IMG/VR virus record: IMGVR_UViG_3300025598_000029
Location: 1-64,000 of that record
DNA: 64,000 bases
Direction: 5' to 3' (one strand)
From: a virus
Shown here one piece after another: positions 1-64,000 of this stretch (the first letter of the stretch is position 1; every line of letters begins with the position of its first letter). The notes below the pieces were generated by a model that saw only the letters and a program-made list of their open reading frames with translations, did not search any database and was not told the origin of the DNA. The position numbers and the translations under genes are program-made.

Positions 1-77
1 CCCCAGAAATCGTAGAAAAAGGTCAATACGGCAACATGCGCCTAGAAGACCTATTAGCAGATATTGGAAAACTATAA
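1..77 (+). CDS. C-terminal end of an unknown protein (5' partial)
   Basis: An open frame entering from the left edge (first full codon at base 3) ends with TAA at 75-77, which overlaps the ATG of the next gene by one base. The visible 24 residues end in NMRLEDLLADIGKL. The stop-start overlap matches the tight packing of the whole region, so this is very probably the tail of a real gene. Nothing about its function can be said from so short a piece. Confidence 0.6.
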   Translation, partial: PEIVEKGQYGNMRLEDLLADIGKL

Positions 78-1243
78 TGGGTATACCAAAAAGAATAAAT
101 GAAATAATTGAAGAACACAGCAATAAATTTGTTATCGTAGCAAATACTGGTCAGATGAAATATAAAACTGGCGGTACATTCCAAGGTTTGCTCGTTGAAA
201 CAAAGATTGGTGAAGAACGAATTGGTTATTTGACCGCTGAAAAACGTAAAGATGGTAATTATGTACTCGATGGTGTGTTCGTAGAAGAAAACTACAGAAA
301 TAATGGCATTGCTACAGACATGCTACGTAAAGCACAACGTACTGTTCAAATGACACCATACATTACTACTGAGAACCAGGTTTATCAATCAGAAGCTGGT
401 AAGAAACTAGCTGAAAAAGAATATAGAATGATGACTGCTAGTACTCTTGTTATTGCAGGGCCTCTTGCTGCTGTACCAGAACTCATTGGCGCAGGAGAAG
501 CCGCTGCAGGCGCAGGAGAAGCCGCTGCAGGCGCAGGAGAAGCCGCTGCAGGCGCAGGAGAAGCCGCTTCAGGTGTTGAAGATTCAAAAACACAATATAA
601 CAGCCAACAACAAAATGAACAGCAACAAAATGAACAGCAACAGGATAATCAACAACAAAATGAACAGCAACAGGGTGGACTTGATATAAATTATCCAGCA
701 ATTAAAGCTCCTAGCCCAGCCCACCCAAATTTCATTAGCTCTAAGCTATCATCAACTATTGCATGGCCTGAAACAATGCCTAAAACCCCTCTAGGGTTGC
801 CAAATGTTACTAAACCAGTTACTTTTAATAGTAATGGTACTGCGCCAGGGTCTACTATAAATGTAGATACCAGCGAGCTACAACCAGCAACTCAAACTCA
901 AACAAAGCAACCACCTAAGGCCCAAGAATCCAATGAAACGCAATCTAAACCAGGTGGCGGTTTAAAGATGCCTAATATTGCTATTGATATTGCTCATCCA
1001 GTTGTTAATAATCCTACTGCAGCAAACCCAAGAAGTAGTAGCGTGAATGATTCTGATCGTCTTGTTAATTTGATTAATGAAATTATTGTCAAAAAAATAG
1101 CACACGAAAATGAATGGTCACCAGATGACGAAACAGATGAAGAAAAGGTAAAAGATCACGATCATTGGGCAGAAATTACCCATCATGGTGAATATGATAT
1201 GCCAGGACCAAAGAAGTCCCTTCCGCCAACAACTTGGGAATAA
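77..1243 (+). CDS. GNAT-like N-terminal domain with long low-complexity tail
   Basis: This 388-residue protein has an N-terminal part (about 1-125) resembling a GNAT N-acyltransferase. A VFVEENYR strand-loop at 67-74 is followed by R74-N-N-G77-I-A79, which fits the acetyl-CoA pyrophosphate-binding motif R/Q-x-x-G-x-G/A. Residues 138-165 are four copies of GAGEAAA, encoded by near-perfect 21-bp repeats. Then comes a Gln/Asn-rich stretch (about 175-200) and a Pro/Thr/Asn-rich, probably disordered region to about 330. The C-terminus is acidic and His-rich. Acyltransferase activity, substrate and virion association are unproven. The start ATG overlaps the upstream stop. Confidence 0.6.
   Translation: MGIPKRINEIIEEHSNKFVIVANTGQMKYKTGGTFQGLLVETKIGEERIGYLTAEKRKDGNYVLDGVFVEENYRNNGIATDMLRKAQRTVQMTPYITTENQVYQSEAGKKLAEKEYRMMTASTLVIAGPLAAVPELIGAGEAAAGAGEAAAGAGEAAAGAGEAASGVEDSKTQYNSQQQNEQQQNEQQQDNQQQNEQQQGGLDINYPAIKAPSPAHPNFISSKLSSTIAWPETMPKTPLGLPNVTKPVTFNSNGTAPGSTINVDTSELQPATQTQTKQPPKAQESNETQSKPGGGLKMPNIAIDIAHPVVNNPTAANPRSSSVNDSDRLVNLINEIIVKKIAHENEWSPDDETDEEKVKDHDHWAEITHHGEYDMPGPKKSLPPTTWE
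488..571 (+). repeat. Four tandem 21-bp repeats inside the GNAT-like gene
   Basis: The unit ggcgcaggagaagccgctgc+a occurs four times head to tail (488-508, 509-529, 530-550, 551-571), the last with a single change (gca to tca). It encodes GAGEAAA. Near-identity at DNA level suggests recent expansion by slippage or recombination. A second, less regular repeat of caa/cag and aatgaa codons follows at about 604-672. Confidence 0.9.
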
Positions 1244-1278
1244 GAGTTAAAATAACCTTGAAAGTGCAGTAGTAACTG

Positions 1279-2217
1279 ATGAGATACGCTACACAGGGCA
1301 ATGGTAACTACGGAGACGATGCGTCTCTTGAAAGTATTGATGCTCCCACGGAAGGTGGATCAGGTCTTGGTTTGCCAGGTGGAAATAAAGTCAACGCAGA
1401 CGAACTAGAACCAATCCTATCTTTTTTTAAAATTGCAGATATTGGCAATGAAGATGAAAATTCTACTGAGCTAGTTGGACCAAAGCGTATAACTACTTTA
1501 GATGTAACTGGTGAACCAAAAGTAGTAGATAATGGAGGGCTTGCTAGTGTAAGCCCAGGATCTTTATCTACTATTATAAACGGCGTTAACGAAGGAAAAA
1601 AGATGAGCACAGCAGCGAGAATCGCTTACATTATGGAGAATGGTGAACCATTCTGCAACCACTGTGAGAAAAACTTTATCCCAACTACTATTAGTCCACG
1701 TATGGCTTGTACTAACTGTGGTTGTGGCCGACCAGCTGATGATCATGGTCTTGGCGAAGAAAATTTCTCACACGTTGAAGGGCCTACTGCTAAGGATCTT
1801 GATGCTGGCAAAGATATTGTTAAGCAAGATGCCAGAATTGGTACTCGCCTAGCTAGCACAGAAGATTATGTTGCTGCTTTTAACAAGACTGCCAATGATT
1901 CAGAACTTTATTACCAAGGTTATACCGATGCTGAAAATGGCAAGCCACTTGACGAAGATCTCGCTCTTTTGAGCAAAGATTACTACAATGGGTATGAACA
2001 ACGTAAATTCTACAATAAGTCTCCTCAACAGAGCCAAAGTCAAACATTGTTTGACATGAAGCCAAATAGTAATCAGACTCCTCGTGCTGGTGTTATTACT
2101 CCAGGCGAAGAAGATCGTGGTCCACTTGAGCTTACTGATGGTTTTAACCATGCTACTGCTTCTAAGATTGCTTCAATTTACCCAACTGATGTAATTCAAA
2201 ACTTTTTCGAGGTATAA
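1279..2217 (+). CDS. Unknown protein with central zinc ribbon
   Basis: A 312-residue protein of unknown function. The centre carries C126-x2-C129 and, after 14 residues, C144-x2-C147-G-C149, a plausible zinc ribbon. The following GRPADDHG resembles the CxCGRxAxxH stretch of the 826-residue protein at 15090. The N-terminal 100 residues are Gly/Asp-rich and probably flexible. Residues 200-245 are Tyr-rich and charged. A stop sits two codons upstream of the ATG, so the start cannot lie further out unless it is the CTG at 1276. An internal ATG near 1602 preceded by GGAAAAAAG could make a shorter product. The C-terminus contains SKIASIYPTD, a short motif type recurring in neighbours. Confidence 0.7.
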   Translation: MRYATQGNGNYGDDASLESIDAPTEGGSGLGLPGGNKVNADELEPILSFFKIADIGNEDENSTELVGPKRITTLDVTGEPKVVDNGGLASVSPGSLSTIINGVNEGKKMSTAARIAYIMENGEPFCNHCEKNFIPTTISPRMACTNCGCGRPADDHGLGEENFSHVEGPTAKDLDAGKDIVKQDARIGTRLASTEDYVAAFNKTANDSELYYQGYTDAENGKPLDEDLALLSKDYYNGYEQRKFYNKSPQQSQSQTLFDMKPNSNQTPRAGVITPGEEDRGPLELTDGFNHATASKIASIYPTDVIQNFFEV

Positions 2218-2219
2218 TC

Positions 2220-2858
2220 ATGGAAAAGTGCCCTGTTTGTATAGATGGTCGTATGTTGACTAAGATTAGCAGTGCTGGAGAAGAAACATTTTGCGTTGAT
2301 TGCCGTCGTATTGTAAAAAGCGCAGCTTTTAACTTTGAATTCAAAGTGGCTGCGTCAGATGAAGGAATTAGTGAATGTTCAATTCCAGGCAACCCTAACC
2401 CAGGGGTTAAGGGACCAGGTAAGAAAGCACGTTGTTTCACATACGATCCAAGCGATGAAGATGCCAAGACAAAAGCACACCAAAAAGCACGCAATTCTGC
2501 ATACGCAGCACAACACAAGAAGGCTGCTTCTAGGATTGTAAATGCTGTGGCATATTTTACTGGTGCACCAGAAGTAACAACTGGTTCTAACCCTACGATG
2601 TCACAATCATCAGCACCACCGCAAGATGCACAAGACCTTTCATTTACTACACAACAGAATGATATAGGTAAGGTAACTGCACCTGGTGGTGAACAAATGG
2701 GAGATCTTAACCAATCTAATCCACTTAATAGCGGAACAACTAGCAGTAAAAAACTTGCTGAACTTATTGAAGATGATGTAAAGAACCACATGGGCCGAGG
2801 ATTTTGCACAGAACACATGGATTACGATGGATGTAATCCTGACCGAAACTTGCAATAG
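2220..2858 (+). CDS. Unknown protein with N-terminal zinc ribbon
   Basis: A 212-residue protein that starts two bases after the upstream stop. C4-x2-C7 and C25-x2-C28 form a compact N-terminal treble-clef or ribbon-like zinc site. The middle (about 75-110) is Lys/Ala-rich and helical. Residues 125-180 look disordered. The tail has two more Cys in a GRGFCTEHMDYDGCNPD context. It is one of a dozen CxxC proteins in this region. No family recognised. Confidence 0.7.
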   Translation: MEKCPVCIDGRMLTKISSAGEETFCVDCRRIVKSAAFNFEFKVAASDEGISECSIPGNPNPGVKGPGKKARCFTYDPSDEDAKTKAHQKARNSAYAAQHKKAASRIVNAVAYFTGAPEVTTGSNPTMSQSSAPPQDAQDLSFTTQQNDIGKVTAPGGEQMGDLNQSNPLNSGTTSSKKLAELIEDDVKNHMGRGFCTEHMDYDGCNPDRNLQ

Positions 2859-2885
2859 GAACTAAGGAAATAGAAAGATTCCATT

Positions 2886-3596
2886 ATGCACTACGACAAC
2901 ATTGTAAAAGAAGCCAAGACTGCAGCAGCCGATACGCGCTGGTTTAACGGTACTTCAGAGAGCATCCTGACAAGACTTGACAGACTTCAGGACATCCTGG
3001 ACAGCACACGCATGGCAGCTAGTAACCCTAACGTCAATGCTAATGAGCTAGAGCGTTATGCCAACATAATCACTGAGCTTGGTGCTGAAAAGGAACAACT
3101 TGAGAAGCTTGCTTCTGAGTATGTTGATTTTGACACTGAGGACTATCTAAATAGCCTACCTGGTGGAACTGTTGCCAAGGAATACCGTGTTAGCAATGCT
3201 GGCACAAGTGATCTTGGTGAAGACGATGGTAGCCTACTTTACCGTACAGCTTCTTCAATCGAAAACGAGTATGAAGATGCTGACTGGATTAACTTTGTGA
3301 CTGCTGGTGCTGAAGTTTGGGTAGAAGACCAAAACAGCAACCTTTTGAAGAGTCAATTGAACACTCGTGAAGCTGCAGTGTTTTACGTAGAGAAGAAAAC
3401 CTTCCCTATCCTAGATACTGTTAAGCGTGCTTCTATCATTGATAACTTTGTAGACAATGTAGAGATCTGCCGTCGTGCCAAGAATGAATCAACTTCATTC
3501 CGTAGCATTAAGAGTGCAAGTGCAAATAAGCTTGCTGCTACTTTCATCCAAGAAGCTGTAGAAGACTCATTTGGAGAAGGCCTCAACTGGCTATAG
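2886..3596 (+). CDS. Unknown, largely helical acidic protein
   Basis: A 236-residue protein with predicted helices at about 15-95, including a coiled-coil-like stretch around ELERYANIITELGAEKEQL, and a helical C-terminal third. It contains YRTASSIENEYED and NKLAATFIQEA, examples of a short basic-hydrophobic-Ala motif seen in many neighbours. No Cys pairs, signal peptide or membrane segment. It lies three bases before the Dps-like gene in the same transcription direction, so the two are probably co-transcribed. Function unknown; a virion or injected protein is possible. Confidence 0.7.
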   Translation: MHYDNIVKEAKTAAADTRWFNGTSESILTRLDRLQDILDSTRMAASNPNVNANELERYANIITELGAEKEQLEKLASEYVDFDTEDYLNSLPGGTVAKEYRVSNAGTSDLGEDDGSLLYRTASSIENEYEDADWINFVTAGAEVWVEDQNSNLLKSQLNTREAAVFYVEKKTFPILDTVKRASIIDNFVDNVEICRRAKNESTSFRSIKSASANKLAATFIQEAVEDSFGEGLNWL

Positions 3597-3599
3597 TCC

Positions 3600-4097
3600 A
3601 TGGATGAGAACTTGAATGGCTTTAGGGTCGTTGGTGCTGTCGAAGATGACACAAAAGAAAACGACCTAGTACAATCTTTAAAGAATATGCTTGCTGAAGC
3701 ATACGTTCTTTATCACACGATTCACGGTTTTCACTGGAATGTCAAAGGATCTGATTTTTATGAATATCATAAACTATTTGATGAAATAGTTGATGATATT
3801 TACGAACACATTGATCCAATTGCCGAAAACATTGTTAAACTTGGTAGTGTAGCCCCATTTGTAATGAGTCAACTCGTTAAGATGAGTGGTATCCAAGAAT
3901 CTGGTTTAGTAAGTAGATCCCCAAAAGAATTGACTGCTAAGTTTTATATAATGAATGAAGAATATATTCAACACATTAAAGAAACTTTTAAAATAGCTAA
4001 CAACAGTAATGAACAAGGCGTAGCCAATTTTATTGCAGAGCGGATTGATCAACACCAAAAATGGAGTTGGTTCTTGAAAGCTTCTATTGAGGGATAA
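3600..4097 (+). CDS. dps: Dps-like ferritin-superfamily protein with complete ferroxidase site
   Basis: This 165-residue protein has the Dps signature: helix A with FHWNVKG, then H57 in EYHKLFDE, then DPIAEN. The four expected di-iron ligands are present at Dps spacing: H45, H57 (+12), D72 (+15) and E76 (+4). Dps proteins form dodecamers that oxidise Fe(II) with H2O2 and protect DNA. The length is normal for the family. The N-terminal 22 residues are an acidic extension rather than the Lys-rich DNA-binding tail of E. coli Dps, so DNA binding is doubtful while iron and peroxide chemistry is likely. It could protect phage DNA or be packaged. The stop overlaps the next ATG. Confidence 0.88.
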   Translation: MDENLNGFRVVGAVEDDTKENDLVQSLKNMLAEAYVLYHTIHGFHWNVKGSDFYEYHKLFDEIVDDIYEHIDPIAENIVKLGSVAPFVMSQLVKMSGIQESGLVSRSPKELTAKFYIMNEEYIQHIKETFKIANNSNEQGVANFIAERIDQHQKWSWFLKASIEG

Positions 4098-4327
4098 TGG
4101 ATTCAACTTCTGAAAATATCGGAAACGTAGTAGCCTTACTTACAGCCATACTCAGCGAGCAGGAAGACCTAGCTTATGAGATGGTTCTAGAAAGCAATCC
4201 CATTGAGCTATTTAGTGCTCTAACAGGCGTATTATTGAGCGCTCTCAACCGTTTAGCAGAAATAAACGGTGTAACGGTAGAAGACTACCTAAGAGATCTA
4301 GGAATGCTCGCTTTCAAACCCCAATGA
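4097..4327 (+). CDS. Small helical unknown protein
   Basis: A 76-residue acidic, mostly helical protein with a hydrophobic central segment (IELFSALTGVLLSALNRL) that looks more like a packed amphipathic helix than a membrane span. Its ATG overlaps the Dps-like gene's TAA and its own stop overlaps the next ATG, so translation is probably coupled. No family recognised. Confidence 0.65.
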   Translation: MDSTSENIGNVVALLTAILSEQEDLAYEMVLESNPIELFSALTGVLLSALNRLAEINGVTVEDYLRDLGMLAFKPQ

Positions 4328-4623
4328 ACATAGATAAAGATCTACCAGAAGGAATTACCTTCAATAACCAACAATACGATTCTATCGAGTTAGAATTAGT
4401 TGAAGAAGTGACTAATAGCACTAAATGCCCACTTTGTGATGTATGCTTGGAAAGCATATTAATAAGTAACAATGGTAGACACGAAGGCTGTATACGTGCT
4501 GTCGGCGGTAAGGTAATATGGAAGAACGCATTACCAAAAGACCGCATAAGGTCTATTAAACTATTAGACGAAAATCTTATTTTAAAACTTGACACACACA
4601 AAGAAAGGCATAAGAATGATTAG
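4324..4623 (+). CDS. Small protein with CxxCxxC motif
   Basis: A 99-residue protein with C35-P-L-C38-D-V-C41 followed about 20 residues later by RHEGCIRAVGGKVIW, giving a possible three- or four-ligand zinc site with the last Cys/His. The C-terminus is Lys/His-rich. The start overlaps the previous stop (ATGA). Unknown function; another member of the region's set of small Cys-pair proteins. Confidence 0.65.
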   Translation: MNIDKDLPEGITFNNQQYDSIELELVEEVTNSTKCPLCDVCLESILISNNGRHEGCIRAVGGKVIWKNALPKDRIRSIKLLDENLILKLDTHKERHKND

Positions 4624-4789
4624 ATACAGTACACAACCATCCGCAGATGCAAAAGTCATTTTGAATGAAAGCCCAACTTCAGCAATCGTAACAACAAATG
4701 ATGATATGGGACTTAATGACACCAATGATCAAGTAGAAGATAAAAGCAATCTACAAGATCTTGATGCACAGGATCAAAACGACGATTAA
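4616..4789 (+). CDS. Small acidic unknown protein
   Basis: A 57-residue protein beginning MIRYSTQPSADAK. I chose the ATG at 4616 over the in-frame ATG at 4589 because an AAAGGCATAAG ribosome-binding stretch precedes it and it gives only an 8-base overlap with the upstream gene. The C-terminal half is almost wholly Asp/Asn/Gln and probably disordered. Function unknown. Confidence 0.55.
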   Translation: MIRYSTQPSADAKVILNESPTSAIVTTNDDMGLNDTNDQVEDKSNLQDLDAQDQNDD

Positions 4790-4797
4790 GGAATATA

Positions 4798-5688
4798 GTG
4801 GCAGACAAAAAATCTGATCTTAAAAAAGAAACAGAACCTGTTGTACACATTGTAATCCCGGATACCCAAGCTAAAGATGGGGTACCAACAGATCACCTGA
4901 ACTGGATTGGAATGTTTATTGTGGAAGAATACCGCAATAAGAACATTAAGATTATTCATCTTGGAGACCATGCAGACATGCCAGCTCTTTCACTTTACGA
5001 TAAAGGAAAGAAAAGCATGGAAGGCCGTCGTGTAGTACAAGATATTGAAACTGCTAATGAAGCATGGCGAGTCCTTAATCAGCCAATATATGATTACAAC
5101 GAGCAACAACGTAAAACTAAGCACGCTAAATGGAACCCAGAGCGTCACATACTTCTAGGTAATCACGAAGATCGTATCAATCGTGCAACTGAAAATGATG
5201 CTCAAATTGACGGATTGTTTAGTACAGATGATCTTGACTATGCTCGAACTGGATGGCAAGTAAAACCATTCAAAGAAATATTGTGGTTGGATGGAGTAGC
5301 TTATAGTCACTTTTTCTATAATCCAATGACAGGAAACCCATATGGTGGTACAATCGATGCGCGTCTTAAAAGCATTGGTCATTCTTTCACAATGGGACAC
5401 CAGCAGACTCTTCTCTATGGCCTGCGATACGTAAATGGTGACGGTAGAGATGGTGGAGCACGATCCCAGCACGGCTTAGTAGCAGGAGCTTGCTATCTGC
5501 ATGATGAGAACTATAAAGGTCCTCAAGGTAATGCACACTGGCGCGGTATCATTGTAAAGCACCAGGTTAATAATGGAAGTTATGATCCAATGTTTGTTTC
5601 TTTGGATTATTTGTGCCGTAGATATGAAAACTCTTCTTTAAGTAACTTTATAACCAAAAAGTATCCAAAATTAAGAATTGGTGAATGA
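4798..5688 (+). CDS. Calcineurin-like metallophosphoesterase
   Basis: A 296-residue protein starting with GTG just after AAGGAATAT. Metallophosphoesterase blocks are in order: D22-T-Q (block I), G56-D57-H58-A-D (block II), G121-N122-H123-E-D-R (block III), and later His residues in YSHFF and MGHQQT that can complete a two-metal site. The family hydrolyses phosphomonoesters or diesters (nucleotides, nucleic acids, phosphoproteins); the substrate cannot be told here. Block I has Q where many members have H. No signal peptide, so probably cytoplasmic or virion-packaged. Confidence 0.82.
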   Translation: MADKKSDLKKETEPVVHIVIPDTQAKDGVPTDHLNWIGMFIVEEYRNKNIKIIHLGDHADMPALSLYDKGKKSMEGRRVVQDIETANEAWRVLNQPIYDYNEQQRKTKHAKWNPERHILLGNHEDRINRATENDAQIDGLFSTDDLDYARTGWQVKPFKEILWLDGVAYSHFFYNPMTGNPYGGTIDARLKSIGHSFTMGHQQTLLYGLRYVNGDGRDGGARSQHGLVAGACYLHDENYKGPQGNAHWRGIIVKHQVNNGSYDPMFVSLDYLCRRYENSSLSNFITKKYPKLRIGE

Positions 5689-5697
5689 TTTCCTCTC

Positions 5698-5719
5698 TTT
5701 AAACCTGTAACGGTTTAAA
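5698..5719 (+). promoter_or_regulatory. Perfect 8-bp hairpin between genes
   Basis: TTTAAACC and GGTTTAAA flank a 6-base loop (TGTAAC) in the 59-base gap between the phosphoesterase and the next gene. There is no T-run after it, so it is not a classical intrinsic terminator. An RNA-processing or mRNA-stability element, or an inverted-repeat protein site, are alternatives. Confidence 0.4.
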
Positions 5720-5747
5720 CCCTTGAAGTATACGCCTAAGTGGTTAT

Positions 5748-6815
5748 ATGGAATCTTCAAAAAATACAAAAAGGAAGAACTTTCGTTGCGTTTTTAACCA
5801 TTACGTGACAAAAGAGAACGAGGATGCAATAATTCGTTCTATAATTTCTCAATTTGAAGGTTATTATGCAGAACCTGAAGTAACGGTTACTAATGATGGT
5901 TTCATCATTACACTCACTATTGGAGATAATCTTTCAGCATCTTCAGTACGTGACAAGATCCTTTGGAACCAGTTCGTAGATAGCGTTACTACACAAGATG
6001 CTATCCGTAAAATTCAAATCATCCGTTTGCCAAAAGCTGGCCTTATGGATTTTGGTGGTCGTATCGATGGAAAAGGCAGCGTAGGCGGCTTTGGACCTAA
6101 TGTCGACCCAATCGTAGGAGATACTGGCGTGGACGAGAAGCTTAACAACCCAAGATCTACTAAACCACCAAAGTACGAGATCGATGGCGTACAGGATGAC
6201 CCACTTGGTCACTTTGCTAGCATCCGTATTGCTGACCCCACCGACGCAATTTCTGAAGGACAATCTTTTGTAAAAGGTCTAACTCCAGAAGATCTATCCA
6301 GTGATGTTACTAACCTGGAATCAGAGCCAACCACTGAACTTGAATCTGGAAAAAGACAACCTGCACGTGTATTTAATGCCTTTAAAGTAATTGCAATTGA
6401 TAGCGATACTGGTGACAGTTTTTCACCAACGTGGGTTAACAAATATAATGATACCCTTGATGGAGCAGACTTGCCATCACCAGAAGCACCAAGAGGTAAC
6501 GGTGGTTTTTTGCCAAAAGGTAATTGGTACAATACCAACCTAGGCAACGAACGTGGAACTATGACTGGTGTAGAATCAGAAAAACGTGGAGATGAATCTA
6601 GCGCTGCTCCATTTGCTGGTATTACTGGCAGCATTCAGCAATTGAAAGAACCAGAAATAGAAGATGTAGAAAGTGCTATTGACATACCACAAGCACGTGG
6701 TGGCGCACAATCTGTACCAGACGGCGGACAAGTCGAAGGATGGTTCGCTAGCGCAGAATTTGGAATTAATGAAACATACGATTATGAAGGCGATGTAGAT
6801 GACAACTACCTATAA
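5748..6815 (+). CDS. Unknown late protein
   Basis: A 355-residue protein. The N-terminal ~100 residues (basic start, then alternating beta and helix with TVTNDGFIITLTIGDNL) look folded. From about 105 on it is Gly/Pro/Asp-rich with little predicted structure, apart from a short hydrophobic block near 210-220. It contains HFASIRIADPTD and EGWFASAEFG, the motif type shared with other proteins here. No catalytic motif seen. Its last 17 bases overlap the next gene in another frame. Confidence 0.65.
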   Translation: MESSKNTKRKNFRCVFNHYVTKENEDAIIRSIISQFEGYYAEPEVTVTNDGFIITLTIGDNLSASSVRDKILWNQFVDSVTTQDAIRKIQIIRLPKAGLMDFGGRIDGKGSVGGFGPNVDPIVGDTGVDEKLNNPRSTKPPKYEIDGVQDDPLGHFASIRIADPTDAISEGQSFVKGLTPEDLSSDVTNLESEPTTELESGKRQPARVFNAFKVIAIDSDTGDSFSPTWVNKYNDTLDGADLPSPEAPRGNGGFLPKGNWYNTNLGNERGTMTGVESEKRGDESSAAPFAGITGSIQQLKEPEIEDVESAIDIPQARGGAQSVPDGGQVEGWFASAEFGINETYDYEGDVDDNYL

Positions 6816-7341
6816 GGTATATGAAGCAGGATTAGAACCAAAAAAGTTTAACCCAGGTGATTTTATCTTAGTTAGCACAGATGGCATTCTAGCTAAACTC
6901 ATACGTTTTGGTCAGTTCATACGTTATCATGGTAAAATGAAACCTTTCTCTACATGGAATCATGCTGCAATGATTGTTGATGAAGAAGGAACGATTATTG
7001 AAGCAGTTGGCCGTGGTGTCCGTTATGCTCACATTGATGAATACAAGAATGTAGAGTATTATTTAGTAAATACAAAATTAAACAGTCAGAGCCGTAATCA
7101 AACTGTTGCTGCATGCAAAAGTTTTATTAAGGATAAATATGGATGGTTCACTATTATTTCTATAGCAATTGAACTTATCACAGGAATTAAGTTACAATTC
7201 TCATTGAATAACTCAATGATCTGTAGCGCAGTAGTAGGACAAAGTCTATGGGCTGGTGGTGTCATATTTGACCGCAACCCATACCAAATGATGCCAGCGG
7301 ATCTTGCCGCAGCATTCAATATCATTCAATCTGGCAAATAA
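6799..7341 (+). CDS. YiiX/permuted NlpC-P60-type papain-fold protein
   Basis: A 180-residue protein resembling circularly permuted papain-fold enzymes (YaeF/YiiX-like). A beta-barrel opens with PGDFILVST, then W-N-H55-A-A-M-I-V supplies the His before the Cys, and C142 in MICSAVVGQSLW starts the C-terminal helix. The H-first, C-last order is the mark of the permuted branch. Known relatives hydrolyse amide or ester bonds in peptides or lipids, not necessarily peptidoglycan. The next gene but one is a holin candidate, so a lysis role is possible but not shown. Confidence 0.72.
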   Translation: MTTTYKVYEAGLEPKKFNPGDFILVSTDGILAKLIRFGQFIRYHGKMKPFSTWNHAAMIVDEEGTIIEAVGRGVRYAHIDEYKNVEYYLVNTKLNSQSRNQTVAACKSFIKDKYGWFTIISIAIELITGIKLQFSLNNSMICSAVVGQSLWAGGVIFDRNPYQMMPADLAAAFNIIQSGK

Positions 7342-7354
7342 TTAAAAAAACGTC

Positions 7355-7377
7355 AAAAGTGTTGATTTATCACTTTT
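7355..7377 (+). terminator. Weak terminator-like hairpin
   Basis: AAAAGTG pairs with CACTTTT around a 9-base loop. The upstream A-run and the Ts inside the 3' arm give some resemblance to a bidirectional intrinsic terminator. An alternative pairing TTGATT/AATCAA overlaps it. AT-rich and only moderately stable, so the function is uncertain. Confidence 0.3.
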
Positions 7378-7397
7378 AATCAATTATTGTAGATTTT

Positions 7398-7571
7398 ATG
7401 AAAAAGAAAATGACCATAGTTATTAGCTATGATGCCATGAACAATCAGAGTGATGAATTGGCTAGCCAAGAAATCAATGAGACCATTGCTGGTCTAATGA
7501 ATAGTTTGCGGACTCAAGTTAATAACGCACAAGTATCTGTAAAATTCCAAGATAATAAGGAGACCAAATAA
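7398..7571 (+). CDS. Small unknown protein
   Basis: A 57-residue open frame beginning MKKKMTIVISYDAMNN and ending FQDNKETK. The stop overlaps the following ATG (TAATG), and the beta-helix-beta pattern with a basic start looks like a genuine small folded domain. Position between the papain-fold gene and the holin candidate. No function recognised. Confidence 0.6.
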   Translation: MKKKMTIVISYDAMNNQSDELASQEINETIAGLMNSLRTQVNNAQVSVKFQDNKETK

Positions 7572-7906
7572 TGACATCAAGTATTAACAACCCGTTCCAG
7601 ACAACCGCTGTTCGCACTGCTGTTCGTGGTGCTGTAGCAAGCATTGTTGGTGCACTTGTAGCATGGGGAACAACTAAGTGGGCTAGTCTAAACACTAGTA
7701 ACCTTTCTTACTTGACACCTGCATTCTCAACCGCATACTTTGCTGCTGTGCACTTCCTACAGGCTAAGTACCCTAAGTTTGGTTGGTTGCTCGGTGTACT
7801 TCCTCAAAAGAAGACTGTAACACCTACACCTACACCTACACCTACACCAGTTAAAGCTGCTGCTAAGAAGGCTACTGCTGCTAAGAAACCTGCACCGAAG
7901 AAGTAA
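7571..7906 (+). CDS. Small membrane protein, holin candidate
   Basis: A 111-residue protein with two likely membrane segments (about 14-34 and 48-66), a short turn between them, then a TPTPTPTP linker encoded by a CACCTA hexanucleotide run (about 7821-7848). The tail is Lys/Ala-rich and strongly basic. Two spans plus a charged C-terminus is the class II holin plan. Holins collect in the inner membrane and open it for the endolysin. The nearest possible partner is the papain-fold protein at 6799; the clearer endolysin candidate is 40 kb away at 48004. SD AAGGAG lies just upstream. Confidence 0.55.
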   Translation: MTSSINNPFQTTAVRTAVRGAVASIVGALVAWGTTKWASLNTSNLSYLTPAFSTAYFAAVHFLQAKYPKFGWLLGVLPQKKTVTPTPTPTPTPVKAAAKKATAAKKPAPKK

Positions 7907-7914
7907 TTCTTCGA

Positions 7915-7991
7915 GGCCTTGTAGCTCAGTTGGTTAGAGCACTGCCCTGTCACGGCAGTTGTCGTGGGTTCAAGTCCCATCAAGGTCGCCA
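7915..7991 (+). tRNA. tRNA-Asp (GTC)
   Basis: Complete cloverleaf. Acceptor GGCCTTG (7915-7921) pairs with CAAGGTC (7981-7987), followed by discriminator G and encoded CCA. The anticodon stem CTGCC/GGCAG encloses loop CTGTCAC with anticodon GTC. The T-arm contains GGGTTCAAGTCCC. It lies between the holin candidate and an exported protein. Confidence 0.96.
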
Positions 7992-8010
7992 TCTATAAGA
8001 AAGAAAGAAT

Positions 8011-8625
8011 ATGTTTAAAAAAGTACTAACAATTGCTGCAATTATTGCCGCCGCCGTAGCTATCATTGTTAACACTGGTAATAATACAAAAAATGTAGGT
8101 ATTAAGCTGCATCAATACAATGATCTGCCTTATGCACTTTGTGCAGCTAGCGGCACTAAGCCTATCAACCAACATATCATTATTAATGGTGTTAAGTATC
8201 GTTTGGGTCTATCAGAATGCCCAATTATTACTACAGGCGCTTCATTCGCTAACATGGACTTAACTAACGGTAGGCTAACTCCAGATGGAACGTTTGCAAC
8301 AGTATGGTCGTTGTTTGGAGTACCAAGCACTTTTCCTATTAAGCAAACTGATGGTAGTTGGATTAATATGACTCCAGTACACCGTAACTTTAAGAATACA
8401 AAAACTCCTGGTGGCGGAAGTAGCAACCAATGGTCTTTTCCTTGTGTAGTTGAACCTAGAATATTAACTGCAACTGATGGCACTACATTTAGAGTTGCAA
8501 TCTGTAAAGGTCCTATGATGGAGAATGTTAACAACAAGCCTATCAAGTTTGGAACTCGCACTTGGACAGAAGCACCAAAAGGTATACCTAACCCAATCGT
8601 AGCTCAGATCCTTTCGAATTCATAA
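8011..8625 (+). CDS. Exported or membrane-anchored unknown protein
   Basis: A 204-residue protein with a KK-positive start and hydrophobic segment (about 5-22, TIAAIIAAAVAIIV), a signal peptide or N-terminal anchor. The rest is Asn/Thr/Gly-rich with four Cys (in LCAAS, SECP, FPCVV and AICKG contexts), enough for two disulfides, which suits export. No catalytic motif. It could be a surface or superinfection-related protein, but nothing in the sequence decides that. Preceded directly by tRNA-Asp. Confidence 0.65.
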   Translation: MFKKVLTIAAIIAAAVAIIVNTGNNTKNVGIKLHQYNDLPYALCAASGTKPINQHIIINGVKYRLGLSECPIITTGASFANMDLTNGRLTPDGTFATVWSLFGVPSTFPIKQTDGSWINMTPVHRNFKNTKTPGGGSSNQWSFPCVVEPRILTATDGTTFRVAICKGPMMENVNNKPIKFGTRTWTEAPKGIPNPIVAQILSNS

Positions 8626-8652
8626 CTTCATCTAAGTAGTTAATAAGAGACA

Positions 8653-9537
8653 ATGATGGAACAAAAATTAGATACAACTAATGTTCTACCATTAAAAATT
8701 GTACATAGCCTTACAAATATAAACTATGATGATGCATCATTATACAGTGATTTGCCTAAATCAAAATTTATTAGTTTTGAACACTTTGAAGAATTTGAAG
8801 AATTGGAAACAATTAAACAATTGGGAACGATCCAACCTTTGCCTTCAACACCTTTAAAAAAAGAAGAGTTAAATTCTTATAATTATAGATCAGAAGAGTT
8901 TATTAGTGATCATAACGGTAAACATGTATTGTTTGTAGGTGATTCTAATACATGGGGTACTGGTTTGCTATATGAAGAACAATGGTCAAGAAAACTATAT
9001 AAATTAATTGCAAACAATGAAAAAGTATCAGGTTATTTTAATATAGCATGTGTTGCTTCATCCATGCTGCATTCGATAGTAACATCATTTAAATATTTTA
9101 AACAGTTTGGCAATCCTGATTATATATTTTTAAATATTGCTAAATTAAATGCATCATATGCTTATGATGAAAAAATAGGTAAGGTTATAGATGCTTGGTA
9201 TGGTAGCCACCCAGTTATGGATCTATTGGCATACCAATATTATTTTATGTTAAACCAATATTGTGAAAGTAACAATATAAAATTATTGTCATTTACAGGG
9301 TACAATGTAGAATCGGCAATGAAGAGAGCATTATCTGATTCCAGGATTGATCAATTTAAAACATTCTATAATTTTGATGAAGATGAAATAGAGAGTTTTA
9401 TCAAAGAATATAAAGACAATAACAAAAATTTAGAAGAAGCCAAATATTTTGATAAAGCAAGAGATGGAGATCATGATGGTATTGCTTATCAAGCATATTG
9501 GGCAGAATTCATGTATAAAAAATATTTAGAATTATGA
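8653..9537 (+). CDS. SGNH/GDSL-type hydrolase
   Basis: A 294-residue protein whose first 85 residues are a charged lead with no clear fold. From 91 on, VLFVGDSNTWGTG gives block I with nucleophile S98. PDYIFLNIAKLNAS is where the G-x-N-D block normally sits, here degenerate. D271-G-D-H274 is the D-x-x-H block V. Members remove acyl groups from carbohydrates or lipids, so de-acetylation of a surface glycan is a reasonable guess. Codons are very AT-rich compared with the head genes, as in the rest of this cassette. The first ATG is taken; a second ATG follows immediately. Confidence 0.72.
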   Translation: MMEQKLDTTNVLPLKIVHSLTNINYDDASLYSDLPKSKFISFEHFEEFEELETIKQLGTIQPLPSTPLKKEELNSYNYRSEEFISDHNGKHVLFVGDSNTWGTGLLYEEQWSRKLYKLIANNEKVSGYFNIACVASSMLHSIVTSFKYFKQFGNPDYIFLNIAKLNASYAYDEKIGKVIDAWYGSHPVMDLLAYQYYFMLNQYCESNNIKLLSFTGYNVESAMKRALSDSRIDQFKTFYNFDEDEIESFIKEYKDNNKNLEEAKYFDKARDGDHDGIAYQAYWAEFMYKKYLEL

Positions 9538-9543
9538 TTACAT

Positions 9544-9615
9544 TCCCTGGTAGCTCAACGGCAGAGCAAGCGACTGTTAATCGCTAGGTTATAGGTTCGA
9601 ATCCTATCTGGGGAG
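9544..9615 (+). tRNA. tRNA-Asn (GTT)
   Basis: Acceptor TCCCTGG (9544-9550) pairs with CTGGGGA (9608-9614, with two G-T wobbles). Discriminator G9615 is followed by CTT, so CCA is not encoded. The anticodon stem AGCGA/TCGCT encloses loop CTGTTAA with anticodon GTT. The T-arm contains AGGTTCGAATCCT. It starts six bases after the SGNH gene's stop and ends three bases before the next ATG. Confidence 0.95.
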
Positions 9616-9618
9616 CTT

Positions 9619-10179
9619 ATGAAATTAATAGAAATAATAGAAAACAATCCAGGTATTCTTTGGAATAATAACCCGTCATCTGGCACTGATAAGCATGGTG
9701 CTCATGACTACATCAATGGCTTCTATGACAAAGCATTTGAACCATTTAAAGATAAAGAAATAAATTTACTTGAAATAGGTATTCAATACGGGTCTTCACT
9801 GGCTCTTTGGAGGCAATATTTTAGTAAAGCTAATATTTATGGCATTGATGTAGTTGATAATAGACAACAACCATATGTAGATCTTCCTGGCATTAATTAT
9901 ATTTTTGATAATGCTTATTCTGAATTAAATTTGCCAAACTTTGATATTGTCATCGATGATGGTCCACATACATTAGAAAGCATGCTTGATTGCATACGTA
10001 TTTACTTGCCAAAAGTAAATGAAGGTGGTATCTTTGTCATTGAAGACGTGCAAGATGTGTCTTGGTTCACTAATTTGACGAATGCTGTTCCTGAAGAATA
10101 TAAGGATAGGATTGAATACTTAGATCTTAGAGCAACCTACAATAGGTACGATGATCTGATGTTCATAATCAAAAAATGA
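9619..10179 (+). CDS. Class I SAM-dependent methyltransferase, macrocin-type
   Basis: A 186-residue protein. Residues 50-60 (LLEIGIQYGSS) form the SAM-binding loop, GIDVVDN the acidic end of strand 2, and FDIVIDDGPHT the catalytic or metal-binding Asp pair seen in TylF/MycE-like sugar O-methyltransferases. Such enzymes methylate sugars on natural products or surface glycans. The only SD-like sequence (GGGGAG, 9610-9615) lies in the 3' acceptor strand of tRNA-Asn, which is unusual. The ATGA overlap with the next gene suggests coupling to the dioxygenase. Confidence 0.78.
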   Translation: MKLIEIIENNPGILWNNNPSSGTDKHGAHDYINGFYDKAFEPFKDKEINLLEIGIQYGSSLALWRQYFSKANIYGIDVVDNRQQPYVDLPGINYIFDNAYSELNLPNFDIVIDDGPHTLESMLDCIRIYLPKVNEGGIFVIEDVQDVSWFTNLTNAVPEEYKDRIEYLDLRATYNRYDDLMFIIKK

Positions 10180-10979
10180 CTTTATACGAAAAATATGTAA
10201 GCCAAATCGTAAATAGGCTTAGTAAATTTAATCATGACTACGATTGGGATAAAAACCCATTTGGTCATATTGTTGTCAACAATTTTTTACAAGAAAATGA
10301 AGCCAATGCTTTGTATGAGGAAGTACTAAAGGCTCAAGAAGATGAAACAAACTGGAATCAATACAACAATCCACTTGAAAAGAAGTTTTCTCTTAGTCGT
10401 TGGGACCAGTTACCTAAGAATGTTTATACTTTCCTTCTAGCTTTAGCTGACACAAAAGTTGTCAAGATGATTGAAGATATAACTGGTGTTTATGAACTTG
10501 TTCCCGATACTGGCTTGCATGGTGGTGGCATTCACATGCACCGTAATGGTGGTAAACTTAATCTTCACCAAGACTACAGCATTCATCCTAAACTTGGATT
10601 ACAAAGAAGATTAAATGTTATCTTTTATTTAGGTAAAGAATGGGACCCAATGTGGGGTGGTGGCCTTGAGTTCCATGAGCATAATCCAGAAACTAATAGA
10701 CCTAAACATCTTGCAAAAGTAGTTGATTACACATGGAACCGTATGGTGTTGTTTGATACAATTGAAAGTTGGCATGGTTTCCCCAATCCAATTACTCCAC
10801 CAGATGATAAATATCGTTTATCACTAGCATTCTATTACACTTCTGAACCATTGGAAGATCACTCTAATAAGCAAGCTGTTCTGTACGCGCCTAGCGATGA
10901 ACAAATTGGTGATCCAGAAATTGAAAAGCTTATTGAATTACGTTCAAACCCAGATACTGCTAAAAGGTTATATAAATAA
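10176..10979 (+). CDS. 2OG-Fe(II) oxygenase (prolyl-4-hydroxylase type)
   Basis: A 267-residue protein with a double-stranded beta-helix signature. LNLHQDYS provides H131-x-D133, ESWHGFPNP provides H200, and KYRLSLAFYY provides R214 for 2-oxoglutarate; the spacing is typical. WGGGLEFHEH gives the usual Gly-rich turn. The family hydroxylates peptide prolines, sugars or small molecules. Here it sits between two SAM methyltransferases and a GT-A-like gene, so a glycan or tail-peptide substrate is plausible. The C-terminal 45 residues are a charged helical extension. Confidence 0.85.
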   Translation: MTLYEKYVSQIVNRLSKFNHDYDWDKNPFGHIVVNNFLQENEANALYEEVLKAQEDETNWNQYNNPLEKKFSLSRWDQLPKNVYTFLLALADTKVVKMIEDITGVYELVPDTGLHGGGIHMHRNGGKLNLHQDYSIHPKLGLQRRLNVIFYLGKEWDPMWGGGLEFHEHNPETNRPKHLAKVVDYTWNRMVLFDTIESWHGFPNPITPPDDKYRLSLAFYYTSEPLEDHSNKQAVLYAPSDEQIGDPEIEKLIELRSNPDTAKRLYK

Positions 10980-11677
10980 TGAAATTTCACGTTTTCTATA
11001 CAGATAATATGCCTCATGATCAATGGGGGTATAAAATGATCAATGACCAAAAGTCAGTATTTGATCACTTTGGTTTAGAGATCGAATACATAGTGAAACC
11101 TTACGTTAATTTTACTCAAGCTGGAGATGACCATGGCAAAATGGTCACTGATGTTATTAAAGACTCAGAAGGCGTTATCTGTTTTATGGATCTCGATTGT
11201 TTACCTCATGACATAGAAAAGTTGCAAGAAATCTATAACTGGGTAGAAGAAAATAAAAGTTTTGCGGGTAATGCTCAAAATATCTCACATATACCAGAGA
11301 TCAAAGATATTATCTTTGCTGCACCAAGTACTTTGATGGTACATAAAGATGCATGGGTAAAGCTTGGTAGTCCAGATATGGCTCAACAACATCGATCATC
11401 AGATGGTGCTGTATGTGTTGATGTAGCACAACAATTAACTTTGAATGCAATTGAACAAGGATTCGATCATAAGATTCTTCACCCAGAAGGTTGCGATATG
11501 CCACAGTGGTATACCGATATAAATGGTAAAATTTTTACTCTTGGCATTGGTACGGCTTACCCAGCATCTTGGCATTATTTCCAAGGATCTATAAATCTAT
11601 CGCAAAGCGATTTGTGGGATCAAAGAGTTAGTGGTATTCTAAATAATGAAAAGCTAATTCCAGCAGTAGAATTCTAA
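10979..11677 (+). CDS. Glycosyltransferase-A-like protein
   Basis: A 232-residue protein with VICFMDLDCLPHD near residues 60-72, a D-x-D metal and nucleotide-sugar site in a GT-A-like context (hydrophobic strand then DLDC). AAPSTLMVHKDAWVKLG and HPEGCDMPQWY resemble the acceptor side of GT-A folds. The identification is by fold logic rather than a confident family match. The start overlaps the previous stop. It is grouped with methyltransferases and an oxygenase, which supports sugar work. Confidence 0.5.
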   Translation: MKFHVFYTDNMPHDQWGYKMINDQKSVFDHFGLEIEYIVKPYVNFTQAGDDHGKMVTDVIKDSEGVICFMDLDCLPHDIEKLQEIYNWVEENKSFAGNAQNISHIPEIKDIIFAAPSTLMVHKDAWVKLGSPDMAQQHRSSDGAVCVDVAQQLTLNAIEQGFDHKILHPEGCDMPQWYTDINGKIFTLGIGTAYPASWHYFQGSINLSQSDLWDQRVSGILNNEKLIPAVEF

Positions 11678-11685
11678 GGTAAGTA

Positions 11686-12303
11686 ATGAAAATTGTACAA
11701 TTAGGTGCTAATAGAGGTTCAGATTCTTTATTCAGATACTTAGAAGATCATAAGAGTGAAATAGAGCTTTTAGTTTTAGTAGAACCATTCCAACTGCATT
11801 TAGATATATTAGAAGCATGTTATAAAGATTATGATAGCGCAATTATTGAAAATGTAGCAGTGAGGCCAACTTTTATAAAAAAAGAAGAATTAACTATTTT
11901 TTATTATAAAGAAGATGGACCAGCATACCATGTAGCTTCAATCAACCCTTCACATATTTACAAACATTATGGGAATGTTCAGTTAGATAGCTTTACTATC
12001 CCATCTTTGACTATTGGACAAATATTAGATAAGCATGGTTTAAAAGAACTTGACTGGTTGCTCGTAGATGTTGAGGGGTTGGATGCAGAGCTTATTTTAG
12101 ACTTTGATTGGAATTCTTACCGTATTAAACGTGTTGACGTAGAACACTTGCATCTGGGCAATGATTCATGGAAAGTTATGGAACTCTTTGAGTCTTTGGG
12201 TTATACTAAAATAGAATCAACTAATACTTTTGACTGGGCTTTTGAACTGCCGGGCAATACCATCAAGACTACGGAAGAAGACGGCCACACAGCACAAAGA
12301 TAA
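11686..12303 (+). CDS. FkbM-family methyltransferase
   Basis: A 205-residue protein starting IVQLGANRGSDSL (SAM loop at about 5-12), then VLVEPF (acidic end of strand 2), then TIGQILDKHGLKELDWLLVDVEGLD, the distinctive FkbM C-terminal block. FkbM enzymes O-methylate hydroxyls in polyketides and surface glycans. SD AAGGTAAGT precedes the ATG. It closes the AT-rich cassette, immediately before a tRNA pair. Confidence 0.82.
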   Translation: MKIVQLGANRGSDSLFRYLEDHKSEIELLVLVEPFQLHLDILEACYKDYDSAIIENVAVRPTFIKKEELTIFYYKEDGPAYHVASINPSHIYKHYGNVQLDSFTIPSLTIGQILDKHGLKELDWLLVDVEGLDAELILDFDWNSYRIKRVDVEHLHLGNDSWKVMELFESLGYTKIESTNTFDWAFELPGNTIKTTEEDGHTAQR

Positions 12304-12308
12304 TCCAA

Positions 12309-12382
12309 TGAGGGATGGTGTAATGGCAACACACGGGCCTTTGAAGCCCTTGTTCTAGGTTCGAGTCCTAGTCCCTCAGCCA
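12309..12382 (+). tRNA. tRNA-Gln (TTG)
   Basis: Acceptor TGAGGGA (12309-12315) pairs with TCCCTCA (12372-12378), then G and encoded CCA. The loop CTTTGAA between GGGC and GCCC gives anticodon TTG; the fifth stem pair is a C-T mismatch. The T-arm is CTAGGTTCGAGTCCTAG. Confidence 0.92.
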
Positions 12383-12383
12383 A

Positions 12384-12459
12384 AGGACTGTAGCTCAGTG
12401 GTAAGAGCAGGGGACTCATAATCCCTCGGTCGTGGGTTCGATCCCCACCGGTCCTACCA
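12384..12459 (+). tRNA. tRNA-Met (CAT)
   Basis: Acceptor AGGACTG (12384-12390) pairs with CGGTCCT (12449-12455), then A and encoded CCA. The anticodon stem GGGGA/TCCCT encloses CTCATAA, anticodon CAT. It begins one base after the CCA of tRNA-Gln, so the two are surely cut from one transcript. A CAT anticodon may also belong to a tRNA-Ile2 that needs lysidine; the sequence alone does not exclude it. Confidence 0.93.
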
Positions 12460-12498
12460 TTTAAAAGTACCAATAAAACACAATAGGTAGTGTCCAGC

Positions 12499-12512
12499 GT
12501 TCCTAAGGGAAC
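12499..12512 (+). promoter_or_regulatory. Short hairpin in the leader after the tRNA pair
   Basis: GTTCC and GGAAC enclose TAAG in the 72-base stretch between tRNA-Met and the next gene, just before the SD AAGGAG. It may be a tRNA-transcript processing signal or a 5' stabilising hairpin. No T-run follows. Confidence 0.3.
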
Positions 12513-12531
12513 ATAACCAAGGAGTAACACG

Positions 12532-13071
12532 ATGACCTCGATGTTCGACTACGATGATTCAATTAACCTAGCATTTGATGCTAAAATTGCCGGTAAGAGC
12601 CTCGTTGCTGCTAAGCACGAACTGCTCACCAAAACTGGTGATTTTCTATTCCTCGCTCACTCAGATCGTGAGCTTGCTCAGCGTATGCAAATGATAGAAG
12701 AAGACATTGAGAAGGTAGCTTATCGCAAACTATCAAGCATTAGTGATTCCAAGGCCAAACTAGTACGTGCTATTTTTGACGAATGGGAACTTCGTCACGC
12801 TAGCTGTGATATGTGCAAAGTTGCACATGAAGAAGATAAATGTGTAGAGTGCAATCGCAAACTAAAAACAGGCACTGCTATCACAGGTGGAGGGCTTAAC
12901 CACTGTCGTGATTGTTATGTAAAAATGACTGATAATCATGAAATCCCAAAACACTGGGGCCAAATTGAAGCTTCTAAGGGTGACCAAAAGAATTGTGCAG
13001 AATGTGGTAAGCCTGCTACCCACAAGGATGTTCGCGGTTATTTGGAACTTTGCGACAATTGCGCTAAGTAA
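12532..13071 (+). CDS. Unknown protein with two zinc ribbons
   Basis: A 179-residue protein with a helical N-terminal half (about 1-88, charged). A Cys cluster CDMC...CVEC...CRDC at about 93-128 is followed by a second ribbon C-A-E-C...C-D-N-C at about 153-177. SD CAAGGAGTAACACG gives a firm start. It resembles small zinc-finger proteins of phages but no specific family is recognised. It opens the block of large Cys-rich genes that follows. Confidence 0.72.
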   Translation: MTSMFDYDDSINLAFDAKIAGKSLVAAKHELLTKTGDFLFLAHSDRELAQRMQMIEEDIEKVAYRKLSSISDSKAKLVRAIFDEWELRHASCDMCKVAHEEDKCVECNRKLKTGTAITGGGLNHCRDCYVKMTDNHEIPKHWGQIEASKGDQKNCAECGKPATHKDVRGYLELCDNCAK

Positions 13072-13093
13072 TATTAATCTAAATTAGGTTAAT

Positions 13094-14434
13094 ATGGCTT
13101 ACAATTCTAAAAATAGTGATGCTTTTATTATAAAGCTTGCTGAGTCAGAAGAAGTATCCAACCCTGATGTTATCTCGCAAGATGATATTGACACGGTATT
13201 CTCTGGCCTTGTAGACACGCCCCTACCCGAATTGCTTAAAGGTTTAATTGAAAAAGGTCATAAATCACCTAATAGTTTTCCCATTAAGATCAAAAAAGAA
13301 AAAAACGAGCATCTAGCTAATAAGTTTAATTCTAGTAAGATAGCTAGTGAATCTACTTTTGATGAAGAAGATTGGGAGCAGATGCACCCTGATTGGGCTA
13401 ACGAGTTTAGTCCAGGTGAAGAGTCAAGCCACGAAATTGTATCATTCGGTGGTGAAGATATTGAAGGTGGACCAAGGGTAGAAACTAGTGGTGCTTCAGA
13501 AGAAGACGAAACAGAAGAATACGAAACAAAGAATAGAAACCAGATTGATTGCCCTAATTGTTATGGCGTTTCAAAGCATAACAAAGATAAATTTGCTATT
13601 TATACTGAACCACATTGTAAGGGATGCCCAACTAAGAATTGTGGAAGCGATCAAAATAACGTATCACCACACTGTGCTGGTTGTGAACTTCTTAATCATG
13701 GTTGTAAGGGTCGTGACAGAGCATATTATGAAGGCGATAAAGACGCTGAATGTCCTGTATGCCACAACGAAGGAACTATTACTAAAAGAGATAAGCACTG
13801 CTTAACTTGTGACGATAAGAAATGTAAAGGCCCAGACCCACTGGCAAAAGGACATGGCCATTGCTATGGTTGCAAAGACCAAAAAGCACCAAATGATTAT
13901 CACTTGCCTGAGGCACCTTATTCAGAAATATTTAACCCAGGTCAACACACAGTTCCTGAAGATGATGAATTTGATGATTTTGAAAGACATGAAGAAGACG
14001 AAGACATGTCATCTGGCTTTGGTGGCGAAGGTGCTCCTGTAAGAAAAAGAGACCTAAGTAGTGCTGTTGTAGAAAAACCACGTTATGAGAAGCAAGAAGA
14101 ATCTAGCCGACTTGATTCACCTGTTTCTTTATCAAAATCAATGAGAATTAATGAAATTGCTCCTAAAGAACAAGATGCTCCTAAAGAAGATAGATACGAA
14201 GTAACTGAAAAGAACCAACCAGTACCAGTTCTCAAAGCAGAAAAGCATAATCCATGGTGTAAGTGTGGAGGCTCAGGTATTGTTTCTAACCCGGAAGAAA
14301 TCGCAAAAATTAACGTTAGCGATGAATTTAAAAATGGTATTGCTAATATTAAGAACACTGCAAAAAACGACGAAGAGGCATCGAACAGGAAACAGCAGTT
14401 TATCCTCGATCAATATAAGTGTAAGGAAATGTAA
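13094..14434 (+). CDS. Cys-rich zinc-knuckle protein
   Basis: A 446-residue, acidic protein. Residues 153-270 hold a dense array of Cys pairs (CPNC, CKGC, CAGC, CPVC, CLTC, CYGC and others) with intervening His. A lone CKCGGSG sits near 390. The C-terminal region 290-380 is charged and probably disordered. The N-terminus has IIKLAESEEV and SSKIASEST motifs like those of neighbouring proteins. Several binuclear or sequential zinc sites are likely; nucleic acid or protein binding is equally possible. The stop overlaps the next ATG. Confidence 0.7.
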   Translation: MAYNSKNSDAFIIKLAESEEVSNPDVISQDDIDTVFSGLVDTPLPELLKGLIEKGHKSPNSFPIKIKKEKNEHLANKFNSSKIASESTFDEEDWEQMHPDWANEFSPGEESSHEIVSFGGEDIEGGPRVETSGASEEDETEEYETKNRNQIDCPNCYGVSKHNKDKFAIYTEPHCKGCPTKNCGSDQNNVSPHCAGCELLNHGCKGRDRAYYEGDKDAECPVCHNEGTITKRDKHCLTCDDKKCKGPDPLAKGHGHCYGCKDQKAPNDYHLPEAPYSEIFNPGQHTVPEDDEFDDFERHEEDEDMSSGFGGEGAPVRKRDLSSAVVEKPRYEKQEESSRLDSPVSLSKSMRINEIAPKEQDAPKEDRYEVTEKNQPVPVLKAEKHNPWCKCGGSGIVSNPEEIAKINVSDEFKNGIANIKNTAKNDEEASNRKQQFILDQYKCKEM

Positions 14435-15087
14435 TGCCTAGATTTCAACACACATCACGACAAGATCCTAGACAACCGCATGTTGGTATATGCCAAGTTC
14501 AACATGATAAAAATAAGTACGATGAAGAAGGTTTTAAAACCATCTACAACAAAACAAAAGAACAAATGGGTAATTGCGATGCACAAGATAGAAATTACCA
14601 AGACGATGGTTACGAGAGTGACCCAGAAGAAACATTGCAGGCTAAATTTACTAGAACTAATTTGCCGAATGCTATTACAGTGATTACTGAAGCTGGTGAA
14701 AAATACACACCATCTTGTGCCGCGCACGCATCTCATTTTAGAGATACTCAACTAAGAAACATTGCTGATCTTCAAAACATTCGACCAGATCTAAACGAAG
14801 GTGAGTCCAATGAAGCACGTTGGCACTTTTCAGAGCGTTCCAAGAAGTTCTTAAGCAGAGCCAACCAGAATTGGAATAGTTTAGTTAAACTAAGAAGAAT
14901 TAATAACTTTAATAGTGGTACTGAGAACGTTGGGCCTACACCACAGGTTATACAACCTAAAAATACAGAAAAAAGTTCAATTTCTTTACCTGCGAATGAA
15001 ACTCCAGTAGCTTTACCAGTGGACTTGAAAGGTATGCTTAAATCACCTGACAAGTACAATGGTTGGTTAGACGACATAGAAGACTAG
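14434..15087 (+). CDS. Unknown basic protein of the Cys-rich block
   Basis: A 217-residue, Asn/Gln-rich protein with only three Cys. The middle has TNLPNAITVITEAGEKYTPSCAAH, which looks like a small beta unit followed by a helical basic stretch (RWHFSERSKKFLSRANQNW). The C-terminus is Pro-rich then acidic. The start overlaps the previous stop, so it is expressed with the zinc-knuckle genes. Function unknown. Confidence 0.65.
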   Translation: MPRFQHTSRQDPRQPHVGICQVQHDKNKYDEEGFKTIYNKTKEQMGNCDAQDRNYQDDGYESDPEETLQAKFTRTNLPNAITVITEAGEKYTPSCAAHASHFRDTQLRNIADLQNIRPDLNEGESNEARWHFSERSKKFLSRANQNWNSLVKLRRINNFNSGTENVGPTPQVIQPKNTEKSSISLPANETPVALPVDLKGMLKSPDKYNGWLDDIED

Positions 15088-15089
15088 TT

Positions 15090-17570
15090 ATGTTTAATTT
15101 TTCTTTCAATAAAAATAAAGTAAAAGTAGCAAAAGACACCAGACAACCAATGGTGTTTAACTTATCACAGCTTCTTGCTCAACAAGAAGAAGCAGACAAT
15201 AATGAATACGATAAGAAACGTCAAGAAAAGTCTAGGCAAAAGATTGAACATCTTGATGCCCCATATGCTATCTATAGTGGCGACCCAGATTATCACGTAA
15301 CTAGAAACCCTAATGTAGAGCCAGGTAAGTGGAATTTTGTTCACCACACAGAAATTGGGAACGATAGAACAGGCCGCTCAATTGCAAGAGATCTTAAATC
15401 AGAATTAGAAAAGATTGATTCACCATACGAAAAAACTTTTCTATCGCCAGACCAATACGCTCATGATGAAAAGATGACTAAGTTAGCACCTAAAGGTATG
15501 CTTGGCTATAGGTTGAAAAAAGAGAATCAACCAATACGTTCTGATAACACGTCTATTAGAGAATTTGATCAAGTACTGAACAATGCAGAAATACGTGGAA
15601 AAATGCGCCAGCGGGTAGGTGAATTGCCATCAATAAATGCTCCTGAGTTCGATCCAACTCATCCTCTTAACCTTATTGCTACTCATGGTGGCCAAACTGC
15701 AATTAAAAAGATGTTCACTGACCAAGTCCCATACCTTACAGCAAATCCTGGCGAGAACATTTGTGTTTGCGGTAGAGAAGCTAGCAAGCACACTGATGAA
15801 GCAACTGCGAGTGAGCATCATGGTAAGATTGGCGAGCATTTAGAAACACACGAATTTACTCCACAATATGTAAACACTGGCGATGGAGAATATTCAAAAG
15901 GTTCTGAATCTAGAGCTTCACAATCACCTTTGCGTTTTGCTGCTTTACCATCAACAGATAAAGATGGGAACCGTACTCTAAAGAGTAGAAAAGTTGATGA
16001 AGGCATGAATGCTGAATCAATGCCTATGGTTCTTGTTGGCACTTCAGCAGCTAAATTTAATCGTGTTACAACTTCTGAACCACCTGGAACAATTAATAAC
16101 TTTCAAAAAGCAAATGTTTCAAGAACAAAGTGTTCACATTGCACCAATGGTAGAGTTGACCCTTATAAGAGATCTAATAACGTTCACTGTGAAAATTGTA
16201 TGCCTGGTAAAATAACCATGAAGACTATAAACGAAAACGGTAAAGAAAAAGGTATACCTTACACTGTAGGAATGGGTGGAGGAAAAGTACGTTATTTAGA
16301 CCAGAAGGATGCCCCCAATTGTGAAAATTGCAAGGGTAAAGGTTACACACTTAGTAAAGATAAAACAGCAAGTGATTTAGAAATACCATGCAGAGCTTGC
16401 AAAAGCACAGGTAAGCAAATTGAAACCGTTGAAGGTTCTGGTACTCAATGCACAAATTGTAATTCACACAATTCATCAATAGATACAACCCCTGGAAACT
16501 CATGCAAATATTGTGATGGTAAAGGTTATTCTAAAGAAGAAACAGTAAAGATACCACAGAATATTAAATTGGATGTTAGCAAAACGCCATTCGAAGGCAA
16601 CCCAATTATCATGCGACCATTCTCAAAAGAATCGAGCGAAGAATCAACGGGAGTTGATGGATACTTGGGTCATGGTAAGAAGTCATGCACTAGATGCCAT
16701 GGTAATGACGAGTACCAAACAGAAGATGGAAAACCTTGTAATTGTAGAATCGGTAGCTTTTCCAATGAAGACCATATTGTTGCTCCAAAGGGATCACGTT
16801 ATATTTTCCCAGATCATATTGAGTTGCCTGCAGATCATTTTCTTAAAGCACTAGCGTCTGTTTACCCTGACCACGCTACTAACCCACATAGCATTAAGGA
16901 TCTTAACAATACATCAGACCCAATAACTGGTACCTCACCAAATAACCCAACTGGTCATCGTTATGAGACTGCTGATGGTAAAAACTACGAAGCACATAAA
17001 TTTACTCATCTATGGAACCCAGGCGTTAGTGTAACACCAGACATGTTAGCTGAACTTAATAAACAAAGTGCAGTGCACCACAGCAGTAAGAATGCTAAAT
17101 ATACTGCGGCTAGTGCTGATCTAGAGCTTGTTACTAACTTTGTTAGAGATAATTTACAAAGAATGCCAATCAATATTACTGGTAGAAAACAAAGTATCAT
17201 GAGAAAGACTGAAGCATTACCAGGCGGAAGAACTAATCCTAAGTCATTCCACCCAGCTGTTCAACCAGCTATCTCTAAAGTTGAGAGTGCTATTGATGAA
17301 CTTGGCGATAGTGATCGTGAAAAGTTTAGTCCACTTCTTGATGATGTTTACCAAAAAGCTTCACATGTTGCACACGATAGAGAAGTAACTGGTAAATTGG
17401 ATAGCCCACATTACGATGAATATCAGAAGAGTATACAAAAAGTATTGTCTACTGTTAGTAGATTCCACGGTGATGAAAAAGCACAAAAAGTACAAAAAGC
17501 TTTTACTAGTTTGCCAAACCAACCTGTACCTCCATTAGAGACTGTCAATGAGGAAAATGTTAATGCTTAG
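15090..17570 (+). CDS. Large protein with DnaJ-like CxxCxGxG zinc repeats
   Basis: An 826-residue protein. The ATG at 15090 is used; the longer frame would need a TTG inside the previous gene. After a basic, Gln-rich N-terminus there is a CVCGREASKH site near 225-235. Residues 347-490 then hold at least five Cys pairs including CENCKGKG, CRACKSTG and CKYCDGKG, like the zinc domain of DnaJ, with another pair near 532-550. It lacks a J-domain, so it is not a DnaJ. PYAIYSGDPDYHV is echoed in the next protein (PVYVYSKDPNRV), suggesting paralogy. The role may be structural or protein-binding. Confidence 0.72.
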   Translation: MFNFSFNKNKVKVAKDTRQPMVFNLSQLLAQQEEADNNEYDKKRQEKSRQKIEHLDAPYAIYSGDPDYHVTRNPNVEPGKWNFVHHTEIGNDRTGRSIARDLKSELEKIDSPYEKTFLSPDQYAHDEKMTKLAPKGMLGYRLKKENQPIRSDNTSIREFDQVLNNAEIRGKMRQRVGELPSINAPEFDPTHPLNLIATHGGQTAIKKMFTDQVPYLTANPGENICVCGREASKHTDEATASEHHGKIGEHLETHEFTPQYVNTGDGEYSKGSESRASQSPLRFAALPSTDKDGNRTLKSRKVDEGMNAESMPMVLVGTSAAKFNRVTTSEPPGTINNFQKANVSRTKCSHCTNGRVDPYKRSNNVHCENCMPGKITMKTINENGKEKGIPYTVGMGGGKVRYLDQKDAPNCENCKGKGYTLSKDKTASDLEIPCRACKSTGKQIETVEGSGTQCTNCNSHNSSIDTTPGNSCKYCDGKGYSKEETVKIPQNIKLDVSKTPFEGNPIIMRPFSKESSEESTGVDGYLGHGKKSCTRCHGNDEYQTEDGKPCNCRIGSFSNEDHIVAPKGSRYIFPDHIELPADHFLKALASVYPDHATNPHSIKDLNNTSDPITGTSPNNPTGHRYETADGKNYEAHKFTHLWNPGVSVTPDMLAELNKQSAVHHSSKNAKYTAASADLELVTNFVRDNLQRMPINITGRKQSIMRKTEALPGGRTNPKSFHPAVQPAISKVESAIDELGDSDREKFSPLLDDVYQKASHVAHDREVTGKLDSPHYDEYQKSIQKVLSTVSRFHGDEKAQKVQKAFTSLPNQPVPPLETVNEENVNA

Positions 17571-19542
17571 AAAAAAATTTAATGCTAAATATGCTAATGA
17601 TATGAGCTTCTTGAATGAAATGGGTATGAACATTATTGACCCTGACGCGTTATCAGATATTGAGAGTGGCGATGAGGGAACAGAAGATAGTAGAACAAGG
17701 CCAGTTTACGTATATTCAAAAGATCCTAATAGAGTTCAAAGAGAACCCAATGAAGTTATCATGGATCAAAAATCTTCTATACCAAAATTAAAAGAATTAA
17801 CTAATGCTATCCGTAATCGTAAGTCTCCTAAATTAGATTACTTACATGAACATGCAGAAAATATTTTTAATATTGGTGCACATTATGCATATATGGACAT
17901 GGTTGCTCGTAATTCAGCATACGCATGTCCAACTTGTGGTGGTAAAAAAAATGGTGGTAGAAAAAAACTACCAGCATCAAGAATTAAAGAACAAGCATCA
18001 GATGTTTGCCCAACTTGTAAAAATACTGGTCATACATTAACTAACCCAGAATTAAATATTTTTGATATTAAACAACAAGCTGAGAATTACAACACTGCTC
18101 TTAGTTTTCACGATACTTATTGTACAAGTAAGCGTTGCCACAATAGATGCCAATTTAAAGAAGATATTGATAAGCATTGCCGTACCGGTATTCCTCTTCA
18201 TGAAATTAAGAAAAAGGATACTCACCTACGATCTGGAACAACTAATGAATGGTTGATTAATAACTTAAGGCCAAAAGTTGTACACGATGAATATAAAGGT
18301 TTTTCTCCATTTCTTCGTGCAGTCGGTGGCCGTGAAGATGACCCCTTGCAAGAGGGTGACTTTGTACACTTTATTAATCATGATACTATCAACCCTGGGA
18401 ATACTCTTAAAAAGAAGGATGAAGGTTTCCACAGATTTAAAGAAGAATATGACGAACAAGGCAAACCAACTGGTTCTTGTGCTGTAAAAGATTGTGGTAA
18501 AGAAAAATTTAATATCAATCACATTGAAAGACAAAAATTACCAAGCGATGAAAATATTTACGTTAAAGGTGGTCGTGATAAGCAAAGCACCGGTATTATA
18601 GCTAATATTAATCCTGATGGTACCGGCGATGTCTTTCAATATTATCGTCCAATTAAATTTGTTCAAGAAGAAGTAAATCAACGAGAGAATGGGCATCCAG
18701 AACGTGCTATCAAATTTCACAGCGCATACGATGGTATGAATCTACGTGGTGAAGATGATAAAGAAACAAGAGATCTTCAACATCATCTTAAAAATTCATA
18801 TAATGAAATCATGCCACTTATTGGTGAACGTTCACCTTTATCATCTACTAACTACGGGAGATGGAGGATTCAGCGTAATGTTCCTCTTTCTAGAGCAGTT
18901 AGATTATCTCCAATAACTGCACCTTTAGCTGCTACATCAGGAGTAACTACAGAAGTTGTTCCTAAAAGCAAGATTAAGGGTGTTTATCCTGGTGGATCTT
19001 GGCTACCAAAAAGAAAAAAGAATTCCGATGGGGTTACACCCCCAGAGCCTAAAACTAGAGTGGACATCATTCACCGTCAAGCAATGGGATGTAGTACAGA
19101 CGAATTACGAAATATACCTTTGAAGACTAATGACCCTGATACCATTGAAGAATTTAAAAGATTCTCATCAAGATGGGATCAAAGACTAGGTATAAAGCCA
19201 GGGCACCCGCTTAGCATTAGTTCAATAGAACCTGGCACAGCGGTGAGTGAACAACATAGAGCACCTACAAAGAGTATCGAAGAAAATACTGCACCGAAGT
19301 CTTTTAATAGCGGATCCTTTAGCCAACTTGAGATACCAACAGTAGAAATACCTGGTGCACTTAAAATGACTCATACTCCAGAACAACAGAATGATATGCT
19401 TAACGTAATTGAAGGTCATATAGGTAGAAAACTACAACCTCATGAGCGCAACCAGGCTATTGAGGGTATTAGAAAAGATAATCACATCAATGGTGGGCTT
19501 AAAGCAATTGGTCAAAAAGTTGATGAAGACGAAGAGGAATAA
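17563..19542 (+). CDS. Large zinc-knuckle protein, relative of the upstream gene
   Basis: A 659-residue protein. Three ATGs are close together; 17563 is chosen because AGGAAA sits seven bases upstream, giving an 8-base overlap with the preceding gene (17548 and 17557 are alternatives). CPTCGG (about 122), CPTCKNTG (about 149), CTSKRCHNRC (about 187) and CAVKDCG (about 306) give several metal sites. VYVYSKDPNRVQREPN resembles IYSGDPDYHVTRNPN of the upstream protein. The second half is basic, then Pro-rich, and the C-terminus acidic. Function unknown. Confidence 0.7.
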   Translation: MLRKKFNAKYANDMSFLNEMGMNIIDPDALSDIESGDEGTEDSRTRPVYVYSKDPNRVQREPNEVIMDQKSSIPKLKELTNAIRNRKSPKLDYLHEHAENIFNIGAHYAYMDMVARNSAYACPTCGGKKNGGRKKLPASRIKEQASDVCPTCKNTGHTLTNPELNIFDIKQQAENYNTALSFHDTYCTSKRCHNRCQFKEDIDKHCRTGIPLHEIKKKDTHLRSGTTNEWLINNLRPKVVHDEYKGFSPFLRAVGGREDDPLQEGDFVHFINHDTINPGNTLKKKDEGFHRFKEEYDEQGKPTGSCAVKDCGKEKFNINHIERQKLPSDENIYVKGGRDKQSTGIIANINPDGTGDVFQYYRPIKFVQEEVNQRENGHPERAIKFHSAYDGMNLRGEDDKETRDLQHHLKNSYNEIMPLIGERSPLSSTNYGRWRIQRNVPLSRAVRLSPITAPLAATSGVTTEVVPKSKIKGVYPGGSWLPKRKKNSDGVTPPEPKTRVDIIHRQAMGCSTDELRNIPLKTNDPDTIEEFKRFSSRWDQRLGIKPGHPLSISSIEPGTAVSEQHRAPTKSIEENTAPKSFNSGSFSQLEIPTVEIPGALKMTHTPEQQNDMLNVIEGHIGRKLQPHERNQAIEGIRKDNHINGGLKAIGQKVDEDEEE

Positions 19543-19544
19543 TT

Positions 19545-19706
19545 ATGGAAAATAAGAGAATAAGCTATGTAGAGCCAATTGATGCACCTGCAGGAAAAGC
19601 TTGCCGTGGTTGTGACATGCCAAACACTGTGGACAATCCGGTTGTCCTTCAAGGTCATGCACCTATGGTAGGCCGCTTTATGGCCACTCAGGATGTTCTT
19701 CTTTGA
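19545..19706 (+). CDS. Small CxxC protein
   Basis: A 53-residue protein starting MENKRISYVEPIDAP with one C-R-G-C pair and ending MATQDVLL. It starts two bases after the upstream stop, and its TGA overlaps the next ATG. One Cys pair could form a zinc site only as a dimer. Unknown function. Confidence 0.55.
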   Translation: MENKRISYVEPIDAPAGKACRGCDMPNTVDNPVVLQGHAPMVGRFMATQDVLL

Positions 19707-19954
19707 TGGGATCAGAAGAAAAGACTACTGCTCTCCCAACCCCCATTGCAGGTAACCTAGGACTTATTCCAGGCTACAAAGAAGAAACCGAAGATATTTG
19801 GGCATTTGCTACAAAGTCTGTATTCAAGATAGATCAGACACAGGACGAAATTAGTACACAATTAGAGAAAGATACTAAGGAAGTACCAGCTACAACAGTA
19901 GATGCAACACAACCTTACAATTCCAGTGGCGCCCCAGTGATGCCAAAACACTAA
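19706..19954 (+). CDS. Small unknown protein
   Basis: An 82-residue acidic protein starting MGSEEKTTALPTP at the ATG of a TGATG overlap. It is Thr/Pro/Glu-rich with a single short hydrophobic stretch (DIWAFATKSVFKI), probably flexible. No family recognised. Followed by a 59-base gap holding nothing beyond the SD of the next gene. Confidence 0.55.
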   Translation: MGSEEKTTALPTPIAGNLGLIPGYKEETEDIWAFATKSVFKIDQTQDEISTQLEKDTKEVPATTVDATQPYNSSGAPVMPKH

Positions 19955-20013
19955 AACAATGTAATTTAACAAGATATATACCATAGTGTATGTATCCAAG
20001 TACAGGAGAAATC

Positions 20014-20553
20014 ATGGAACCACGTTTTAATATCAGAGTTGCAGACATGGCAAACCCGGACAATAATTTCCAGGACCCAAACCAGCAATGGAACGGTGAC
20101 TTTATCGACCAAGACAGCAACCACTTCGAAAAGAATATGGATGCTTACATGCAACAGCGTCAAGGATTGGGCGACCAGATCCAACGTTATGTTGACGAAT
20201 CACACATGCACGCTCAGGACGCTAATCCTGCTCAAGACCGTGCTTTGATGGTTATGGAGCCAGAAGTTGCTGGCACTGGTGACCTTCAGCTTGCTCCAGT
20301 TAAGGCTTCTAAGCTTGCTTCACAAGCTAATGGATTCCGTAACGACCAGGCTCGTGTTGACTTCACACTTGGCATTGTTGCTAAGGCAGAAGCAGGAACG
20401 CTAGTTAATTCACGAGTTGTTGCTGAAACACCTACTACTAAAATAGCCGGTACGGTTATTGCTGTTGGTGACTCTGAGTTTGCCGTTATCTGGGATGACA
20501 AGACTGCTTCAGTAGAACGCAAAGGCGACTACGAACTCGTTTTCTCTAACTAA
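20014..20553 (+). CDS. Unknown late protein with C-terminal beta domain
   Basis: A 179-residue protein. The start at 20014 has an excellent SD (CAGGAGAAATC), better than the in-frame ATG at 19990. The first 90 residues are Asp/Gln/Asn-rich. Residues 120-179 form a beta-rich segment (KIAGTVIAVGDSEFAVIWDD) like a small SH3- or Tudor-type barrel. NIRVADMANPD and SKLASQAN carry the recurring basic-hydrophobic-Ala motif. Near the portal, so a head protein is possible. Confidence 0.65.
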   Translation: MEPRFNIRVADMANPDNNFQDPNQQWNGDFIDQDSNHFEKNMDAYMQQRQGLGDQIQRYVDESHMHAQDANPAQDRALMVMEPEVAGTGDLQLAPVKASKLASQANGFRNDQARVDFTLGIVAKAEAGTLVNSRVVAETPTTKIAGTVIAVGDSEFAVIWDDKTASVERKGDYELVFSN

Positions 20554-20574
20554 GGATCCGACTAACTAAAAAAT

Positions 20575-21165
20575 ATGTTTAGATCACAGAAAACTAAGAT
20601 CGTTTCTACTCCAGTAGAAGAGGTCCTTGAGGTTGAAGTACCAGCTACGCTAGTCGAACAAACAGTAGCTAACATAGAATTCTTAGCGATTATCTCACAG
20701 AATGATGAAACAGCCGAAGGCCGTTTAACTGATTATGATGGGAATGCCTATGTTTATTCATGGGATTTTAAGTCAAAAAGAATAGTTAGGTTGACTGGGG
20801 AAAGAATTGATTTTCTTACCTGGTCGTTATGTGATCAAGTACTACAAAAGTACTACAACAGAACTGAGAAGCCAATTGAAGAACCAATTGGCCCACAGAT
20901 CGAACAAGCAGTAAATAAGGTATTGGCTCCTCTAACTACTTCTGTAAAGAATGTAGAGGGCAAGATTGAAAAGGCATTGACTGTAAAGGCTCCCCAGCCA
21001 GCTCCTGTACAAGCTCAGCCAGCGTCTAGACCACAATCTGTTCAGTCAGCACCTGTTGATGCACCAGCAGTAAATGTCGCTGATGATGATATCAGCGTAA
21101 ATGCTTTGAGGTATTTGCAAGATTCCAATGTGAATGACCTCGGTATAGATTATATGAGCCTCTAG
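20575..21165 (+). CDS. Unknown head-region protein
   Basis: A 196-residue protein. A small beta/alpha domain at about 30-100 (EFLAIISQNDETAEGRLTD, then YVYSWDFKSKRI) is followed by a helix (about 105-140), a Pro/Gln/Ala linker (140-170) and an acidic C-terminal helix. The modular linker layout suggests a connector or adaptor. No known family. The gene ends eight bases before the next ATG. Confidence 0.62.
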   Translation: MFRSQKTKIVSTPVEEVLEVEVPATLVEQTVANIEFLAIISQNDETAEGRLTDYDGNAYVYSWDFKSKRIVRLTGERIDFLTWSLCDQVLQKYYNRTEKPIEEPIGPQIEQAVNKVLAPLTTSVKNVEGKIEKALTVKAPQPAPVQAQPASRPQSVQSAPVDAPAVNVADDDISVNALRYLQDSNVNDLGIDYMSL

Positions 21166-21173
21166 GAGATATT

Positions 21174-21914
21174 ATGCAGGCAGCAGAAGGCAAAGGACCC
21201 AAGCAAATTAAGAAGCCATATGTACTTGGCCAATTTACTACCGTTTATGGCAATGATGGTACCCCAGGTACAGTTAATATAGCAAACCCTCCCTATTCAC
21301 CTGTTGTAGGTGCAAATAGCACTATCAGTGGTGGATCTAGATGGAATGGTGGAATGGTTGGATCAAACGTACCAGGGCTTAACCTAAACGTTAATGGCAA
21401 CGGAGCAACCGATGTTGGTTTTGTTTGTTCTCCAGACCCTTCGATTACTCCAACTGACCTTGAAACGCTTTATGCTGGTTTCTGGGCAGAAGCAGGTTTT
21501 AGTGGAACTTGTTTCCTACAACTGCAAGGTAGCAACAATAGAAGTTATCAGAATGCTGATTATAACTCACCAGCATGGATTACTATTTTGACTGGTACAC
21601 TTACTTCTACCAGTGGTAACGTTACATTCACGTTGAACAATACTTCAGCTACACAAGAGACTCCAAAAGTAGCTTATCGTGTCACAGCTAGTGGTGGAAC
21701 AGGAATTATTGATTGGGCTATCCCAGGTCTATTTACTGACCTTAGTGCTATGTCTATCGGAATTAATGCAGCTGATGCCAATGGAAATATTGGTCAAATG
21801 AGCACTCAAGGACCACGTTATCTTGCTATTTCTGGTGGTCAAGTTACTGCAACGGTAAATGGAACACCACCATACACAGCAACTGCTAACAACGCCGACT
21901 ACATCGCATCATAA
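21174..21914 (+). CDS. Beta-rich virion protein
   Basis: A 246-residue protein, very Asn/Gly/Thr-rich with alternating hydrophobics, like phage decoration or fibre proteins. Residues 95-190 (GFWAEAGFSGTCFLQLQGSNN, then VTFTLNNTSATQ) look like a beta-sandwich. SD TAGGAGATATT gives a firm start. Placement directly before the portal suggests a head-surface role. No catalytic residues seen. Confidence 0.62.
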   Translation: MQAAEGKGPKQIKKPYVLGQFTTVYGNDGTPGTVNIANPPYSPVVGANSTISGGSRWNGGMVGSNVPGLNLNVNGNGATDVGFVCSPDPSITPTDLETLYAGFWAEAGFSGTCFLQLQGSNNRSYQNADYNSPAWITILTGTLTSTSGNVTFTLNNTSATQETPKVAYRVTASGGTGIIDWAIPGLFTDLSAMSIGINAADANGNIGQMSTQGPRYLAISGGQVTATVNGTPPYTATANNADYIAS

Positions 21915-21924
21915 AGGACTTGAC

Positions 21925-22113
21925 ATGGAACGACAACAGAATGTAAGATTAAGCAACATCCGTAGAGTTGGTGCAAACTTTGATTTCAACGGCAACCCAA
22001 TCACTCAGAACAAATCAGGCGGTATCGTTCGATTCAGTGGAGATATTGGAATGTATAGTTGTGGGCACCAGTCTATACCTGGTGTTGAAGTCTGTAGCTG
22101 CCAAGCTTACTAG
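21925..22113 (+). CDS. Small Cys-containing protein
   Basis: A 62-residue protein from the ATG at 21925 (AAAGGACTTGAC upstream). Three Cys cluster in the C-terminal third (YSCGHQSIPG, then EVCSCQAY) with one His, enough for a single zinc site. The N-terminal part is basic (RRVGANFDFNG). Unknown function, between a decoration candidate and the portal. Confidence 0.58.
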   Translation: MERQQNVRLSNIRRVGANFDFNGNPITQNKSGGIVRFSGDIGMYSCGHQSIPGVEVCSCQAY

Positions 22114-22125
22114 AAAGCCTTACTA

Positions 22126-24507
22126 ATGTCGCAAAAAGACTGGAGTGCTTCAGCGGAATTTAACCGTATGAAGTCAGCCGGTATTACACTACCTAAGAAC
22201 CCTATTGCTGGGCGTGTAGCCGCACGTGACATGTTAAAGCGTGCCGCAACACCTGGATCGATGATGAATGAAGTCGGTCCTATGGCAGCCGCTATGGGTG
22301 GCACTACGCAAGGTCGTGATCGACTAAATAAACTTGGTAGCAGTGGTCACATTAATCTAGAAGGTATTGCTAACACTCCCAATCGTAGATTAGCTGCAGC
22401 AACTGGATCAGATGCTCAATGGGCATTACCAAAACTGCATGACCCATTTGAATACTGGCGTGAACGCACCTGGTGGTTCAATATGGAGGACCCAGATGAA
22501 CAAACACGTAAGATCAGAGACTGGGCCAGACTTCTCTACACGACTCATCATTTGGTTCCTGGACTTATTGATATCTATACGAGATTCCCACTCTTAGACA
22601 TTGAATTAGTTCACCCAGATAAGCGTATTAGCGATTTCTACAACGACCTTTTCTTCGATGGTCTTAATTACAATGAATTTCTTTATGACCTTGGTCGTGA
22701 ACACTGGACCGTTGGTGAAGTGTTTGCTATGGGTTCTTGGCACGATGGTATCGGTGCTTGGGAAGAAGATGAGATTATCAACCCAAACGATGTTATTGTT
22801 GCAAAGAACAGAGCTCTAAGAACTTATCAATACCACGTTAAAGTACCTGAAGAGATTAAGCGTCTTATTGAACGCCGTGATCCCCCTCAGGAGTATGCAA
22901 TGCTTATGCAACTTTACCCAGATGTTGTTGCGTGGGCTCGCCAAGATAAAGAAATCCCTGTTTCAGATGTAATTATGAAGCAGATCAAATTTAAGACTAA
23001 CCCTTGGAGCGAGCATGGTACTCCTATTCTTTTACGTGCTTTTCGTATGCTTATGCTGGAAGAGAGCCTCAACGCTGCTCAGGATGCTATTGCTGACAGA
23101 CTCTATTCTCCTCTTATTCTTGCTACTCTTGGTCTCCCGGACGTAGACCAAGATGGTCCATGGATCCCAGACGCTCAAGAACTTCAATCATTGCGTGATG
23201 ACTTGTCTATGGCAATCAACTCAGACTTCCGTTTAATGACTTACCACCATGGACTAACGATCCAGAATGCATTTGGTCGTGAGAGCATGCCTCGACTTGA
23301 CCAAGACTTTCTCCGTGTACAAACTAATGTTATGGGTGTATTCGGAATTGGTAGTGACCTTATCCAAGGTGGTCAAGGTGGAACATATGCATCAGGTGCA
23401 CTTAACCGAGAGTTAATTACTCAGATGCTCTCTACCTACCAGCACAAGATTGAACAATTTATTCGTAGTCGCATGGAACCAGTAGCAGAAAGACAAGGTC
23501 ACTATGAAATGCGCAATGTCGGTGGTCAAATGGTTCCTGTTATGGAAACTGTTCTCATGGTTGATGAGGAAACAGGTGCTGAATACGTTGAAGAACGTCC
23601 AAAGCTAGCCATTCCAGAAGTTCGTTTCCGTAGTATGAACCTACGTGACGAGACAGTAGAACGTGGATTCCTACAGCAGTTGAGTGCTTCAGGATTCCCA
23701 ATTTCCCTCAGCACTCTTGCAGTCAATATTCCAATTGACTTTGATGATGAAATTGAATCACGTAAAGAAGAAAAAATTAAGACGGTTGTTGCTGAGCAGC
23801 AGTTCAAGAAAGAACTGTTCAATCGTCTATATACGCTACAACTACCTATTCCACCGGAATATGTACAGGAATACCAGGCCTACCTTGCCATGTTGGAAGA
23901 TCCATCACTAGGAGCACAATTAGCTCCTGGTGCTATGGCTGGTCTTGTTACACCCCCAAGCGCACCTAATATGACTGGCAATACTGCTGGTAATAGCGAT
24001 GCTGCTGCAGGAGCACAAGTCTACCCAAGTATCAACCAAGAGGCAGCACAAGAACGTCAACGTCCTGAAGAATCATACGAACAAAGAAAGTCTCAACCTA
24101 AGCCTTCTAAAAAAGGTCCAAAGAATGGTCCTAAAAAGAAGACAGCGTCAGTCGCTGGTTGGGATGAATATGATGATGATTCATTCGAGACGGTTACTTA
24201 TGGCGACCGTATGAAATTTGCTGTACCTTTTGAACAAAAAAAGCGCAAGCGTATGAAGCTTGCTAAAGGTATGAGAATTATCGCTGACGGTAGCTACGAA
24301 AAGTTTAACGAAGACGAATTTAAGCAACACCTTGCGAATGCATTGAACGATGATGATTCAATGATACAAACACCAAGCAATCCAGCGCATTCAGGAAATC
24401 CTATTGCTGATTCAGCTGGTAAGAATTCTGCTGGCGGAGATAGTGGATTTGATGATCCAGCTATCATACAAACTGATCCAACAAAAGAAACAGGATCAGA
24501 ACAATAA
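22126..24507 (+). CDS. Portal protein
   Basis: A 793-residue protein with portal architecture. The N-terminal half has WRERTWWFNMEDPDEQTRKIRDWARLL and long alpha/beta blocks. The long helix before the stem (LLRAFRMLMLEESLNAAQDAIADRL), the Gly-rich segment QGGQGGTYASGALNRELI and FIRSRMEPVAER follow the wing-stem-crown order. Residues 600-793 are a Pro/Gly/Lys-rich extension ending in acidic low complexity, longer than in many portals. Twelve copies form the DNA gate at the capsid vertex. The extension carries KKTASVAGWDEYDDD and RMKFAVPFE, the motif type shared with other late proteins. Confidence 0.9.
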   Translation: MSQKDWSASAEFNRMKSAGITLPKNPIAGRVAARDMLKRAATPGSMMNEVGPMAAAMGGTTQGRDRLNKLGSSGHINLEGIANTPNRRLAAATGSDAQWALPKLHDPFEYWRERTWWFNMEDPDEQTRKIRDWARLLYTTHHLVPGLIDIYTRFPLLDIELVHPDKRISDFYNDLFFDGLNYNEFLYDLGREHWTVGEVFAMGSWHDGIGAWEEDEIINPNDVIVAKNRALRTYQYHVKVPEEIKRLIERRDPPQEYAMLMQLYPDVVAWARQDKEIPVSDVIMKQIKFKTNPWSEHGTPILLRAFRMLMLEESLNAAQDAIADRLYSPLILATLGLPDVDQDGPWIPDAQELQSLRDDLSMAINSDFRLMTYHHGLTIQNAFGRESMPRLDQDFLRVQTNVMGVFGIGSDLIQGGQGGTYASGALNRELITQMLSTYQHKIEQFIRSRMEPVAERQGHYEMRNVGGQMVPVMETVLMVDEETGAEYVEERPKLAIPEVRFRSMNLRDETVERGFLQQLSASGFPISLSTLAVNIPIDFDDEIESRKEEKIKTVVAEQQFKKELFNRLYTLQLPIPPEYVQEYQAYLAMLEDPSLGAQLAPGAMAGLVTPPSAPNMTGNTAGNSDAAAGAQVYPSINQEAAQERQRPEESYEQRKSQPKPSKKGPKNGPKKKTASVAGWDEYDDDSFETVTYGDRMKFAVPFEQKKRKRMKLAKGMRIIADGSYEKFNEDEFKQHLANALNDDDSMIQTPSNPAHSGNPIADSAGKNSAGGDSGFDDPAIIQTDPTKETGSEQ

Positions 24508-24541
24508 GAAGATTTATAATCATTCTTATAACGCACTAATT

Positions 24542-24563
24542 AATAGATATCATATTATCTATT
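24542..24563 (+). terminator. AT-rich hairpin after the portal gene
   Basis: AATAGAT pairs with ATCTATT around an 8-base loop, with TTT just after the 3' arm. A TATAAT at 24515-24520 lies upstream without a recognisable -35 box. The site may be a weak terminator, or a terminator-promoter junction before the small membrane genes. Confidence 0.3.
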
Positions 24564-24576
24564 TTGGAGAATATAT

Positions 24577-24765
24577 ATGAGCACGCTCTTTAATAATGAA
24601 ACACCACGCATTCTTCCTAAGACAGCTTTTGATAAGAAAAGTTTTCTTGAGATCGTTAGTCCACTAGTAAAGCTAGACATTATTAAAGAAGGCGAAGGCC
24701 GTAAGTGCCGCAATGCTCACAAACTTGATCTTACTAATAGTATTTACGAAAAAATTGATGAATAA
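24577..24765 (+). CDS. Small unknown protein
   Basis: A 62-residue protein with SD TTGGAGAATATAT. Basic and acidic residues alternate (FLEIVSPLVKLDIIKEGEG) in a short helix-strand pattern, with one Cys. No family recognised. It precedes the membrane pair by two bases and is probably co-translated. Confidence 0.55.
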   Translation: MSTLFNNETPRILPKTAFDKKSFLEIVSPLVKLDIIKEGEGRKCRNAHKLDLTNSIYEKIDE

Positions 24766-24767
24766 GT

Positions 24768-25106
24768 ATGTTAGCATCCTCATTCTTCAATTCTTCAAAT
24801 GTATGGTTTGGCTACATAGCTAATGCTTTCTTTACCGTAGGTGCTCTTGCAGCATTAGCTAAAGTTGTTCAAAAGTATTTTACTCATCACAGTTCTAAAG
24901 AGCTAAGCCGTATTGAAGAAGAACTTGCTGTTACTAAAGCAGATATGGACGACAAGCTAGAACAGTTACTTTCTCAGCACCGCAATAATGGTGGATCTAG
25001 TTCTAAAGATCAGTGGGACCGTGTAGAGAAAAAGGTTGACGGCATTGGCCGTGATTTGAACCGTCATCTAGGTTACCACGAAGGTTTACTAGATGCGGAC
25101 GATTAA
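24768..25106 (+). CDS. Small membrane protein with cytoplasmic coiled coil
   Basis: A 112-residue protein with one N-terminal membrane span (about 13-35, WFGYIANAFFTVGALAALA). It is followed by a charged helix (about 42-70) and a second amphipathic helix, then an acidic C-terminus. It overlaps the DUF1003 gene by 14 bases. It could be part of a membrane complex with the DUF1003 protein, or a spanin-like or holin-related factor. No lipobox seen. Confidence 0.6.
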   Translation: MLASSFFNSSNVWFGYIANAFFTVGALAALAKVVQKYFTHHSSKELSRIEEELAVTKADMDDKLEQLLSQHRNNGGSSSKDQWDRVEKKVDGIGRDLNRHLGYHEGLLDADD

Positions 25107-25473
25107 GAAGGTAAGTCACTGGGACTTCCACCCAGAGGTAAGATCTGGCAACGAAAGAACTTTAGGTGAAAAAGCTGCCGATGTTATGCGTCACGGCATG
25201 GGATCATGGCCTTTTGTTTTTTCATTTGTAATTATTATGGCAGCATGGATGTTTTATAACGGTATGTCAAAACATCCTTTTGATGTTTATCCGTTTATTC
25301 TTCTCAACCTTATGCTTTCAACATTGGCAGGATTGCAAGGAGCTATCCTTTTAATTGCTGCTAAAAGAGCAGATCGTATTGCTGCAGAATTAGCTGCGTA
25401 TCATTTAAAGGTAAGTGAAGATCACCAAGATATGCTACAACAATTGACTGAACTATTAAAAAATAAAATTTAA
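25093..25473 (+). CDS. DUF1003 membrane protein
   Basis: A 126-residue protein with the DUF1003 pattern: a basic start, G-E-K-A-A-D, a first span (about 39-56), then HPFDVYPFILLNLMLSTLAGLQG leading into the second span, and the downstream R-A-D-R-I-A. The family is widespread and of unknown function. Finding it between portal and protease genes is unusual. Possible jobs are membrane attachment at assembly or exclusion of other phages; neither is shown. Confidence 0.82.
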   Translation: MRTIKKVSHWDFHPEVRSGNERTLGEKAADVMRHGMGSWPFVFSFVIIMAAWMFYNGMSKHPFDVYPFILLNLMLSTLAGLQGAILLIAAKRADRIAAELAAYHLKVSEDHQDMLQQLTELLKNKI

Positions 25474-25532
25474 CACAACTTTAAACATTACAACGATGTA
25501 ACGCAACTGTTAGCTTATCAAAGGCTTTGAAG

Positions 25533-26192
25533 ATGATAAAATTTGGTGCACCCACTGTAACCCTAATGGGAAGAGAGACTCTTGCTGGCCATAGCCAGTC
25601 TATTGAGCTGCACAACGTTACATTAGATGATTTTGATTTTACACCAGAACCTGGTTATGTTTATGCGGTGTCTAGAGCTATTAGTTCTAGAGTAAATGCT
25701 AACTACGACGCTTGGCCTGTAGACCAGATCAAGAAAAGCTACCGCACTTTTGTTGGAAGACCAATCTATGTAGAACACAATAACAGTGATCCAGAGCGTG
25801 CTCGAGGAGTTATCCTCGATGCTGTTTATCGTGAATCTAAGCTAGCAAGTGGTATTACTGATGCTAGTGTTTATTGCTTGATGGAAGTTGATGCGCAATC
25901 ATTTCCTAAATTAGCAAACGCAATTATGGAGGGACAGCTTAATGCAGTAAGCATGGGAGCTGATGTAGAAGGCACACAATGCAGTGCCTGTGGTAAGTAC
26001 GCTAGCAAGCCTGCTGAGTACTGCACCCACATCCCTCGTTTAAAAGGTCGCAATGTAACTGTTTACAAACAAGGGAAGCGTATTGACAGCCTTGTTTATG
26101 AAAGTTGCATTAAGCCAAATTTCTTCGAGCTTAGCTTTGTTTTTGAACCAGCTGATGAGAGTGCTTGGCTACTGCAGAAGAAACGTTATTAA
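25533..26192 (+). CDS. Prohead protease-like capsid maturation protein
   Basis: A 219-residue protein; the ATG at 25533 is used, since the longer frame starts at TTG. GRPIYVEHNN supplies H82 and NAVSMGADVEG supplies S140, matching the His and Ser of the herpesvirus/HK97-type prohead protease fold. A zinc-like CSACG...YCTH loop follows the Ser. The C-terminus FELSFVFEPADESAW fits the family's end. The order portal, protease, scaffold, capsid supports the call. The enzyme would cut scaffold and head proteins during maturation. A third catalytic residue was not identified. Confidence 0.75.
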   Translation: MIKFGAPTVTLMGRETLAGHSQSIELHNVTLDDFDFTPEPGYVYAVSRAISSRVNANYDAWPVDQIKKSYRTFVGRPIYVEHNNSDPERARGVILDAVYRESKLASGITDASVYCLMEVDAQSFPKLANAIMEGQLNAVSMGADVEGTQCSACGKYASKPAEYCTHIPRLKGRNVTVYKQGKRIDSLVYESCIKPNFFELSFVFEPADESAWLLQKKRY

Positions 26193-26194
26193 CA

Positions 26195-26839
26195 ATGCCA
26201 ATCCTTAAAGTTTCTGAAACTCTAAGAAAAATGGCATTGGAATTAGTTCGTGTACCTATTTCCATTCTTGGTGACTGCCCGCAGTGCCAAGGAAATGGTT
26301 ACAGAGATGGTATTTGCCCGGATTGTAATTACATCGATCCTAGGGTTATGGATGCTATCAACGAGTGGCAACAGGCTCAAGGTATTCAACAAAAAGCTGC
26401 TTTTAGAAGTTTGTCTTTTGTAGATATGTTACCTGATGTTTCAAAAGCAAAGGTAAAATGCCCAAAATGTGGTGACCTTACATTTAACAATGATTCGCTT
26501 AAAAAAGGTGAATTATCAGGATCTTGCGAAAATCCTGGATGTGGTCATGAAATTGCTGGAGCTTTAGGATTTAAAAGACCTAAGTTTCTGGGTATAGATC
26601 CTAGGATGATGAAAAAAGTTCAACGTAACTTTTTGAGTCCTGCAGGAATAAAGATCGAAAAAAATAAAAACAAGCTAAAAGAAAGTTCCAAGGATGTTTC
26701 TGATCTTGGTGCTTTACAAGATGATTCAATGAACGCTAGCATGGATGCAACGACTCGCATGAAGAATATGCTCCAGCAAAGTGCTCAAATGGATGCACAA
26801 AATAAAAACGACGAAAACGCCGAAAGCAAGGAGCTATAA
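26195..26839 (+). CDS. Zinc-ribbon protein of the head module
   Basis: A 214-residue protein from the ATG at 26195, two bases after the protease stop. Zinc sites: C28-x2-C31-x-G-N-G...C-P-D-C near 40, and CPKCGD (about 89) with CENPGCGHE (about 110). The C-terminal 70 residues are Lys/Asp/Gln-rich and helical. Its position between protease and scaffold suggests head assembly. The stop overlaps the scaffold ATG. Function unknown. Confidence 0.65.
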   Translation: MPILKVSETLRKMALELVRVPISILGDCPQCQGNGYRDGICPDCNYIDPRVMDAINEWQQAQGIQQKAAFRSLSFVDMLPDVSKAKVKCPKCGDLTFNNDSLKKGELSGSCENPGCGHEIAGALGFKRPKFLGIDPRMMKKVQRNFLSPAGIKIEKNKNKLKESSKDVSDLGALQDDSMNASMDATTRMKNMLQQSAQMDAQNKNDENAESKEL

Positions 26840-28191
26840 TGAGCCGTTTCGATGATGAGCTGATCAAGCAGGCAGACAATGCCTACCAGCAACAGGTAGG
26901 AGAGGGTAAGACAACAACTCCTCGCCAAGAACCATACAACCAAGTTGACACTATCAATCTTGACAGTGGCTTTGGTGCTCCTGAAAAGGCACCAGCTCCT
27001 GTTGATGAAGTTGCTGACTGGATTGCTAACCAACCAATGATGCGTCAAATAGATGTTCGTGACCTTGACGCTGCCGACCAAGGTGAAATCATTGGTGGGC
27101 CTGGTTCAAGTGCTGTTTACGCAGAAGGAGGACCAGTGTATGCTGGAAAGAACCCAATCGATGAAAGTCTTTACAATGTTTACAAGTCTTCACGTGAAAT
27201 CCGTGATGCAATTGAAGCACAAACTGATTTTGACTTCTCTAACCTAATTACTGCTGCTAATGATGCAGCTACTGTTCTTCGTTTCGCTAGCGCCAACGAT
27301 GAAGTTAATCAAGTTGTTGGTACTGTTGCTAGTATTGTTCTTGACATTGAGAACGACCTTGCTACTACTGGTGACTACCGCCAAGCTTCATCTGATCTAA
27401 CTCAGCTTGAGAGCCTTCTAGAAGACATCAACAAGTTTGCTACCGCTGATGGTGATACTGACGACAAGAAGTCTGAAGGCGATGCAGTTGCTGATTCAGA
27501 CGACAATAAGACTGCTAAGAAGAAGTCTGAAGACGAAGACGAAGACGAAGAAGAAGAATGCAAGAATTGCAAGGGCAAAGGTTGCGACAAGTGCAAGAAG
27601 TCAAAGAAGAAAGCTTCTAACGGTAACCAAGAATCACTTCAAGTTGTAGACGTTCGCGATCTAGATGATCAAGCTGGCGTTTGGGACCGTGATGAACTCA
27701 TGGCTGCTGACCACAAAACTGATGTTCTTGTGCCTGAAGATGTAAACGGTGAAGACGCCGGTTACGTACCATTCTACAATGATGGTGCTGAAACTGGTCG
27801 CACACCACAAGAAGACGAAGATCGTACCCCATGGCCTTACGATGGCACTAACCCTGCCCTCGCTCCATACGCCGGTACAGTCGCCGCGGTACAAGCCTCA
27901 CGTGAGAAGATTTTTGAAAGTCTTCAAATCGTAGAGCGTCTTGAGAAGCTTGGAATGGTCCAACACGATGACCGTGCTAAGCACATCGCAAAGTTTGAGC
28001 AAATGTCGGATGCAAAGCTTGCTGGATTCAAAGCTAGCCTCGACATGCTCGAAGAGTCTGGGGCCCGTCAACCCCGGAGCCAGAAAGTGGCAAGTGGAAG
28101 TAATCGCTTGCCAGAAATGGGTCGGTTGACAACGGCCTCAACAGTTACTCGTCAGGACATTCAGTCTGACGATTGGCTGATGACACTTTAA
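26839..28191 (+). CDS. Probable scaffolding protein with an internal repeat
   Basis: A 450-residue acidic protein placed between protease and capsid, where scaffolds usually lie. Charged, helix-rich N- and C-terminal parts flank a very acidic stretch (about 205-240) with CKNCKGKGCDKCKK, one zinc knuckle. RQIDVRDLDAADQ near 70 and LQVVDVRDLDDQA near 270 are two copies of a 9-10-residue element. RFASAND, KFATADGD and KVASGSN motifs could be protease sites, consistent with a substrate. The scaffold call rests on position and composition only. Confidence 0.55.
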   Translation: MSRFDDELIKQADNAYQQQVGEGKTTTPRQEPYNQVDTINLDSGFGAPEKAPAPVDEVADWIANQPMMRQIDVRDLDAADQGEIIGGPGSSAVYAEGGPVYAGKNPIDESLYNVYKSSREIRDAIEAQTDFDFSNLITAANDAATVLRFASANDEVNQVVGTVASIVLDIENDLATTGDYRQASSDLTQLESLLEDINKFATADGDTDDKKSEGDAVADSDDNKTAKKKSEDEDEDEEEECKNCKGKGCDKCKKSKKKASNGNQESLQVVDVRDLDDQAGVWDRDELMAADHKTDVLVPEDVNGEDAGYVPFYNDGAETGRTPQEDEDRTPWPYDGTNPALAPYAGTVAAVQASREKIFESLQIVERLEKLGMVQHDDRAKHIAKFEQMSDAKLAGFKASLDMLEESGARQPRSQKVASGSNRLPEMGRLTTASTVTRQDIQSDDWLMTL

Positions 28192-28217
28192 TCATCCCTA
28201 ACTAAGGAGAAAGAAAA

Positions 28218-28736
28218 ATGCTGCAACTAAATAGCGTAGCTAACGTTGGGGTTCACCGTACGTGTACTCCATTGTACGAAAAGTACGAGGCTACTCCATA
28301 CAACACGTTCCTGGACCCATCAGACACAACCAATATCTACTCAGGTATGGTTATGTACCGTACCGGACCTGACACAGTAGCCAATGCTGGTACTGCTGTT
28401 ACCGTTACTGGTGCAAAGCCTTTCGGTTTGTCTGCCCTTGACCGTAACCCAAACATTGATGACGTAACTCAGGTTGGAATTAACGCATGGGCTGTATGGC
28501 TCGGCGGTTCTAACGCCTTCTTTACGCTCACTGCTCCGGCTTTTGACACAACTCAAGCTTACAACGTTCTTACTACTGGTGTGCGTACACTTCTGTACAC
28601 TAACGCCAATGGTCAGATCACTTCAGCTTCAGGTACTGCAAGTACTCTTGGTGCTGTTCCAGTAGCTGAGTTGATTGATGTAATCAGCCCAACGCAGATC
28701 ACTGTTCGTCTAATCCCATTCGGCGCTACCGCCTAA
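28218..28736 (+). CDS. Probable head decoration protein
   Basis: A 172-residue beta-rich protein placed directly before the major capsid gene. Thr/Asn/Ala-rich with alternating hydrophobics, NANGQITSAS and TQITVRLIPFG near the end. The strong SD (AAGGAGAAAGAAAAATG) and a codon choice richer in C-ending codons than neighbours suggest high expression, as for a capsid-surface protein. No family recognised. Confidence 0.6.
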   Translation: MLQLNSVANVGVHRTCTPLYEKYEATPYNTFLDPSDTTNIYSGMVMYRTGPDTVANAGTAVTVTGAKPFGLSALDRNPNIDDVTQVGINAWAVWLGGSNAFFTLTAPAFDTTQAYNVLTTGVRTLLYTNANGQITSASGTASTLGAVPVAELIDVISPTQITVRLIPFGATA

Positions 28737-28760
28737 GGGTTTTTGAAAGGAAATATAATA

Positions 28761-29774
28761 ATGAGTTCAATTACTCCTAATGGTGCTGTAGCCGATCACT
28801 TGGCTCCACGTACTGCTAAGAAGTCTGACGATTATGTTGCAAGCATTGTAGAGGCTCAAGAGCGTCTCGCTTCAGCAACTGGTCGTAAGACAGCTACTCG
28901 TGAAGAGAAGCAACGCCGTCTTGCAGGAATCCTTGCAGACAAGGACAACTACATGGTCCGTCTCGGACAGGGTATGATTGGTCCTATCCAGCTTAAGCTT
29001 CGTTACCAGGGTATGACCCGTAACGTTCTTCTGGAAGATCCACTAACACCTGGTGTCCCAGTTATGTACGATGTACTTGACGAATACGGTCAGGCTTACA
29101 TTCTTTCTGGTAATGAAGGTGAAGTTCGCGTCACCCCATTCGAAGGTAAGAAAGTTCCAGTCCGTTTGTTCCGTATTGCTACATTCCCTCAAATTAAGAA
29201 GGAAGACCTCTGGTACCTACGTGTTAACATCGTTGAATACGCTCAGGACATGTCAAAGCAAGCTATCATGATGCAGGAAGACGCACGTCTTATCACTGTT
29301 CTTGAAGCTGCTATTAACAACTACGCAGTTGACCCTAACCACACTGTTTCACCTAACCACATCGTTAACGAGCTTTCAGGATACATTACTCCTGACTCAC
29401 TCTACGACCTCGTGGCTTTGATTGAAGTTCACCAGTTGGAGGCTTCACGTCTATTGTTCAACCCAATTGACTACCGTGACCTCTACAAGTGGGACATCAA
29501 CCAAACAGGTTGGGCATTCAAGGACCGCGTTGTTGCCGGTGAGCGTATCGTTCAATTCGGTGGCTTCCAAGTACAACGTTCAATCGAAGTACCACAGGGT
29601 ACAGTTTACATGACACCATCACCAGAATTCCTCGGTGTGTTCCCAGTTATGTACTCACTCGATGTTGAAGAGAACCACACACCTGAGAAGTTCCACAAGG
29701 GATGGGTAATGGACGAGCTCGTTTCAGAGATCGTACTCAACCCACGTGGTCTTGGTAAGATCGTTAAGGCTTAG
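28761..29774 (+). CDS. Major capsid protein (HK97 fold)
   Basis: A 337-residue protein starting at 28761 after AAAGGAAATATAATA; the in-frame TTG at 28743 is not needed. It is helix-rich N-terminally (YVASIVEAQERLASATG). The middle has HK97-type P- and A-domain elements (ITPDSLYDLVALIEVHQLEASR, then FNPIDYRDLYKWD), and the end is VSEIVLNPRGLGKIV. Size, position after protease and scaffold, heavy C-ending codon use and a terminator-like hairpin just downstream fit a very abundant capsid protein. ERLASATGRK near the N-terminus might be a maturation cut site. Confidence 0.85.
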   Translation: MSSITPNGAVADHLAPRTAKKSDDYVASIVEAQERLASATGRKTATREEKQRRLAGILADKDNYMVRLGQGMIGPIQLKLRYQGMTRNVLLEDPLTPGVPVMYDVLDEYGQAYILSGNEGEVRVTPFEGKKVPVRLFRIATFPQIKKEDLWYLRVNIVEYAQDMSKQAIMMQEDARLITVLEAAINNYAVDPNHTVSPNHIVNELSGYITPDSLYDLVALIEVHQLEASRLLFNPIDYRDLYKWDINQTGWAFKDRVVAGERIVQFGGFQVQRSIEVPQGTVYMTPSPEFLGVFPVMYSLDVEENHTPEKFHKGWVMDELVSEIVLNPRGLGKIVKA

Positions 29775-29788
29775 TCTTAACACATCTA

Positions 29789-29825
29789 GGTGGGGTATAG
29801 GTTATATAATAGCTTATACCTCACC
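29789..29825 (+). terminator. Hairpin after the capsid gene
   Basis: GGTGGGGTATA (29789-29799) pairs over 11 positions (one G-T) with TATACCTCACC (29815-29825) across an AT-rich 15-base loop. It is the strongest intergenic hairpin seen in this window. No T-run follows, so it may act by RNA stability, end processing or factor-assisted termination after the highly expressed capsid gene. Confidence 0.45.
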
Positions 29826-29871
29826 AGGATGTAAAACTCGCATTAAAGAAATACCCTCGAAGTTGCAATAA

Positions 29872-29913
29872 CTAGGTATCGAAAATCTCTTTACCTACCT
29901 AGGGAGAAATCCC
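29872..29913 (+). promoter_or_regulatory. Leader hairpins before the 188-residue gene
   Basis: CTAGGTA (29872-29878) can pair with TACCTAG (29896-29902); alternatively GGGA (29902-29905) and TCCC (29910-29913) enclose a GAAA tetraloop, overlapping by one base. They lie in the 160-base leader (29775-29934) before SD ATAGGAG. The pair looks like an RNA switch or stabiliser, but no ligand or regulator is evident. Confidence 0.35.
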
Positions 29914-29934
29914 CTTGAAGATAGGAGCATTAAA

Positions 29935-30501
29935 ATGGCAAGAACAGTATCACGTAGTGGTGACAATGGCGAATCAACTCCAGTTCCAGTAGTGGACTTG
30001 GGTGGATATGTTGAAGATCACCGTCCGGATCCTGCTGATCTAAGCAAGGCTCGTGCAGCTGCACCAGTCGCTTTCACCGGTATGCAAGAAATTAACACTG
30101 CAGACTGGATTGAGAACTTGATGGACAGTGGAACGGTGTTTTCTAATCCTAAGGGTAGCTTTAAACTAGCTGGCCTTGGATACCACGGAAGCATCCAACC
30201 TATTCCAACTGAGATCCGCCAGGACCCATATGTACTGAGAGCCGTACAACGTGGCCGCATTGCTTTCCTCAGCGAAGAGCAGGCTATGAATAAGATCGCT
30301 GATTTGAAGGATGAAAACAGTACTAGTGAAAGTCACATGGATCACCTCCGTGACAGTCTAGCTGCTGGTGCTAGTGACAACAATGGCATGTACAAGATTG
30401 ACTTGCCAGATGAAGCTGAACCAAAGGGACCAAGCCAGTCTTGGGAACAGGTTTGGGACAATAGCACAAGCACTCCTACTAAGCCTAAGAAGAACGCATA
30501 A
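29935..30501 (+). CDS. Unknown late protein, possible head-associated protein
   Basis: A 188-residue protein. The centre (about 45-130) has a compact alpha/beta region (GMQEINTADWIENLMDSG, then SFKLAGLGYHG and QDPYVLRAVQRGRIAFLS). The ends are Ser/Thr/Pro-rich. SD ATAGGAGCATTAAA. It follows the capsid leader. Position suggests head completion, but no family matches. Confidence 0.6.
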   Translation: MARTVSRSGDNGESTPVPVVDLGGYVEDHRPDPADLSKARAAAPVAFTGMQEINTADWIENLMDSGTVFSNPKGSFKLAGLGYHGSIQPIPTEIRQDPYVLRAVQRGRIAFLSEEQAMNKIADLKDENSTSESHMDHLRDSLAAGASDNNGMYKIDLPDEAEPKGPSQSWEQVWDNSTSTPTKPKKNA

Positions 30502-30506
30502 CAACC

Positions 30507-30540
30507 GGTGGACTGCAAAGCTCCACCCTTATAAGGAGCT
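30507..30540 (+). promoter_or_regulatory. Mutually exclusive hairpins over the ribosome-binding site
   Basis: Hairpin A pairs GGTGGA (30507-30512) with TCCACC (30522-30527). Hairpin B pairs AGCTCC (30519-30524) with GGAGCT (30535-30540), burying the SD AAGGAG (30533-30538) of the gene starting at 30544. Both cannot form at once because 30522-30524 is shared. The geometry is that of a translational on-off switch. Short loops make both feasible; stability has not been calculated. Confidence 0.5.
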
Positions 30541-30543
30541 TAA

Positions 30544-30810
30544 ATGAGCGACGAAATTAAGAACACAGTTAAGCCTAGTAACGTTGGTGCTGAGCCTGTT
30601 GGCGCAGTAATCCCAAGCGGTACAGTGCTCAGCGGTACAACAATCTATAATGAACCATGGTTCAGTGTTTGGTTGCCACAGACATTCCCTGGAACTGTTA
30701 CTGGTGGTGTAGCACAACCTACCTTGAGCGGTACTGGTTACCAAGGTGCAAACAATGTCGGTCTGGTATTCCAGAACGATCAATACAACACAACCGTGAG
30801 AGGATTCTAA
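30544..30810 (+). CDS. Small beta-rich virion protein
   Basis: An 88-residue protein, Thr/Gly/Val-rich with alternating hydrophobics (AVIPSGTVLSGTTIYNEPWF), like a one-domain decoration or fibre-anchor subunit. Its SD can be sequestered by a leader hairpin. It ends one base before the next ATG. No family recognised. Confidence 0.58.
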   Translation: MSDEIKNTVKPSNVGAEPVGAVIPSGTVLSGTTIYNEPWFSVWLPQTFPGTVTGGVAQPTLSGTGYQGANNVGLVFQNDQYNTTVRGF

Positions 30811-30811
30811 C

Positions 30812-31516
30812 ATGGCTATTACACCAAACACAGCAATAGAACAGGCTAATAAGCAGGCGCTACGTGGAGTAGCACGCGGTGGTTTTAATTCATACGCACC
30901 TTCTGCTATTGACCCTACTGTTTACGTAAATGCTGCTGCTACTACTAGTGGTATTCTTGAACTCGTAGTTCCTGCAACTGGTGCTACTACTTTCACAATC
31001 AGTGGCCCTAATGGAACTACTGCTACCCTTACTGGTACTGCTACTGGTACCCAGGTTAGCGGTTTGGTTTCTGCTCTTGCTGCTGGTCCACTTTCTGGTT
31101 ACACATTTTATGTAAACGCCGGTGGTGCTAACTACATCAATGGTACTACTACAACAATCATCGTTCCTTCCGGAGCTGCATTGCTTGTTGTATCTGGTAC
31201 TGGTGGTGCTGTTCCTACCATTACTGCACTTGCATTCAGTGGTTCAAACGCTGAAGCTGTTACTTACCCTAACTATGTTGGTACTCCTAATTCTGCACCT
31301 ACTTGGGTAGATGATGCTACTGTTCACGCTTACCAAGTTGGTATTGGTGGAGCACAGAACACACAAATCATTGAACAAAAGCAAGTTCGTCAGATTCTTA
31401 CCGGTAACGGTCCTGATGGTGGTTCACAAACTGAACAATACAATGGTTACTTTGCTTCTTACAGCGGAAACCTTTACCAGACCGTACAGAAGAACACCAA
31501 GCGCCAGCAGTGCTAA
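30812..31516 (+). CDS. Beta-rich virion protein
   Basis: A 234-residue protein, Thr/Ala/Gly-rich. Residues 45-145 have Ig-like alternation (TTFTISGPNGTTATLTGTA). The C-terminus (about 185-234) is Gln/Asn/Lys-rich with a final Cys. The start is one base after the previous stop. Likely a surface or fibre-anchoring component. No family recognised. Confidence 0.6.
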   Translation: MAITPNTAIEQANKQALRGVARGGFNSYAPSAIDPTVYVNAAATTSGILELVVPATGATTFTISGPNGTTATLTGTATGTQVSGLVSALAAGPLSGYTFYVNAGGANYINGTTTTIIVPSGAALLVVSGTGGAVPTITALAFSGSNAEAVTYPNYVGTPNSAPTWVDDATVHAYQVGIGGAQNTQIIEQKQVRQILTGNGPDGGSQTEQYNGYFASYSGNLYQTVQKNTKRQQC

Positions 31517-31666
31517 ATGGAACACGTACCTTTTAGAATAAAGGTAGATGCGGTTATAACTAGAGCGGATGGTGTCCAGGAAAACCTGGGCACCATTAGT
31601 TCTAATACGACAGAAAATAAAAATGATCACTCTACTGACGAACAAGACCAGAAACAGTTTAGTTAA
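31517..31666 (+). CDS. Small acidic protein overlapping the next gene
   Basis: A 49-residue protein starting right after the previous TAA and ending QDQKQFS. The first part (HVPFRIKVDAVITRADGVQ) looks like a short beta hairpin; the rest is Asn/Asp/Gln-rich. Its 3' end overlaps the next gene by 44 bases in another frame. Reading-frame content and packing support it, but it is short. Confidence 0.45.
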   Translation: MEHVPFRIKVDAVITRADGVQENLGTISSNTTENKNDHSTDEQDQKQFS

Positions 31667-32228
31667 TGCAATAACAGGCTCTGGGTACTCATTAGCCATT
31701 CCACAATTTATTGCATGGGGTACTGGGTCAGGAACCGTTCAAGCGACCGATATAACCCTATTTAACCCCGTTCAGGTGCCTGTTAGTGGTACAGTAAGCA
31801 CTCTTACAACGTCAACATCTGGCGACACATATCTTTGCAGTGCAACATTAACTGCAAGTGGACATTACAACATAACAAATATTGGTTTGTTTACCACTGG
31901 TGCAACACCTGCAATGGGTACATTAACAAGCCAAGTCAACCCTGGAGCAACCACTATACAAATAAGTGGTTACAATGCATTCCCAAACACTTTTCCATTC
32001 AACATACAGGTACTATCAGAAGTAATGACAGTAATTTCTGGAAATGGTACCAATACTTATAATGTAATTAGGGGCGTAAATGGCTCTAGTATGATGACAA
32101 CGATAATTCCTTCTCTTACTACTGTAGTGGGTCAAGCTGGTTTTATGTTTTTAAAAAGCAGTTTTCCAGGTATTGGTTTGCAGTACGGAGACAGCATCAA
32201 ATTTAATATTAGCATTCAATTTATATAG
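31623..32228 (+). CDS. Tail or fibre-associated beta-rich protein
   Basis: A 201-residue protein beginning MITLLTNKTRNSLVNAITG. The ATG at 31623 is preferred over the one at 31569 since the N-terminus then starts like other phage tail-tip proteins (helix then IPQFIAWGTGSG). The rest is Thr/Ser-rich beta with NIGLFTTG, resembling the fibre-anchoring proteins near it. No catalytic motif. Confidence 0.55.
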   Translation: MITLLTNKTRNSLVNAITGSGYSLAIPQFIAWGTGSGTVQATDITLFNPVQVPVSGTVSTLTTSTSGDTYLCSATLTASGHYNITNIGLFTTGATPAMGTLTSQVNPGATTIQISGYNAFPNTFPFNIQVLSEVMTVISGNGTNTYNVIRGVNGSSMMTTIIPSLTTVVGQAGFMFLKSSFPGIGLQYGDSIKFNISIQFI

Positions 32229-32236
32229 GAGCAACT

Positions 32237-32776
32237 ATGGCTAGTTTTAACTCTAATTTTTATTTTCCTCAGGAAGGTCTTAACTACCTTTTGAACGCAA
32301 TTCCAAGAGGAACACAGGCCGTTCCTTCTACACTTTATCTAGGTCTTACAGCCACTACTTGGTCAACCATTAGTGGATACGCTGCTGCAGGTGATGTTCC
32401 TCTTACCCTCAATGGTGGTACTTACCCAATTCTTGAAGCTAGTGGTCTCAGTGGTTATTCACGTCTAACTCTTTCTGGATCTGGTTGGCAAGCACCACAG
32501 ACTAACACAATTACAATTGGTACAAGCACAGGAATTCCTGTACAATACTGTACTTACTCAGGAACTAACCCTCTTACATTCACAAACACTGGTGCTACAT
32601 ACACTACTATCAACGGTATCTTCCTTACCATCACTGGTACTGTAGGATCAAGTAGCTCAGGCGGAAGTACAGTTCTATGGTACGCACCATTCTCTGATCT
32701 TTCAACCGTAACTCTAGCTTCAGGCGACTCACTAACTGTTACTCCTACTTGGCAATCTGCTTCTTACCCATACTAA
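32237..32776 (+). CDS. Beta-rich tail/fibre protein
   Basis: A 179-residue protein with an N-terminal MASFNSNFYFPQEGLNYLL helix, then Thr/Ser/Gly-rich beta strands (LYLGLTATTW, GYSRLTLSGSGWQ and GIFLTITGTVG). It is close in style to the 201-residue neighbour, and both precede the giant fibre, so both may be fibre hinge or adaptor pieces. SD TAGGAGCAAC. Confidence 0.58.
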   Translation: MASFNSNFYFPQEGLNYLLNAIPRGTQAVPSTLYLGLTATTWSTISGYAAAGDVPLTLNGGTYPILEASGLSGYSRLTLSGSGWQAPQTNTITIGTSTGIPVQYCTYSGTNPLTFTNTGATYTTINGIFLTITGTVGSSSSGGSTVLWYAPFSDLSTVTLASGDSLTVTPTWQSASYPY

Positions 32777-32824
32777 TTAGTAATCAGTAACAGGTAGATA
32801 AACAATTAATAGGAGTATTATTTA

Positions 32825-35800
32825 ATGGCCCTCCCAGATTCCAGTGTAATACGATCATACCCTGGTGGTGCTGCACCTACGTATCTTTCAGCATCGCTTG
32901 ACTATGCATTCGCAAGCGGACAAACAATAACTGTAGCTAATACCACGGGATGGTATGAAGTTAGCGCAGGCGGATATAATACCACTAATCCACTAGGAAC
33001 TAGTGGACCTTTTACGCTTGTTGTAGATTACGGTCTAGGCAGCGAAGAAAAGATACTGTGTGCTAGCGGTGCCATCTCACTTGGTGTTAATACCACTATT
33101 TTTGTTTATAACGTTAGTGGTACCAATGGCCGTGGCTATGACGGAACAACTGCAACTTCGCACTCAGTAGGAACTTCTAGCGATTATAACGTATTCCCTG
33201 TTGCTACAGCTATTGAACAAGCTCAATTTAATCTTGCAGCAAGCAAATTAGGCAATTCAACTTTAGTAGTATCAGGCACAACTGCTGGTGGAGATCTTGC
33301 TGGGACTTATCCTAATCCAACACTTAAAGCAATATACACTGGCGACACATTCTCTGGTGGTGGCGGAAGCTTCTTGCCAACATTTTCATGGGATAATGCT
33401 GGTCGTATAACTAATGTTTCAGGTATAAATATATTTATTCCAACAAGTGCAGTAAGTGGATTGAATACGACTATTAGTGGTTTACAGACCCAAATTAACA
33501 CTAATGGTACAAACATTAGTACACAGAGTGGGCAAATAAATACATTATTTGCAACAACTAGCGGTCAAGCTTCAAGCATAGCTACACAAAGTGGACAAAT
33601 TAATTCATTGTTTATAACAACTAGTGGTAACTCTACAGACATTAACAATCAAGCTGCAGCCATTAGCGGTTTAAATACACAAGTAAGCGATTTAAACAAT
33701 TCTACTACCTCAGGATTTGCTAGTGTAAATACACAAATATCAGGACTCAATGTAGTAGTTAGTGGTCAAGCCAATACTCTTGCTACTGAAGCAAACAACA
33801 TTGCTGTCCTTAGTGGTCAATACGTAACTCTTTCAGGTAACTTAGTTACTACTAACTCTAATGTTGCCAACCTCAGTGGCCAATTCGCATCACTTTCTGG
33901 TTCATATAATACCACGTCAGGAATCGTAACTAACCAAACTGGATACATTGCCACACTTAGTGGTCAAATGATCACTGCTAATAACGGTATATCAACTAAC
34001 GCTGCAAACCTTGCCACGTTATCTGGTCAATATACTACTACTAGTGGAATTGTTACCAACCACACTTCATACATTGCAACAATTTCTGGTAAACAAATTA
34101 CTGATGAAAACAACATAGCAACACTTTCAGGAAACATTGTTACCATTAGTGGAAAGCAAGTAACTGACGAAGCTAATATTGCTTCTCTTTCAGGGTCTCT
34201 TGTTACCCTAAGTGGTCAATTTGTAACTACTTCAGGAAGAACAATCTTCTCTGGCACTAATGCCGGTGGAGATTTAACTGGTACATACCCTAACCCAACT
34301 CTTAGAACAATTAGTGGTGTTAGTGGTACCTATGGATCTGCTACACAAACTCCATTGCTTTCTATCGATTCAAATGGTCGTGTTACTAATGCACAACTTT
34401 ACACAATCCAGATTGCTGAAAACCAAGTAAACAACCTAACAACAGATATGACTAGCATATCTGGAAACATTGCTAGTGTATCTGGTAAACAAGCTACAGA
34501 TGCTTCTAATATTGCATCGTTGTCAGGTAGTCTTGCTACTCTTTCAGGCCAGTATGTATCAACGAGTGGAATCGTCACTAATAACACTAGCTACATTGCT
34601 ACCATATCGGGTAAGCAAATTACCGATGAGGCAAACATTGCATCATTGAGTGGTTCTCTTGCAACGCTCAGTGGCCAATATGTTACCACTTCAGGTCTTG
34701 TTACAAATCAGGCTGGATACATATCTACAATATCTGGCAAACAGATTGCTGATGAAGCTAATCTTGCCACACTATCTGGTCAATATGCTACAACTAGTGG
34801 CATTGTTACCAATAACACTGGTTATATTGCTACTATTTCAGGTAAGCAAGTCACCGACGAAGCTAATATTGCTTCATTGAGTGGCAGCCTTGCTACAGTT
34901 AGTGGAGTTGCTTATGCTGCCCTTCCTAGAACTGGTGGAACAATCAGTGGCAACCTTACAGTAACTGGAACACTAACTGCTGGTTCTTTAACTGTTAGTG
35001 GTGGTAATGTTCTAATTAGCGGTTCAACTGCCAATGGCGACCTTTCAGGCACCTATCCAGCCCCTACAGTGGCAAAGATCCAAGGAGTTGCTGTAAGCCC
35101 AACAACTCCAACTAATAACCAAGTTCTACGCTACAGCACTACATCTGGCACTTGGTATGCTGGTACGGGTAATGCTCTATTCCCAACTACTACTCAGAGT
35201 GGTAACTACACAGCAGTTCCCAATGATTATGTAGTATGTAATGCAACTGCTGGTGCAATGACAGTCACTCTAACTAATGCTCCTGCAAACGGTTCAATAA
35301 TTGCAGTTGCTAGCCAAGCTACAAGCACTTACAACGTTACTGTTGTAGCTAGCGGTAGCGACACGATTCCTGGTGGTTCTTTTGTCTTGGCAGGCAACGG
35401 AGTGTTTAACTCTGTTGAATTCTACTACGATGCTGGATTAGCTGAATGGTTGATTGTAAGTAACCAATTCGGTGATGTTGCTGGTGGAGATCTTACCGGA
35501 ACTTATCCTAACCCAACAGTTTCTTATCTTAATGGTGTCCCTGTAAGCCCTACACCTCCAAATACTGGTCAAGTTCTTGCATCAGTTGGTGGAGTGTGGA
35601 CTCCAATCACGTCAAGTGGAATTGGAACACCTGGTCCTGGTGGAGCTAATGGTTACTATGGTGCCTTCTATGACACCACTAATCAAACTGCTACAAGCAC
35701 TACAAGTGGAAACGTTCTAGCAATTGGTAGTACATTCTCTGCCAATGGTATAACTAGATCGGCTAGTGGAACAATTACATTTGGTTATGCTGGTACTTAT

Positions 35801-38800
35801 CTTATTGCTTATACAGTTCAACTAATTACATCTTCCAGTGCTTCTAGAAACGTAGATATTTGGTTCCGTAAAAATGGTGTTAATGTTCCAAATACGAATG
35901 CAACATTTGCAGTGCCAGCATCACCAACGCCAGGTGGCGGAAATGCTGTAACTGCTGCTGTAACACATATAATCGTTGCAAGTGGTAATGACAACTTCCA
36001 AATTATGTGGATGCCAACCAACACTGATACTACTGTTGAAACTATTGCCTCTGGCGCTAACTACCCAACTGCTCCTGGAGTATTTGTATCTGTTTCTCAA
36101 ATCATGTACAACCAAACAGGTACATACACAGTTAACGCAGTCGCTGCTAGTGGTACTAATGCTACTACTGCAACTCCACTTACACTTAGTACATATGCTC
36201 CAATAACTGGTGCTACTGCTTCAGGTAACACAGCATCTGGTACAGGAGTTATTCTTCCTACGCCAACATATAACGGTCAATGGATGCAGATCCACAATGA
36301 AGACCTAACTCACTGGCTCCTTGTCTATCCACAACCAACAGCGTATATTGATAATGGTTCAACTGGTGCTCCTATTTGGTTACCACCAACTAGTTATTGG
36401 GAAGGTGTAGCTACAACTACCACTTCCTGGGATACTGCTATCCAACCATTGACTAGTAACTCACTTGCTGTTAGTTACTTGGTTGTTCCTGGTCAAACAG
36501 ACATTGAACTACAAACCTACGGTACTCCTGGTACATACGGTACTACTAGTGGTATTCCAGTAATTACAACAGATACCTATGGTCGTTCGACTGTAACTGT
36601 AACTGGTGTACAAATTAACCAAAGTCAAGTAACTGGTCTTTCTGGAAACTTGTCAGCATTGAGTGGTTCAATAACTACAACCAGTAGCAACCTTGCAACG
36701 CTCAGTGGTCAATACGCCACAACATCAGGTATTGTTACAAACCAAACTGGTTACATTGCAACCCTATCGGGTCAAATGGTTACTGCTAATAGTAACATTG
36801 CCTCTACAAGTGGATCGCTTGCAACCCTTTCTGGACAGTTTGTAGCCCTCTCAGGATCATACAGCACAACTAGTGGTAACCTAAATACTACTAATACCAA
36901 TGTTGCTAATCTTAGTGGTCAATACGCCACTCTTAGTGGTCAATATGCAGCTACTTCAGGAATTGTTACCAACCACACAAGTTACATTGCCGCTACTAGC
37001 GGTTCTCTTGCCACTCTTAGTGGTCAATTCGTAGCTCTTTCTGGTTCATATAATACCACTTCAGGAATTGTTACAAGCCAAACAAGTTATATTTCAACTT
37101 TGTCAGGACAAGTAGTAACACTTTCTGGTAGTGATGCTAACAAGCTTCCACTTAGCGGAGGAACCGTTACCGGTACTTTGAATGTTAATAGCCCATTCAA
37201 TGTTAATGGAAACGTTAGCATTACTGGTACAGAAACTATTTCTGGTGCTCTAAACGTTAACTACACGATCAATGCTACAACGCCGACTAACAACCCACCA
37301 ATCAACTTTGGTGGTGGACTAAGCTATTCTGATGTTAACACAATTGCTGGATTTAACACTAGCGTTAACAACTACAACCAGATTGTTCTACAAAATACTA
37401 ACTCAGGTACTTCAGCTAGCACTAACTTAAACGTAAGTAACAACTTGGGAACAAGTGGTACTAACTATGGTGAGTTTGGTATGAACTCCAGTAATTTTAC
37501 TGGTACTGGTGCGTTTAATACTGCAGGAGCAGTTTACCTTGCTTCAGCCTCTACAGACCTAGCTATCGGTACTTATGGTAACAATGCTATTCACTTTGTA
37601 ACTAATAGTGCAACAGCTGATGCAATGACAATTACCAGTGGTGGGAACGTCGTTGTCGGTAGTGGTTTGACTGTTAGTGGAACATTTACTCTTGCAACAG
37701 GTATCACTATATCAACTCCTATTGGTAACTATCCTATAGCAATTGGTTACCAAGCTGGTCAAACTGATAATGGTAATGGTGGTGTAGCAGTTGGTTACCA
37801 AGCTGGTCAAAGTAACAATAATTATGGTGTATCTTTAGGTTATCTTGCCGGACAAAATGGAAACAGCAAAGGTGTAGCAATTGGTGCTGCTGCTGGTCAA
37901 ACAACTAACGCTTCAGGTATTGCAATTGGTTTCCAAGCTGCTGCACTTGGTAACAACAATAGCATTGCAATTGGTTTTAATTCTCAAACTGGATCTAGTG
38001 GGTACGCAATAGCACTAGGTACTAGCAGCACAGCAAGTGCTTCAGGTTCTGTAGCAATTGGTATGAATGCAACTGCAACTGGAACAAACCAATTTGTTCT
38101 TGGTACATCAAACCATAACGTTCAAGTACCTGGTACCTTTGCTGTAAGTGGTTCTTTGACCGTAAGTGGTACTGCTGTAATGACCAGTGGTTCTGCAGTC
38201 GGTGGAGATCTTACTGGTACAATAGGTAATGCAAAAGTAACTAAGTTACAAGGTTACACAGTATCAAGCGGTGCACCTACTGCCAATGCAATGCTTGTTT
38301 ACAGTGGTTCTCAATGGACCTCAGGTCCTGCTGTAAGCGGTACAACTGGTACAGGTGGAATAATCCCTTACGCTACCAACCCATTGCTCGTAGCACCTCT
38401 AGAACAGGTTGTAGTTAGCTCTGGTGTAGTATCTTCAAGCGCTGCTGCTGTTCTCAACACCGTTTCTGGTGGAGTCTATGTCTACACTGCTGCTCCAACA
38501 TCAGCATGGCAAATCCAAATAACCAATGCTCCAACTACTGTTGGTCAAGCCGTTACTGTCACTGTTGGTACAAATAATGGTTCTACAGCCTACCTCCCAT
38601 CAGGGTTTACGATCAATGGTTACACTGTTAACGGTGGTACTACGCTACCTGCCCATGGAACAGCATATACTAACACTTATACCGTGACAGCGTACTACCA
38701 AGGTGGTTCAATATGGACTGCTGCAGATGCAACAGTAAACTATGATTTCTATGCTATTACATTAATATGTACAGCAGCTAATACGTATGTTATGCTACTC

Positions 38801-38818
38801 GGACAGACTAAGTTCTAA
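32825..38818 (+). CDS. Giant trimeric tail fibre with YadA-like and C1q-like domains
   Basis: A 1997-residue fibre protein. After an N-terminal head come two blocks of heptad-like repeats (about 190-710 and 1265-1440) with a strong LSG/ISG-x-x-x-T pattern, as in a trimeric coiled stalk. GGDLTGTYPNPT-type elements recur near 155, 480, 735, 886 and 1792 and usually join shaft segments. Residues about 946-1095 match a C1q/TNF-like beta-jellyroll (GAFYDTTNQ, then YAGTYLIAYTVQL). Residues 1637-1760 are YadA-head left-handed roll repeats (AIGYQAGQ, SLGYLAGQ, AIGMNATATG). A beta-rich tip follows. Strong SD ATAGGAG. Likely receptor binding. Confidence 0.88.
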   Translation: MALPDSSVIRSYPGGAAPTYLSASLDYAFASGQTITVANTTGWYEVSAGGYNTTNPLGTSGPFTLVVDYGLGSEEKILCASGAISLGVNTTIFVYNVSGTNGRGYDGTTATSHSVGTSSDYNVFPVATAIEQAQFNLAASKLGNSTLVVSGTTAGGDLAGTYPNPTLKAIYTGDTFSGGGGSFLPTFSWDNAGRITNVSGINIFIPTSAVSGLNTTISGLQTQINTNGTNISTQSGQINTLFATTSGQASSIATQSGQINSLFITTSGNSTDINNQAAAISGLNTQVSDLNNSTTSGFASVNTQISGLNVVVSGQANTLATEANNIAVLSGQYVTLSGNLVTTNSNVANLSGQFASLSGSYNTTSGIVTNQTGYIATLSGQMITANNGISTNAANLATLSGQYTTTSGIVTNHTSYIATISGKQITDENNIATLSGNIVTISGKQVTDEANIASLSGSLVTLSGQFVTTSGRTIFSGTNAGGDLTGTYPNPTLRTISGVSGTYGSATQTPLLSIDSNGRVTNAQLYTIQIAENQVNNLTTDMTSISGNIASVSGKQATDASNIASLSGSLATLSGQYVSTSGIVTNNTSYIATISGKQITDEANIASLSGSLATLSGQYVTTSGLVTNQAGYISTISGKQIADEANLATLSGQYATTSGIVTNNTGYIATISGKQVTDEANIASLSGSLATVSGVAYAALPRTGGTISGNLTVTGTLTAGSLTVSGGNVLISGSTANGDLSGTYPAPTVAKIQGVAVSPTTPTNNQVLRYSTTSGTWYAGTGNALFPTTTQSGNYTAVPNDYVVCNATAGAMTVTLTNAPANGSIIAVASQATSTYNVTVVASGSDTIPGGSFVLAGNGVFNSVEFYYDAGLAEWLIVSNQFGDVAGGDLTGTYPNPTVSYLNGVPVSPTPPNTGQVLASVGGVWTPITSSGIGTPGPGGANGYYGAFYDTTNQTATSTTSGNVLAIGSTFSANGITRSASGTITFGYAGTYLIAYTVQLITSSSASRNVDIWFRKNGVNVPNTNATFAVPASPTPGGGNAVTAAVTHIIVASGNDNFQIMWMPTNTDTTVETIASGANYPTAPGVFVSVSQIMYNQTGTYTVNAVAASGTNATTATPLTLSTYAPITGATASGNTASGTGVILPTPTYNGQWMQIHNEDLTHWLLVYPQPTAYIDNGSTGAPIWLPPTSYWEGVATTTTSWDTAIQPLTSNSLAVSYLVVPGQTDIELQTYGTPGTYGTTSGIPVITTDTYGRSTVTVTGVQINQSQVTGLSGNLSALSGSITTTSSNLATLSGQYATTSGIVTNQTGYIATLSGQMVTANSNIASTSGSLATLSGQFVALSGSYSTTSGNLNTTNTNVANLSGQYATLSGQYAATSGIVTNHTSYIAATSGSLATLSGQFVALSGSYNTTSGIVTSQTSYISTLSGQVVTLSGSDANKLPLSGGTVTGTLNVNSPFNVNGNVSITGTETISGALNVNYTINATTPTNNPPINFGGGLSYSDVNTIAGFNTSVNNYNQIVLQNTNSGTSASTNLNVSNNLGTSGTNYGEFGMNSSNFTGTGAFNTAGAVYLASASTDLAIGTYGNNAIHFVTNSATADAMTITSGGNVVVGSGLTVSGTFTLATGITISTPIGNYPIAIGYQAGQTDNGNGGVAVGYQAGQSNNNYGVSLGYLAGQNGNSKGVAIGAAAGQTTNASGIAIGFQAAALGNNNSIAIGFNSQTGSSGYAIALGTSSTASASGSVAIGMNATATGTNQFVLGTSNHNVQVPGTFAVSGSLTVSGTAVMTSGSAVGGDLTGTIGNAKVTKLQGYTVSSGAPTANAMLVYSGSQWTSGPAVSGTTGTGGIIPYATNPLLVAPLEQVVVSSGVVSSSAAAVLNTVSGGVYVYTAAPTSAWQIQITNAPTTVGQAVTVTVGTNNGSTAYLPSGFTINGYTVNGGTTLPAHGTAYTNTYTVTAYYQGGSIWTAADATVNYDFYAITLICTAANTYVMLLGQTKF

Positions 38819-38843
38819 TGTTATTATTGGAGATTAATTTCTA

Positions 38844-39971
38844 ATGCCATTATTCTCATCGTTAAGTGACCTTGCCGCTCGTGCTTATGGACTCCTATCA
38901 GGATCTTTAGCACCTATTAGCGACCTGTTTGCAAGAACAACATCAGGATCATTAGGAACAGCAACATCAGGACAACTTTGGGTTGCACAAACTGGTGTAT
39001 GGTATGCAACGAGCGGATCAGCTACCACATCAACAGCAGCTAGTTCTTACCCATTAGCTACAATACCTTACAAAGCTAGTGCAACAATGACGTTGAAGAG
39101 TGCTTCAAACGGTACTGGAATTGCTTTTTGGTGGACAAGTACTGGTAACTGGTGGGCAGTTGTTAACAATGCTTACTCACAAAATAACATAACAAGCTAT
39201 ACCTGTACTGGTGGATATCCTTGCACAGGTTATACATGCGCAGGCTATGGACCAGTGTGTCAAAGCTATTACACTGTTTGTACAGGTTATGGTTACAGCA
39301 GTGCTTATGGTGATCCAAATGCTAAGGGAGCAACTACAACGTTGCCTAAGCGAAAGCGTCGTACAAAAGAAGATTCACCAAATACTCGACCCATTGATGT
39401 TCCAAAGCCGCAAAACCTTAGTTACGCACCAATTCCACCACCATTCTTCCCACCCTTCTTTCCGCCTTTCTTCCCACCCTTTTTCCCACCATTCTTTCCA
39501 CCTTTCTTTCCTCCATTCTTTCCACCGTTCTTTCCTCCGTTCTTTCCACCGTATTTCCCACCGTGCATAAGTTATGGATTAGCTTGTGGAGGATACGCTA
39601 CAGGATGTACATCATATTCTTGCTCTTCTTATGGTGCTTGCGCTGGATACACAGCCAACTACACAACACAGTACTATAACCAGCTAAGCTTGCTACAATC
39701 TGTAGGTGGTACAATCACTACAATTGCAACAGGAGTTCTACAAGGGCCTTCAAATAGCACAACAGCTCAGATTAACTCTATCCAAATCGTTACCACTAAT
39801 AGCAACATTACAGCAACTGCCTTTAGTGATTCTGCATTGGTAACATCTCTGGGAACTTTGTCTAGCAATCAGACTGCTCCAACTGGTAATGTTAGTGTTG
39901 GTATTATTGATTCACCGGTTGGCGGAAGTGCCACCCAAGGTAGTACTGTAGGACCATTTACAGCGTTATAA
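38844..39971 (+). CDS. Protein with FFPP repeat flanked by Cys-Tyr-Gly modules
   Basis: A 375-residue protein. The N-terminal part (about 45-120) has a lectin-like beta segment with GTGIAFWWTSTGNWWAVV, common in phage tail proteins. Residues 129-152 carry five Cys in a Y/T-C-x-G-Y rhythm. Residues 200-240 are nine FFPP tetrapeptides plus YFPP. Immediately after, five more Cys with the same spacing style appear. The C-terminus is a beta domain. The symmetric Cys blocks suggest disulfide or metal-bound rungs around a rigid Pro rod. No known domain matches the repeat. Confidence 0.7.
   Translation: MPLFSSLSDLAARAYGLLSGSLAPISDLFARTTSGSLGTATSGQLWVAQTGVWYATSGSATTSTAASSYPLATIPYKASATMTLKSASNGTGIAFWWTSTGNWWAVVNNAYSQNNITSYTCTGGYPCTGYTCAGYGPVCQSYYTVCTGYGYSSAYGDPNAKGATTTLPKRKRRTKEDSPNTRPIDVPKPQNLSYAPIPPPFFPPFFPPFFPPFFPPFFPPFFPPFFPPFFPPFFPPYFPPCISYGLACGGYATGCTSYSCSSYGACAGYTANYTTQYYNQLSLLQSVGGTITTIATGVLQGPSNSTTAQINSIQIVTTNSNITATAFSDSALVTSLGTLSSNQTAPTGNVSVGIIDSPVGGSATQGSTVGPFTAL
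39441..39563 (+). repeat. Ten 12-bp CCA/TTC repeats coding FFPP
   Basis: Units of 12 bases (CC-N-CC-N-TTC-TT/C) code for FFPP nine times and YFPP once. Wobble positions differ between units (cca/ccc/ccg/cct, ttc/ttt) so the array is old enough to have drifted, or selected at protein level, not a sequencing error. Pyrimidine-rich on this strand. Confidence 0.9.
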
Positions 39972-39987
39972 TTAATAGAAAGAGACC

Positions 39988-40227
39988 ATGACAAACAAAG
40001 AAGAAAACCTAAATAATACGCCTCCTATGTATCGGATTGCTTTTATTCTTGATGGTTTTGTACAAGAAGTAATTGAATGCTCAGAGAGATTTGCAGCTTT
40101 ATTACTAAGTAAGCCAATAGCAAGAAACATAACAGGACTTGACATACCGGTAGGATTTCAGTATGATGTAGCTACCGATACTTTCACTGATTTTGATGGT
40201 GAAAGCCTAGAAAATAATAGGAGTTAA
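39988..40227 (+). CDS. Small protein, paralogue of the next gene
   Basis: A 79-residue protein. The segment YRIAFILDGFVQEVIECSERFAA aligns with RLAFILDGQVVHVQSCSARNAA of the next protein. The shared core (strand, turn, strand, helix with one Cys) is a small alpha/beta domain. SD AAAGAGACC. Function unknown; fibre-assembly or coat-accessory roles are possible since it follows the fibre genes. Confidence 0.6.
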   Translation: MTNKEENLNNTPPMYRIAFILDGFVQEVIECSERFAALLLSKPIARNITGLDIPVGFQYDVATDTFTDFDGESLENNRS

Positions 40228-40228
40228 T

Positions 40229-40462
40229 ATGGCAATTCCAATCCCAGAAGATCCAATGATAGCTATCAATACTACTAACCGTTTGGCATTTATCCTTGAT
40301 GGTCAAGTAGTTCATGTTCAAAGTTGCAGTGCTAGAAATGCAGCAATTATGACAAGCCAACCAATAGTAATTGATATTACAGATCATGAACGCGGCGCTT
40401 TTATCCAAGTTGGTCTTGGTTACGATGAAGAAGCCGGTGAATTTGCGAGTGAATACCGTTAA
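40229..40462 (+). CDS. Small protein, paralogue of the previous gene
   Basis: A 77-residue protein, the second copy of the duplicated small-domain pair. It shares LAFILDG and the following C-S-x-R-x-A-A with the upstream 79-residue protein. It has an acidic C-terminus ending EFASEYR. The start is two bases after the upstream stop. Function unknown. Confidence 0.6.
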   Translation: MAIPIPEDPMIAINTTNRLAFILDGQVVHVQSCSARNAAIMTSQPIVIDITDHERGAFIQVGLGYDEEAGEFASEYR

Positions 40463-40464
40463 AA

Positions 40465-40785
40465 ATGAACGGACAACCAAAGCAAACGCCTTGGGAATTA
40501 TATTTAGAAAATCTAAAGAATACTTCCGAAGAAACATCTGAACAACGCCCAGCTAGACCATGGGATCTATTCAATAAAAAAATTGGTAGAGTAGAAGACG
40601 AATTAGCTAGTGAACGCCTTGCAATTTGCAAAGATTGTCCACGCATTCGTAAGTCATCCATGCTATGTAAAGAATGTGGTTGCTTTATGCCTGGAAAAGT
40701 AAAATTACCTAATGCATTCTGTCCAATAGGTAAATGGCAAGCCGTTGAACAAGAACTAGAGGTTAATGAGGAAGACGAAGAGTAA
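40465..40785 (+). CDS. Zinc-binding protein with CPxxxxxxxxCKxCGC motif
   Basis: A 106-residue protein with ICKDCPRIRKSSMLCKECGCFMPGKVKLPNAFCPIGKW as its core (written here in two parts for length: C-x2-C-P, then C-K-E-C-G-C and C-P-I-G-K-W). This arrangement of about six Cys is known from small marine and freshwater phage proteins of unknown function. The N- and C-termini are acidic. The gene opens the second cassette and its stop overlaps the next ATG. Confidence 0.65.
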   Translation: MNGQPKQTPWELYLENLKNTSEETSEQRPARPWDLFNKKIGRVEDELASERLAICKDCPRIRKSSMLCKECGCFMPGKVKLPNAFCPIGKWQAVEQELEVNEEDEE

Positions 40786-41465
40786 TGTCGCGTCAAATCA
40801 TAAAATACGAAAGTCGTAATGGTTTTATAGATCACATGAGGCCTATGCTTTCCGTTGTACCTGATTGGTACAAAAAAACAAAAAGATGGGTAACTGACGA
40901 AAATGGTCAAGAATGGCCTGGAGTTAAACATTGCATCCCATTCCTTGAAAGCCTTACGCTCGGTTACACCATAGTTCTTGAAGAAAGTGTATATGTTCAA
41001 AGAACAGAAAACGGTGTAATTATACGTTATAATAATCCAAAAGAACCTGTCGTTAACAATAGGCCAAGTGCAGTAACTGATCCATCACCAGTCCCAGAGG
41101 GATATGAAGATGAACATTTTATTTGGTTTGCTAACATAACTGTAAGACCTCCTGATGGTTATTCATTACTTTACACACACCCATTGAATCGTTGGGATCT
41201 ACCATTCTTAACAAGCAGTGCGGTGGTAGACGATTATGTAATGCCCGGTGCTAACATGTCTTTTTTTATTAAAAAAGGTTTTGAAGGTGAAATACCTAAA
41301 GGCACCCCTATAGCTCAAGTGATACCATTTAAAAGAGAAGAATGGGTAGCTAAATCTACAAAAGGTCTTTGGGACATAGCTGATACTACTGTGAAAGCTC
41401 CTATATCTGAGTTGTTGAATGGTCATTATAGAAAAAACTTCTGGAAGAAGAAGGTGTATAAATAA
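40785..41465 (+). CDS. Unknown protein, first of a paralogous pair
   Basis: A 226-residue protein with no recognised family. VVPDWYKKTKRW near the N-terminus, CIPFLESLTLGY, EDEHFIWFAN and HPLNRWDLPF, then IKKGFEGEIPKGTPIAQVIPF and RKNFWKKKVYK are conserved in its neighbour. The repeated HPxNR and GTPIxQxIPFKRE blocks suggest a beta-barrel enzyme or binding protein. Many metal-binding possibilities exist but no clear triad. Confidence 0.6.
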   Translation: MSRQIIKYESRNGFIDHMRPMLSVVPDWYKKTKRWVTDENGQEWPGVKHCIPFLESLTLGYTIVLEESVYVQRTENGVIIRYNNPKEPVVNNRPSAVTDPSPVPEGYEDEHFIWFANITVRPPDGYSLLYTHPLNRWDLPFLTSSAVVDDYVMPGANMSFFIKKGFEGEIPKGTPIAQVIPFKREEWVAKSTKGLWDIADTTVKAPISELLNGHYRKNFWKKKVYK

Positions 41466-42178
41466 TGTTTAAAAAGAATAATAAAAACGTACTTCATTAT
41501 GAAGGCTCCCCAACCGTAGAAAAAAAGGGTATAGGAGCTATGGTTGAAATCGTACCTGATTGGTATAAAAAAACACCAAAGTTTTTAGATAATAAAGATC
41601 CAAATAACAATATGCCTGCTATGGGTCTTAAGATGTGTATACCATTCTTAGATGCTATGACAACTGGATTTTATATGTCTTTGCCACAAGAAGTTTATGT
41701 AGAGCAAACAGAGAATGGACCATCTATCCGTTGCAAACAACAACCAATGCCAATTAGCAATAGACCTCCAATGACTACAGACCCAATGCCATCGCCAGCT
41801 GGTCATGATGAAGAGCATTTTATTTGGCAAACTCAGTATGCTTTCCACCTTCCTGAAGGATATAGTGCAATTCTGACACACCCATTTAATAGGTTTGAAC
41901 TACCATTTATAACATTTACTGGTATTGTAGACGGTGACTTTTTTATGCATGGCGGCAATATACCTTTTAGTATTAAAAAAGGCTTTGAAGGAGTTATCCC
42001 TAAAGGTACTCCAATACTGCAAATTATACCATTCAAAAGAGAAGACTGGGTAGCTAAAAAGAAAAAAGGAGTATGGAAAAGAAGCATGGAAAACCATCCC
42101 GAAAGAAGCTATGATTATCAAGTTGGTTGGTATAGAAAAAATATATGGCGTAAAAAAACTTATAAGGTAGAAAGTTAA
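41465..42178 (+). CDS. Unknown protein, second of a paralogous pair
   Basis: A 237-residue protein sharing IVPDWYKKTPKF, CIPFLDAMTTGF, EEHFIWQTQ, HPFNRFELPF, IKKGFEGVIPKGTPILQIIPF and RKNIWRKKTYK with the upstream protein. The duplicates have diverged but kept every block, so both are probably functional. Lys-rich at the end. Its ATG overlaps the upstream stop, and its stop is followed directly by another small gene. Confidence 0.62.
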   Translation: MFKKNNKNVLHYEGSPTVEKKGIGAMVEIVPDWYKKTPKFLDNKDPNNNMPAMGLKMCIPFLDAMTTGFYMSLPQEVYVEQTENGPSIRCKQQPMPISNRPPMTTDPMPSPAGHDEEHFIWQTQYAFHLPEGYSAILTHPFNRFELPFITFTGIVDGDFFMHGGNIPFSIKKGFEGVIPKGTPILQIIPFKREDWVAKKKKGVWKRSMENHPERSYDYQVGWYRKNIWRKKTYKVES

Positions 42179-42450
42179 TGTTTAAGAAAAACAAAATATA
42201 TAATGAAAAGCGTCGTTGGAAAACAATGGTAATCCCTAAGAACGATGAGAACCAAACAAGGTACCTTCGTTTTACGGAATCACGCACTGCAACAAGACTG
42301 TTCATAGAAAAAGACAAGAATTACAAATTTTATGTTGTCTCTAGAGGAACTAACCCAGGTAAAGTAAAAGTAGTCGGAATTGCAACAGACATAAAGAGTG
42401 CTATCACATTATCTAACCTTGAATTGGAAAAAATCAATAAAGGTGAATAA
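42178..42450 (+). CDS. Small basic protein
   Basis: A 90-residue basic protein with a beta pattern (RYLRFTESRTATRLFI, then KFYVVSRGTNPGKVKVVGIA) and a helical end. It could be a small nucleic-acid or protein-binding domain; nothing more specific can be argued. Overlaps the sulfotransferase start (TAATG). Confidence 0.55.
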   Translation: MFKKNKIYNEKRRWKTMVIPKNDENQTRYLRFTESRTATRLFIEKDKNYKFYVVSRGTNPGKVKVVGIATDIKSAITLSNLELEKINKGE

Positions 42451-43154
42451 TGATTTATTCACCTGATAATAACTTTTTATTGTTAAAAAATTATAAAGTT
42501 GGTGGGAGCTCATTAGAAATAGCGTTGACCAATATAGTTCCAGAAAATGCTACTTGCACAGAACTTAAACCTTCAGAGTATGGTCATATGCCAAGAAACC
42601 ATATATATGATAATATTGAACTAGAAAACCATGCTTCATATTATGATATATGTGATATATTCGGTGAAGAAAAAATAAATAATACAATTTCTGTTGTCTT
42701 TGTAAGACACCCATATGAGATTGTAGCTTCATGGTATTTTCATAAAATGAAAGAATATTGGGGAGAAAAAACCAATGATAATGCTGACCCATTTGAATAT
42801 GGTGGCGGTTATGACTGGGATGCGTTATCTCTAAAACAAAAAGATTATTTAAATAAAATGTTTTTCTATGGAAAAGAAACAGATTTTCGTTCTATTAATA
42901 GTACAAAATGGATATATGCACCAAATGGTGAAATACTAGTTGATCATGTTCTACGATATGAGAATGGAATAGAAAACGAAATAAATAAAATTTTACCAAT
43001 GGTTGGGCTGCCAAAGATTACAATACCTTACAAAGCAAAAAGCAAATACAAACCACAACATATTACCTATAAAAATATGTTTGGCAAACAAGAACTTGAA
43101 ACTATACAAAAAGAATGGTCTTGGGAATTTGAAATCTTTGGTTATGAGCCTTAA
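42450..43154 (+). CDS. Sulfotransferase-like protein
   Basis: A 234-residue protein with the PAPS-dependent sulfotransferase layout. The 5'-phosphosulfate loop is K13-N-Y-K-V-G-G-S-S-L-E, and the 3'-phosphate motif is FVRHPYEIVASWY, with R86 and S94 at the usual spacing. It resembles membrane-type carbohydrate sulfotransferases reduced to a soluble core. The donor would be PAPS, made by the APS-kinase-like gene at 45028 in the same cassette. The acceptor is unknown. Confidence 0.75.
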   Translation: MIYSPDNNFLLLKNYKVGGSSLEIALTNIVPENATCTELKPSEYGHMPRNHIYDNIELENHASYYDICDIFGEEKINNTISVVFVRHPYEIVASWYFHKMKEYWGEKTNDNADPFEYGGGYDWDALSLKQKDYLNKMFFYGKETDFRSINSTKWIYAPNGEILVDHVLRYENGIENEINKILPMVGLPKITIPYKAKSKYKPQHITYKNMFGKQELETIQKEWSWEFEIFGYEP

Positions 43155-43730
43155 ATGACACTAACTAAGGTTTGGAGCAAATACAATAATCCATTTAATT
43201 TTATTAACAAAGGCAACGTAGACGTTGGTAAAATTGCGGATTATTTGTTGAGCAAGAATGAAGATAAATACTTTGATGAACGGTTAAATATAATCCACCA
43301 TCAACATGGTAAAATTCTAATAGTGCAAGATTACCCCAGGAATTGGTTCTATCCGGCACCTTTCACGCCAGAATTTGAATGTAAAGATAAAGAACTTTGG
43401 GCATTAACTAAACCAATAATCGATAAATTAGAAAAAGACTGCGATGGTAAAGCAGCTAAAATATTTTATTTCTTATTGCCAGCTGGAACCAATATCTATA
43501 TTCATATGGATCTTGGACAATATTTTAGTGCTGTACATAGACATCAAATACCGATAATAACTAATCCTCAATGTGAAACATGGGTTGATGGCGAAACTAT
43601 AAACATGAAGCCAGGGGAAATCTGGGAGATAAATAATGTTAAACGCCATGCAGTTGATAACAATGGAACAACACCAAGGATTAATTTAGTTGTGGACATA
43701 ATGCCTATGTGGGCTATAGAATCAAAATAG
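43155..43730 (+). CDS. Aspartyl/asparaginyl beta-hydroxylase-type 2OG oxygenase
   Basis: A 191-residue protein with H117-x-D119 (YIHMDLGQ), then RHQIPIITNPQC (Arg binding 2-oxoglutarate), MKPGEIWEINNVKRHAVDN with H165, and RINLVVD at the end. This is the order of the Asp/Asn beta-hydroxylase family. Substrates are Asp/Asn in proteins or related amino-acid residues. It starts one base after the sulfotransferase stop, suggesting joint expression. Confidence 0.82.
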   Translation: MTLTKVWSKYNNPFNFINKGNVDVGKIADYLLSKNEDKYFDERLNIIHHQHGKILIVQDYPRNWFYPAPFTPEFECKDKELWALTKPIIDKLEKDCDGKAAKIFYFLLPAGTNIYIHMDLGQYFSAVHRHQIPIITNPQCETWVDGETINMKPGEIWEINNVKRHAVDNNGTTPRINLVVDIMPMWAIESK

Positions 43731-43740
43731 GAGACAAAAT

Positions 43741-44436
43741 ATGCTTAGAGAACAATTTGAATTGCCTTTAAATCAAAAAGCATATGATGACGGCTTTTAC
43801 GAGTTTCGTGGATTGCAAATAGCCATTGGTGAGGGTGTTTATGCAGAGGCTTATGGAATTGATGTGTTTTTTGAGAACATGTTACTTTTTGTAAAAGAAA
43901 AGATTAATTCATTAGAAGGCCTTACCATAATAGACATGTGTGCTGGATCAGGCATGCTCGGCATAGCAATGGCAATAGAATTCCCCAATTCAGTAATTTA
44001 TGGTGTAGAGAAATATGAAAAGCCATTTTTTTGGACTACAAAGAATGCAGATGGTTTTAAAGAGCAAATAAATAAAAGCAATTCTAAATTCATTCCAGTG
44101 ATGTGTAGTGCTCTTGATTCAATTGATAATCTTAAACATCTTCATGGTCAGGTCGATTTTATTCTTGCAGGTTATCCATGCATACCCATCCCAGATGACC
44201 TTTCAAAAGTGGATACTCTCCCTTACGATCTAACATCAGTAGCTGGTGGCGAAGACGGGTTAGATGTTATAAAAGAAATTTTAACCGCATCATCTATTCT
44301 TCTAAAAAAAGGTGGAATTTTAGTAACAACTACTCCAGTAAGAATGTTTAAACATGTAGAACCATTGCTTGATGACTCAGTGTGGAGCGAAACATTTGAA
44401 TCACCTCTTGAGTTCATGGTTACAGTTAAAAAATAA
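43741..44436 (+). CDS. PrmC/HemK-like methyltransferase lacking the NPPY motif
   Basis: A 231-residue protein with a class I SAM fold: DMCAGSGMLGIAMA (SAM loop), YGVEKYE, then FILAGYPCIPIPDD at the position of NPPY, followed by SVAGGEDGLDVIKEIL typical of PrmC. N5-glutamine methyltransferases need NPPY, so the activity here has probably shifted to another N or O acceptor. Good SD (AGGAGACAAAAT). The family assignment is by motif order only. Confidence 0.68.
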   Translation: MLREQFELPLNQKAYDDGFYEFRGLQIAIGEGVYAEAYGIDVFFENMLLFVKEKINSLEGLTIIDMCAGSGMLGIAMAIEFPNSVIYGVEKYEKPFFWTTKNADGFKEQINKSNSKFIPVMCSALDSIDNLKHLHGQVDFILAGYPCIPIPDDLSKVDTLPYDLTSVAGGEDGLDVIKEILTASSILLKKGGILVTTTPVRMFKHVEPLLDDSVWSETFESPLEFMVTVKK

Positions 44437-44446
44437 AAGGTAAATC

Positions 44447-45028
44447 ATGGATGAAATAAAAAGAGAAATATTAGCACCAGGCATCATAAGCTATAGCAAT
44501 GTAGGAGCAAATATTTCTAATATGGTTCCTGAATGGGAAGAGCATGTTAAAAATGGTTCTTTAAATTGGGCTCCACATTCTTATGTTGGAGAAAACATAA
44601 ATGTTCCAGAAGTTAGAAAAGTAAAGCTTATGGGTATTTCCAATGATGGTATAAACGAAATAATAGATAGTATAAGAGAACATTTTGATAATGCTTATAA
44701 AGCATACGTAGACGATTATTGTGAAAGGTATCGTACCAATACTATTGGATCTGATGCATACCAAATTCTAAAGTATGAAATAGGTCATCATTATAAAGCA
44801 CATACTGATTGGGATCGTGGTGAGTGGTTTGAAAAAAGAACTTTTTCTTTAACACATTATCTTAACGATGATTACGAGGGTGGAGAAATTAATTATGTTG
44901 AATTTGGTTTAAAAATTAAACCAAAGAAGGGGCAATTGATTATTTTCCCTGCACACTTCCCTTATGCACACCAAGTAGAACCAGTTATCAGTGGAGTGCG
45001 CTGGGCAATAACAAAATTCTACCACTAA
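44447..45028 (+). CDS. 2OG-Fe(II) oxygenase (prolyl-hydroxylase type)
   Basis: A 193-residue protein with KAHTDWDRG giving H119-x-D121, LNDDYEGGEINYVEFG, PKKGQLIIFPAHFPYAHQVEPV with H175, and GVRWAITKF with R185. This is a complete facial triad plus 2OG-binding Arg in a typical P4H-type domain. It is the third 2OG oxygenase in the window. The stop overlaps the APS-kinase-like ATG, so the two are probably translationally coupled. Confidence 0.85.
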   Translation: MDEIKREILAPGIISYSNVGANISNMVPEWEEHVKNGSLNWAPHSYVGENINVPEVRKVKLMGISNDGINEIIDSIREHFDNAYKAYVDDYCERYRTNTIGSDAYQILKYEIGHHYKAHTDWDRGEWFEKRTFSLTHYLNDDYEGGEINYVEFGLKIKPKKGQLIIFPAHFPYAHQVEPVISGVRWAITKFYH

Positions 45029-45447
45029 TGATTATCCAGATTATTGGGCTTCCTGGATCAGGTAAGACCGCCCTAGCAAATGGTTTAAAAGAAAAAATAC
45101 CTGTAATTCATTTAAATGCTGATGAGGTTAGGGCAACAATCAATTCAGATCTTGGGTTCTCAAACGATGACAGGGTTGAACAAGCACGCAGGCTTGGTGA
45201 GATGGCAAGACTTTTAGAACGCCAAGGTCATAACATAATTGTGGATTTTGTTTGCCCTACGGAAGAGGCAAGAGAGGCTTTTGGCAAACCAGACATTCTT
45301 ATCTGGATGGACCGTATCAAAAAAAGCCGTTTTGAGGACACCAATACCCTTTGGCAAGACCCAATAAATTACGTTGATTTTATAATCAAAAATGGCTTAA
45401 CCGTTGAACAAGAAGTAGATTGCATCATTAGTAAATACGGCCTTTAG
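45028..45447 (+). CDS. APS kinase-like P-loop protein
   Basis: A 139-residue protein with G7-L-P-G-S-G-K13-T14 (Walker A). HLNADEVRATINSDLGFSNDDRVEQARRLG reads like the APS-kinase core (LDGD-x-VR-x-L-DLGFS-x-DR-EN-x-R-R; here cut into a single 20-residue window DEVRATINSDLGFSNDDRVE), followed by GHNIIVDFVCPT. Shorter than the usual 170-200 residues and with NAD in place of DGD. APS kinase makes PAPS from APS and ATP, the donor for the sulfotransferase 2 kb upstream. Confidence 0.72.
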   Translation: MIIQIIGLPGSGKTALANGLKEKIPVIHLNADEVRATINSDLGFSNDDRVEQARRLGEMARLLERQGHNIIVDFVCPTEEAREAFGKPDILIWMDRIKKSRFEDTNTLWQDPINYVDFIIKNGLTVEQEVDCIISKYGL

Positions 45448-45555
45448 ATCCTTACAATGTAAGACCCTCTATAACTCAACAGAGTATATAGTAATCCCTT
45501 TCTAGCTTGCTCTTCCCCAAGAATCTAACCATCAAAGATTGCGTAATATAGCATA
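45448..45555 (+). other. Gap of 108 bases with weak hairpins
   Basis: Between the APS-kinase-like gene and the repeat protein. A 5-bp CTTAC/GTAAG hairpin with a 3-base loop lies at 45451-45463, and a CTCT/AGAG pairing may follow. No convincing promoter, tRNA or reading frame. The position suits a boundary between the enzyme cassette and the next virion genes. Confidence 0.35.
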
Positions 45556-47775
45556 ATGGCCAATAAAAAACCCAAGAATAATATTACTAGAGGGTACCGT
45601 TCAACCAATAATAAGGTCATTGAAGGTTGGACTGGTGGTGAGGGTGGACCACACCCGCCAGAATATAGTAGTAATTATAAGACTATTCTATTTAGTTATT
45701 TTGCCACGAACAAAAATGGTAAAGTACCAGAAGGTTGGAGAGGTGGTCAAGGTCCACATGTCCCACCACCTTATGTAGGACCTAAGAGTAGCTTTACTAG
45801 AGCATTCTATTCACCCAATACTGAAGCGTATGAGCTTGGTTGGAGAGGTGGCTATGGATTCCAAAAACACCTTGATTACTTTAAGAATGCCATCGCTTTG
45901 GCCACAATATTGGTTAATAACCAGTCAAAAATCGGTAGAATTAAACAAGCTTCATCTACGTCTACAAATTTAGCAAAAACCTCAAAAAGTTATATCCAAT
46001 TAAGATTTGCCATTGCTCTACAAACCTCAGCAATTGTTACTAGATACATTAAGTCAAAACTTAAATCTGCAATAGTTAATTATGTTGGTGTTATAAAGAA
46101 TAGCAAGCGTTTTACAGGTATTCGTCGTGCTACCGCTAATAGCATTGGTTACGCAAAAGTTACTAAAATCACAAGACATTTTAGAGTTTCTATAGTTAAT
46201 CTTGTAAACTTTGCATTCGAAGGCCGCATCGATCGATTCTTTAGAAAAGCGATTGCTGCCTATACACAATCAGTAATTATTGTCAAACGATCTAGATTCA
46301 CCCGTACTGCTAAGGCATTGCAAACCTATTTAGCAACTAGTTTAAAGCCATTTGATCAATATTACAGAAGTGCGATCGCTACTTCAACCAGACTAGTAAA
46401 TTCTAGTAAAACTTTTAATAGGTTTAGAAAAAGCACTATAACAAGTATAAACATAGCAAATAGCTATAAAACAATCAAACGTATAAAACAAGCATTAGCT
46501 GAATCCACGTTCTTGGTTCGTAATATAAAATCCTACAATAATTTTAAAAGAGCGTTTGCCACCAGAGTTTCGCTTATTACATCTAAAAATTCTAACATTA
46601 GAAGCAAATTAGTTACCGTTACTAGGGTATCTCTTGTAAAGAGTAGCAGGACATATAATGCCAGAGTCCGTGCTATAGCTATCAATATTGTCAAAACTAT
46701 TAAAATTGGTAGGTTTATAAGAACCGGTTCAGCTAATGCTATCAACATAGCAAATTCTTATAGAATTAATGTTCTTTTTAAAAAAGCCATTTCTATGGTT
46801 ATCAACATAGCACGAGATGGAAAGATCGATCGATTCTACCGTTATGCCATAGCTAGAACAACCAATTTGGTTACCACTACTAAACAATCTAGATTTATTA
46901 GAGTAGCTAAATCAACCCAAGTAGGCATTACCATTGCAACAAGAATTGTCGTAGCTAGACGCCTCGCAACAGCTAACCGTGCAATGCTCGTTAAAGTCAG
47001 CAAAAACTATGGCAAGAACATAAAAGTTATATTCACAGGGTTAACCAAAAATAACAAATTATTTAGATTCACAAGAAGAGCAACGGCAGCAGTCATTAAT
47101 CTTGCTACTACCAGGAAATTTTCTAGGTTCATTAGAGTTGCTAAAGTAACTGCAACTAATATTGCATTCGATGGAAAAATTGATCAATTCTATCGTTATG
47201 CGATTGCTAGAACTACAGGGCTTATTAAAACCACTAAATTATCTAGGTTCAATAGGAATGCCAACGCTAATAGAATAAACCTTGCTAGAACCAATAAACG
47301 CCGTGCTACCTATATCAAGACTCTATCCACTAATTTGAGTTTTAATATCAAATCCCATGCATACCGTAAAATTGCCAAGAATATTGTTATATTCATTGGT
47401 AAAGTTGTAAGTGGTGGAAAAGTTACACATAAGAATGCTTCAGTATTGCAGAGCGTATCAGCTACTGTAACCAAGGCAAACAACCGTAAAAAATACGCCA
47501 CTGCCACGGTTAGCTATGAAATTGGTACTACCAAGGGTAGAACTTATCTTAGAAGAGCAATTGCCACAACAGTCGGATTGGTTCGCTATGGACTCAGCCT
47601 AGTAATGAATGTAAGATCTATAGAATCTGCCAAGGTTGAGCCAGTCAACGAGGTCAATTTCTATGTTACACCTAACAACCCAGACGTTGTTGGGGAGTAC
47701 ACATCTGAAAATGACCAGCCTGGTGACTATTCAGAGCCTGTGAATAACCTTGGTGAAGATGTAGTACCTACTTAA
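45556..47775 (+). CDS. Basic protein built of 20-residue repeats
   Basis: A 739-residue, very basic protein. Residues 10-100 have three GW-(T/R)-GG elements (GWTGGEGGPH, GWRGGQGPH, GWRGGYGF). From about 105 to 680 a degenerate 20-residue unit, roughly x-R-F-x-R-x-A-x-A-x-x-x-x-L-V-x-x-x-K-x, repeats some 28 times; KTFNRFRKSTITSINIANSY, KTIKRIKQALAESTFLVRNI and KSYNNFKRAFATRVSLITSK are three neighbouring copies. The rest is an acidic C-terminal tail. A beta-solenoid or extended rod is likely. No family recognised; probably virion, near fibre genes. Confidence 0.68.
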   Translation: MANKKPKNNITRGYRSTNNKVIEGWTGGEGGPHPPEYSSNYKTILFSYFATNKNGKVPEGWRGGQGPHVPPPYVGPKSSFTRAFYSPNTEAYELGWRGGYGFQKHLDYFKNAIALATILVNNQSKIGRIKQASSTSTNLAKTSKSYIQLRFAIALQTSAIVTRYIKSKLKSAIVNYVGVIKNSKRFTGIRRATANSIGYAKVTKITRHFRVSIVNLVNFAFEGRIDRFFRKAIAAYTQSVIIVKRSRFTRTAKALQTYLATSLKPFDQYYRSAIATSTRLVNSSKTFNRFRKSTITSINIANSYKTIKRIKQALAESTFLVRNIKSYNNFKRAFATRVSLITSKNSNIRSKLVTVTRVSLVKSSRTYNARVRAIAINIVKTIKIGRFIRTGSANAINIANSYRINVLFKKAISMVINIARDGKIDRFYRYAIARTTNLVTTTKQSRFIRVAKSTQVGITIATRIVVARRLATANRAMLVKVSKNYGKNIKVIFTGLTKNNKLFRFTRRATAAVINLATTRKFSRFIRVAKVTATNIAFDGKIDQFYRYAIARTTGLIKTTKLSRFNRNANANRINLARTNKRRATYIKTLSTNLSFNIKSHAYRKIAKNIVIFIGKVVSGGKVTHKNASVLQSVSATVTKANNRKKYATATVSYEIGTTKGRTYLRRAIATTVGLVRYGLSLVMNVRSIESAKVEPVNEVNFYVTPNNPDVVGEYTSENDQPGDYSEPVNNLGEDVVPT

Positions 47776-47809
47776 AAACACCATAGATTATAGGATAATT
47801 GAGGAAAAT

Positions 47810-47989
47810 ATGTTAACTTTTGCAGTTCTTGATGCTAATAACATAGTGGAGAACATCATAGTAGCCGATTCCCTTGAGACAGCAGAATCTGTTACTAGAA
47901 CAACTTGTATCCAATATGACGAAACAAACCCAGCATATATTGGCTGGCAATATAACGGAACTACTTTTGTAGATCCAAATGCACAATAA
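47810..47989 (+). CDS. Small protein, possibly tail-fibre accessory
   Basis: A 59-residue protein from ATG 47810 (GAGGAAAAT upstream), starting MLTFAVLDANNIVENIIVAD and ending FVDPNAQ. Its pattern (short strand, turn, strand, W-Q-Y-N-G-x-x-F) resembles small conserved tail-region proteins of phages. SD is good. Function unknown. Confidence 0.5.
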   Translation: MLTFAVLDANNIVENIIVADSLETAESVTRTTCIQYDETNPAYIGWQYNGTTFVDPNAQ

Positions 47990-48003
47990 GATAAGGAAAA
48001 ATA

Positions 48004-48495
48004 ATGACTGACGTAAGACAAACAATTGTTGACTGGGCTAAGTGGTGCGCTGCTAATCACGACAAATTCACATACTCAGAAGGACCACAACGCATGTCCA
48101 GCATTGGACACCCAGGCAAACTGCCAGTTATCGCTGACTGCTCAGCCTTTGTGACATTGATGTACAACTGGGCTGGCGCTCCTGACCCAAATGCTCAGAG
48201 CTACAACCACACCGGCTACACCGGCACACTGCTTTCACATGGGACTAAGATTGCCCTCAAGGATGTTCTGCCAGGCGATGTAATTGTCTATGGCCCAGGA
48301 ACCGGTTGGCACACAGCACTTGTAGTTGACGTTACCGGCGCTAACGCAAAGAACCCCCTCACGGTGTCCCATGGACAGGCCGGAGATCCGAGTTATTGCC
48401 ACGTCAATCAAGATGGTCGTTTGCCACAAACCTACCTACGCTTCAACACTTCTGCAATTAACGCTCAGTCAATCCACACACCACCTGCAAAGTAG
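48004..48495 (+). CDS. NlpC/P60-type peptidase, endolysin candidate
   Basis: A 163-residue protein with VIADCSAFVTLMYNW (C46 nucleophile), LPGDVIVYGPGTGWHTALVVD (H103) and VSHGQAGDPS (H123), a complete Cys-His-His arrangement of NlpC/P60 peptidases that cut peptidoglycan stem peptides. There is no signal peptide or cell-wall-binding domain, so it would rely on a holin. Its coding sequence is visibly richer in C and G than its neighbours, which suggests a recent arrival or high expression. Other roles, such as a virion-associated hydrolase, remain possible. Confidence 0.75.
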   Translation: MTDVRQTIVDWAKWCAANHDKFTYSEGPQRMSSIGHPGKLPVIADCSAFVTLMYNWAGAPDPNAQSYNHTGYTGTLLSHGTKIALKDVLPGDVIVYGPGTGWHTALVVDVTGANAKNPLTVSHGQAGDPSYCHVNQDGRLPQTYLRFNTSAINAQSIHTPPAK

Positions 48496-48500
48496 GATAA

Positions 48501-49247
48501 ATGGCACGTTATCGTCAAGACTTTGTTTATGGTGTGGCATCGGGTGTTCTTGCTAGTTCTGCACAAACTACTATTACCGGTACCAACTGGCCAACCACTA
48601 TCCCAAGTGGTTCATACATGCCTATTGTGCTTAACCCAGGTTACTATGGTGCTAGTGGTTCACCAGAAATTGTTTATATAACATCTGCTACAAGCACTGT
48701 TGCTACGGTAGTTAGAAACCAAGAAGGCACATCACCTACTAGCACGCCTAGCGGTGGAGTAACTCCATGGATTGCTGGACCACTTATTACTGATTTTGGT
48801 GTTGTTAACCAAATCGCCAATGGTGATTTCCCATCGCCGACTGCAAGTGGACAATTCTTTGTTTCAAGCGCATCAGGAAGCAATTCACCTTATTGGTCAA
48901 ACGTTATCCCTGCTGGTGTAATTCAATATGTATATGATAGTAATGGTGGATCAGCTACATACATTGCAAACACCACAGACATTAATAACATTGTACAAAT
49001 TAGTGGTAACTGCGTAATTCAATTACCTTCTGGTGGTATTACTTATGGTCAACAGATCACGTTCATTCAACTTACTAGTGGCACCGTAACAGCATTCTCC
49101 GGTGGTGCAACCCTTATTTCTACGGGTGCTTTGAACGGTGGCGCCAACCCACAACTTAGAGCACAATATAGTGCTGCTACTGCTATCTACTTGGGTACCA
49201 CAATGAGTGCAAGCCCAACATGGATCATCACTGGAGACGTAATCTAA
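48501..49247 (+). CDS. Beta-rich tail/fibre protein
   Basis: A 248-residue protein starting MARYRQDFVYGVASGVLASS. The first 80 residues have GSYMPIVLNPGYYGASGSPEIVYIT, a fold seen in tail-tip or fibre base proteins. The remainder is Ser/Gly/Thr-rich beta with repeats of short strands. It precedes another adhesin-type protein by two bases. No catalytic motif. Confidence 0.62.
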   Translation: MARYRQDFVYGVASGVLASSAQTTITGTNWPTTIPSGSYMPIVLNPGYYGASGSPEIVYITSATSTVATVVRNQEGTSPTSTPSGGVTPWIAGPLITDFGVVNQIANGDFPSPTASGQFFVSSASGSNSPYWSNVIPAGVIQYVYDSNGGSATYIANTTDINNIVQISGNCVIQLPSGGITYGQQITFIQLTSGTVTAFSGGATLISTGALNGGANPQLRAQYSAATAIYLGTTMSASPTWIITGDVI

Positions 49248-49249
49248 CA

Positions 49250-51505
49250 ATGCCTATCATCTTCGGTGTTATTGCTTCGGAGGAGTCTGGCCACTTACAG
49301 CCACAACCTCCATTTATCGATACCACCTCAGGTGCCGTAGTTATTTCAGGCGGAACAACTTCTGGTAGTAGTTCCACAGTCCAAGTCTATTTTACACCAA
49401 ACCCTTATGGTCAAAGAGCAACTAATTATGCTATTACTGCTTTTAGTGGATCACCAATCGTTGCAGTTACCGGTACGACTGTTACCGGCACTACAAGCCC
49501 AATAACAATTACTTACCCATTTGCTCCTAATGGCCTTTATGAATTTAAAGGTTATGCACTTAATGCCAAAGGTGCTAGTTCTTATGGCAATCAGAGTAAT
49601 CAAGTAGAACCTTTTGTTGCTACAGCTACGCCGTCTGGTTTATCTGTAAACACTTTATCTACATCTGGAGTACAATTCACATTCCTACCAGTATCTGGTT
49701 CTACAAGTTATTTGCTTTCTGCATATGGTTCGTACACAGACCCTAATACACAAATAACAACTACCGATAGTGCTTCATTCACTCTTTCAGGGTCAGCAAT
49801 GACATATCCAACGGTTACTGGTATTCTTAACCATGGTTATTTTGTAGGTATGACCTACGAATTTTATGTCCAATCACAAAACTTCGCTGGTACAAGTGCT
49901 AGTGGAGCAAACATACCTTTAACACCAAACCCATTTGGCTCACCAAAGGTGCCAGTATTTACTGCTACATTATCTGGATCTGTTAATGCTGGTATCAACA
50001 TTGTTGTAACACCAGACACCAATACATTAGACAATTTGCCTACGGGTTACAATTATGCTGATAGCACTGGTGGTTTTAACAATAGCGTAAGTTATTCTGG
50101 AACAACATGGACATTGATCAATTCATCTAATCCAATTCTTCCAGTTAGTACAGTCAACGTTACTGCTAAAGCAAGATCACCATACCCAGATACTCCAGGT
50201 ACCCCAGTGGTGTTTAAATTCCCACCACAGGCTTCTCCATCCGTTATTTCAACAGTTACCGCATCTGGATCTGGATTTAATTCTTCAACTGCCAATGCAA
50301 CAATTACAGTTAACTGGACACAACCAACTTTTAATACGCAATACAGTCAACCAACTAACTATAACGTAGTTCTTTCTGGTACAAATGGTGATGTTTATTC
50401 TGGTACAACTTCTTATGGCCTTAATAGCCTTGCTTTTAATAATAACTATTATGTAAATACAAATTTCACTGCTACTGTTGTAGCTACTAACTCTGGTGGT
50501 AAAAGTCCTGTTGCAACTGCAGGCAGTGCTGTTCAACCTTACATAGTTGCTGTTCCAGGCGCTGTAACTGGAGTGACAGGCGGAGCAGCTGGAACCGCAG
50601 AGTTCGATTACCAATGGACTCCTCCAACCAGTGGTGGTCCATATTCAAATATACTTCTATACACTTCACCAGCAACTACTACTCAAACAGTACCTTCTGG
50701 TACAAGCCAAGCTTACTTTACTTATAATTTTGCACAAGGAACATCCTACACATTCTATGCTGCTCCATATAATGGAGCTGGTTACTCAGCACCAGTATCT
50801 TCAGTGACTGCAACACCTTATCCAGGCTTTGTACCAATAACAGTTTACACTATTGGAGCTGGTGGTGGAGGTGGATGGTACACCGGAGGTGCTGCAGGAA
50901 ACTTAGTTAATGGTGGATCAGCACAAGCAACAAAAGGACAAACTATATCATGCGTTATAGGAGCAGGTGGTAGTGCAACTGCTGTTTCAACTGCTACTGC
51001 TGGAACCGGTGGTAATAGTGGTGCAACTGATTACGGAGTTACTGTATCCGTAATTGGCTTCGGTGGTAACGGTGGAGGACCTGGAACCACTAGCAATAGA
51101 GGAACTGGTGGTAGTAACAACTCATGGTCTGGTGGAACAGGTGTTGCTGGTGCTGGTGGTGGTGGTGCAGGATCTAATGGCAATGGTAGCGCAGGAGCTG
51201 GTACCACTGGTGGTAATGGTGGACCATCTACCCCTATTGGACCATTTGGAACTATGGGACCATATAACGTCGGTGGTGGTGGTGGTGGTCGAGGTACAGT
51301 TACTCAAGGTAATACTCCATCACAATATCTACCAGGAACTGGTGGTTTCTCAGAAAACGTTGGACAATCTGGTTATGTAGCCATACGATGGGCAATTGCT
51401 GATTACCCAGGCACTCCAACCATCGTAGGAAGCCACGCACAGTCTACTGATGGAGTATACAACTATGCAGAATGGACCAGCACTGGTTCAATTACTTTTA
51501 ACTAA
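49250..51505 (+). CDS. Adhesin-like protein with FN3-type domains and glycine-rich tip
   Basis: A 751-residue protein from ATG 49250. Residues about 20-530 are four to six FN3-like modules (YAITAFSGSPIVAVTGTTV, TSGVQFTFLPVSGSTSYLLS and YEFYVQSQNFAGTS are strand signatures). Residues 537-700 are Gly-rich (runs of GGGGG with Asn/Ser) as in tip adhesins of T4-like and Salmonella phages, and SGYVAIRWAIADY closes it. Probably a receptor-binding tip. FN3 modules are common in phage fibres. Confidence 0.75.
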   Translation: MPIIFGVIASEESGHLQPQPPFIDTTSGAVVISGGTTSGSSSTVQVYFTPNPYGQRATNYAITAFSGSPIVAVTGTTVTGTTSPITITYPFAPNGLYEFKGYALNAKGASSYGNQSNQVEPFVATATPSGLSVNTLSTSGVQFTFLPVSGSTSYLLSAYGSYTDPNTQITTTDSASFTLSGSAMTYPTVTGILNHGYFVGMTYEFYVQSQNFAGTSASGANIPLTPNPFGSPKVPVFTATLSGSVNAGINIVVTPDTNTLDNLPTGYNYADSTGGFNNSVSYSGTTWTLINSSNPILPVSTVNVTAKARSPYPDTPGTPVVFKFPPQASPSVISTVTASGSGFNSSTANATITVNWTQPTFNTQYSQPTNYNVVLSGTNGDVYSGTTSYGLNSLAFNNNYYVNTNFTATVVATNSGGKSPVATAGSAVQPYIVAVPGAVTGVTGGAAGTAEFDYQWTPPTSGGPYSNILLYTSPATTTQTVPSGTSQAYFTYNFAQGTSYTFYAAPYNGAGYSAPVSSVTATPYPGFVPITVYTIGAGGGGGWYTGGAAGNLVNGGSAQATKGQTISCVIGAGGSATAVSTATAGTGGNSGATDYGVTVSVIGFGGNGGGPGTTSNRGTGGSNNSWSGGTGVAGAGGGGAGSNGNGSAGAGTTGGNGGPSTPIGPFGTMGPYNVGGGGGGRGTVTQGNTPSQYLPGTGGFSENVGQSGYVAIRWAIADYPGTPTIVGSHAQSTDGVYNYAEWTSTGSITFN

Positions 51506-51513
51506 GGAAAAAT

Positions 51514-52380
51514 ATGAGAGTACGCCCCTTTCCACAATATGCAGTAGAGCCAGTAGGCATTATGACCTACTCACAAGGTGTTCTTACTGACCCTGACAAT
51601 CAAAACGTTACGCTTAGCATTGTCAATTCTGATAACGGTACGGTTATTGTTCCTGCAGGAACTACTGCTACATACGAAAGCACAGGAACTTACCAATATA
51701 CGTTGACTGCTAATCAATCATCAATCCAAGGCAATTACAATGTTACTTGGAATTACACAATTAGTGGATCACCAAGAGTATATACAGATAGTATTGTTAT
51801 TACTGATCAGATGCCATATTGGAGCAACCTTAGCTACGATGAACGTCAAATGGTTACTGGGATTGTTCATAGGTTAGACAAGAGTTTTGACTCCACTGCT
51901 GGCGGACCTTACTTACAAGAACTTAATCAAAGTGGTTTTATCATGTATGAAGAAGTTGCAATGATCATGCAAGATGAAGCAATTGACTACATTAACTACG
52001 AGTTTCAACCTATCTTTAGCCCAGCTTATGAAATTGGTTTAAATGCTCAAGTCCCATTCCCAAGCACTTATTACGGTGTACTAGCTAGCCAGACTTATGC
52101 TCACTTCTTAAAGCACATTGCTCGTAACTATATTGAACAACCTTCACCACAAGGTATGAACGCTGCTTGGATGGATCGTAGAGATTACTACCAGAGATGG
52201 TGGCAATTGTACTTATTTGATAAAGAAATTGCTGACAAGCAACTACGTCAAATGAAGCGTCAGTTCATGGTTGGTTCACGCAGAAGTCTCTTGGTTGCTG
52301 GTGGTCTTATCCCACGAATGTTTGTCAACCCAGCACGTCCTCACTTCCAATACGCTGCAGCTAACATGGGTGGAGCATAA
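51514..52380 (+). CDS. Neck protein with N-terminal Ig-like domain
   Basis: A 288-residue protein. The N-terminal ~95 residues look like an Ig/FN3-type beta-sandwich (GVLTDPDNQNVTLSIVNSDN). The C-terminal helical part (YDERQMVTGIVHRLDKSFDS and FLKHIARNYIEQ) resembles head-tail adaptor proteins. Position just before the connector and tail genes supports a neck role. SD TAAGGAAAAAT. Confidence 0.6.
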   Translation: MRVRPFPQYAVEPVGIMTYSQGVLTDPDNQNVTLSIVNSDNGTVIVPAGTTATYESTGTYQYTLTANQSSIQGNYNVTWNYTISGSPRVYTDSIVITDQMPYWSNLSYDERQMVTGIVHRLDKSFDSTAGGPYLQELNQSGFIMYEEVAMIMQDEAIDYINYEFQPIFSPAYEIGLNAQVPFPSTYYGVLASQTYAHFLKHIARNYIEQPSPQGMNAAWMDRRDYYQRWWQLYLFDKEIADKQLRQMKRQFMVGSRRSLLVAGGLIPRMFVNPARPHFQYAAANMGGA

Positions 52381-52383
52381 TAA

Positions 52384-53070
52384 ATGTCTGGTATTGATCC
52401 ACAGCCAGGGCCGGTTGTACCCGGTGCCGGTGGACTATCCACCCAGCAAGAAAGCCCTCTTCTCGTTGTAAAACAACGTGAAATATGGGCTCAGACTGAC
52501 CAGCAACGTTTCCACGATGAAGCTTTGCAATGGTATGGAGAAGAAGTTATTGTACGTCAACTTTGGCGTGCAGAAGATGCTGCTCTTGGACTTGTAGGAT
52601 ACTGTCAACAATGCCAAGATAGCCCAAACCCATCACAACCTAATGCTGCTGTCCAATCACGAGTTAGCAAAGTATACCGTCAAACGGGTAATAGTTACTG
52701 TGGGACTTGTTATGGAACAACATTCAGTGGTGGATTTAAACCAACTTGTTATCACTTATATATGCTAGCTGCTGACACACCTCAAATTCGTATGAATCTA
52801 AGCACTGGTCAATTTTGGAAAGATAATCCAACTGTTCAGTTCAGCTGGTATCCAGAAATTAGAACTGGTGACTTAGTTGTTCGTGTAAACGAATGGTACG
52901 AAGAAACGCCAACATCGCTTGGAGATAGATTTCAAGTTAGTGCCGTAAGCCCACAAAGCATCCGCACTGGCCCAGGAACAAGTTATAGCCCAAGTGTTTA
53001 TGTTAACCAAACTTGTACTTTAGAAAACGTATTCCCAAGTGCTCCATACTACAATGTACCGGTGATTTAA
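52384..53070 (+). CDS. Head-tail connector candidate with Cys pairs
   Basis: A 228-residue protein with helices up to about 75, then CQQC, YCGTCYG and TCYH sites at about 78-130 that look like one or two zinc sites, and a beta-rich end (LVVRVNEWYEETP). It sits between the adaptor-like gene and the gp10-like gene. The role as a neck or stopper protein is inferred from order. The stop overlaps the next ATG. Confidence 0.58.
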   Translation: MSGIDPQPGPVVPGAGGLSTQQESPLLVVKQREIWAQTDQQRFHDEALQWYGEEVIVRQLWRAEDAALGLVGYCQQCQDSPNPSQPNAAVQSRVSKVYRQTGNSYCGTCYGTTFSGGFKPTCYHLYMLAADTPQIRMNLSTGQFWKDNPTVQFSWYPEIRTGDLVVRVNEWYEETPTSLGDRFQVSAVSPQSIRTGPGTSYSPSVYVNQTCTLENVFPSAPYYNVPVI

Positions 53071-53591
53071 TGTACGAAGGAATAGCAGCACCAGATGCAT
53101 TGACACAACGTTTAGCTAGACGTGCAGTCGAGATTGCTCAAGTCATTGGACCACGTAAAAGTGGTAAAGCACTAAACAGTTTGATCCCTTTTTATCAAAC
53201 TGGTGTAATAGGTATTGAAGTTCCTGATGAAGTAGCTTATCTAATGGATCTAGACCAAGGTATTAAAGCTCACGCAATGGTTGATTTATCAGGAAGAGTT
53301 ATACCAATTAGGAACACAGACGGAACTATTTCTTTTAGACGAGCTGGCGCTAACCAAATTGGCAATATCCCTATTATTACTAGATTAGCTAAAGATGGAA
53401 GAATTAAAGAAAGCAAGCCTGAATGGGTATATCCTAAGAAGCCTGCATTGAAGGTATTAGAAAATTCATTAAACGCAAGCGTTGAAGAATGGAAAAGAAC
53501 TGTTACTTCTAAAGAAGTATTAAATCTTTTGATGCAGACTGATGCAAAAGACGATTTAGGAGAAATCTTTTACGGAAAGAATATGATATAA
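53070..53591 (+). CDS. HK97 gp10-like tail completion protein
   Basis: A 173-residue protein from ATG 53070. LARRAVEIAQVIGPRKSGKALNSL, then IGIEVPDEVAYLMDLDQGI and WKRTVTSKEVLN follow the HK97 gp10 family layout (helix, basic loop, beta sheet, C-terminal helix). This family joins the tail to the head. The TAATG overlap with the upstream gene confirms the start. Confidence 0.72.
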   Translation: MYEGIAAPDALTQRLARRAVEIAQVIGPRKSGKALNSLIPFYQTGVIGIEVPDEVAYLMDLDQGIKAHAMVDLSGRVIPIRNTDGTISFRRAGANQIGNIPIITRLAKDGRIKESKPEWVYPKKPALKVLENSLNASVEEWKRTVTSKEVLNLLMQTDAKDDLGEIFYGKNMI

Positions 53592-53592
53592 A

Positions 53593-54255
53593 ATGTTTAC
53601 TACAGCCGTAAAAACCGCAATCGTTGAAGCACTTCAAGCCGGGTTCTCAGCTCTAGCATCTGCTCCAATTGATACTAGCCTCGATCTGGTTCCAAACAGC
53701 GTAACAATTGAGTATCCACTCGAACTAGTTGCATGGCCAGCAGTCTTTGTGCAGTTCAGACCAAGTAAAATTCAATGGTCAGGTCTTAACCCAGACATTT
53801 ATACAGCTGCTTCAGGCGGTATAGTTATTAGTGGTACAACTTATTCTGGAACTCAAAGTTCAAGAACAGGCTACTTTGAAGGTAGCATAGATTTACAAAT
53901 TATGGCTATGCACAGCGAAGAGCGAGACCGCCTATACGATAGCGTTGCTAATTTGATCCTTATGGGTCAGGGTAGCCCAGCTAGCACAGCGTTTTTTAAT
54001 AGCATTGTTAACAACAATTTGCTGGGTATGACCTTACTTTTGGATACTTTTACCCCATTAGGTGACAGCGTTAGCGTTGGGACCCCATGGAGTCCAGAAG
54101 AATTGACTTATGAGGCTAGCATAAGAGTCCAATGTATAGGTGACTTTTATGAGAATAAGTACAACTACGTACTACCTGAATTCACAATTGTTACCGCTAG
54201 CGGAACTATGGTTGCTAACCCTTATTCTACACCAAATGAAACAAATACCTTATAA
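53593..54255 (+). CDS. Tail terminator candidate
   Basis: A 220-residue protein. It starts two bases after the gp10-like stop, and the sheath gene follows after a 65-base gap. The fold pattern (helix, PLELVAWPAVFVQFRPSKI, EGSIDLQIMAMHSEERDRLYDSV, YEASIRVQCIGDFY) is like the alpha/beta tail terminators that cap the tube. No strict family match; position gives most of the support. Confidence 0.6.
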   Translation: MFTTAVKTAIVEALQAGFSALASAPIDTSLDLVPNSVTIEYPLELVAWPAVFVQFRPSKIQWSGLNPDIYTAASGGIVISGTTYSGTQSSRTGYFEGSIDLQIMAMHSEERDRLYDSVANLILMGQGSPASTAFFNSIVNNNLLGMTLLLDTFTPLGDSVSVGTPWSPEELTYEASIRVQCIGDFYENKYNYVLPEFTIVTASGTMVANPYSTPNETNTL

Positions 54256-54320
54256 TAAAACTGGTAAAAGAAATACTGTAAAACAATCGCGATTATGCAT
54301 AAGGCATTGAAGGAGAATGT

Positions 54321-55868
54321 ATGCCCATTTCCAACTATCAGATTCCAGGTGTTTATGTCACGCAGTCTGGCACATCGCTGACAGCTATAAACCCTACAAA
54401 TCTTAATATTCTATTGCTTGCTGACCAGCCTGTCGCTGGTAGCAATACTGACACGTTCTATAACATCACTGCTACATCCGGTGTAACAATCGGTCAACTT
54501 ACTACCCCTATGGTCAACACGACTTCAACGGGTACTTACACTTCTTTCTCTGGTTACACTGTAACTTGGGTTAGTGGTAGCACAACTGTTACTGGTACTT
54601 ACGGTGTTAACTTTACTGTCAGCACCGCCAGTGGTCAGCCTTTTAGTGCTATAACTACAGTTGGAACCACAACTGGCGTTGGACTTCCAAGTGGAACTGT
54701 TTCTGTTACATACGGTCACAACTGGGCAGCATACGGAACTTATTACGATTTTAATACACTCACCAACACAATTGGTGCTGCTATCAGTGGAACAACAATT
54801 AATAATCCAGCTGTGCTTGCTGCACAATTTGCATTCCAAAATGGTGCAAATGTTGTACAAGTTCTTCCTGTAGCTCGTATTTCATCAAGCGGACAAAGTG
54901 CTGCTACTACTACCGACTGGAACCGTGCACTTGCAACTAACGGTACAGGTAGTGACCCAACATACCTTTCATCATTCGCTGGCGTAGACGTAATTGTCCC
55001 ACTCTATGGTTTTGTTACCAATGGGCAAGTTACTGCTTACGCAAACGGTACGGTTGCTAGCACATTGGCTGCGTACCTTACTAGCCAAAATAGCAATGGT
55101 AATTACCAGCGTGCCTTCCTTGGTTTTGATGGAACCTCTAACCAGATCACTACTTCAGGTGTGCAATCATTTGTTGGTGGAATTGGTGCAAGCAATGCAG
55201 GTACACGAGTCAGTGTTGTATTCCCAGGTTCTATTAACTACAACCCAGGATTGAATACTAATACTGGACTTACCAACGTTAACTTCAATATCCCTGGTTA
55301 CTACCTTGCTGCTGCAATCGCTGGTACTTTTGTAGGACAGACTCAAGTTAGCACCCCTATTACAAATAAGATTGTTTATGGATTTAATTACATCCCTAAC
55401 CAAATTAGCCTTACGGACGCAGCTACCAACTATCTACCTTATGGTGTTACTACAGTTTACCAAAAGCGTGACGGTAACCTCTGGATTCTACAGGGTCTTA
55501 CAACTAATGTAAATAACTGGTTGACACAAGAAATATCAATCAATGCTGTTGGTGACCGCTTAGCTAACAACGTTCGACGTGACTTGGTCAATAGTGCACT
55601 TATTGGTGGTCCTTTGACACAGATTACTACTGGTGCTGCGCTTTCAACAGTGCAAGGTACTTTGATCAATGCAAAGGCATCTGGACTTATCCAAAGTTAC
55701 CAGAATATTAATTACACAGTTAACCCATCTAACCCAACGACTGTAAATATTACTTTCCAATATTCTCCGACGTATCCGATTAATTACATCCAGACTACTT
55801 TGAGCCTAAATACTCAAACTGGTACCGTAATTACGAATAATACTCAGAGCAATCTTGTAGTCTACTAG
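54321..55868 (+). CDS. Tail sheath protein
   Basis: A 515-residue protein beginning MPISNYQIPGVYVTQSGTSL. The N-terminal IPGVYV start and the conserved C-terminal segment (NNWLTQEISINAVGDRLANN, with VNITFQYSPTYPINYIQTTL at the end) are sheath signatures. A long Thr/Gly-rich insertion domain lies between. It proves a contractile tail. Strong SD (GAAGGAGAATGT). Confidence 0.88.
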   Translation: MPISNYQIPGVYVTQSGTSLTAINPTNLNILLLADQPVAGSNTDTFYNITATSGVTIGQLTTPMVNTTSTGTYTSFSGYTVTWVSGSTTVTGTYGVNFTVSTASGQPFSAITTVGTTTGVGLPSGTVSVTYGHNWAAYGTYYDFNTLTNTIGAAISGTTINNPAVLAAQFAFQNGANVVQVLPVARISSSGQSAATTTDWNRALATNGTGSDPTYLSSFAGVDVIVPLYGFVTNGQVTAYANGTVASTLAAYLTSQNSNGNYQRAFLGFDGTSNQITTSGVQSFVGGIGASNAGTRVSVVFPGSINYNPGLNTNTGLTNVNFNIPGYYLAAAIAGTFVGQTQVSTPITNKIVYGFNYIPNQISLTDAATNYLPYGVTTVYQKRDGNLWILQGLTTNVNNWLTQEISINAVGDRLANNVRRDLVNSALIGGPLTQITTGAALSTVQGTLINAKASGLIQSYQNINYTVNPSNPTTVNITFQYSPTYPINYIQTTLSLNTQTGTVITNNTQSNLVVY

Positions 55869-55880
55869 GAGCAATAAAAA

Positions 55881-56357
55881 ATGGCAACTTCACTATTTCG
55901 CGTAGGTGGACACTATACTGCGTTCACCTACAATGGACAGGCACTAGCCTATGCTCAGGTTATCAATGAGCGAGGCCCACAGCCTGTAGCACAACCACAG
56001 CCTATCCAACCTTTGGATAACGCTTACCCAATTGAGATTGCTTTGCCTGCTGCTTTGAATGCAGGATATCTCGAAATCACATTCCTAGAACAATGGAATG
56101 CTGAAGTATGGGCACAATTGGGTGCAAACTTTGCTAATGCAGCTGACCTCCTTGACGTGTTCAAGGCTCAACTTGCTCAAGGCGAAGTCCAGTGCATAAA
56201 AGTCATCAATAAGCCAGACGGTACCCAGCGTAGAATTACTTACACTGGTTGTGTCGTAGTTAACGTCACAGTTGATGAATTAATCCAAATTGGAACAATG
56301 ACTATTCCCAAGACGATTACAATCATGTACCGTCAAAGAACCGAAACTCTAAATTAA
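55881..56357 (+). CDS. Tail tube protein
   Basis: A 158-residue protein directly after the sheath, the usual place of the tube. It has a beta-rich N-terminus (FRVGGHYTAFTYNGQALAYA), a helix around 60-90 and a final beta hairpin (VTVDELIQIGTMTIPKTITI). Size fits myoviral tube subunits. SD TAGGAGCAATAAAAA. Confidence 0.72.
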   Translation: MATSLFRVGGHYTAFTYNGQALAYAQVINERGPQPVAQPQPIQPLDNAYPIEIALPAALNAGYLEITFLEQWNAEVWAQLGANFANAADLLDVFKAQLAQGEVQCIKVINKPDGTQRRITYTGCVVVNVTVDELIQIGTMTIPKTITIMYRQRTETLN

Positions 56358-56374
56358 GAAAGGCATGAAATAAA

Positions 56375-57358
56375 ATGTCCGTACGTTCATATGTAATTCA
56401 ATTGCAGGCAGGAGTGGGTCAAGCCATTCTTCCTGATCACCGTAAGATGGTCCCAGGTGTACAATACGTGGTAGATGCTGATACGTTCTCAAAGATTAGC
56501 CTAGGTGCTCGTCAGAATGTTATCAAAGTTGTCACTGTTAACACTGACCTTACCACTGCTAGTGGTGGTTTTGTACCTGCCCAAGTATCAAATGGTGTAA
56601 ATACCCAGTTGTTTGGTGGAAATGGTCCACTCAGCCTCCTCGGTACTGTAAGCAACACTCTTAGCACATTCAGCATTGCTGGTTTTGCTGCTCAAGGAGC
56701 TGCTGCTGGTGGAACCACTGGTGCTGGTGCTGGTATTGGAACACCACAAGACACACTACTAGGATCTTTCCAACCTTACTCACTAACTGGTCCTGATGGT
56801 GCTCGTTACCAACTCGTTTATAATGGAACTGCTACTACCATTTCAGGTGGTTGGGCAACGGTATGGCAAGACGAAAGCAATGGTTACGTATCAACTGCTT
56901 CTGGTATCACATACCAAGTCAAGCAAGATGGTCAAGGCGTTTCATATGTTATTAGCGCCAATACAACTCTTAGCGGTGTAAACGGAAACGTTACTACTGT
57001 TGGTACTAAGCAAGGTGCTTTCTCAGGTGTTGCACTTGTTAACATTCCTGCTGGTTACTTTGGTTTCACTCAAATCGAAGGTATTTGCCCATCAGTTGCT
57101 GTCGTTAGCGGTACTGCCGTTGGAACTGCAGTTGGTGTTGTAGCAACTAGCAACGCTGGTTACCTTGGAGTTCCTGCTTCAACTACCACAGCTGTTAGCT
57201 CACTTGGTGTTGTAACTGGTAGCCCACTTGCTAATAACATTGCTGGTACAACGCTTACTACTCCTGCTTCAGGTACTAACGGTCAGTTTTTTGCTCAAGT
57301 TGAACTCCGTAGCCGCAGAAGCAAGAAGCCTTACAACCGCTTCCTTAACAAAAACTAA
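56375..57358 (+). CDS. Unknown structural protein after the tube
   Basis: A 327-residue protein, Gly/Thr/Val-rich, with MSVRSYVIQLQAG at the start, a hydrophobic beta core and a C-terminal basic tail (RSRRSKKPYNRF). It could be a second tube-like or decoration protein. No family recognised, but its place between tube and chaperone is rarely empty of structural genes. Confidence 0.58.
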   Translation: MSVRSYVIQLQAGVGQAILPDHRKMVPGVQYVVDADTFSKISLGARQNVIKVVTVNTDLTTASGGFVPAQVSNGVNTQLFGGNGPLSLLGTVSNTLSTFSIAGFAAQGAAAGGTTGAGAGIGTPQDTLLGSFQPYSLTGPDGARYQLVYNGTATTISGGWATVWQDESNGYVSTASGITYQVKQDGQGVSYVISANTTLSGVNGNVTTVGTKQGAFSGVALVNIPAGYFGFTQIEGICPSVAVVSGTAVGTAVGVVATSNAGYLGVPASTTTAVSSLGVVTGSPLANNIAGTTLTTPASGTNGQFFAQVELRSRRSKKPYNRFLNKN

Positions 57359-57408
57359 TTAAGCTAATGTGGTAGGCTTTGAATAGAAGCCCTAGATCCA
57401 AAGGAAAC

Positions 57409-57936
57409 ATGACAACGAAGAATGGAATCGGATGGGGGAGTGAAGACCTCCCCCAGACCGAAACAAGTAAGAACATCGATAGCTTTCCAGAAGAATGGAA
57501 AGATGATTTCGAAGGCCTGCTCTTTTTAGGTTATTTACAACGTGAAGTCACAAAAGTGCCTTTCCACAAGTTTGTGGTTAGAACATTGACTATTAACGAA
57601 AAGCTAGAAATTAGTCTATTGACAAAGCCGTACCTAGATACTGTTGGGTACGCTCGTTCTTACAAATCTGCTATCGTTGCTGCCGGATTGGTTAGTGTTG
57701 ATGGTAGGGATCTAATCCCTGGTAATAAAAATATTAACGTAGTTAGACAAAAGTATGATTACGTAGTCAATAATTGGTATGATACTATTATTGATATTCT
57801 TTACGAAGAAATTGATTCTCTTGAAAACCGTGTAATTATGGTATTGCAAGAACTCGGTATTATTGAACCAGTTGTCCCTTTTGATATCTTTGAAAAGGTA
57901 GAAGAGGAACTGGATATCCCAAAAGATGGGAAGTAG
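57409..57936 (+). CDS. Tail assembly chaperone (upstream, zero frame)
   Basis: A 175-residue protein from ATG 57409 (AAGGAAAC SD); the TTG at 57379 is ignored. Acidic, helical, with VPFHKFVVRTLTINEKLEIS and IINVV-type blocks like gpG-style chaperones. It stops at TAG 57934-57936, twelve bases after a CCCAAAA heptamer in the right phase for -1 slippage. With slippage the product runs 140 residues further. Position between tube and tape measure is the classic place. Confidence 0.8.
   Translation: MTTKNGIGWGSEDLPQTETSKNIDSFPEEWKDDFEGLLFLGYLQREVTKVPFHKFVVRTLTINEKLEISLLTKPYLDTVGYARSYKSAIVAAGLVSVDGRDLIPGNKNINVVRQKYDYVVNNWYDTIIDILYEEIDSLENRVIMVLQELGIIEPVVPFDIFEKVEEELDIPKDGK
57918..57924 (+). promoter_or_regulatory. 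-1 frameshift slippery heptamer C CCA AAA
   Basis: The zero frame reads ATC CCA AAA GAT GGG AAG TAG. Moving back one base at CCA-AAA gives AGA TGG GAA GTA GAT CCG TAT GTG, which runs open into the downstream frame. No other stop interrupts. The X-XXY-YYZ form with X=C and Y=Z=A fits a -1 programmed slip. A downstream pseudoknot was not identified. Confidence 0.75.
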
Positions 57937-57944
57937 ATCCGTAT

Positions 57945-58346
57945 GTGATCGAGAATAGTGAGATTGCCAATCTTACTGGTGTTTTTACCAGAGGCAACCT
58001 CAATGTAGTACAACAACAAATCCTTGTAACGCATACTATCCGTAAACGTAGACAAGAAAATGAGTTAGAAGAACTTCGTTTTGAACAGAATCTGTTTATA
58101 AACAACCCAGAGTTCCATAGCATTTACATGAAGAAAAAACAAGAAGAGGAAGAGATGGGCGATGTCGTCTGGCTTACTCCTCAAAGTATTGAAGAACAAC
58201 GTGAGCTCGATAAGGTATTCGCAGAAATGGCAAAACCTCAACAAAGAACACCTGAAGAAATCGCCGCTGACGCAGCTTTTGTCGAACAAATGACTTTAAA
58301 CAACCCATTTGATGGCATAGATATAGACGAGATAGGAGGTGATTAA
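57945..58346 (+). CDS. Tail assembly chaperone, -1 frame extension
   Basis: A downstream frame open from the slip site to TAA at 58344-58346. On its own it would need the GTG at 57945, which lacks a decent SD, giving 133 residues; joined through the -1 slip the fusion is 172 + 140 = 312 residues. It is charged, helix-rich and coiled-coil-like (HTIRKRRQENELEELRFEQN), with an acidic end. The ratio of short to long chaperone controls tail assembly in known phages. It ends inside the SD of the tape-measure gene. Confidence 0.75.
   Translation: MIENSEIANLTGVFTRGNLNVVQQQILVTHTIRKRRQENELEELRFEQNLFINNPEFHSIYMKKKQEEEEMGDVVWLTPQSIEEQRELDKVFAEMAKPQQRTPEEIAADAAFVEQMTLNNPFDGIDIDEIGGD
58334..58343 (+). 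promoter_or_regulatory. Extended Shine-Dalgarno for the tape-measure gene
   Basis: AGGAGGTGAT is a 10-base match to the consensus 16S rRNA 3' end, sitting at 58334-58343 and placing AGGAGG six bases before ATG 58346. It also codes the last residues of the chaperone extension, so strong initiation and translational coupling are expected. Confidence 0.85.
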
Positions 58347-60763
58347 TGGCTACAGGTGATCCACTTGAGATACCGGTAAATTTTCAAGATAATACCGGTT
58401 CTACAGTACAAGGTTTTCAACAACTCGCTTCTGTAACAAAACAAATACGTGACGACGTAGAAGCCATTGATACCGCTATTTCTGGCGTTACTGATCGTGC
58501 AGACAAACTAAGAGGTTATTTCCAAGAAAACTTAGATGTTGTTACTGGAATTAAATCTATTTTAGAGATTGTATCAACACAAGCACAAGCTAACCAAGCT
58601 ACATTTAGCAACCTTGTAATGCAATTGCAAGAAATGATGAATAGCGCAAGAGGCCTCGGCGGCAATGCCAATATGGGTCAAGCTATGCAGATGCTTGGTT
58701 TTGGTGGTAACACTGGTGCTGGTTACTTTGGTAACACTGGTTCTGGTGGATATAGTCAAAGCATCACTTCATCCGTAGACTTTTCTACTGACCCTAACGT
58801 ACAAAGAACTTCCATTAATAACAGATTCGCTGGTAAGTCTAGAGACTTTAGCGATCTTATGTCAGGAATATCTGGTGGCAATGGCAATAATATAGTACCA
58901 CCAAACGCACCTCCATCTGGTGGATATGACGAAGAAGACGATGGTAGAAAAAGAGTCTTTGGCAATGCTCTAAGCCAAATAATTTCACCTACAGTTAATA
59001 ATCAAGTGCCTAACGATTCTTTGCAAACAAGGCTTCAAGCGCAACTTAAAAATAATTATTCAAATATTGCTGATAGCATTATTGCTCAAAAAAAAGAAGG
59101 CAGAGCAGCAGAAGTTGCCTACAGACAATCTACTAATTTAATTACTAGAACACTTGGAAATAGAGCTGGTAGCTTTTACAAAAGTGTTCTTGGTAATCTT
59201 GGTATTGATAGAGAAACACTTAGACAAGCTCAAGCTGAAGCTAAATATGAAAATGTTCTTGATGCAAATGGTAACCCAACGTATTATCCTGGTAGTACCA
59301 TACCAATTCAACAACGCACAAGCGAAATCGTTTCCGGTGGCACTGAAGATAAAATGCTTAAAATTGCTGACCACATTACAAGCATATTTGGATCTAAACT
59401 ATTAACAAAATTTACTGAATTTGCTGGCTATGCAAATATTGCATCCGGAATTTACGGGGGTGCCGTTGCTATTGCTAACCAAGCACGACAAATTACTGGT
59501 TTTGCCCAAGCACAAGGACAAAACGTTGGTCAAGTAGATTATGGACGTAGCGCTGGACAAGCCCTTAGTGCTTTTGTACAATCTGGATTTAATCTTAATC
59601 CATCTTTCAGTATGGCCGATGTTATGCAAGCTCAAAACAATGCTCAAGCTCTTGGTCTAAGAGGCGGAAACATACAACAATATGTTAATAATGCTTTGCA
59701 ATTTAAGACACAATATGGTTTAAATGCACAACAAACTCAACAAATCATTGGTGGTGGTTTAGCTGCCGGTGTAAACATGGGCGATACTGCTAACGCTTTT
59801 GCTTATGTACGTCAACTTGAAAATAATACTCAAACAAGTACAGCATATGGTAATCAAGCTTTTATGACTGGAATGTCTCAATATGCTGCTGGAGGAGCTA
59901 CCGGCGTTGTAGCTGCGCAACTAGGTGCACAAGCTGCTCAATTTGGTGCAGGAAACTTTGTTTTGCAAGCACAAGGTGCAACTGGTACAGAGTTGTTAGG
60001 AACACAATTAGGCAATGCTTTGATGGCGCAAGCTCTTGGTACAAGTTACATGGGTCTATATGCAACAGAACGTAAATCTACTTCAGCACAATTGCAGACT
60101 GCTACATATACTTCTGATGAACAAATCCTACATTGGGCACAAATTGATACAACAACTGATTATCAAGGTAGCCAAAAAAAGTTTGATGATAAAAACGCTG
60201 GTCAATATATGATCTTATCTGCTATCATGAGTCAACCTTCAATGGGTTCTGCTATAAATAAACAAGGTGACACACCACAACACGCAGGTAATTGGGCATG
60301 GGGCGTTGTAAAACAAGTACAAACTGCAAAAAAATATGGTGCACCTGTCGCATTCACTGATGCTACTGCTAGCGGTAATGTAAAGAAAATAGTTGATCAG
60401 ACAAATCAAGCTGCTCCAGGCGGACAGCTTCGTATTAGAGGTGCTAGTTCAGAATATGTTTTTAAACAAGAACAAGAACATGCTCTAGAAGCACTTAATA
60501 AAGTAACTCAAGGTACAATCAATGTGCCAAAATCTGTTTACCAAGAAGCTTATAATGCCTATCAATCAGGAGATTATACGACTGCTACACAAGATATTTA
60601 TGGATATAAAGCACCAAGCAATAACAATAATGCATCAACATCACATGTTAGCCTTAGTTTTAATCCATCTACTGCACAAGCTCTTAGCTTTTCTATGCAA
60701 AACAATGCAGCTGGTTATACTACTGGCACTATACCACTTACTAAAATACCAAAACATTTATGA
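58346..60763 (+). CDS. Tape measure protein
   Basis: An 805-residue protein, long and helical, Gln/Ala/Asn-rich, starting with PLEIPVNFQDN and a coiled-coil region (LASVTKQIRDDVEAIDTAIS). The middle has a hydrophobic stretch around 355-385 (FTEFAGYANIASGIYGGAVA), as in tape measures that enter the membrane. Position after the frameshifted chaperone settles the call. At about 0.15 nm per residue the tail would be near 120 nm; this is an estimate only. No lytic domain seen. Confidence 0.85.
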   Translation: MATGDPLEIPVNFQDNTGSTVQGFQQLASVTKQIRDDVEAIDTAISGVTDRADKLRGYFQENLDVVTGIKSILEIVSTQAQANQATFSNLVMQLQEMMNSARGLGGNANMGQAMQMLGFGGNTGAGYFGNTGSGGYSQSITSSVDFSTDPNVQRTSINNRFAGKSRDFSDLMSGISGGNGNNIVPPNAPPSGGYDEEDDGRKRVFGNALSQIISPTVNNQVPNDSLQTRLQAQLKNNYSNIADSIIAQKKEGRAAEVAYRQSTNLITRTLGNRAGSFYKSVLGNLGIDRETLRQAQAEAKYENVLDANGNPTYYPGSTIPIQQRTSEIVSGGTEDKMLKIADHITSIFGSKLLTKFTEFAGYANIASGIYGGAVAIANQARQITGFAQAQGQNVGQVDYGRSAGQALSAFVQSGFNLNPSFSMADVMQAQNNAQALGLRGGNIQQYVNNALQFKTQYGLNAQQTQQIIGGGLAAGVNMGDTANAFAYVRQLENNTQTSTAYGNQAFMTGMSQYAAGGATGVVAAQLGAQAAQFGAGNFVLQAQGATGTELLGTQLGNALMAQALGTSYMGLYATERKSTSAQLQTATYTSDEQILHWAQIDTTTDYQGSQKKFDDKNAGQYMILSAIMSQPSMGSAINKQGDTPQHAGNWAWGVVKQVQTAKKYGAPVAFTDATASGNVKKIVDQTNQAAPGGQLRIRGASSEYVFKQEQEHALEALNKVTQGTINVPKSVYQEAYNAYQSGDYTTATQDIYGYKAPSNNNNASTSHVSLSFNPSTAQALSFSMQNNAAGYTTGTIPLTKIPKHL

Positions 60764-60769
60764 TAAATT

Positions 60770-61390
60770 ATGGCAGTTAATATCGTAGGAGGCAGTCAAA
60801 ACTCATTAGACCAACCATTGTTGGTTAGTTCTGCCACGATCAAAGACAATTATACTGGTAAAACTTATACTTTCCCTTTTAATGTTAATTCGTTAAATTG
60901 GTCGTACCAAGTAAACTCACAAAGCTACGATACTATTGGTGGCCGTGTAACTCAAATATTATCTGTAAGAATTAATACTATGCAAGTGCAAGGTGATGCT
61001 GGCAGTAGAGGCACTCTTATGGAATTATATGAAATCTTTAAAACTGTACAAGATAGCCAAAACCAGTCTAAAAAACCTATGACTTTTAGTATTCCTAGTA
61101 GAAATTTATCTTTTATGGTATTTTTACAAAACTTTCAAATGGGTTGGGATATCACTACAGTAACTTACCCATACTATCTTACTTTTGAAGTGCAACAAGA
61201 TCTTACAAAAGTTGTTACGCAAAGCGCCACTTTAAAAGCTCTCAATAGTTATTCAGCAACCGCTGGTGGCATTGGGTTTAATGAATTATGGACTGGTCTT
61301 AGCACAATTTCTCAAAGTACAAAAACCGCAAATATTCTTCAAGCATTGGAAAACTCTAATGCTTCTCAACTTTTTACAACTGGTAGTTAA
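60770..61390 (+). CDS. Tail/baseplate protein
   Basis: A 206-residue protein right after the tape measure. The N-terminal half is beta-rich (FPFNVNSLNWSYQVNSQSYD and RVTQILSVRINTMQVQGDAG), like tail-hub or distal-tail proteins, and the C-terminal 60 residues are helical Ser/Thr/Ala-rich. Function by position only. Confidence 0.62.
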   Translation: MAVNIVGGSQNSLDQPLLVSSATIKDNYTGKTYTFPFNVNSLNWSYQVNSQSYDTIGGRVTQILSVRINTMQVQGDAGSRGTLMELYEIFKTVQDSQNQSKKPMTFSIPSRNLSFMVFLQNFQMGWDITTVTYPYYLTFEVQQDLTKVVTQSATLKALNSYSATAGGIGFNELWTGLSTISQSTKTANILQALENSNASQLFTTGS

Positions 61391-61392
61391 TT

Positions 61393-61590
61393 ATGGATAA
61401 TAATACAAACATAAACAATGTTGAAGGTATGTATTCTGCTAATTGTAGGATATCAACACCTATTCTTTATCCACAAGCTAACGTAAAAAGTTTTAATGGA
61501 TTTGCATGGAGTAATAGTATGGGGATGATACACGAAACATCTCCTATAGTAGATGAAGGTTGGCAGCAATGGCTGGGAACGCAACAATAA
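61393..61590 (+). CDS. Small tail-region protein
   Basis: A 65-residue protein starting MDNNTNINNVEGMYSANCRI and ending GWQQWLGTQQ. Overlaps the next gene by 22 bases in another frame. Aromatic-rich at the end, one Cys. It may be part of the hub, but it is too short for a firm call. Confidence 0.5.
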   Translation: MDNNTNINNVEGMYSANCRISTPILYPQANVKSFNGFAWSNSMGMIHETSPIVDEGWQQWLGTQQ

Positions 61591-62264
61591 CATTATTTGA
61601 TGGTAAAAAATTAACTACATTTGAAGTATGGTTGCAAAGCATTAGTACTAGTTCAACTAATCAATTTTTAACACAACAAACACGAGACGGGATATCTTGG
61701 CTCCCTATTAGACGTGCTGAAATGTTTGCTAATTTTACAATTGTTTGGTCATTGGTTAGTCTTAAGCCAAAAGGTACCGAACCAGATCTTGGTTTTGAAG
61801 ATATTGATCCTACTGATGGTTTTTCAAAATTAAACAAATTTCAAGATGCTATCAATGCTCATCAAATAGCTTATGTTAATGGTACGACTGCAGCAACAAT
61901 GGAATTAAATTATTACAATAATTCTGATCCAACTTTACCTACATATAATACTATTATTAGCAAGAACCCTTTACAACCGCTAAAATATAATGGTTGGATA
62001 CAAATTGTAGAAAAACAATTTGTACGTTTTAAAAGTTATTTTGTTACTAATTATACTATGAATATCTTAACAAAAAATATTGCAAACACCCCTTCATCTT
62101 CTTTGGAAGCTGGTTCTAAGATTACATATGCACCTTCTGCTTATGATCAAGAAGCATACGGTGCTAGTTGGGTCGATCTTTATGCTACTGGCATTGTACA
62201 AGGAGCAATTAATACAAAAGCAAGTAGCATTAATAGTCAAAACGGTGGAGTGCCAAGCGCATGA
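61569..62264 (+). CDS. Tail/baseplate protein
   Basis: A 231-residue protein from ATG 61569. Thr/Asn-rich beta strands (ATITLFDGKKLTTFEVW), a central WLPIRRAEMFANFTIVW block, then a Lys/Asn/Tyr-rich segment and a helical end. Similar in style to the 206-residue upstream gene. The stop overlaps the ATG of the next gene (ATGA). Likely baseplate, not proved. Confidence 0.6.
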   Translation: MAGNATITLFDGKKLTTFEVWLQSISTSSTNQFLTQQTRDGISWLPIRRAEMFANFTIVWSLVSLKPKGTEPDLGFEDIDPTDGFSKLNKFQDAINAHQIAYVNGTTAATMELNYYNNSDPTLPTYNTIISKNPLQPLKYNGWIQIVEKQFVRFKSYFVTNYTMNILTKNIANTPSSSLEAGSKITYAPSAYDQEAYGASWVDLYATGIVQGAINTKASSINSQNGGVPSA

Positions 62265-64000
62265 GTATTGAAACTGGTCAATCCGGAACTTTCTTTTATA
62301 CTCCTGATATTAGTGTTGTTGTTAATACTAGTTCAGGGCCTGTAGATATATCAGCAGATGTTGTTGACTTTAATTTACAAAGACAAATTAATGCCGTAAG
62401 TACTTTTACTTGTACCCTTAATAACCCAGGGTTTAAATATAACTATGATGGTGGTTCTACACCTATATCAACCATGGATCGTATTGTAGTGTTCTTAAAA
62501 AGAACTAGTTACGTACAAGTATTTACTGGTTTTGTAACATATGCACCCCTTGTAACTTTAATTCCTACTCCAATCCAGATCCAAGCTACTTGTACGCTTA
62601 GAATATTGCAATCAACTTACTGGGATGACACGCTTATCCAATTTCAAAATCTTCTTCTTAACTATATGGACTCTGCTGCTCAAAGCAGCAACAGCACACT
62701 TAATGACGGTGGTATTGCGCAAGCAGTCGTCAATGTCCTTTATAACGTATGCAACTGGAATCCAAATAATATCCACATCCAAGGTATTCCAAATAGCTTT
62801 ATTAATTTTACAGCGCAAGTATATAGTAATTTGATTAGTTCAGCAAATGGACTAGACCAGAACTCTGTGCAAGAATTAAGTAAAATTATTAGTGCTGCTG
62901 GTGTTTCTAGTGGGCAAAATGCAGTAACAACTAATTCTGCAGGCGTTGAAACACTTACAAACAACCAAGCACCTGATGGTGGTATTGGTACTAAAATTTC
63001 TGTTAGCCAAGCAAAACCATTTATTACAACAGGAATTGGTGGGAATCCAGCTTATTTCCCAGGGCCTAACTCAATGAACCCAGTTAATTCTTCATTGATT
63101 ACTGAAGACATTTATTATTGTTCAGCCCCATTTTCTTATTTAAATCTACAAAACCAAACTGAAATTAATAATGCCAAAACTTGGTTGGCACAAAACCACG
63201 TTACGGGTAAAAACGATGGAAGACTTTTACTATTAATCAATCAAAGATATAATAAAGTTGTTGCTGTAAGAACAACTAGTGTTCCACAAAAAACTACAGG
63301 AAAAAACAACCAAGCAATTGTTGATAAAAGTGTTGATTATTTTCAAGTACACCCTGGTGTAATAGCATATCTTACAAATAACGCAAACGATCCTAAATCG
63401 TATGACCCTAAAAATGCTACAAGCAGTATGTACTCAGAAGTTACTTACTTATGGGCAGATCAAACTGTAGTTAACGTTGGTCCACAGAATGGTCTTAATT
63501 CAAATCTTATTCAAACAAATGCTAGTGTTAATTCTCAAGATGTATTAAACAATACAGCAATCGTTAATTCAGTTATTAGTAATATGAGAACTCAAGTTGG
63601 TCATACTAAATATGTTTATGGTGGCAGAACTCCAGGGGTTGGTTTTGATTGTTCTGGTCTGGTTCAATGGGCATGGAATACAGAATTTAAAAAAAGAAAC
63701 GTCAATGCTTCATTGAATGCTAATACAAATTCTCAATTTGGTTCTCTTGCGCCGAGTGACAAACAAATGGTCAACGGTCCAGTTCCTTTAAACAACCAAA
63801 TTTTAGGAACATATTTTGGTGTGAATGCGCAACCACAAGCTGGTGATGCTTTGTATTTTTATAATATGCCAAAAGCAGGTGGAGATAATACACCACCACC
63901 GAACCACGTGGCAACATTAAGCATTGACTTTGGTCAACCTGGACCAAATGGTGAAAAAGCTAACCCCGATCAAGGTTGGTACATTGCAGCACAAACAAGC
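62261..64000 (+). CDS. Baseplate protein with C-terminal NlpC/P60 peptidase (3' partial)
   Basis: A 580-residue open frame running off the right edge. Residues about 15-250 are beta-rich, with VVDFNLQRQINAVSTFTCTL like hub proteins. A middle region (about 290-410) follows. From about 450 an NlpC/P60 domain appears: KYVYGGRTPGVGFDCSGLVQ with C464, PQAGDALYFYN and H549 in PPNHVATL. Such hub-linked peptidases open the cell wall at infection. The third catalytic residue and the end lie beyond the window. Confidence 0.8.
   Translation, partial: MSIETGQSGTFFYTPDISVVVNTSSGPVDISADVVDFNLQRQINAVSTFTCTLNNPGFKYNYDGGSTPISTMDRIVVFLKRTSYVQVFTGFVTYAPLVTLIPTPIQIQATCTLRILQSTYWDDTLIQFQNLLLNYMDSAAQSSNSTLNDGGIAQAVVNVLYNVCNWNPNNIHIQGIPNSFINFTAQVYSNLISSANGLDQNSVQELSKIISAAGVSSGQNAVTTNSAGVETLTNNQAPDGGIGTKISVSQAKPFITTGIGGNPAYFPGPNSMNPVNSSLITEDIYYCSAPFSYLNLQNQTEINNAKTWLAQNHVTGKNDGRLLLLINQRYNKVVAVRTTSVPQKTTGKNNQAIVDKSVDYFQVHPGVIAYLTNNANDPKSYDPKNATSSMYSEVTYLWADQTVVNVGPQNGLNSNLIQTNASVNSQDVLNNTAIVNSVISNMRTQVGHTKYVYGGRTPGVGFDCSGLVQWAWNTEFKKRNVNASLNANTNSQFGSLAPSDKQMVNGPVPLNNQILGTYFGVNAQPQAGDALYFYNMPKAGGDNTPPPNHVATLSIDFGQPGPNGEKANPDQGWYIAAQTS

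Follow-up and report, generated by a model that had tools for sequence, protein, structure and literature searches.

We found that a lake-type phage genome carries a sulfotransferase gene and an APS-kinase-like gene within one cluster, and we consider it rather likely that this cassette is a phage sulfation module, in which the predicted kinase would make PAPS from host APS and the predicted sulfotransferase would use it. Because relatives of the kinase repeatedly adjoin sulfotransferases in phages as well as in bacteria, it is probable that certain viruses carry out sulfation with enzymes of their own. Viral cysC and phage-encoded sulfotransferases have both been described before, but our literature search found no paper joining a phage sulfotransferase with an APS kinase.

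Within the 64,000-nucleotide stretch analysed here (the window), both genes sit in a tight run of about 10 genes on the plus strand. The first-pass annotation had placed the sulfotransferase at 42450 to 43154 (234 aa) and the kinase at 45028 to 45447 (139 aa), coupled in a single run, and both the positions and the coupling held, with spacing from the sulfotransferase through the kinase varying between a 1-nt overlap and a 10-nt gap. Three small genes head the run (39988 to 40785; 79, 77 and 106 aa, the last DUF6171-like), followed by two paralogous phrog_7084 proteins (40785 to 42178; 226 and 237 aa, E 5e-27 and 1e-33) and a 90-aa protein with no assigned function (42178 to 42450), which shares 1 nt with the beginning of the sulfotransferase gene and whose adjacency to the sulfotransferase is conserved in relatives. 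Two 2OG-type oxygenases are present between sulfotransferase and kinase, as previously described: an aspartyl/asparaginyl hydroxylase-like enzyme of 191 aa (43155 to 43730; PF05118, 48.2 bits), whose relatives in other phages often directly precede the kinase gene, and a 2OG-Fe(II) oxygenase of 193 aa (44447 to 45028; PF13640, 63.9 bits; phrog_61). The SAM methyltransferase between them (43741 to 44436; 231 aa) had been called PrmC-like; it is indeed HemK/PrmC-like, but its TIGR03534 score of 58.6 bits against an equivalog cut-off of 199.1, together with GYPCIP in place of the NPPY motif, leaves it outside PrmC/HemK proper. The run is flanked upstream by a 375-aa protein with an FFPP repeat (38844 to 39971), a probable fibre or appendage judging from sequence alone, and downstream by a repetitive 739-aa protein (45556 to 47775) that matched no family among the Pfam and PHROG profiles. 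Promoter and terminator scans returned nothing above chance level. Compared with relatives, the kinase gene has a dN/dS of 0.05-0.06 and the sulfotransferase gene one of 0.21-0.23, so these are not chance ORFs but genuine, undamaged genes kept by purifying selection.

The kinase belongs to the APS-kinase-like P-loop family, in line with the initial assignment. It scored 65.6 bits against APS_kinase (PF01583; cut-off 21.1), its best phmmer matches in the PDB were APS kinases (E 1.5e-10), and for its longer homologue L088 the best 50 PDB fold matches, starting at E 1.2e-9, comprised only APS kinases and PAPS synthetases, so that APS kinases, rather than another P-loop kinase family, topped the fold search. 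Like APS kinases (CysC and the APS-kinase domain of PAPSS1/2), it has the P-loop and the GD/AD..R and DLGFS..DR motifs: the P-loop GLPGSGKT (residues 7-14; 45046 to 45069) is invariant in 30 sequences except for S11, and the APS-kinase signature NADEVR...DLGFSNDDRVEQARR (residues 30-55; 45115 to 45192), recognized in our alignment and in the PDB alignment, includes D32, R35, F44 and R49, each invariant in the 30 aligned sequences. The APS-contacting residues of fungal APS kinase are Asp, Arg, Phe, Arg and Asn, and in the PDB alignment Q52 occupies the position of this Asn. Unlike standard APS kinases, the 139-aa protein lacks the C-terminal third with its lid, the FTGID loop and an identifiable C-terminal Lys; its match ends after the first 60% of the model (positions 4-91 of the 152 in the profile), and at 66.7 bits it falls below the cut-off of 138.7 for the full-length equivalog TIGR00455. 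The C-terminal substrate part thus appears missing or diverged, and APS phosphorylation is a predicted activity.

The product of 42450 to 43154 is probably a divergent PAPS-type sulfotransferase, the family to which it had initially been assigned. Its Sulfotransfer_2 score (PF03567, 23.8 bits) lies just above the curated cut-off of 22, and it matched phrog_3347, 'Galactose-3-O-sulfotransferase', at E 4.5e-6. Upon searching with its AF2 model (pLDDT 91.5), we found that the best 50 PDB fold matches were all PAPS sulfotransferases, although the top match was weak (E 4.5e-3), and that the best viral match was a sulfotransferase-like protein of Ralstonia phage phiRSL1 (E 2e-7). A sequence search of the PDB returned nothing at E 1, a profile search of the PDB gave one sulfotransferase at non-significant level, and tblastn against 50,697 phage records found no match. 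The loop KNYKVGGSS (residues 13-21; 42486 to 42512), which by analogy with SULT enzymes we take to be the 5'-phosphosulfate loop, and the 3'-phosphate motif RHPYEIVAS (R86...S94; 42705 to 42731) stood up in the alignments, where K16, S21, H61, R86 and S94 are among the invariant positions, with K16, R86 and S94 conserved in all 29 sequences; the loop lysine, originally given as K13, is more likely K16. The fold matches and the invariant motif residues gave no sign that a PAPS pocket is absent.

Pairing of the two genes recurs in related phages. This sulfotransferase subfamily (SULF-A) occurs on 46 IMG/VR contigs, 38 of which also carry the kinase, and every one of its 24 virus records that are 25 kb or longer has the kinase as well. 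A second subfamily, SULF-B, co-occurs with the kinase in 35 of 38 cases, and a third sulfotransferase type overlaps the kinase start in locus L024, while gene order and spacing vary among groups. The cultured Stenotrophomonas phage DLP6 likewise has both genes, with AAY80_051 as the sulfotransferase and AAY80_227 as the kinase fusion. Shared lineage explains part of this co-occurrence: when loci of the freshwater phage group were collected with a neutral bait, 25 of the 30 that measured at least 15 kb had the kinase, which makes it near-core there, and a sulfotransferase lies close by at a minority of kinase loci (29 of 73); we therefore rejected phage co-occurrence as proof by itself. Among 35 kinase-bearing records, PF03567 was detected in 13 (10 above cut-off) and PF13469 in none above cut-off, a Pfam count that misses divergent types such as that of L024.

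Adjacency in bacteria exceeded expectation about 190-fold. Of the 44 places in bacteria that have the kinase, 13 have a Pfam sulfotransferase no more than 1 kb away (0.07 expected) and 19 no more than 5 kb away (0.24 expected), several of these cases being related Bradyrhizobium with identical spacing. For comparison, 5 of 18 CysC/CysNC genes of the same genomes lie within 5 kb of a sulfotransferase.

Most homologues of the kinase are 252-residue fusions, in which the kinase comes first and is followed by a domain of about 115 aa from the adenylyltransferase superfamily with a HIGH motif; the window copy consists of the kinase half alone. In most phages the fusion gene is followed by DUF2061, which in bacteria is fused to the sulfate-activating enzyme CysN. 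The nearest solved relatives of the second domain are NMN adenylyltransferases (profile E 3.8e-10), and although GRDVGY and ISATxxR had suggested an ATP sulfurylase, we do not claim that membership, since the matches listed by the profile search include adenylyltransferases for NMN and for other substrates but no ATP sulfurylase. This resemblance would fit a role of the family in NAD salvage, in which the P-loop domain would phosphorylate nicotinamide riboside, the long form's C-terminal domain would be an NMN adenylyltransferase (NadR with its domains swapped), and the location beside sulfotransferases would be incidental; DLP6 additionally encodes a nicotinamide phosphoribosyltransferase, and a NADAR gene adjoins the fusion in phage AhaSv. 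We regard this as unlikely, however, given that the kinase domain matches APS kinases in sequence and fold, that the bacterial adjacency far exceeds expectation, that DUF2061 links the family to CysN, and that the window copy is devoid of any adenylyltransferase domain. The likeness to NadM/NadR concerns the HIGH-motif domain, whereas the kinase domain is of the APS-kinase type and the genomic context is that of sulfation.

Still less likely is that the window gene is an ordinary cysC auxiliary gene serving assimilatory sulfate reduction and cysteine synthesis, with the sulfotransferase a separate, unrelated acquisition: cysC in viromes is usually interpreted as sulfur assimilation, as it has been for lake viromes (PMC8066274, PMC9611531), but the 87-kb record contains no PAPS reductase/CysD-family gene, and several sulfotransferase types are repeatedly adjacent to the kinase in phages and bacteria. 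It is equally improbable that the truncated C-terminal part shifted specificity from APS to a nucleotide, sugar or protein, as the missing third, the Asn-to-Gln change and the bare name 'kinase' of its profile phrog_10255 might suggest, since the four signature residues are invariant and the association with sulfotransferases extends to bacteria.

We instead take members of the kinase family to be compact enzymes that make PAPS for sulfotransferases. More tentatively, and with some doubt on our part, the 252-aa family might be a new minimal complete PAPS synthase, whose NMN-adenylyltransferase-related domain of about 115 aa would perform the ATP sulfurylase step, forming a portable donor generator for sulfotransferases that spread through aquatic phages and Alphaproteobacteria and of which the window phage retains the kinase half. 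The first-pass suggestion that this phage makes its donor wholly by itself was not supported: searches of the 87-kb record for an ATP sulfurylase, CysD/PAPS reductase, an adenylyltransferase domain and DUF2061 found none of them, and with only the kinase half the phage would need host APS. We infer that during infection APS would come from the host ATP sulfurylase, that the 139-aa kinase would phosphorylate it to PAPS, and that the 234-aa sulfotransferase would transfer the sulfate to an acceptor that may in addition be a substrate of the adjacent hydroxylases and methyltransferase. The first-pass suggestion that this acceptor is a fibre, a virion glycan or the host surface is a guess, drawn solely from the position beside fibre-like genes.

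The arrangement recalls the NodPQ-NodH sulfation module of rhizobia, where a PAPS-making enzyme is encoded near a sulfotransferase; NodPQ, by contrast, is of the CysD/CysN-CysC type, and the kinase family here is a different, compact one. The full-length homologues resemble animal PAPSS (APS kinase plus ATP sulfurylase) in placing an adenylyltransferase-superfamily domain after the kinase and in their tie to sulfotransferases, yet their second domain is short and NMN adenylyltransferase-like (HIGH, GRDVGY, ISATxxR). Other phage sulfotransferases (phrog_3347; phiRSL1; cyanophages P-SSM7 and ACG-2014f) have the fold and PAPS motifs in common with SULF-A, but the papers found name no phage-encoded donor enzyme alongside them. 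Many phage genomes encode sulfotransferases to which no role has been assigned, and for OM43 phages their function was stated to be unclear (PMC10580990).

If the fusion is a complete PAPS synthase, it would represent a new, very small enzyme type. The recurrent pairing would recast viral cysC and phage sulfotransferases as a sulfation system and indicate where phages obtain PAPS, and it would make the sulfated acceptor directly testable in a cultured phage, DLP6.

A 234-aa sulfotransferase (42450-43154, + strand) and a 139-aa APS-kinase-like protein (45028-45447, +), both found where the first-pass annotation had placed them, enclose three more genes, namely two 2OG oxygenases (43155-43730 and 44447-45028) and a PrmC-like methyltransferase (43741-44436). 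The run extends in the upstream direction as far as 39988, its genes overlapping by 1 nt or lying no more than ~10 nt apart, and is flanked by a 375-aa probable appendage protein with a long FFPP tandem repeat (FFPPFFPPFF...; 38844-39971) on one side and by a 739-aa repetitive protein, which matched no family, on the other. At 40785-42178 lie two adjoining paralogues that belong to the functionally uncharacterised family phrog_7084, members of which also occur near the kinase in phages L013 and L024. When compared with the related loci L007 and L008, which both keep the remaining cassette genes, the kinase gave a dN/dS of 0.05-0.06 and the sulfotransferase one of 0.21-0.23. The phage, whose full IMG/VR record comprises 87,043 bases (the window being its first 64 kb), encodes a major head protein (phrog_2522) and a tail sheath (phrog_2839) and is a myovirus; because the nearest named relatives of the sheath are almost all actinobacteriophages (~25-27% identity for those listed), an actinobacterial host is plausible. 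The window also holds a second decorating cassette (8653-12303; a PF13578 methyltransferase, a 2OG oxygenase and an FkbM methyltransferase, flanked by tRNA genes) and a Ferritin/Dps-like protein (3600-4097; PF00210, 72 bits).

The sulfotransferase, which with its relatives we call SULF-A, matched Pfam Sulfotransfer_2 at 23.8 bits (cut-off 22) and phrog_3347 at E 4.5e-6. In a fold search of its AlphaFold2 model (pLDDT 91.5) against the PDB, all 50 listed matches were PAPS sulfotransferases, the best at only E 4.5e-3; fold matches to viral proteins went down to E 2e-7 (the sulfotransferase-like protein of Ralstonia phage phiRSL1). K16, S21, H61, R86 and S94 are invariant across 29 homologues, and by analogy with SULT enzymes we take them to be the phosphosulfate-loop lysine, a loop serine, the catalytic histidine and the 3'-phosphate arginine and serine, respectively; K13, previously proposed as the PAPS-loop lysine, is the less likely candidate.

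The kinase scored 65.6 bits against Pfam APS_kinase (cut-off 21.1), covering just profile positions 4-91 of 152, and fell below the NCBIfam equivalog cut-off. Its P-loop, D32, R35, DLGF(44) and R49 are invariant among 30 aligned sequences. At the position of the APS-kinase Asn the protein carries Gln52, and no C-terminal lid/FTGID part is present. Among the best 80 of >580 viral relatives, most are ~252 aa long and carry a second domain (GRYQPWHEGH, GRDVGY, ISATxxR) of the CTP_transf_like type, with NMN adenylyltransferases as nearest solved relatives. The window kinase ends at the domain boundary, before this second domain, and one SAR11 genome splits the two into adjoining genes; no match to the second domain, ATP sulfurylase or CysD/PAPS-reductase was found in the 87,043-base record. 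Aquatic phages widely share an arrangement in which the gene for the 252-aa fusion precedes that for a DUF2061 membrane protein of 67 aa (L012, L010, L027, L088 and most kinase loci).

The family could alternatively, though less probably, serve NAD salvage, as a nicotinamide riboside kinase joined to an NMN adenylyltransferase. This reading is still alive because, among five isolated phages with the fused kinase (37-39% identity), DLP6 encodes a nicotinamide phosphoribosyltransferase and the Xanthomonas phage AhaSv has a NADAR-domain gene directly upstream of the kinase (L302:14777-15220). DLP6 also carries an annotated sulfotransferase, confirmed at 36.8 bits, ~90 kb from the kinase, and AhaSv a sulfotransferase-like gene two genes upstream of it (19.6 bits, under the cut-off). 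For the predicted model of the fused homologue L088 (pLDDT 86.7), all of the 50 best PDB matches were APS kinases and PAPS synthetases. An independent tie to sulfate activation is provided by the ~67-aa DUF2061 protein whose gene, in most phages, immediately follows that of the fused kinase, since in Alphaproteobacteria a DUF2061 domain occurs as a C-terminal fusion to CysN, the large subunit of sulfate adenylyltransferase (L298:369-1952, L299:1322-3277).

The kinase family is also present in bacteria (Alphaproteobacteria such as Bradyrhizobium and Methylocystis, one Planctomycete, one Sideroxydans, and Pelagibacteraceae), where a PF13469/PF00685 sulfotransferase lay within 1 kb of it at 13 of 44 places and within 5 kb at 19, with 0.07 and 0.24 expected under a uniform placement model. 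Four of the 13 were related Bradyrhizobium with identical spacing, and most of the rest had another partner or another spacing. Known sulfate-activating enzymes resemble the kinase family in this proximity: CysC/CysNC matches in the same genomes had a sulfotransferase within 5 kb in 5 of 18 cases. Among viruses, 38 of 46 contigs with SULF-A relatives carried the kinase, the other eight all being fragments of at most 22.5 kb, and all 24 SULF-A records of at least 25 kb carried both genes. A second subfamily, SULF-B, was accompanied by the kinase in 35/38 cases, and in L024, whose kinase is short like that of the window, the beginning of the kinase gene is overlapped by a sulfotransferase of a third type. 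The sulfotransferase directly precedes or directly follows the kinase, lies two genes downstream of it or is separated from it by several genes, at varying spacing. Shared lineage accounts for part of this co-occurrence, because a neutral bait gene recovered the kinase in 25 of 30 loci of at least 15 kb from the same freshwater phage group, and only 29 of 73 kinase loci had a sulfotransferase within the fetched stretch. In other phages, the genes surrounding the kinase include one resembling tryptophan halogenases and one for a glycosyltransferase, the former (PF04820, 357 bits; L068:4462-6000 and related loci) recurring in the freshwater group. A 279-aa luciferase-type-monooxygenase-like protein that matched no Pfam family (L068:1497-2336 and related loci) often lies upstream of sulfotransferase and kinase. 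The 462-kb uncultured phage LR756500.1 encodes a full-type CysC, which has the FTGID loop, at a distance of 21 kb from a sulfotransferase (L304:12795-13337 and L304:34033-34614).

Phage sulfotransferases and viral cysC have each been reported (PMC8290583, PMC10580990, PMC8066274, PMC9611531), the function of the former being described as unclear (PMC10580990); we found no paper linking the two in a search that covered a minority of subscription journals and no preprints. We propose that the kinase would convert host APS to PAPS, from which the sulfotransferase would transfer sulfate to an acceptor; the methyltransferase and both 2OG enzymes may decorate this acceptor as well. Candidates for it are small molecules, the host surface, and proteins or glycans of the virion, the last of which are weakly favoured by the position of the cassette beside fibre-like genes.
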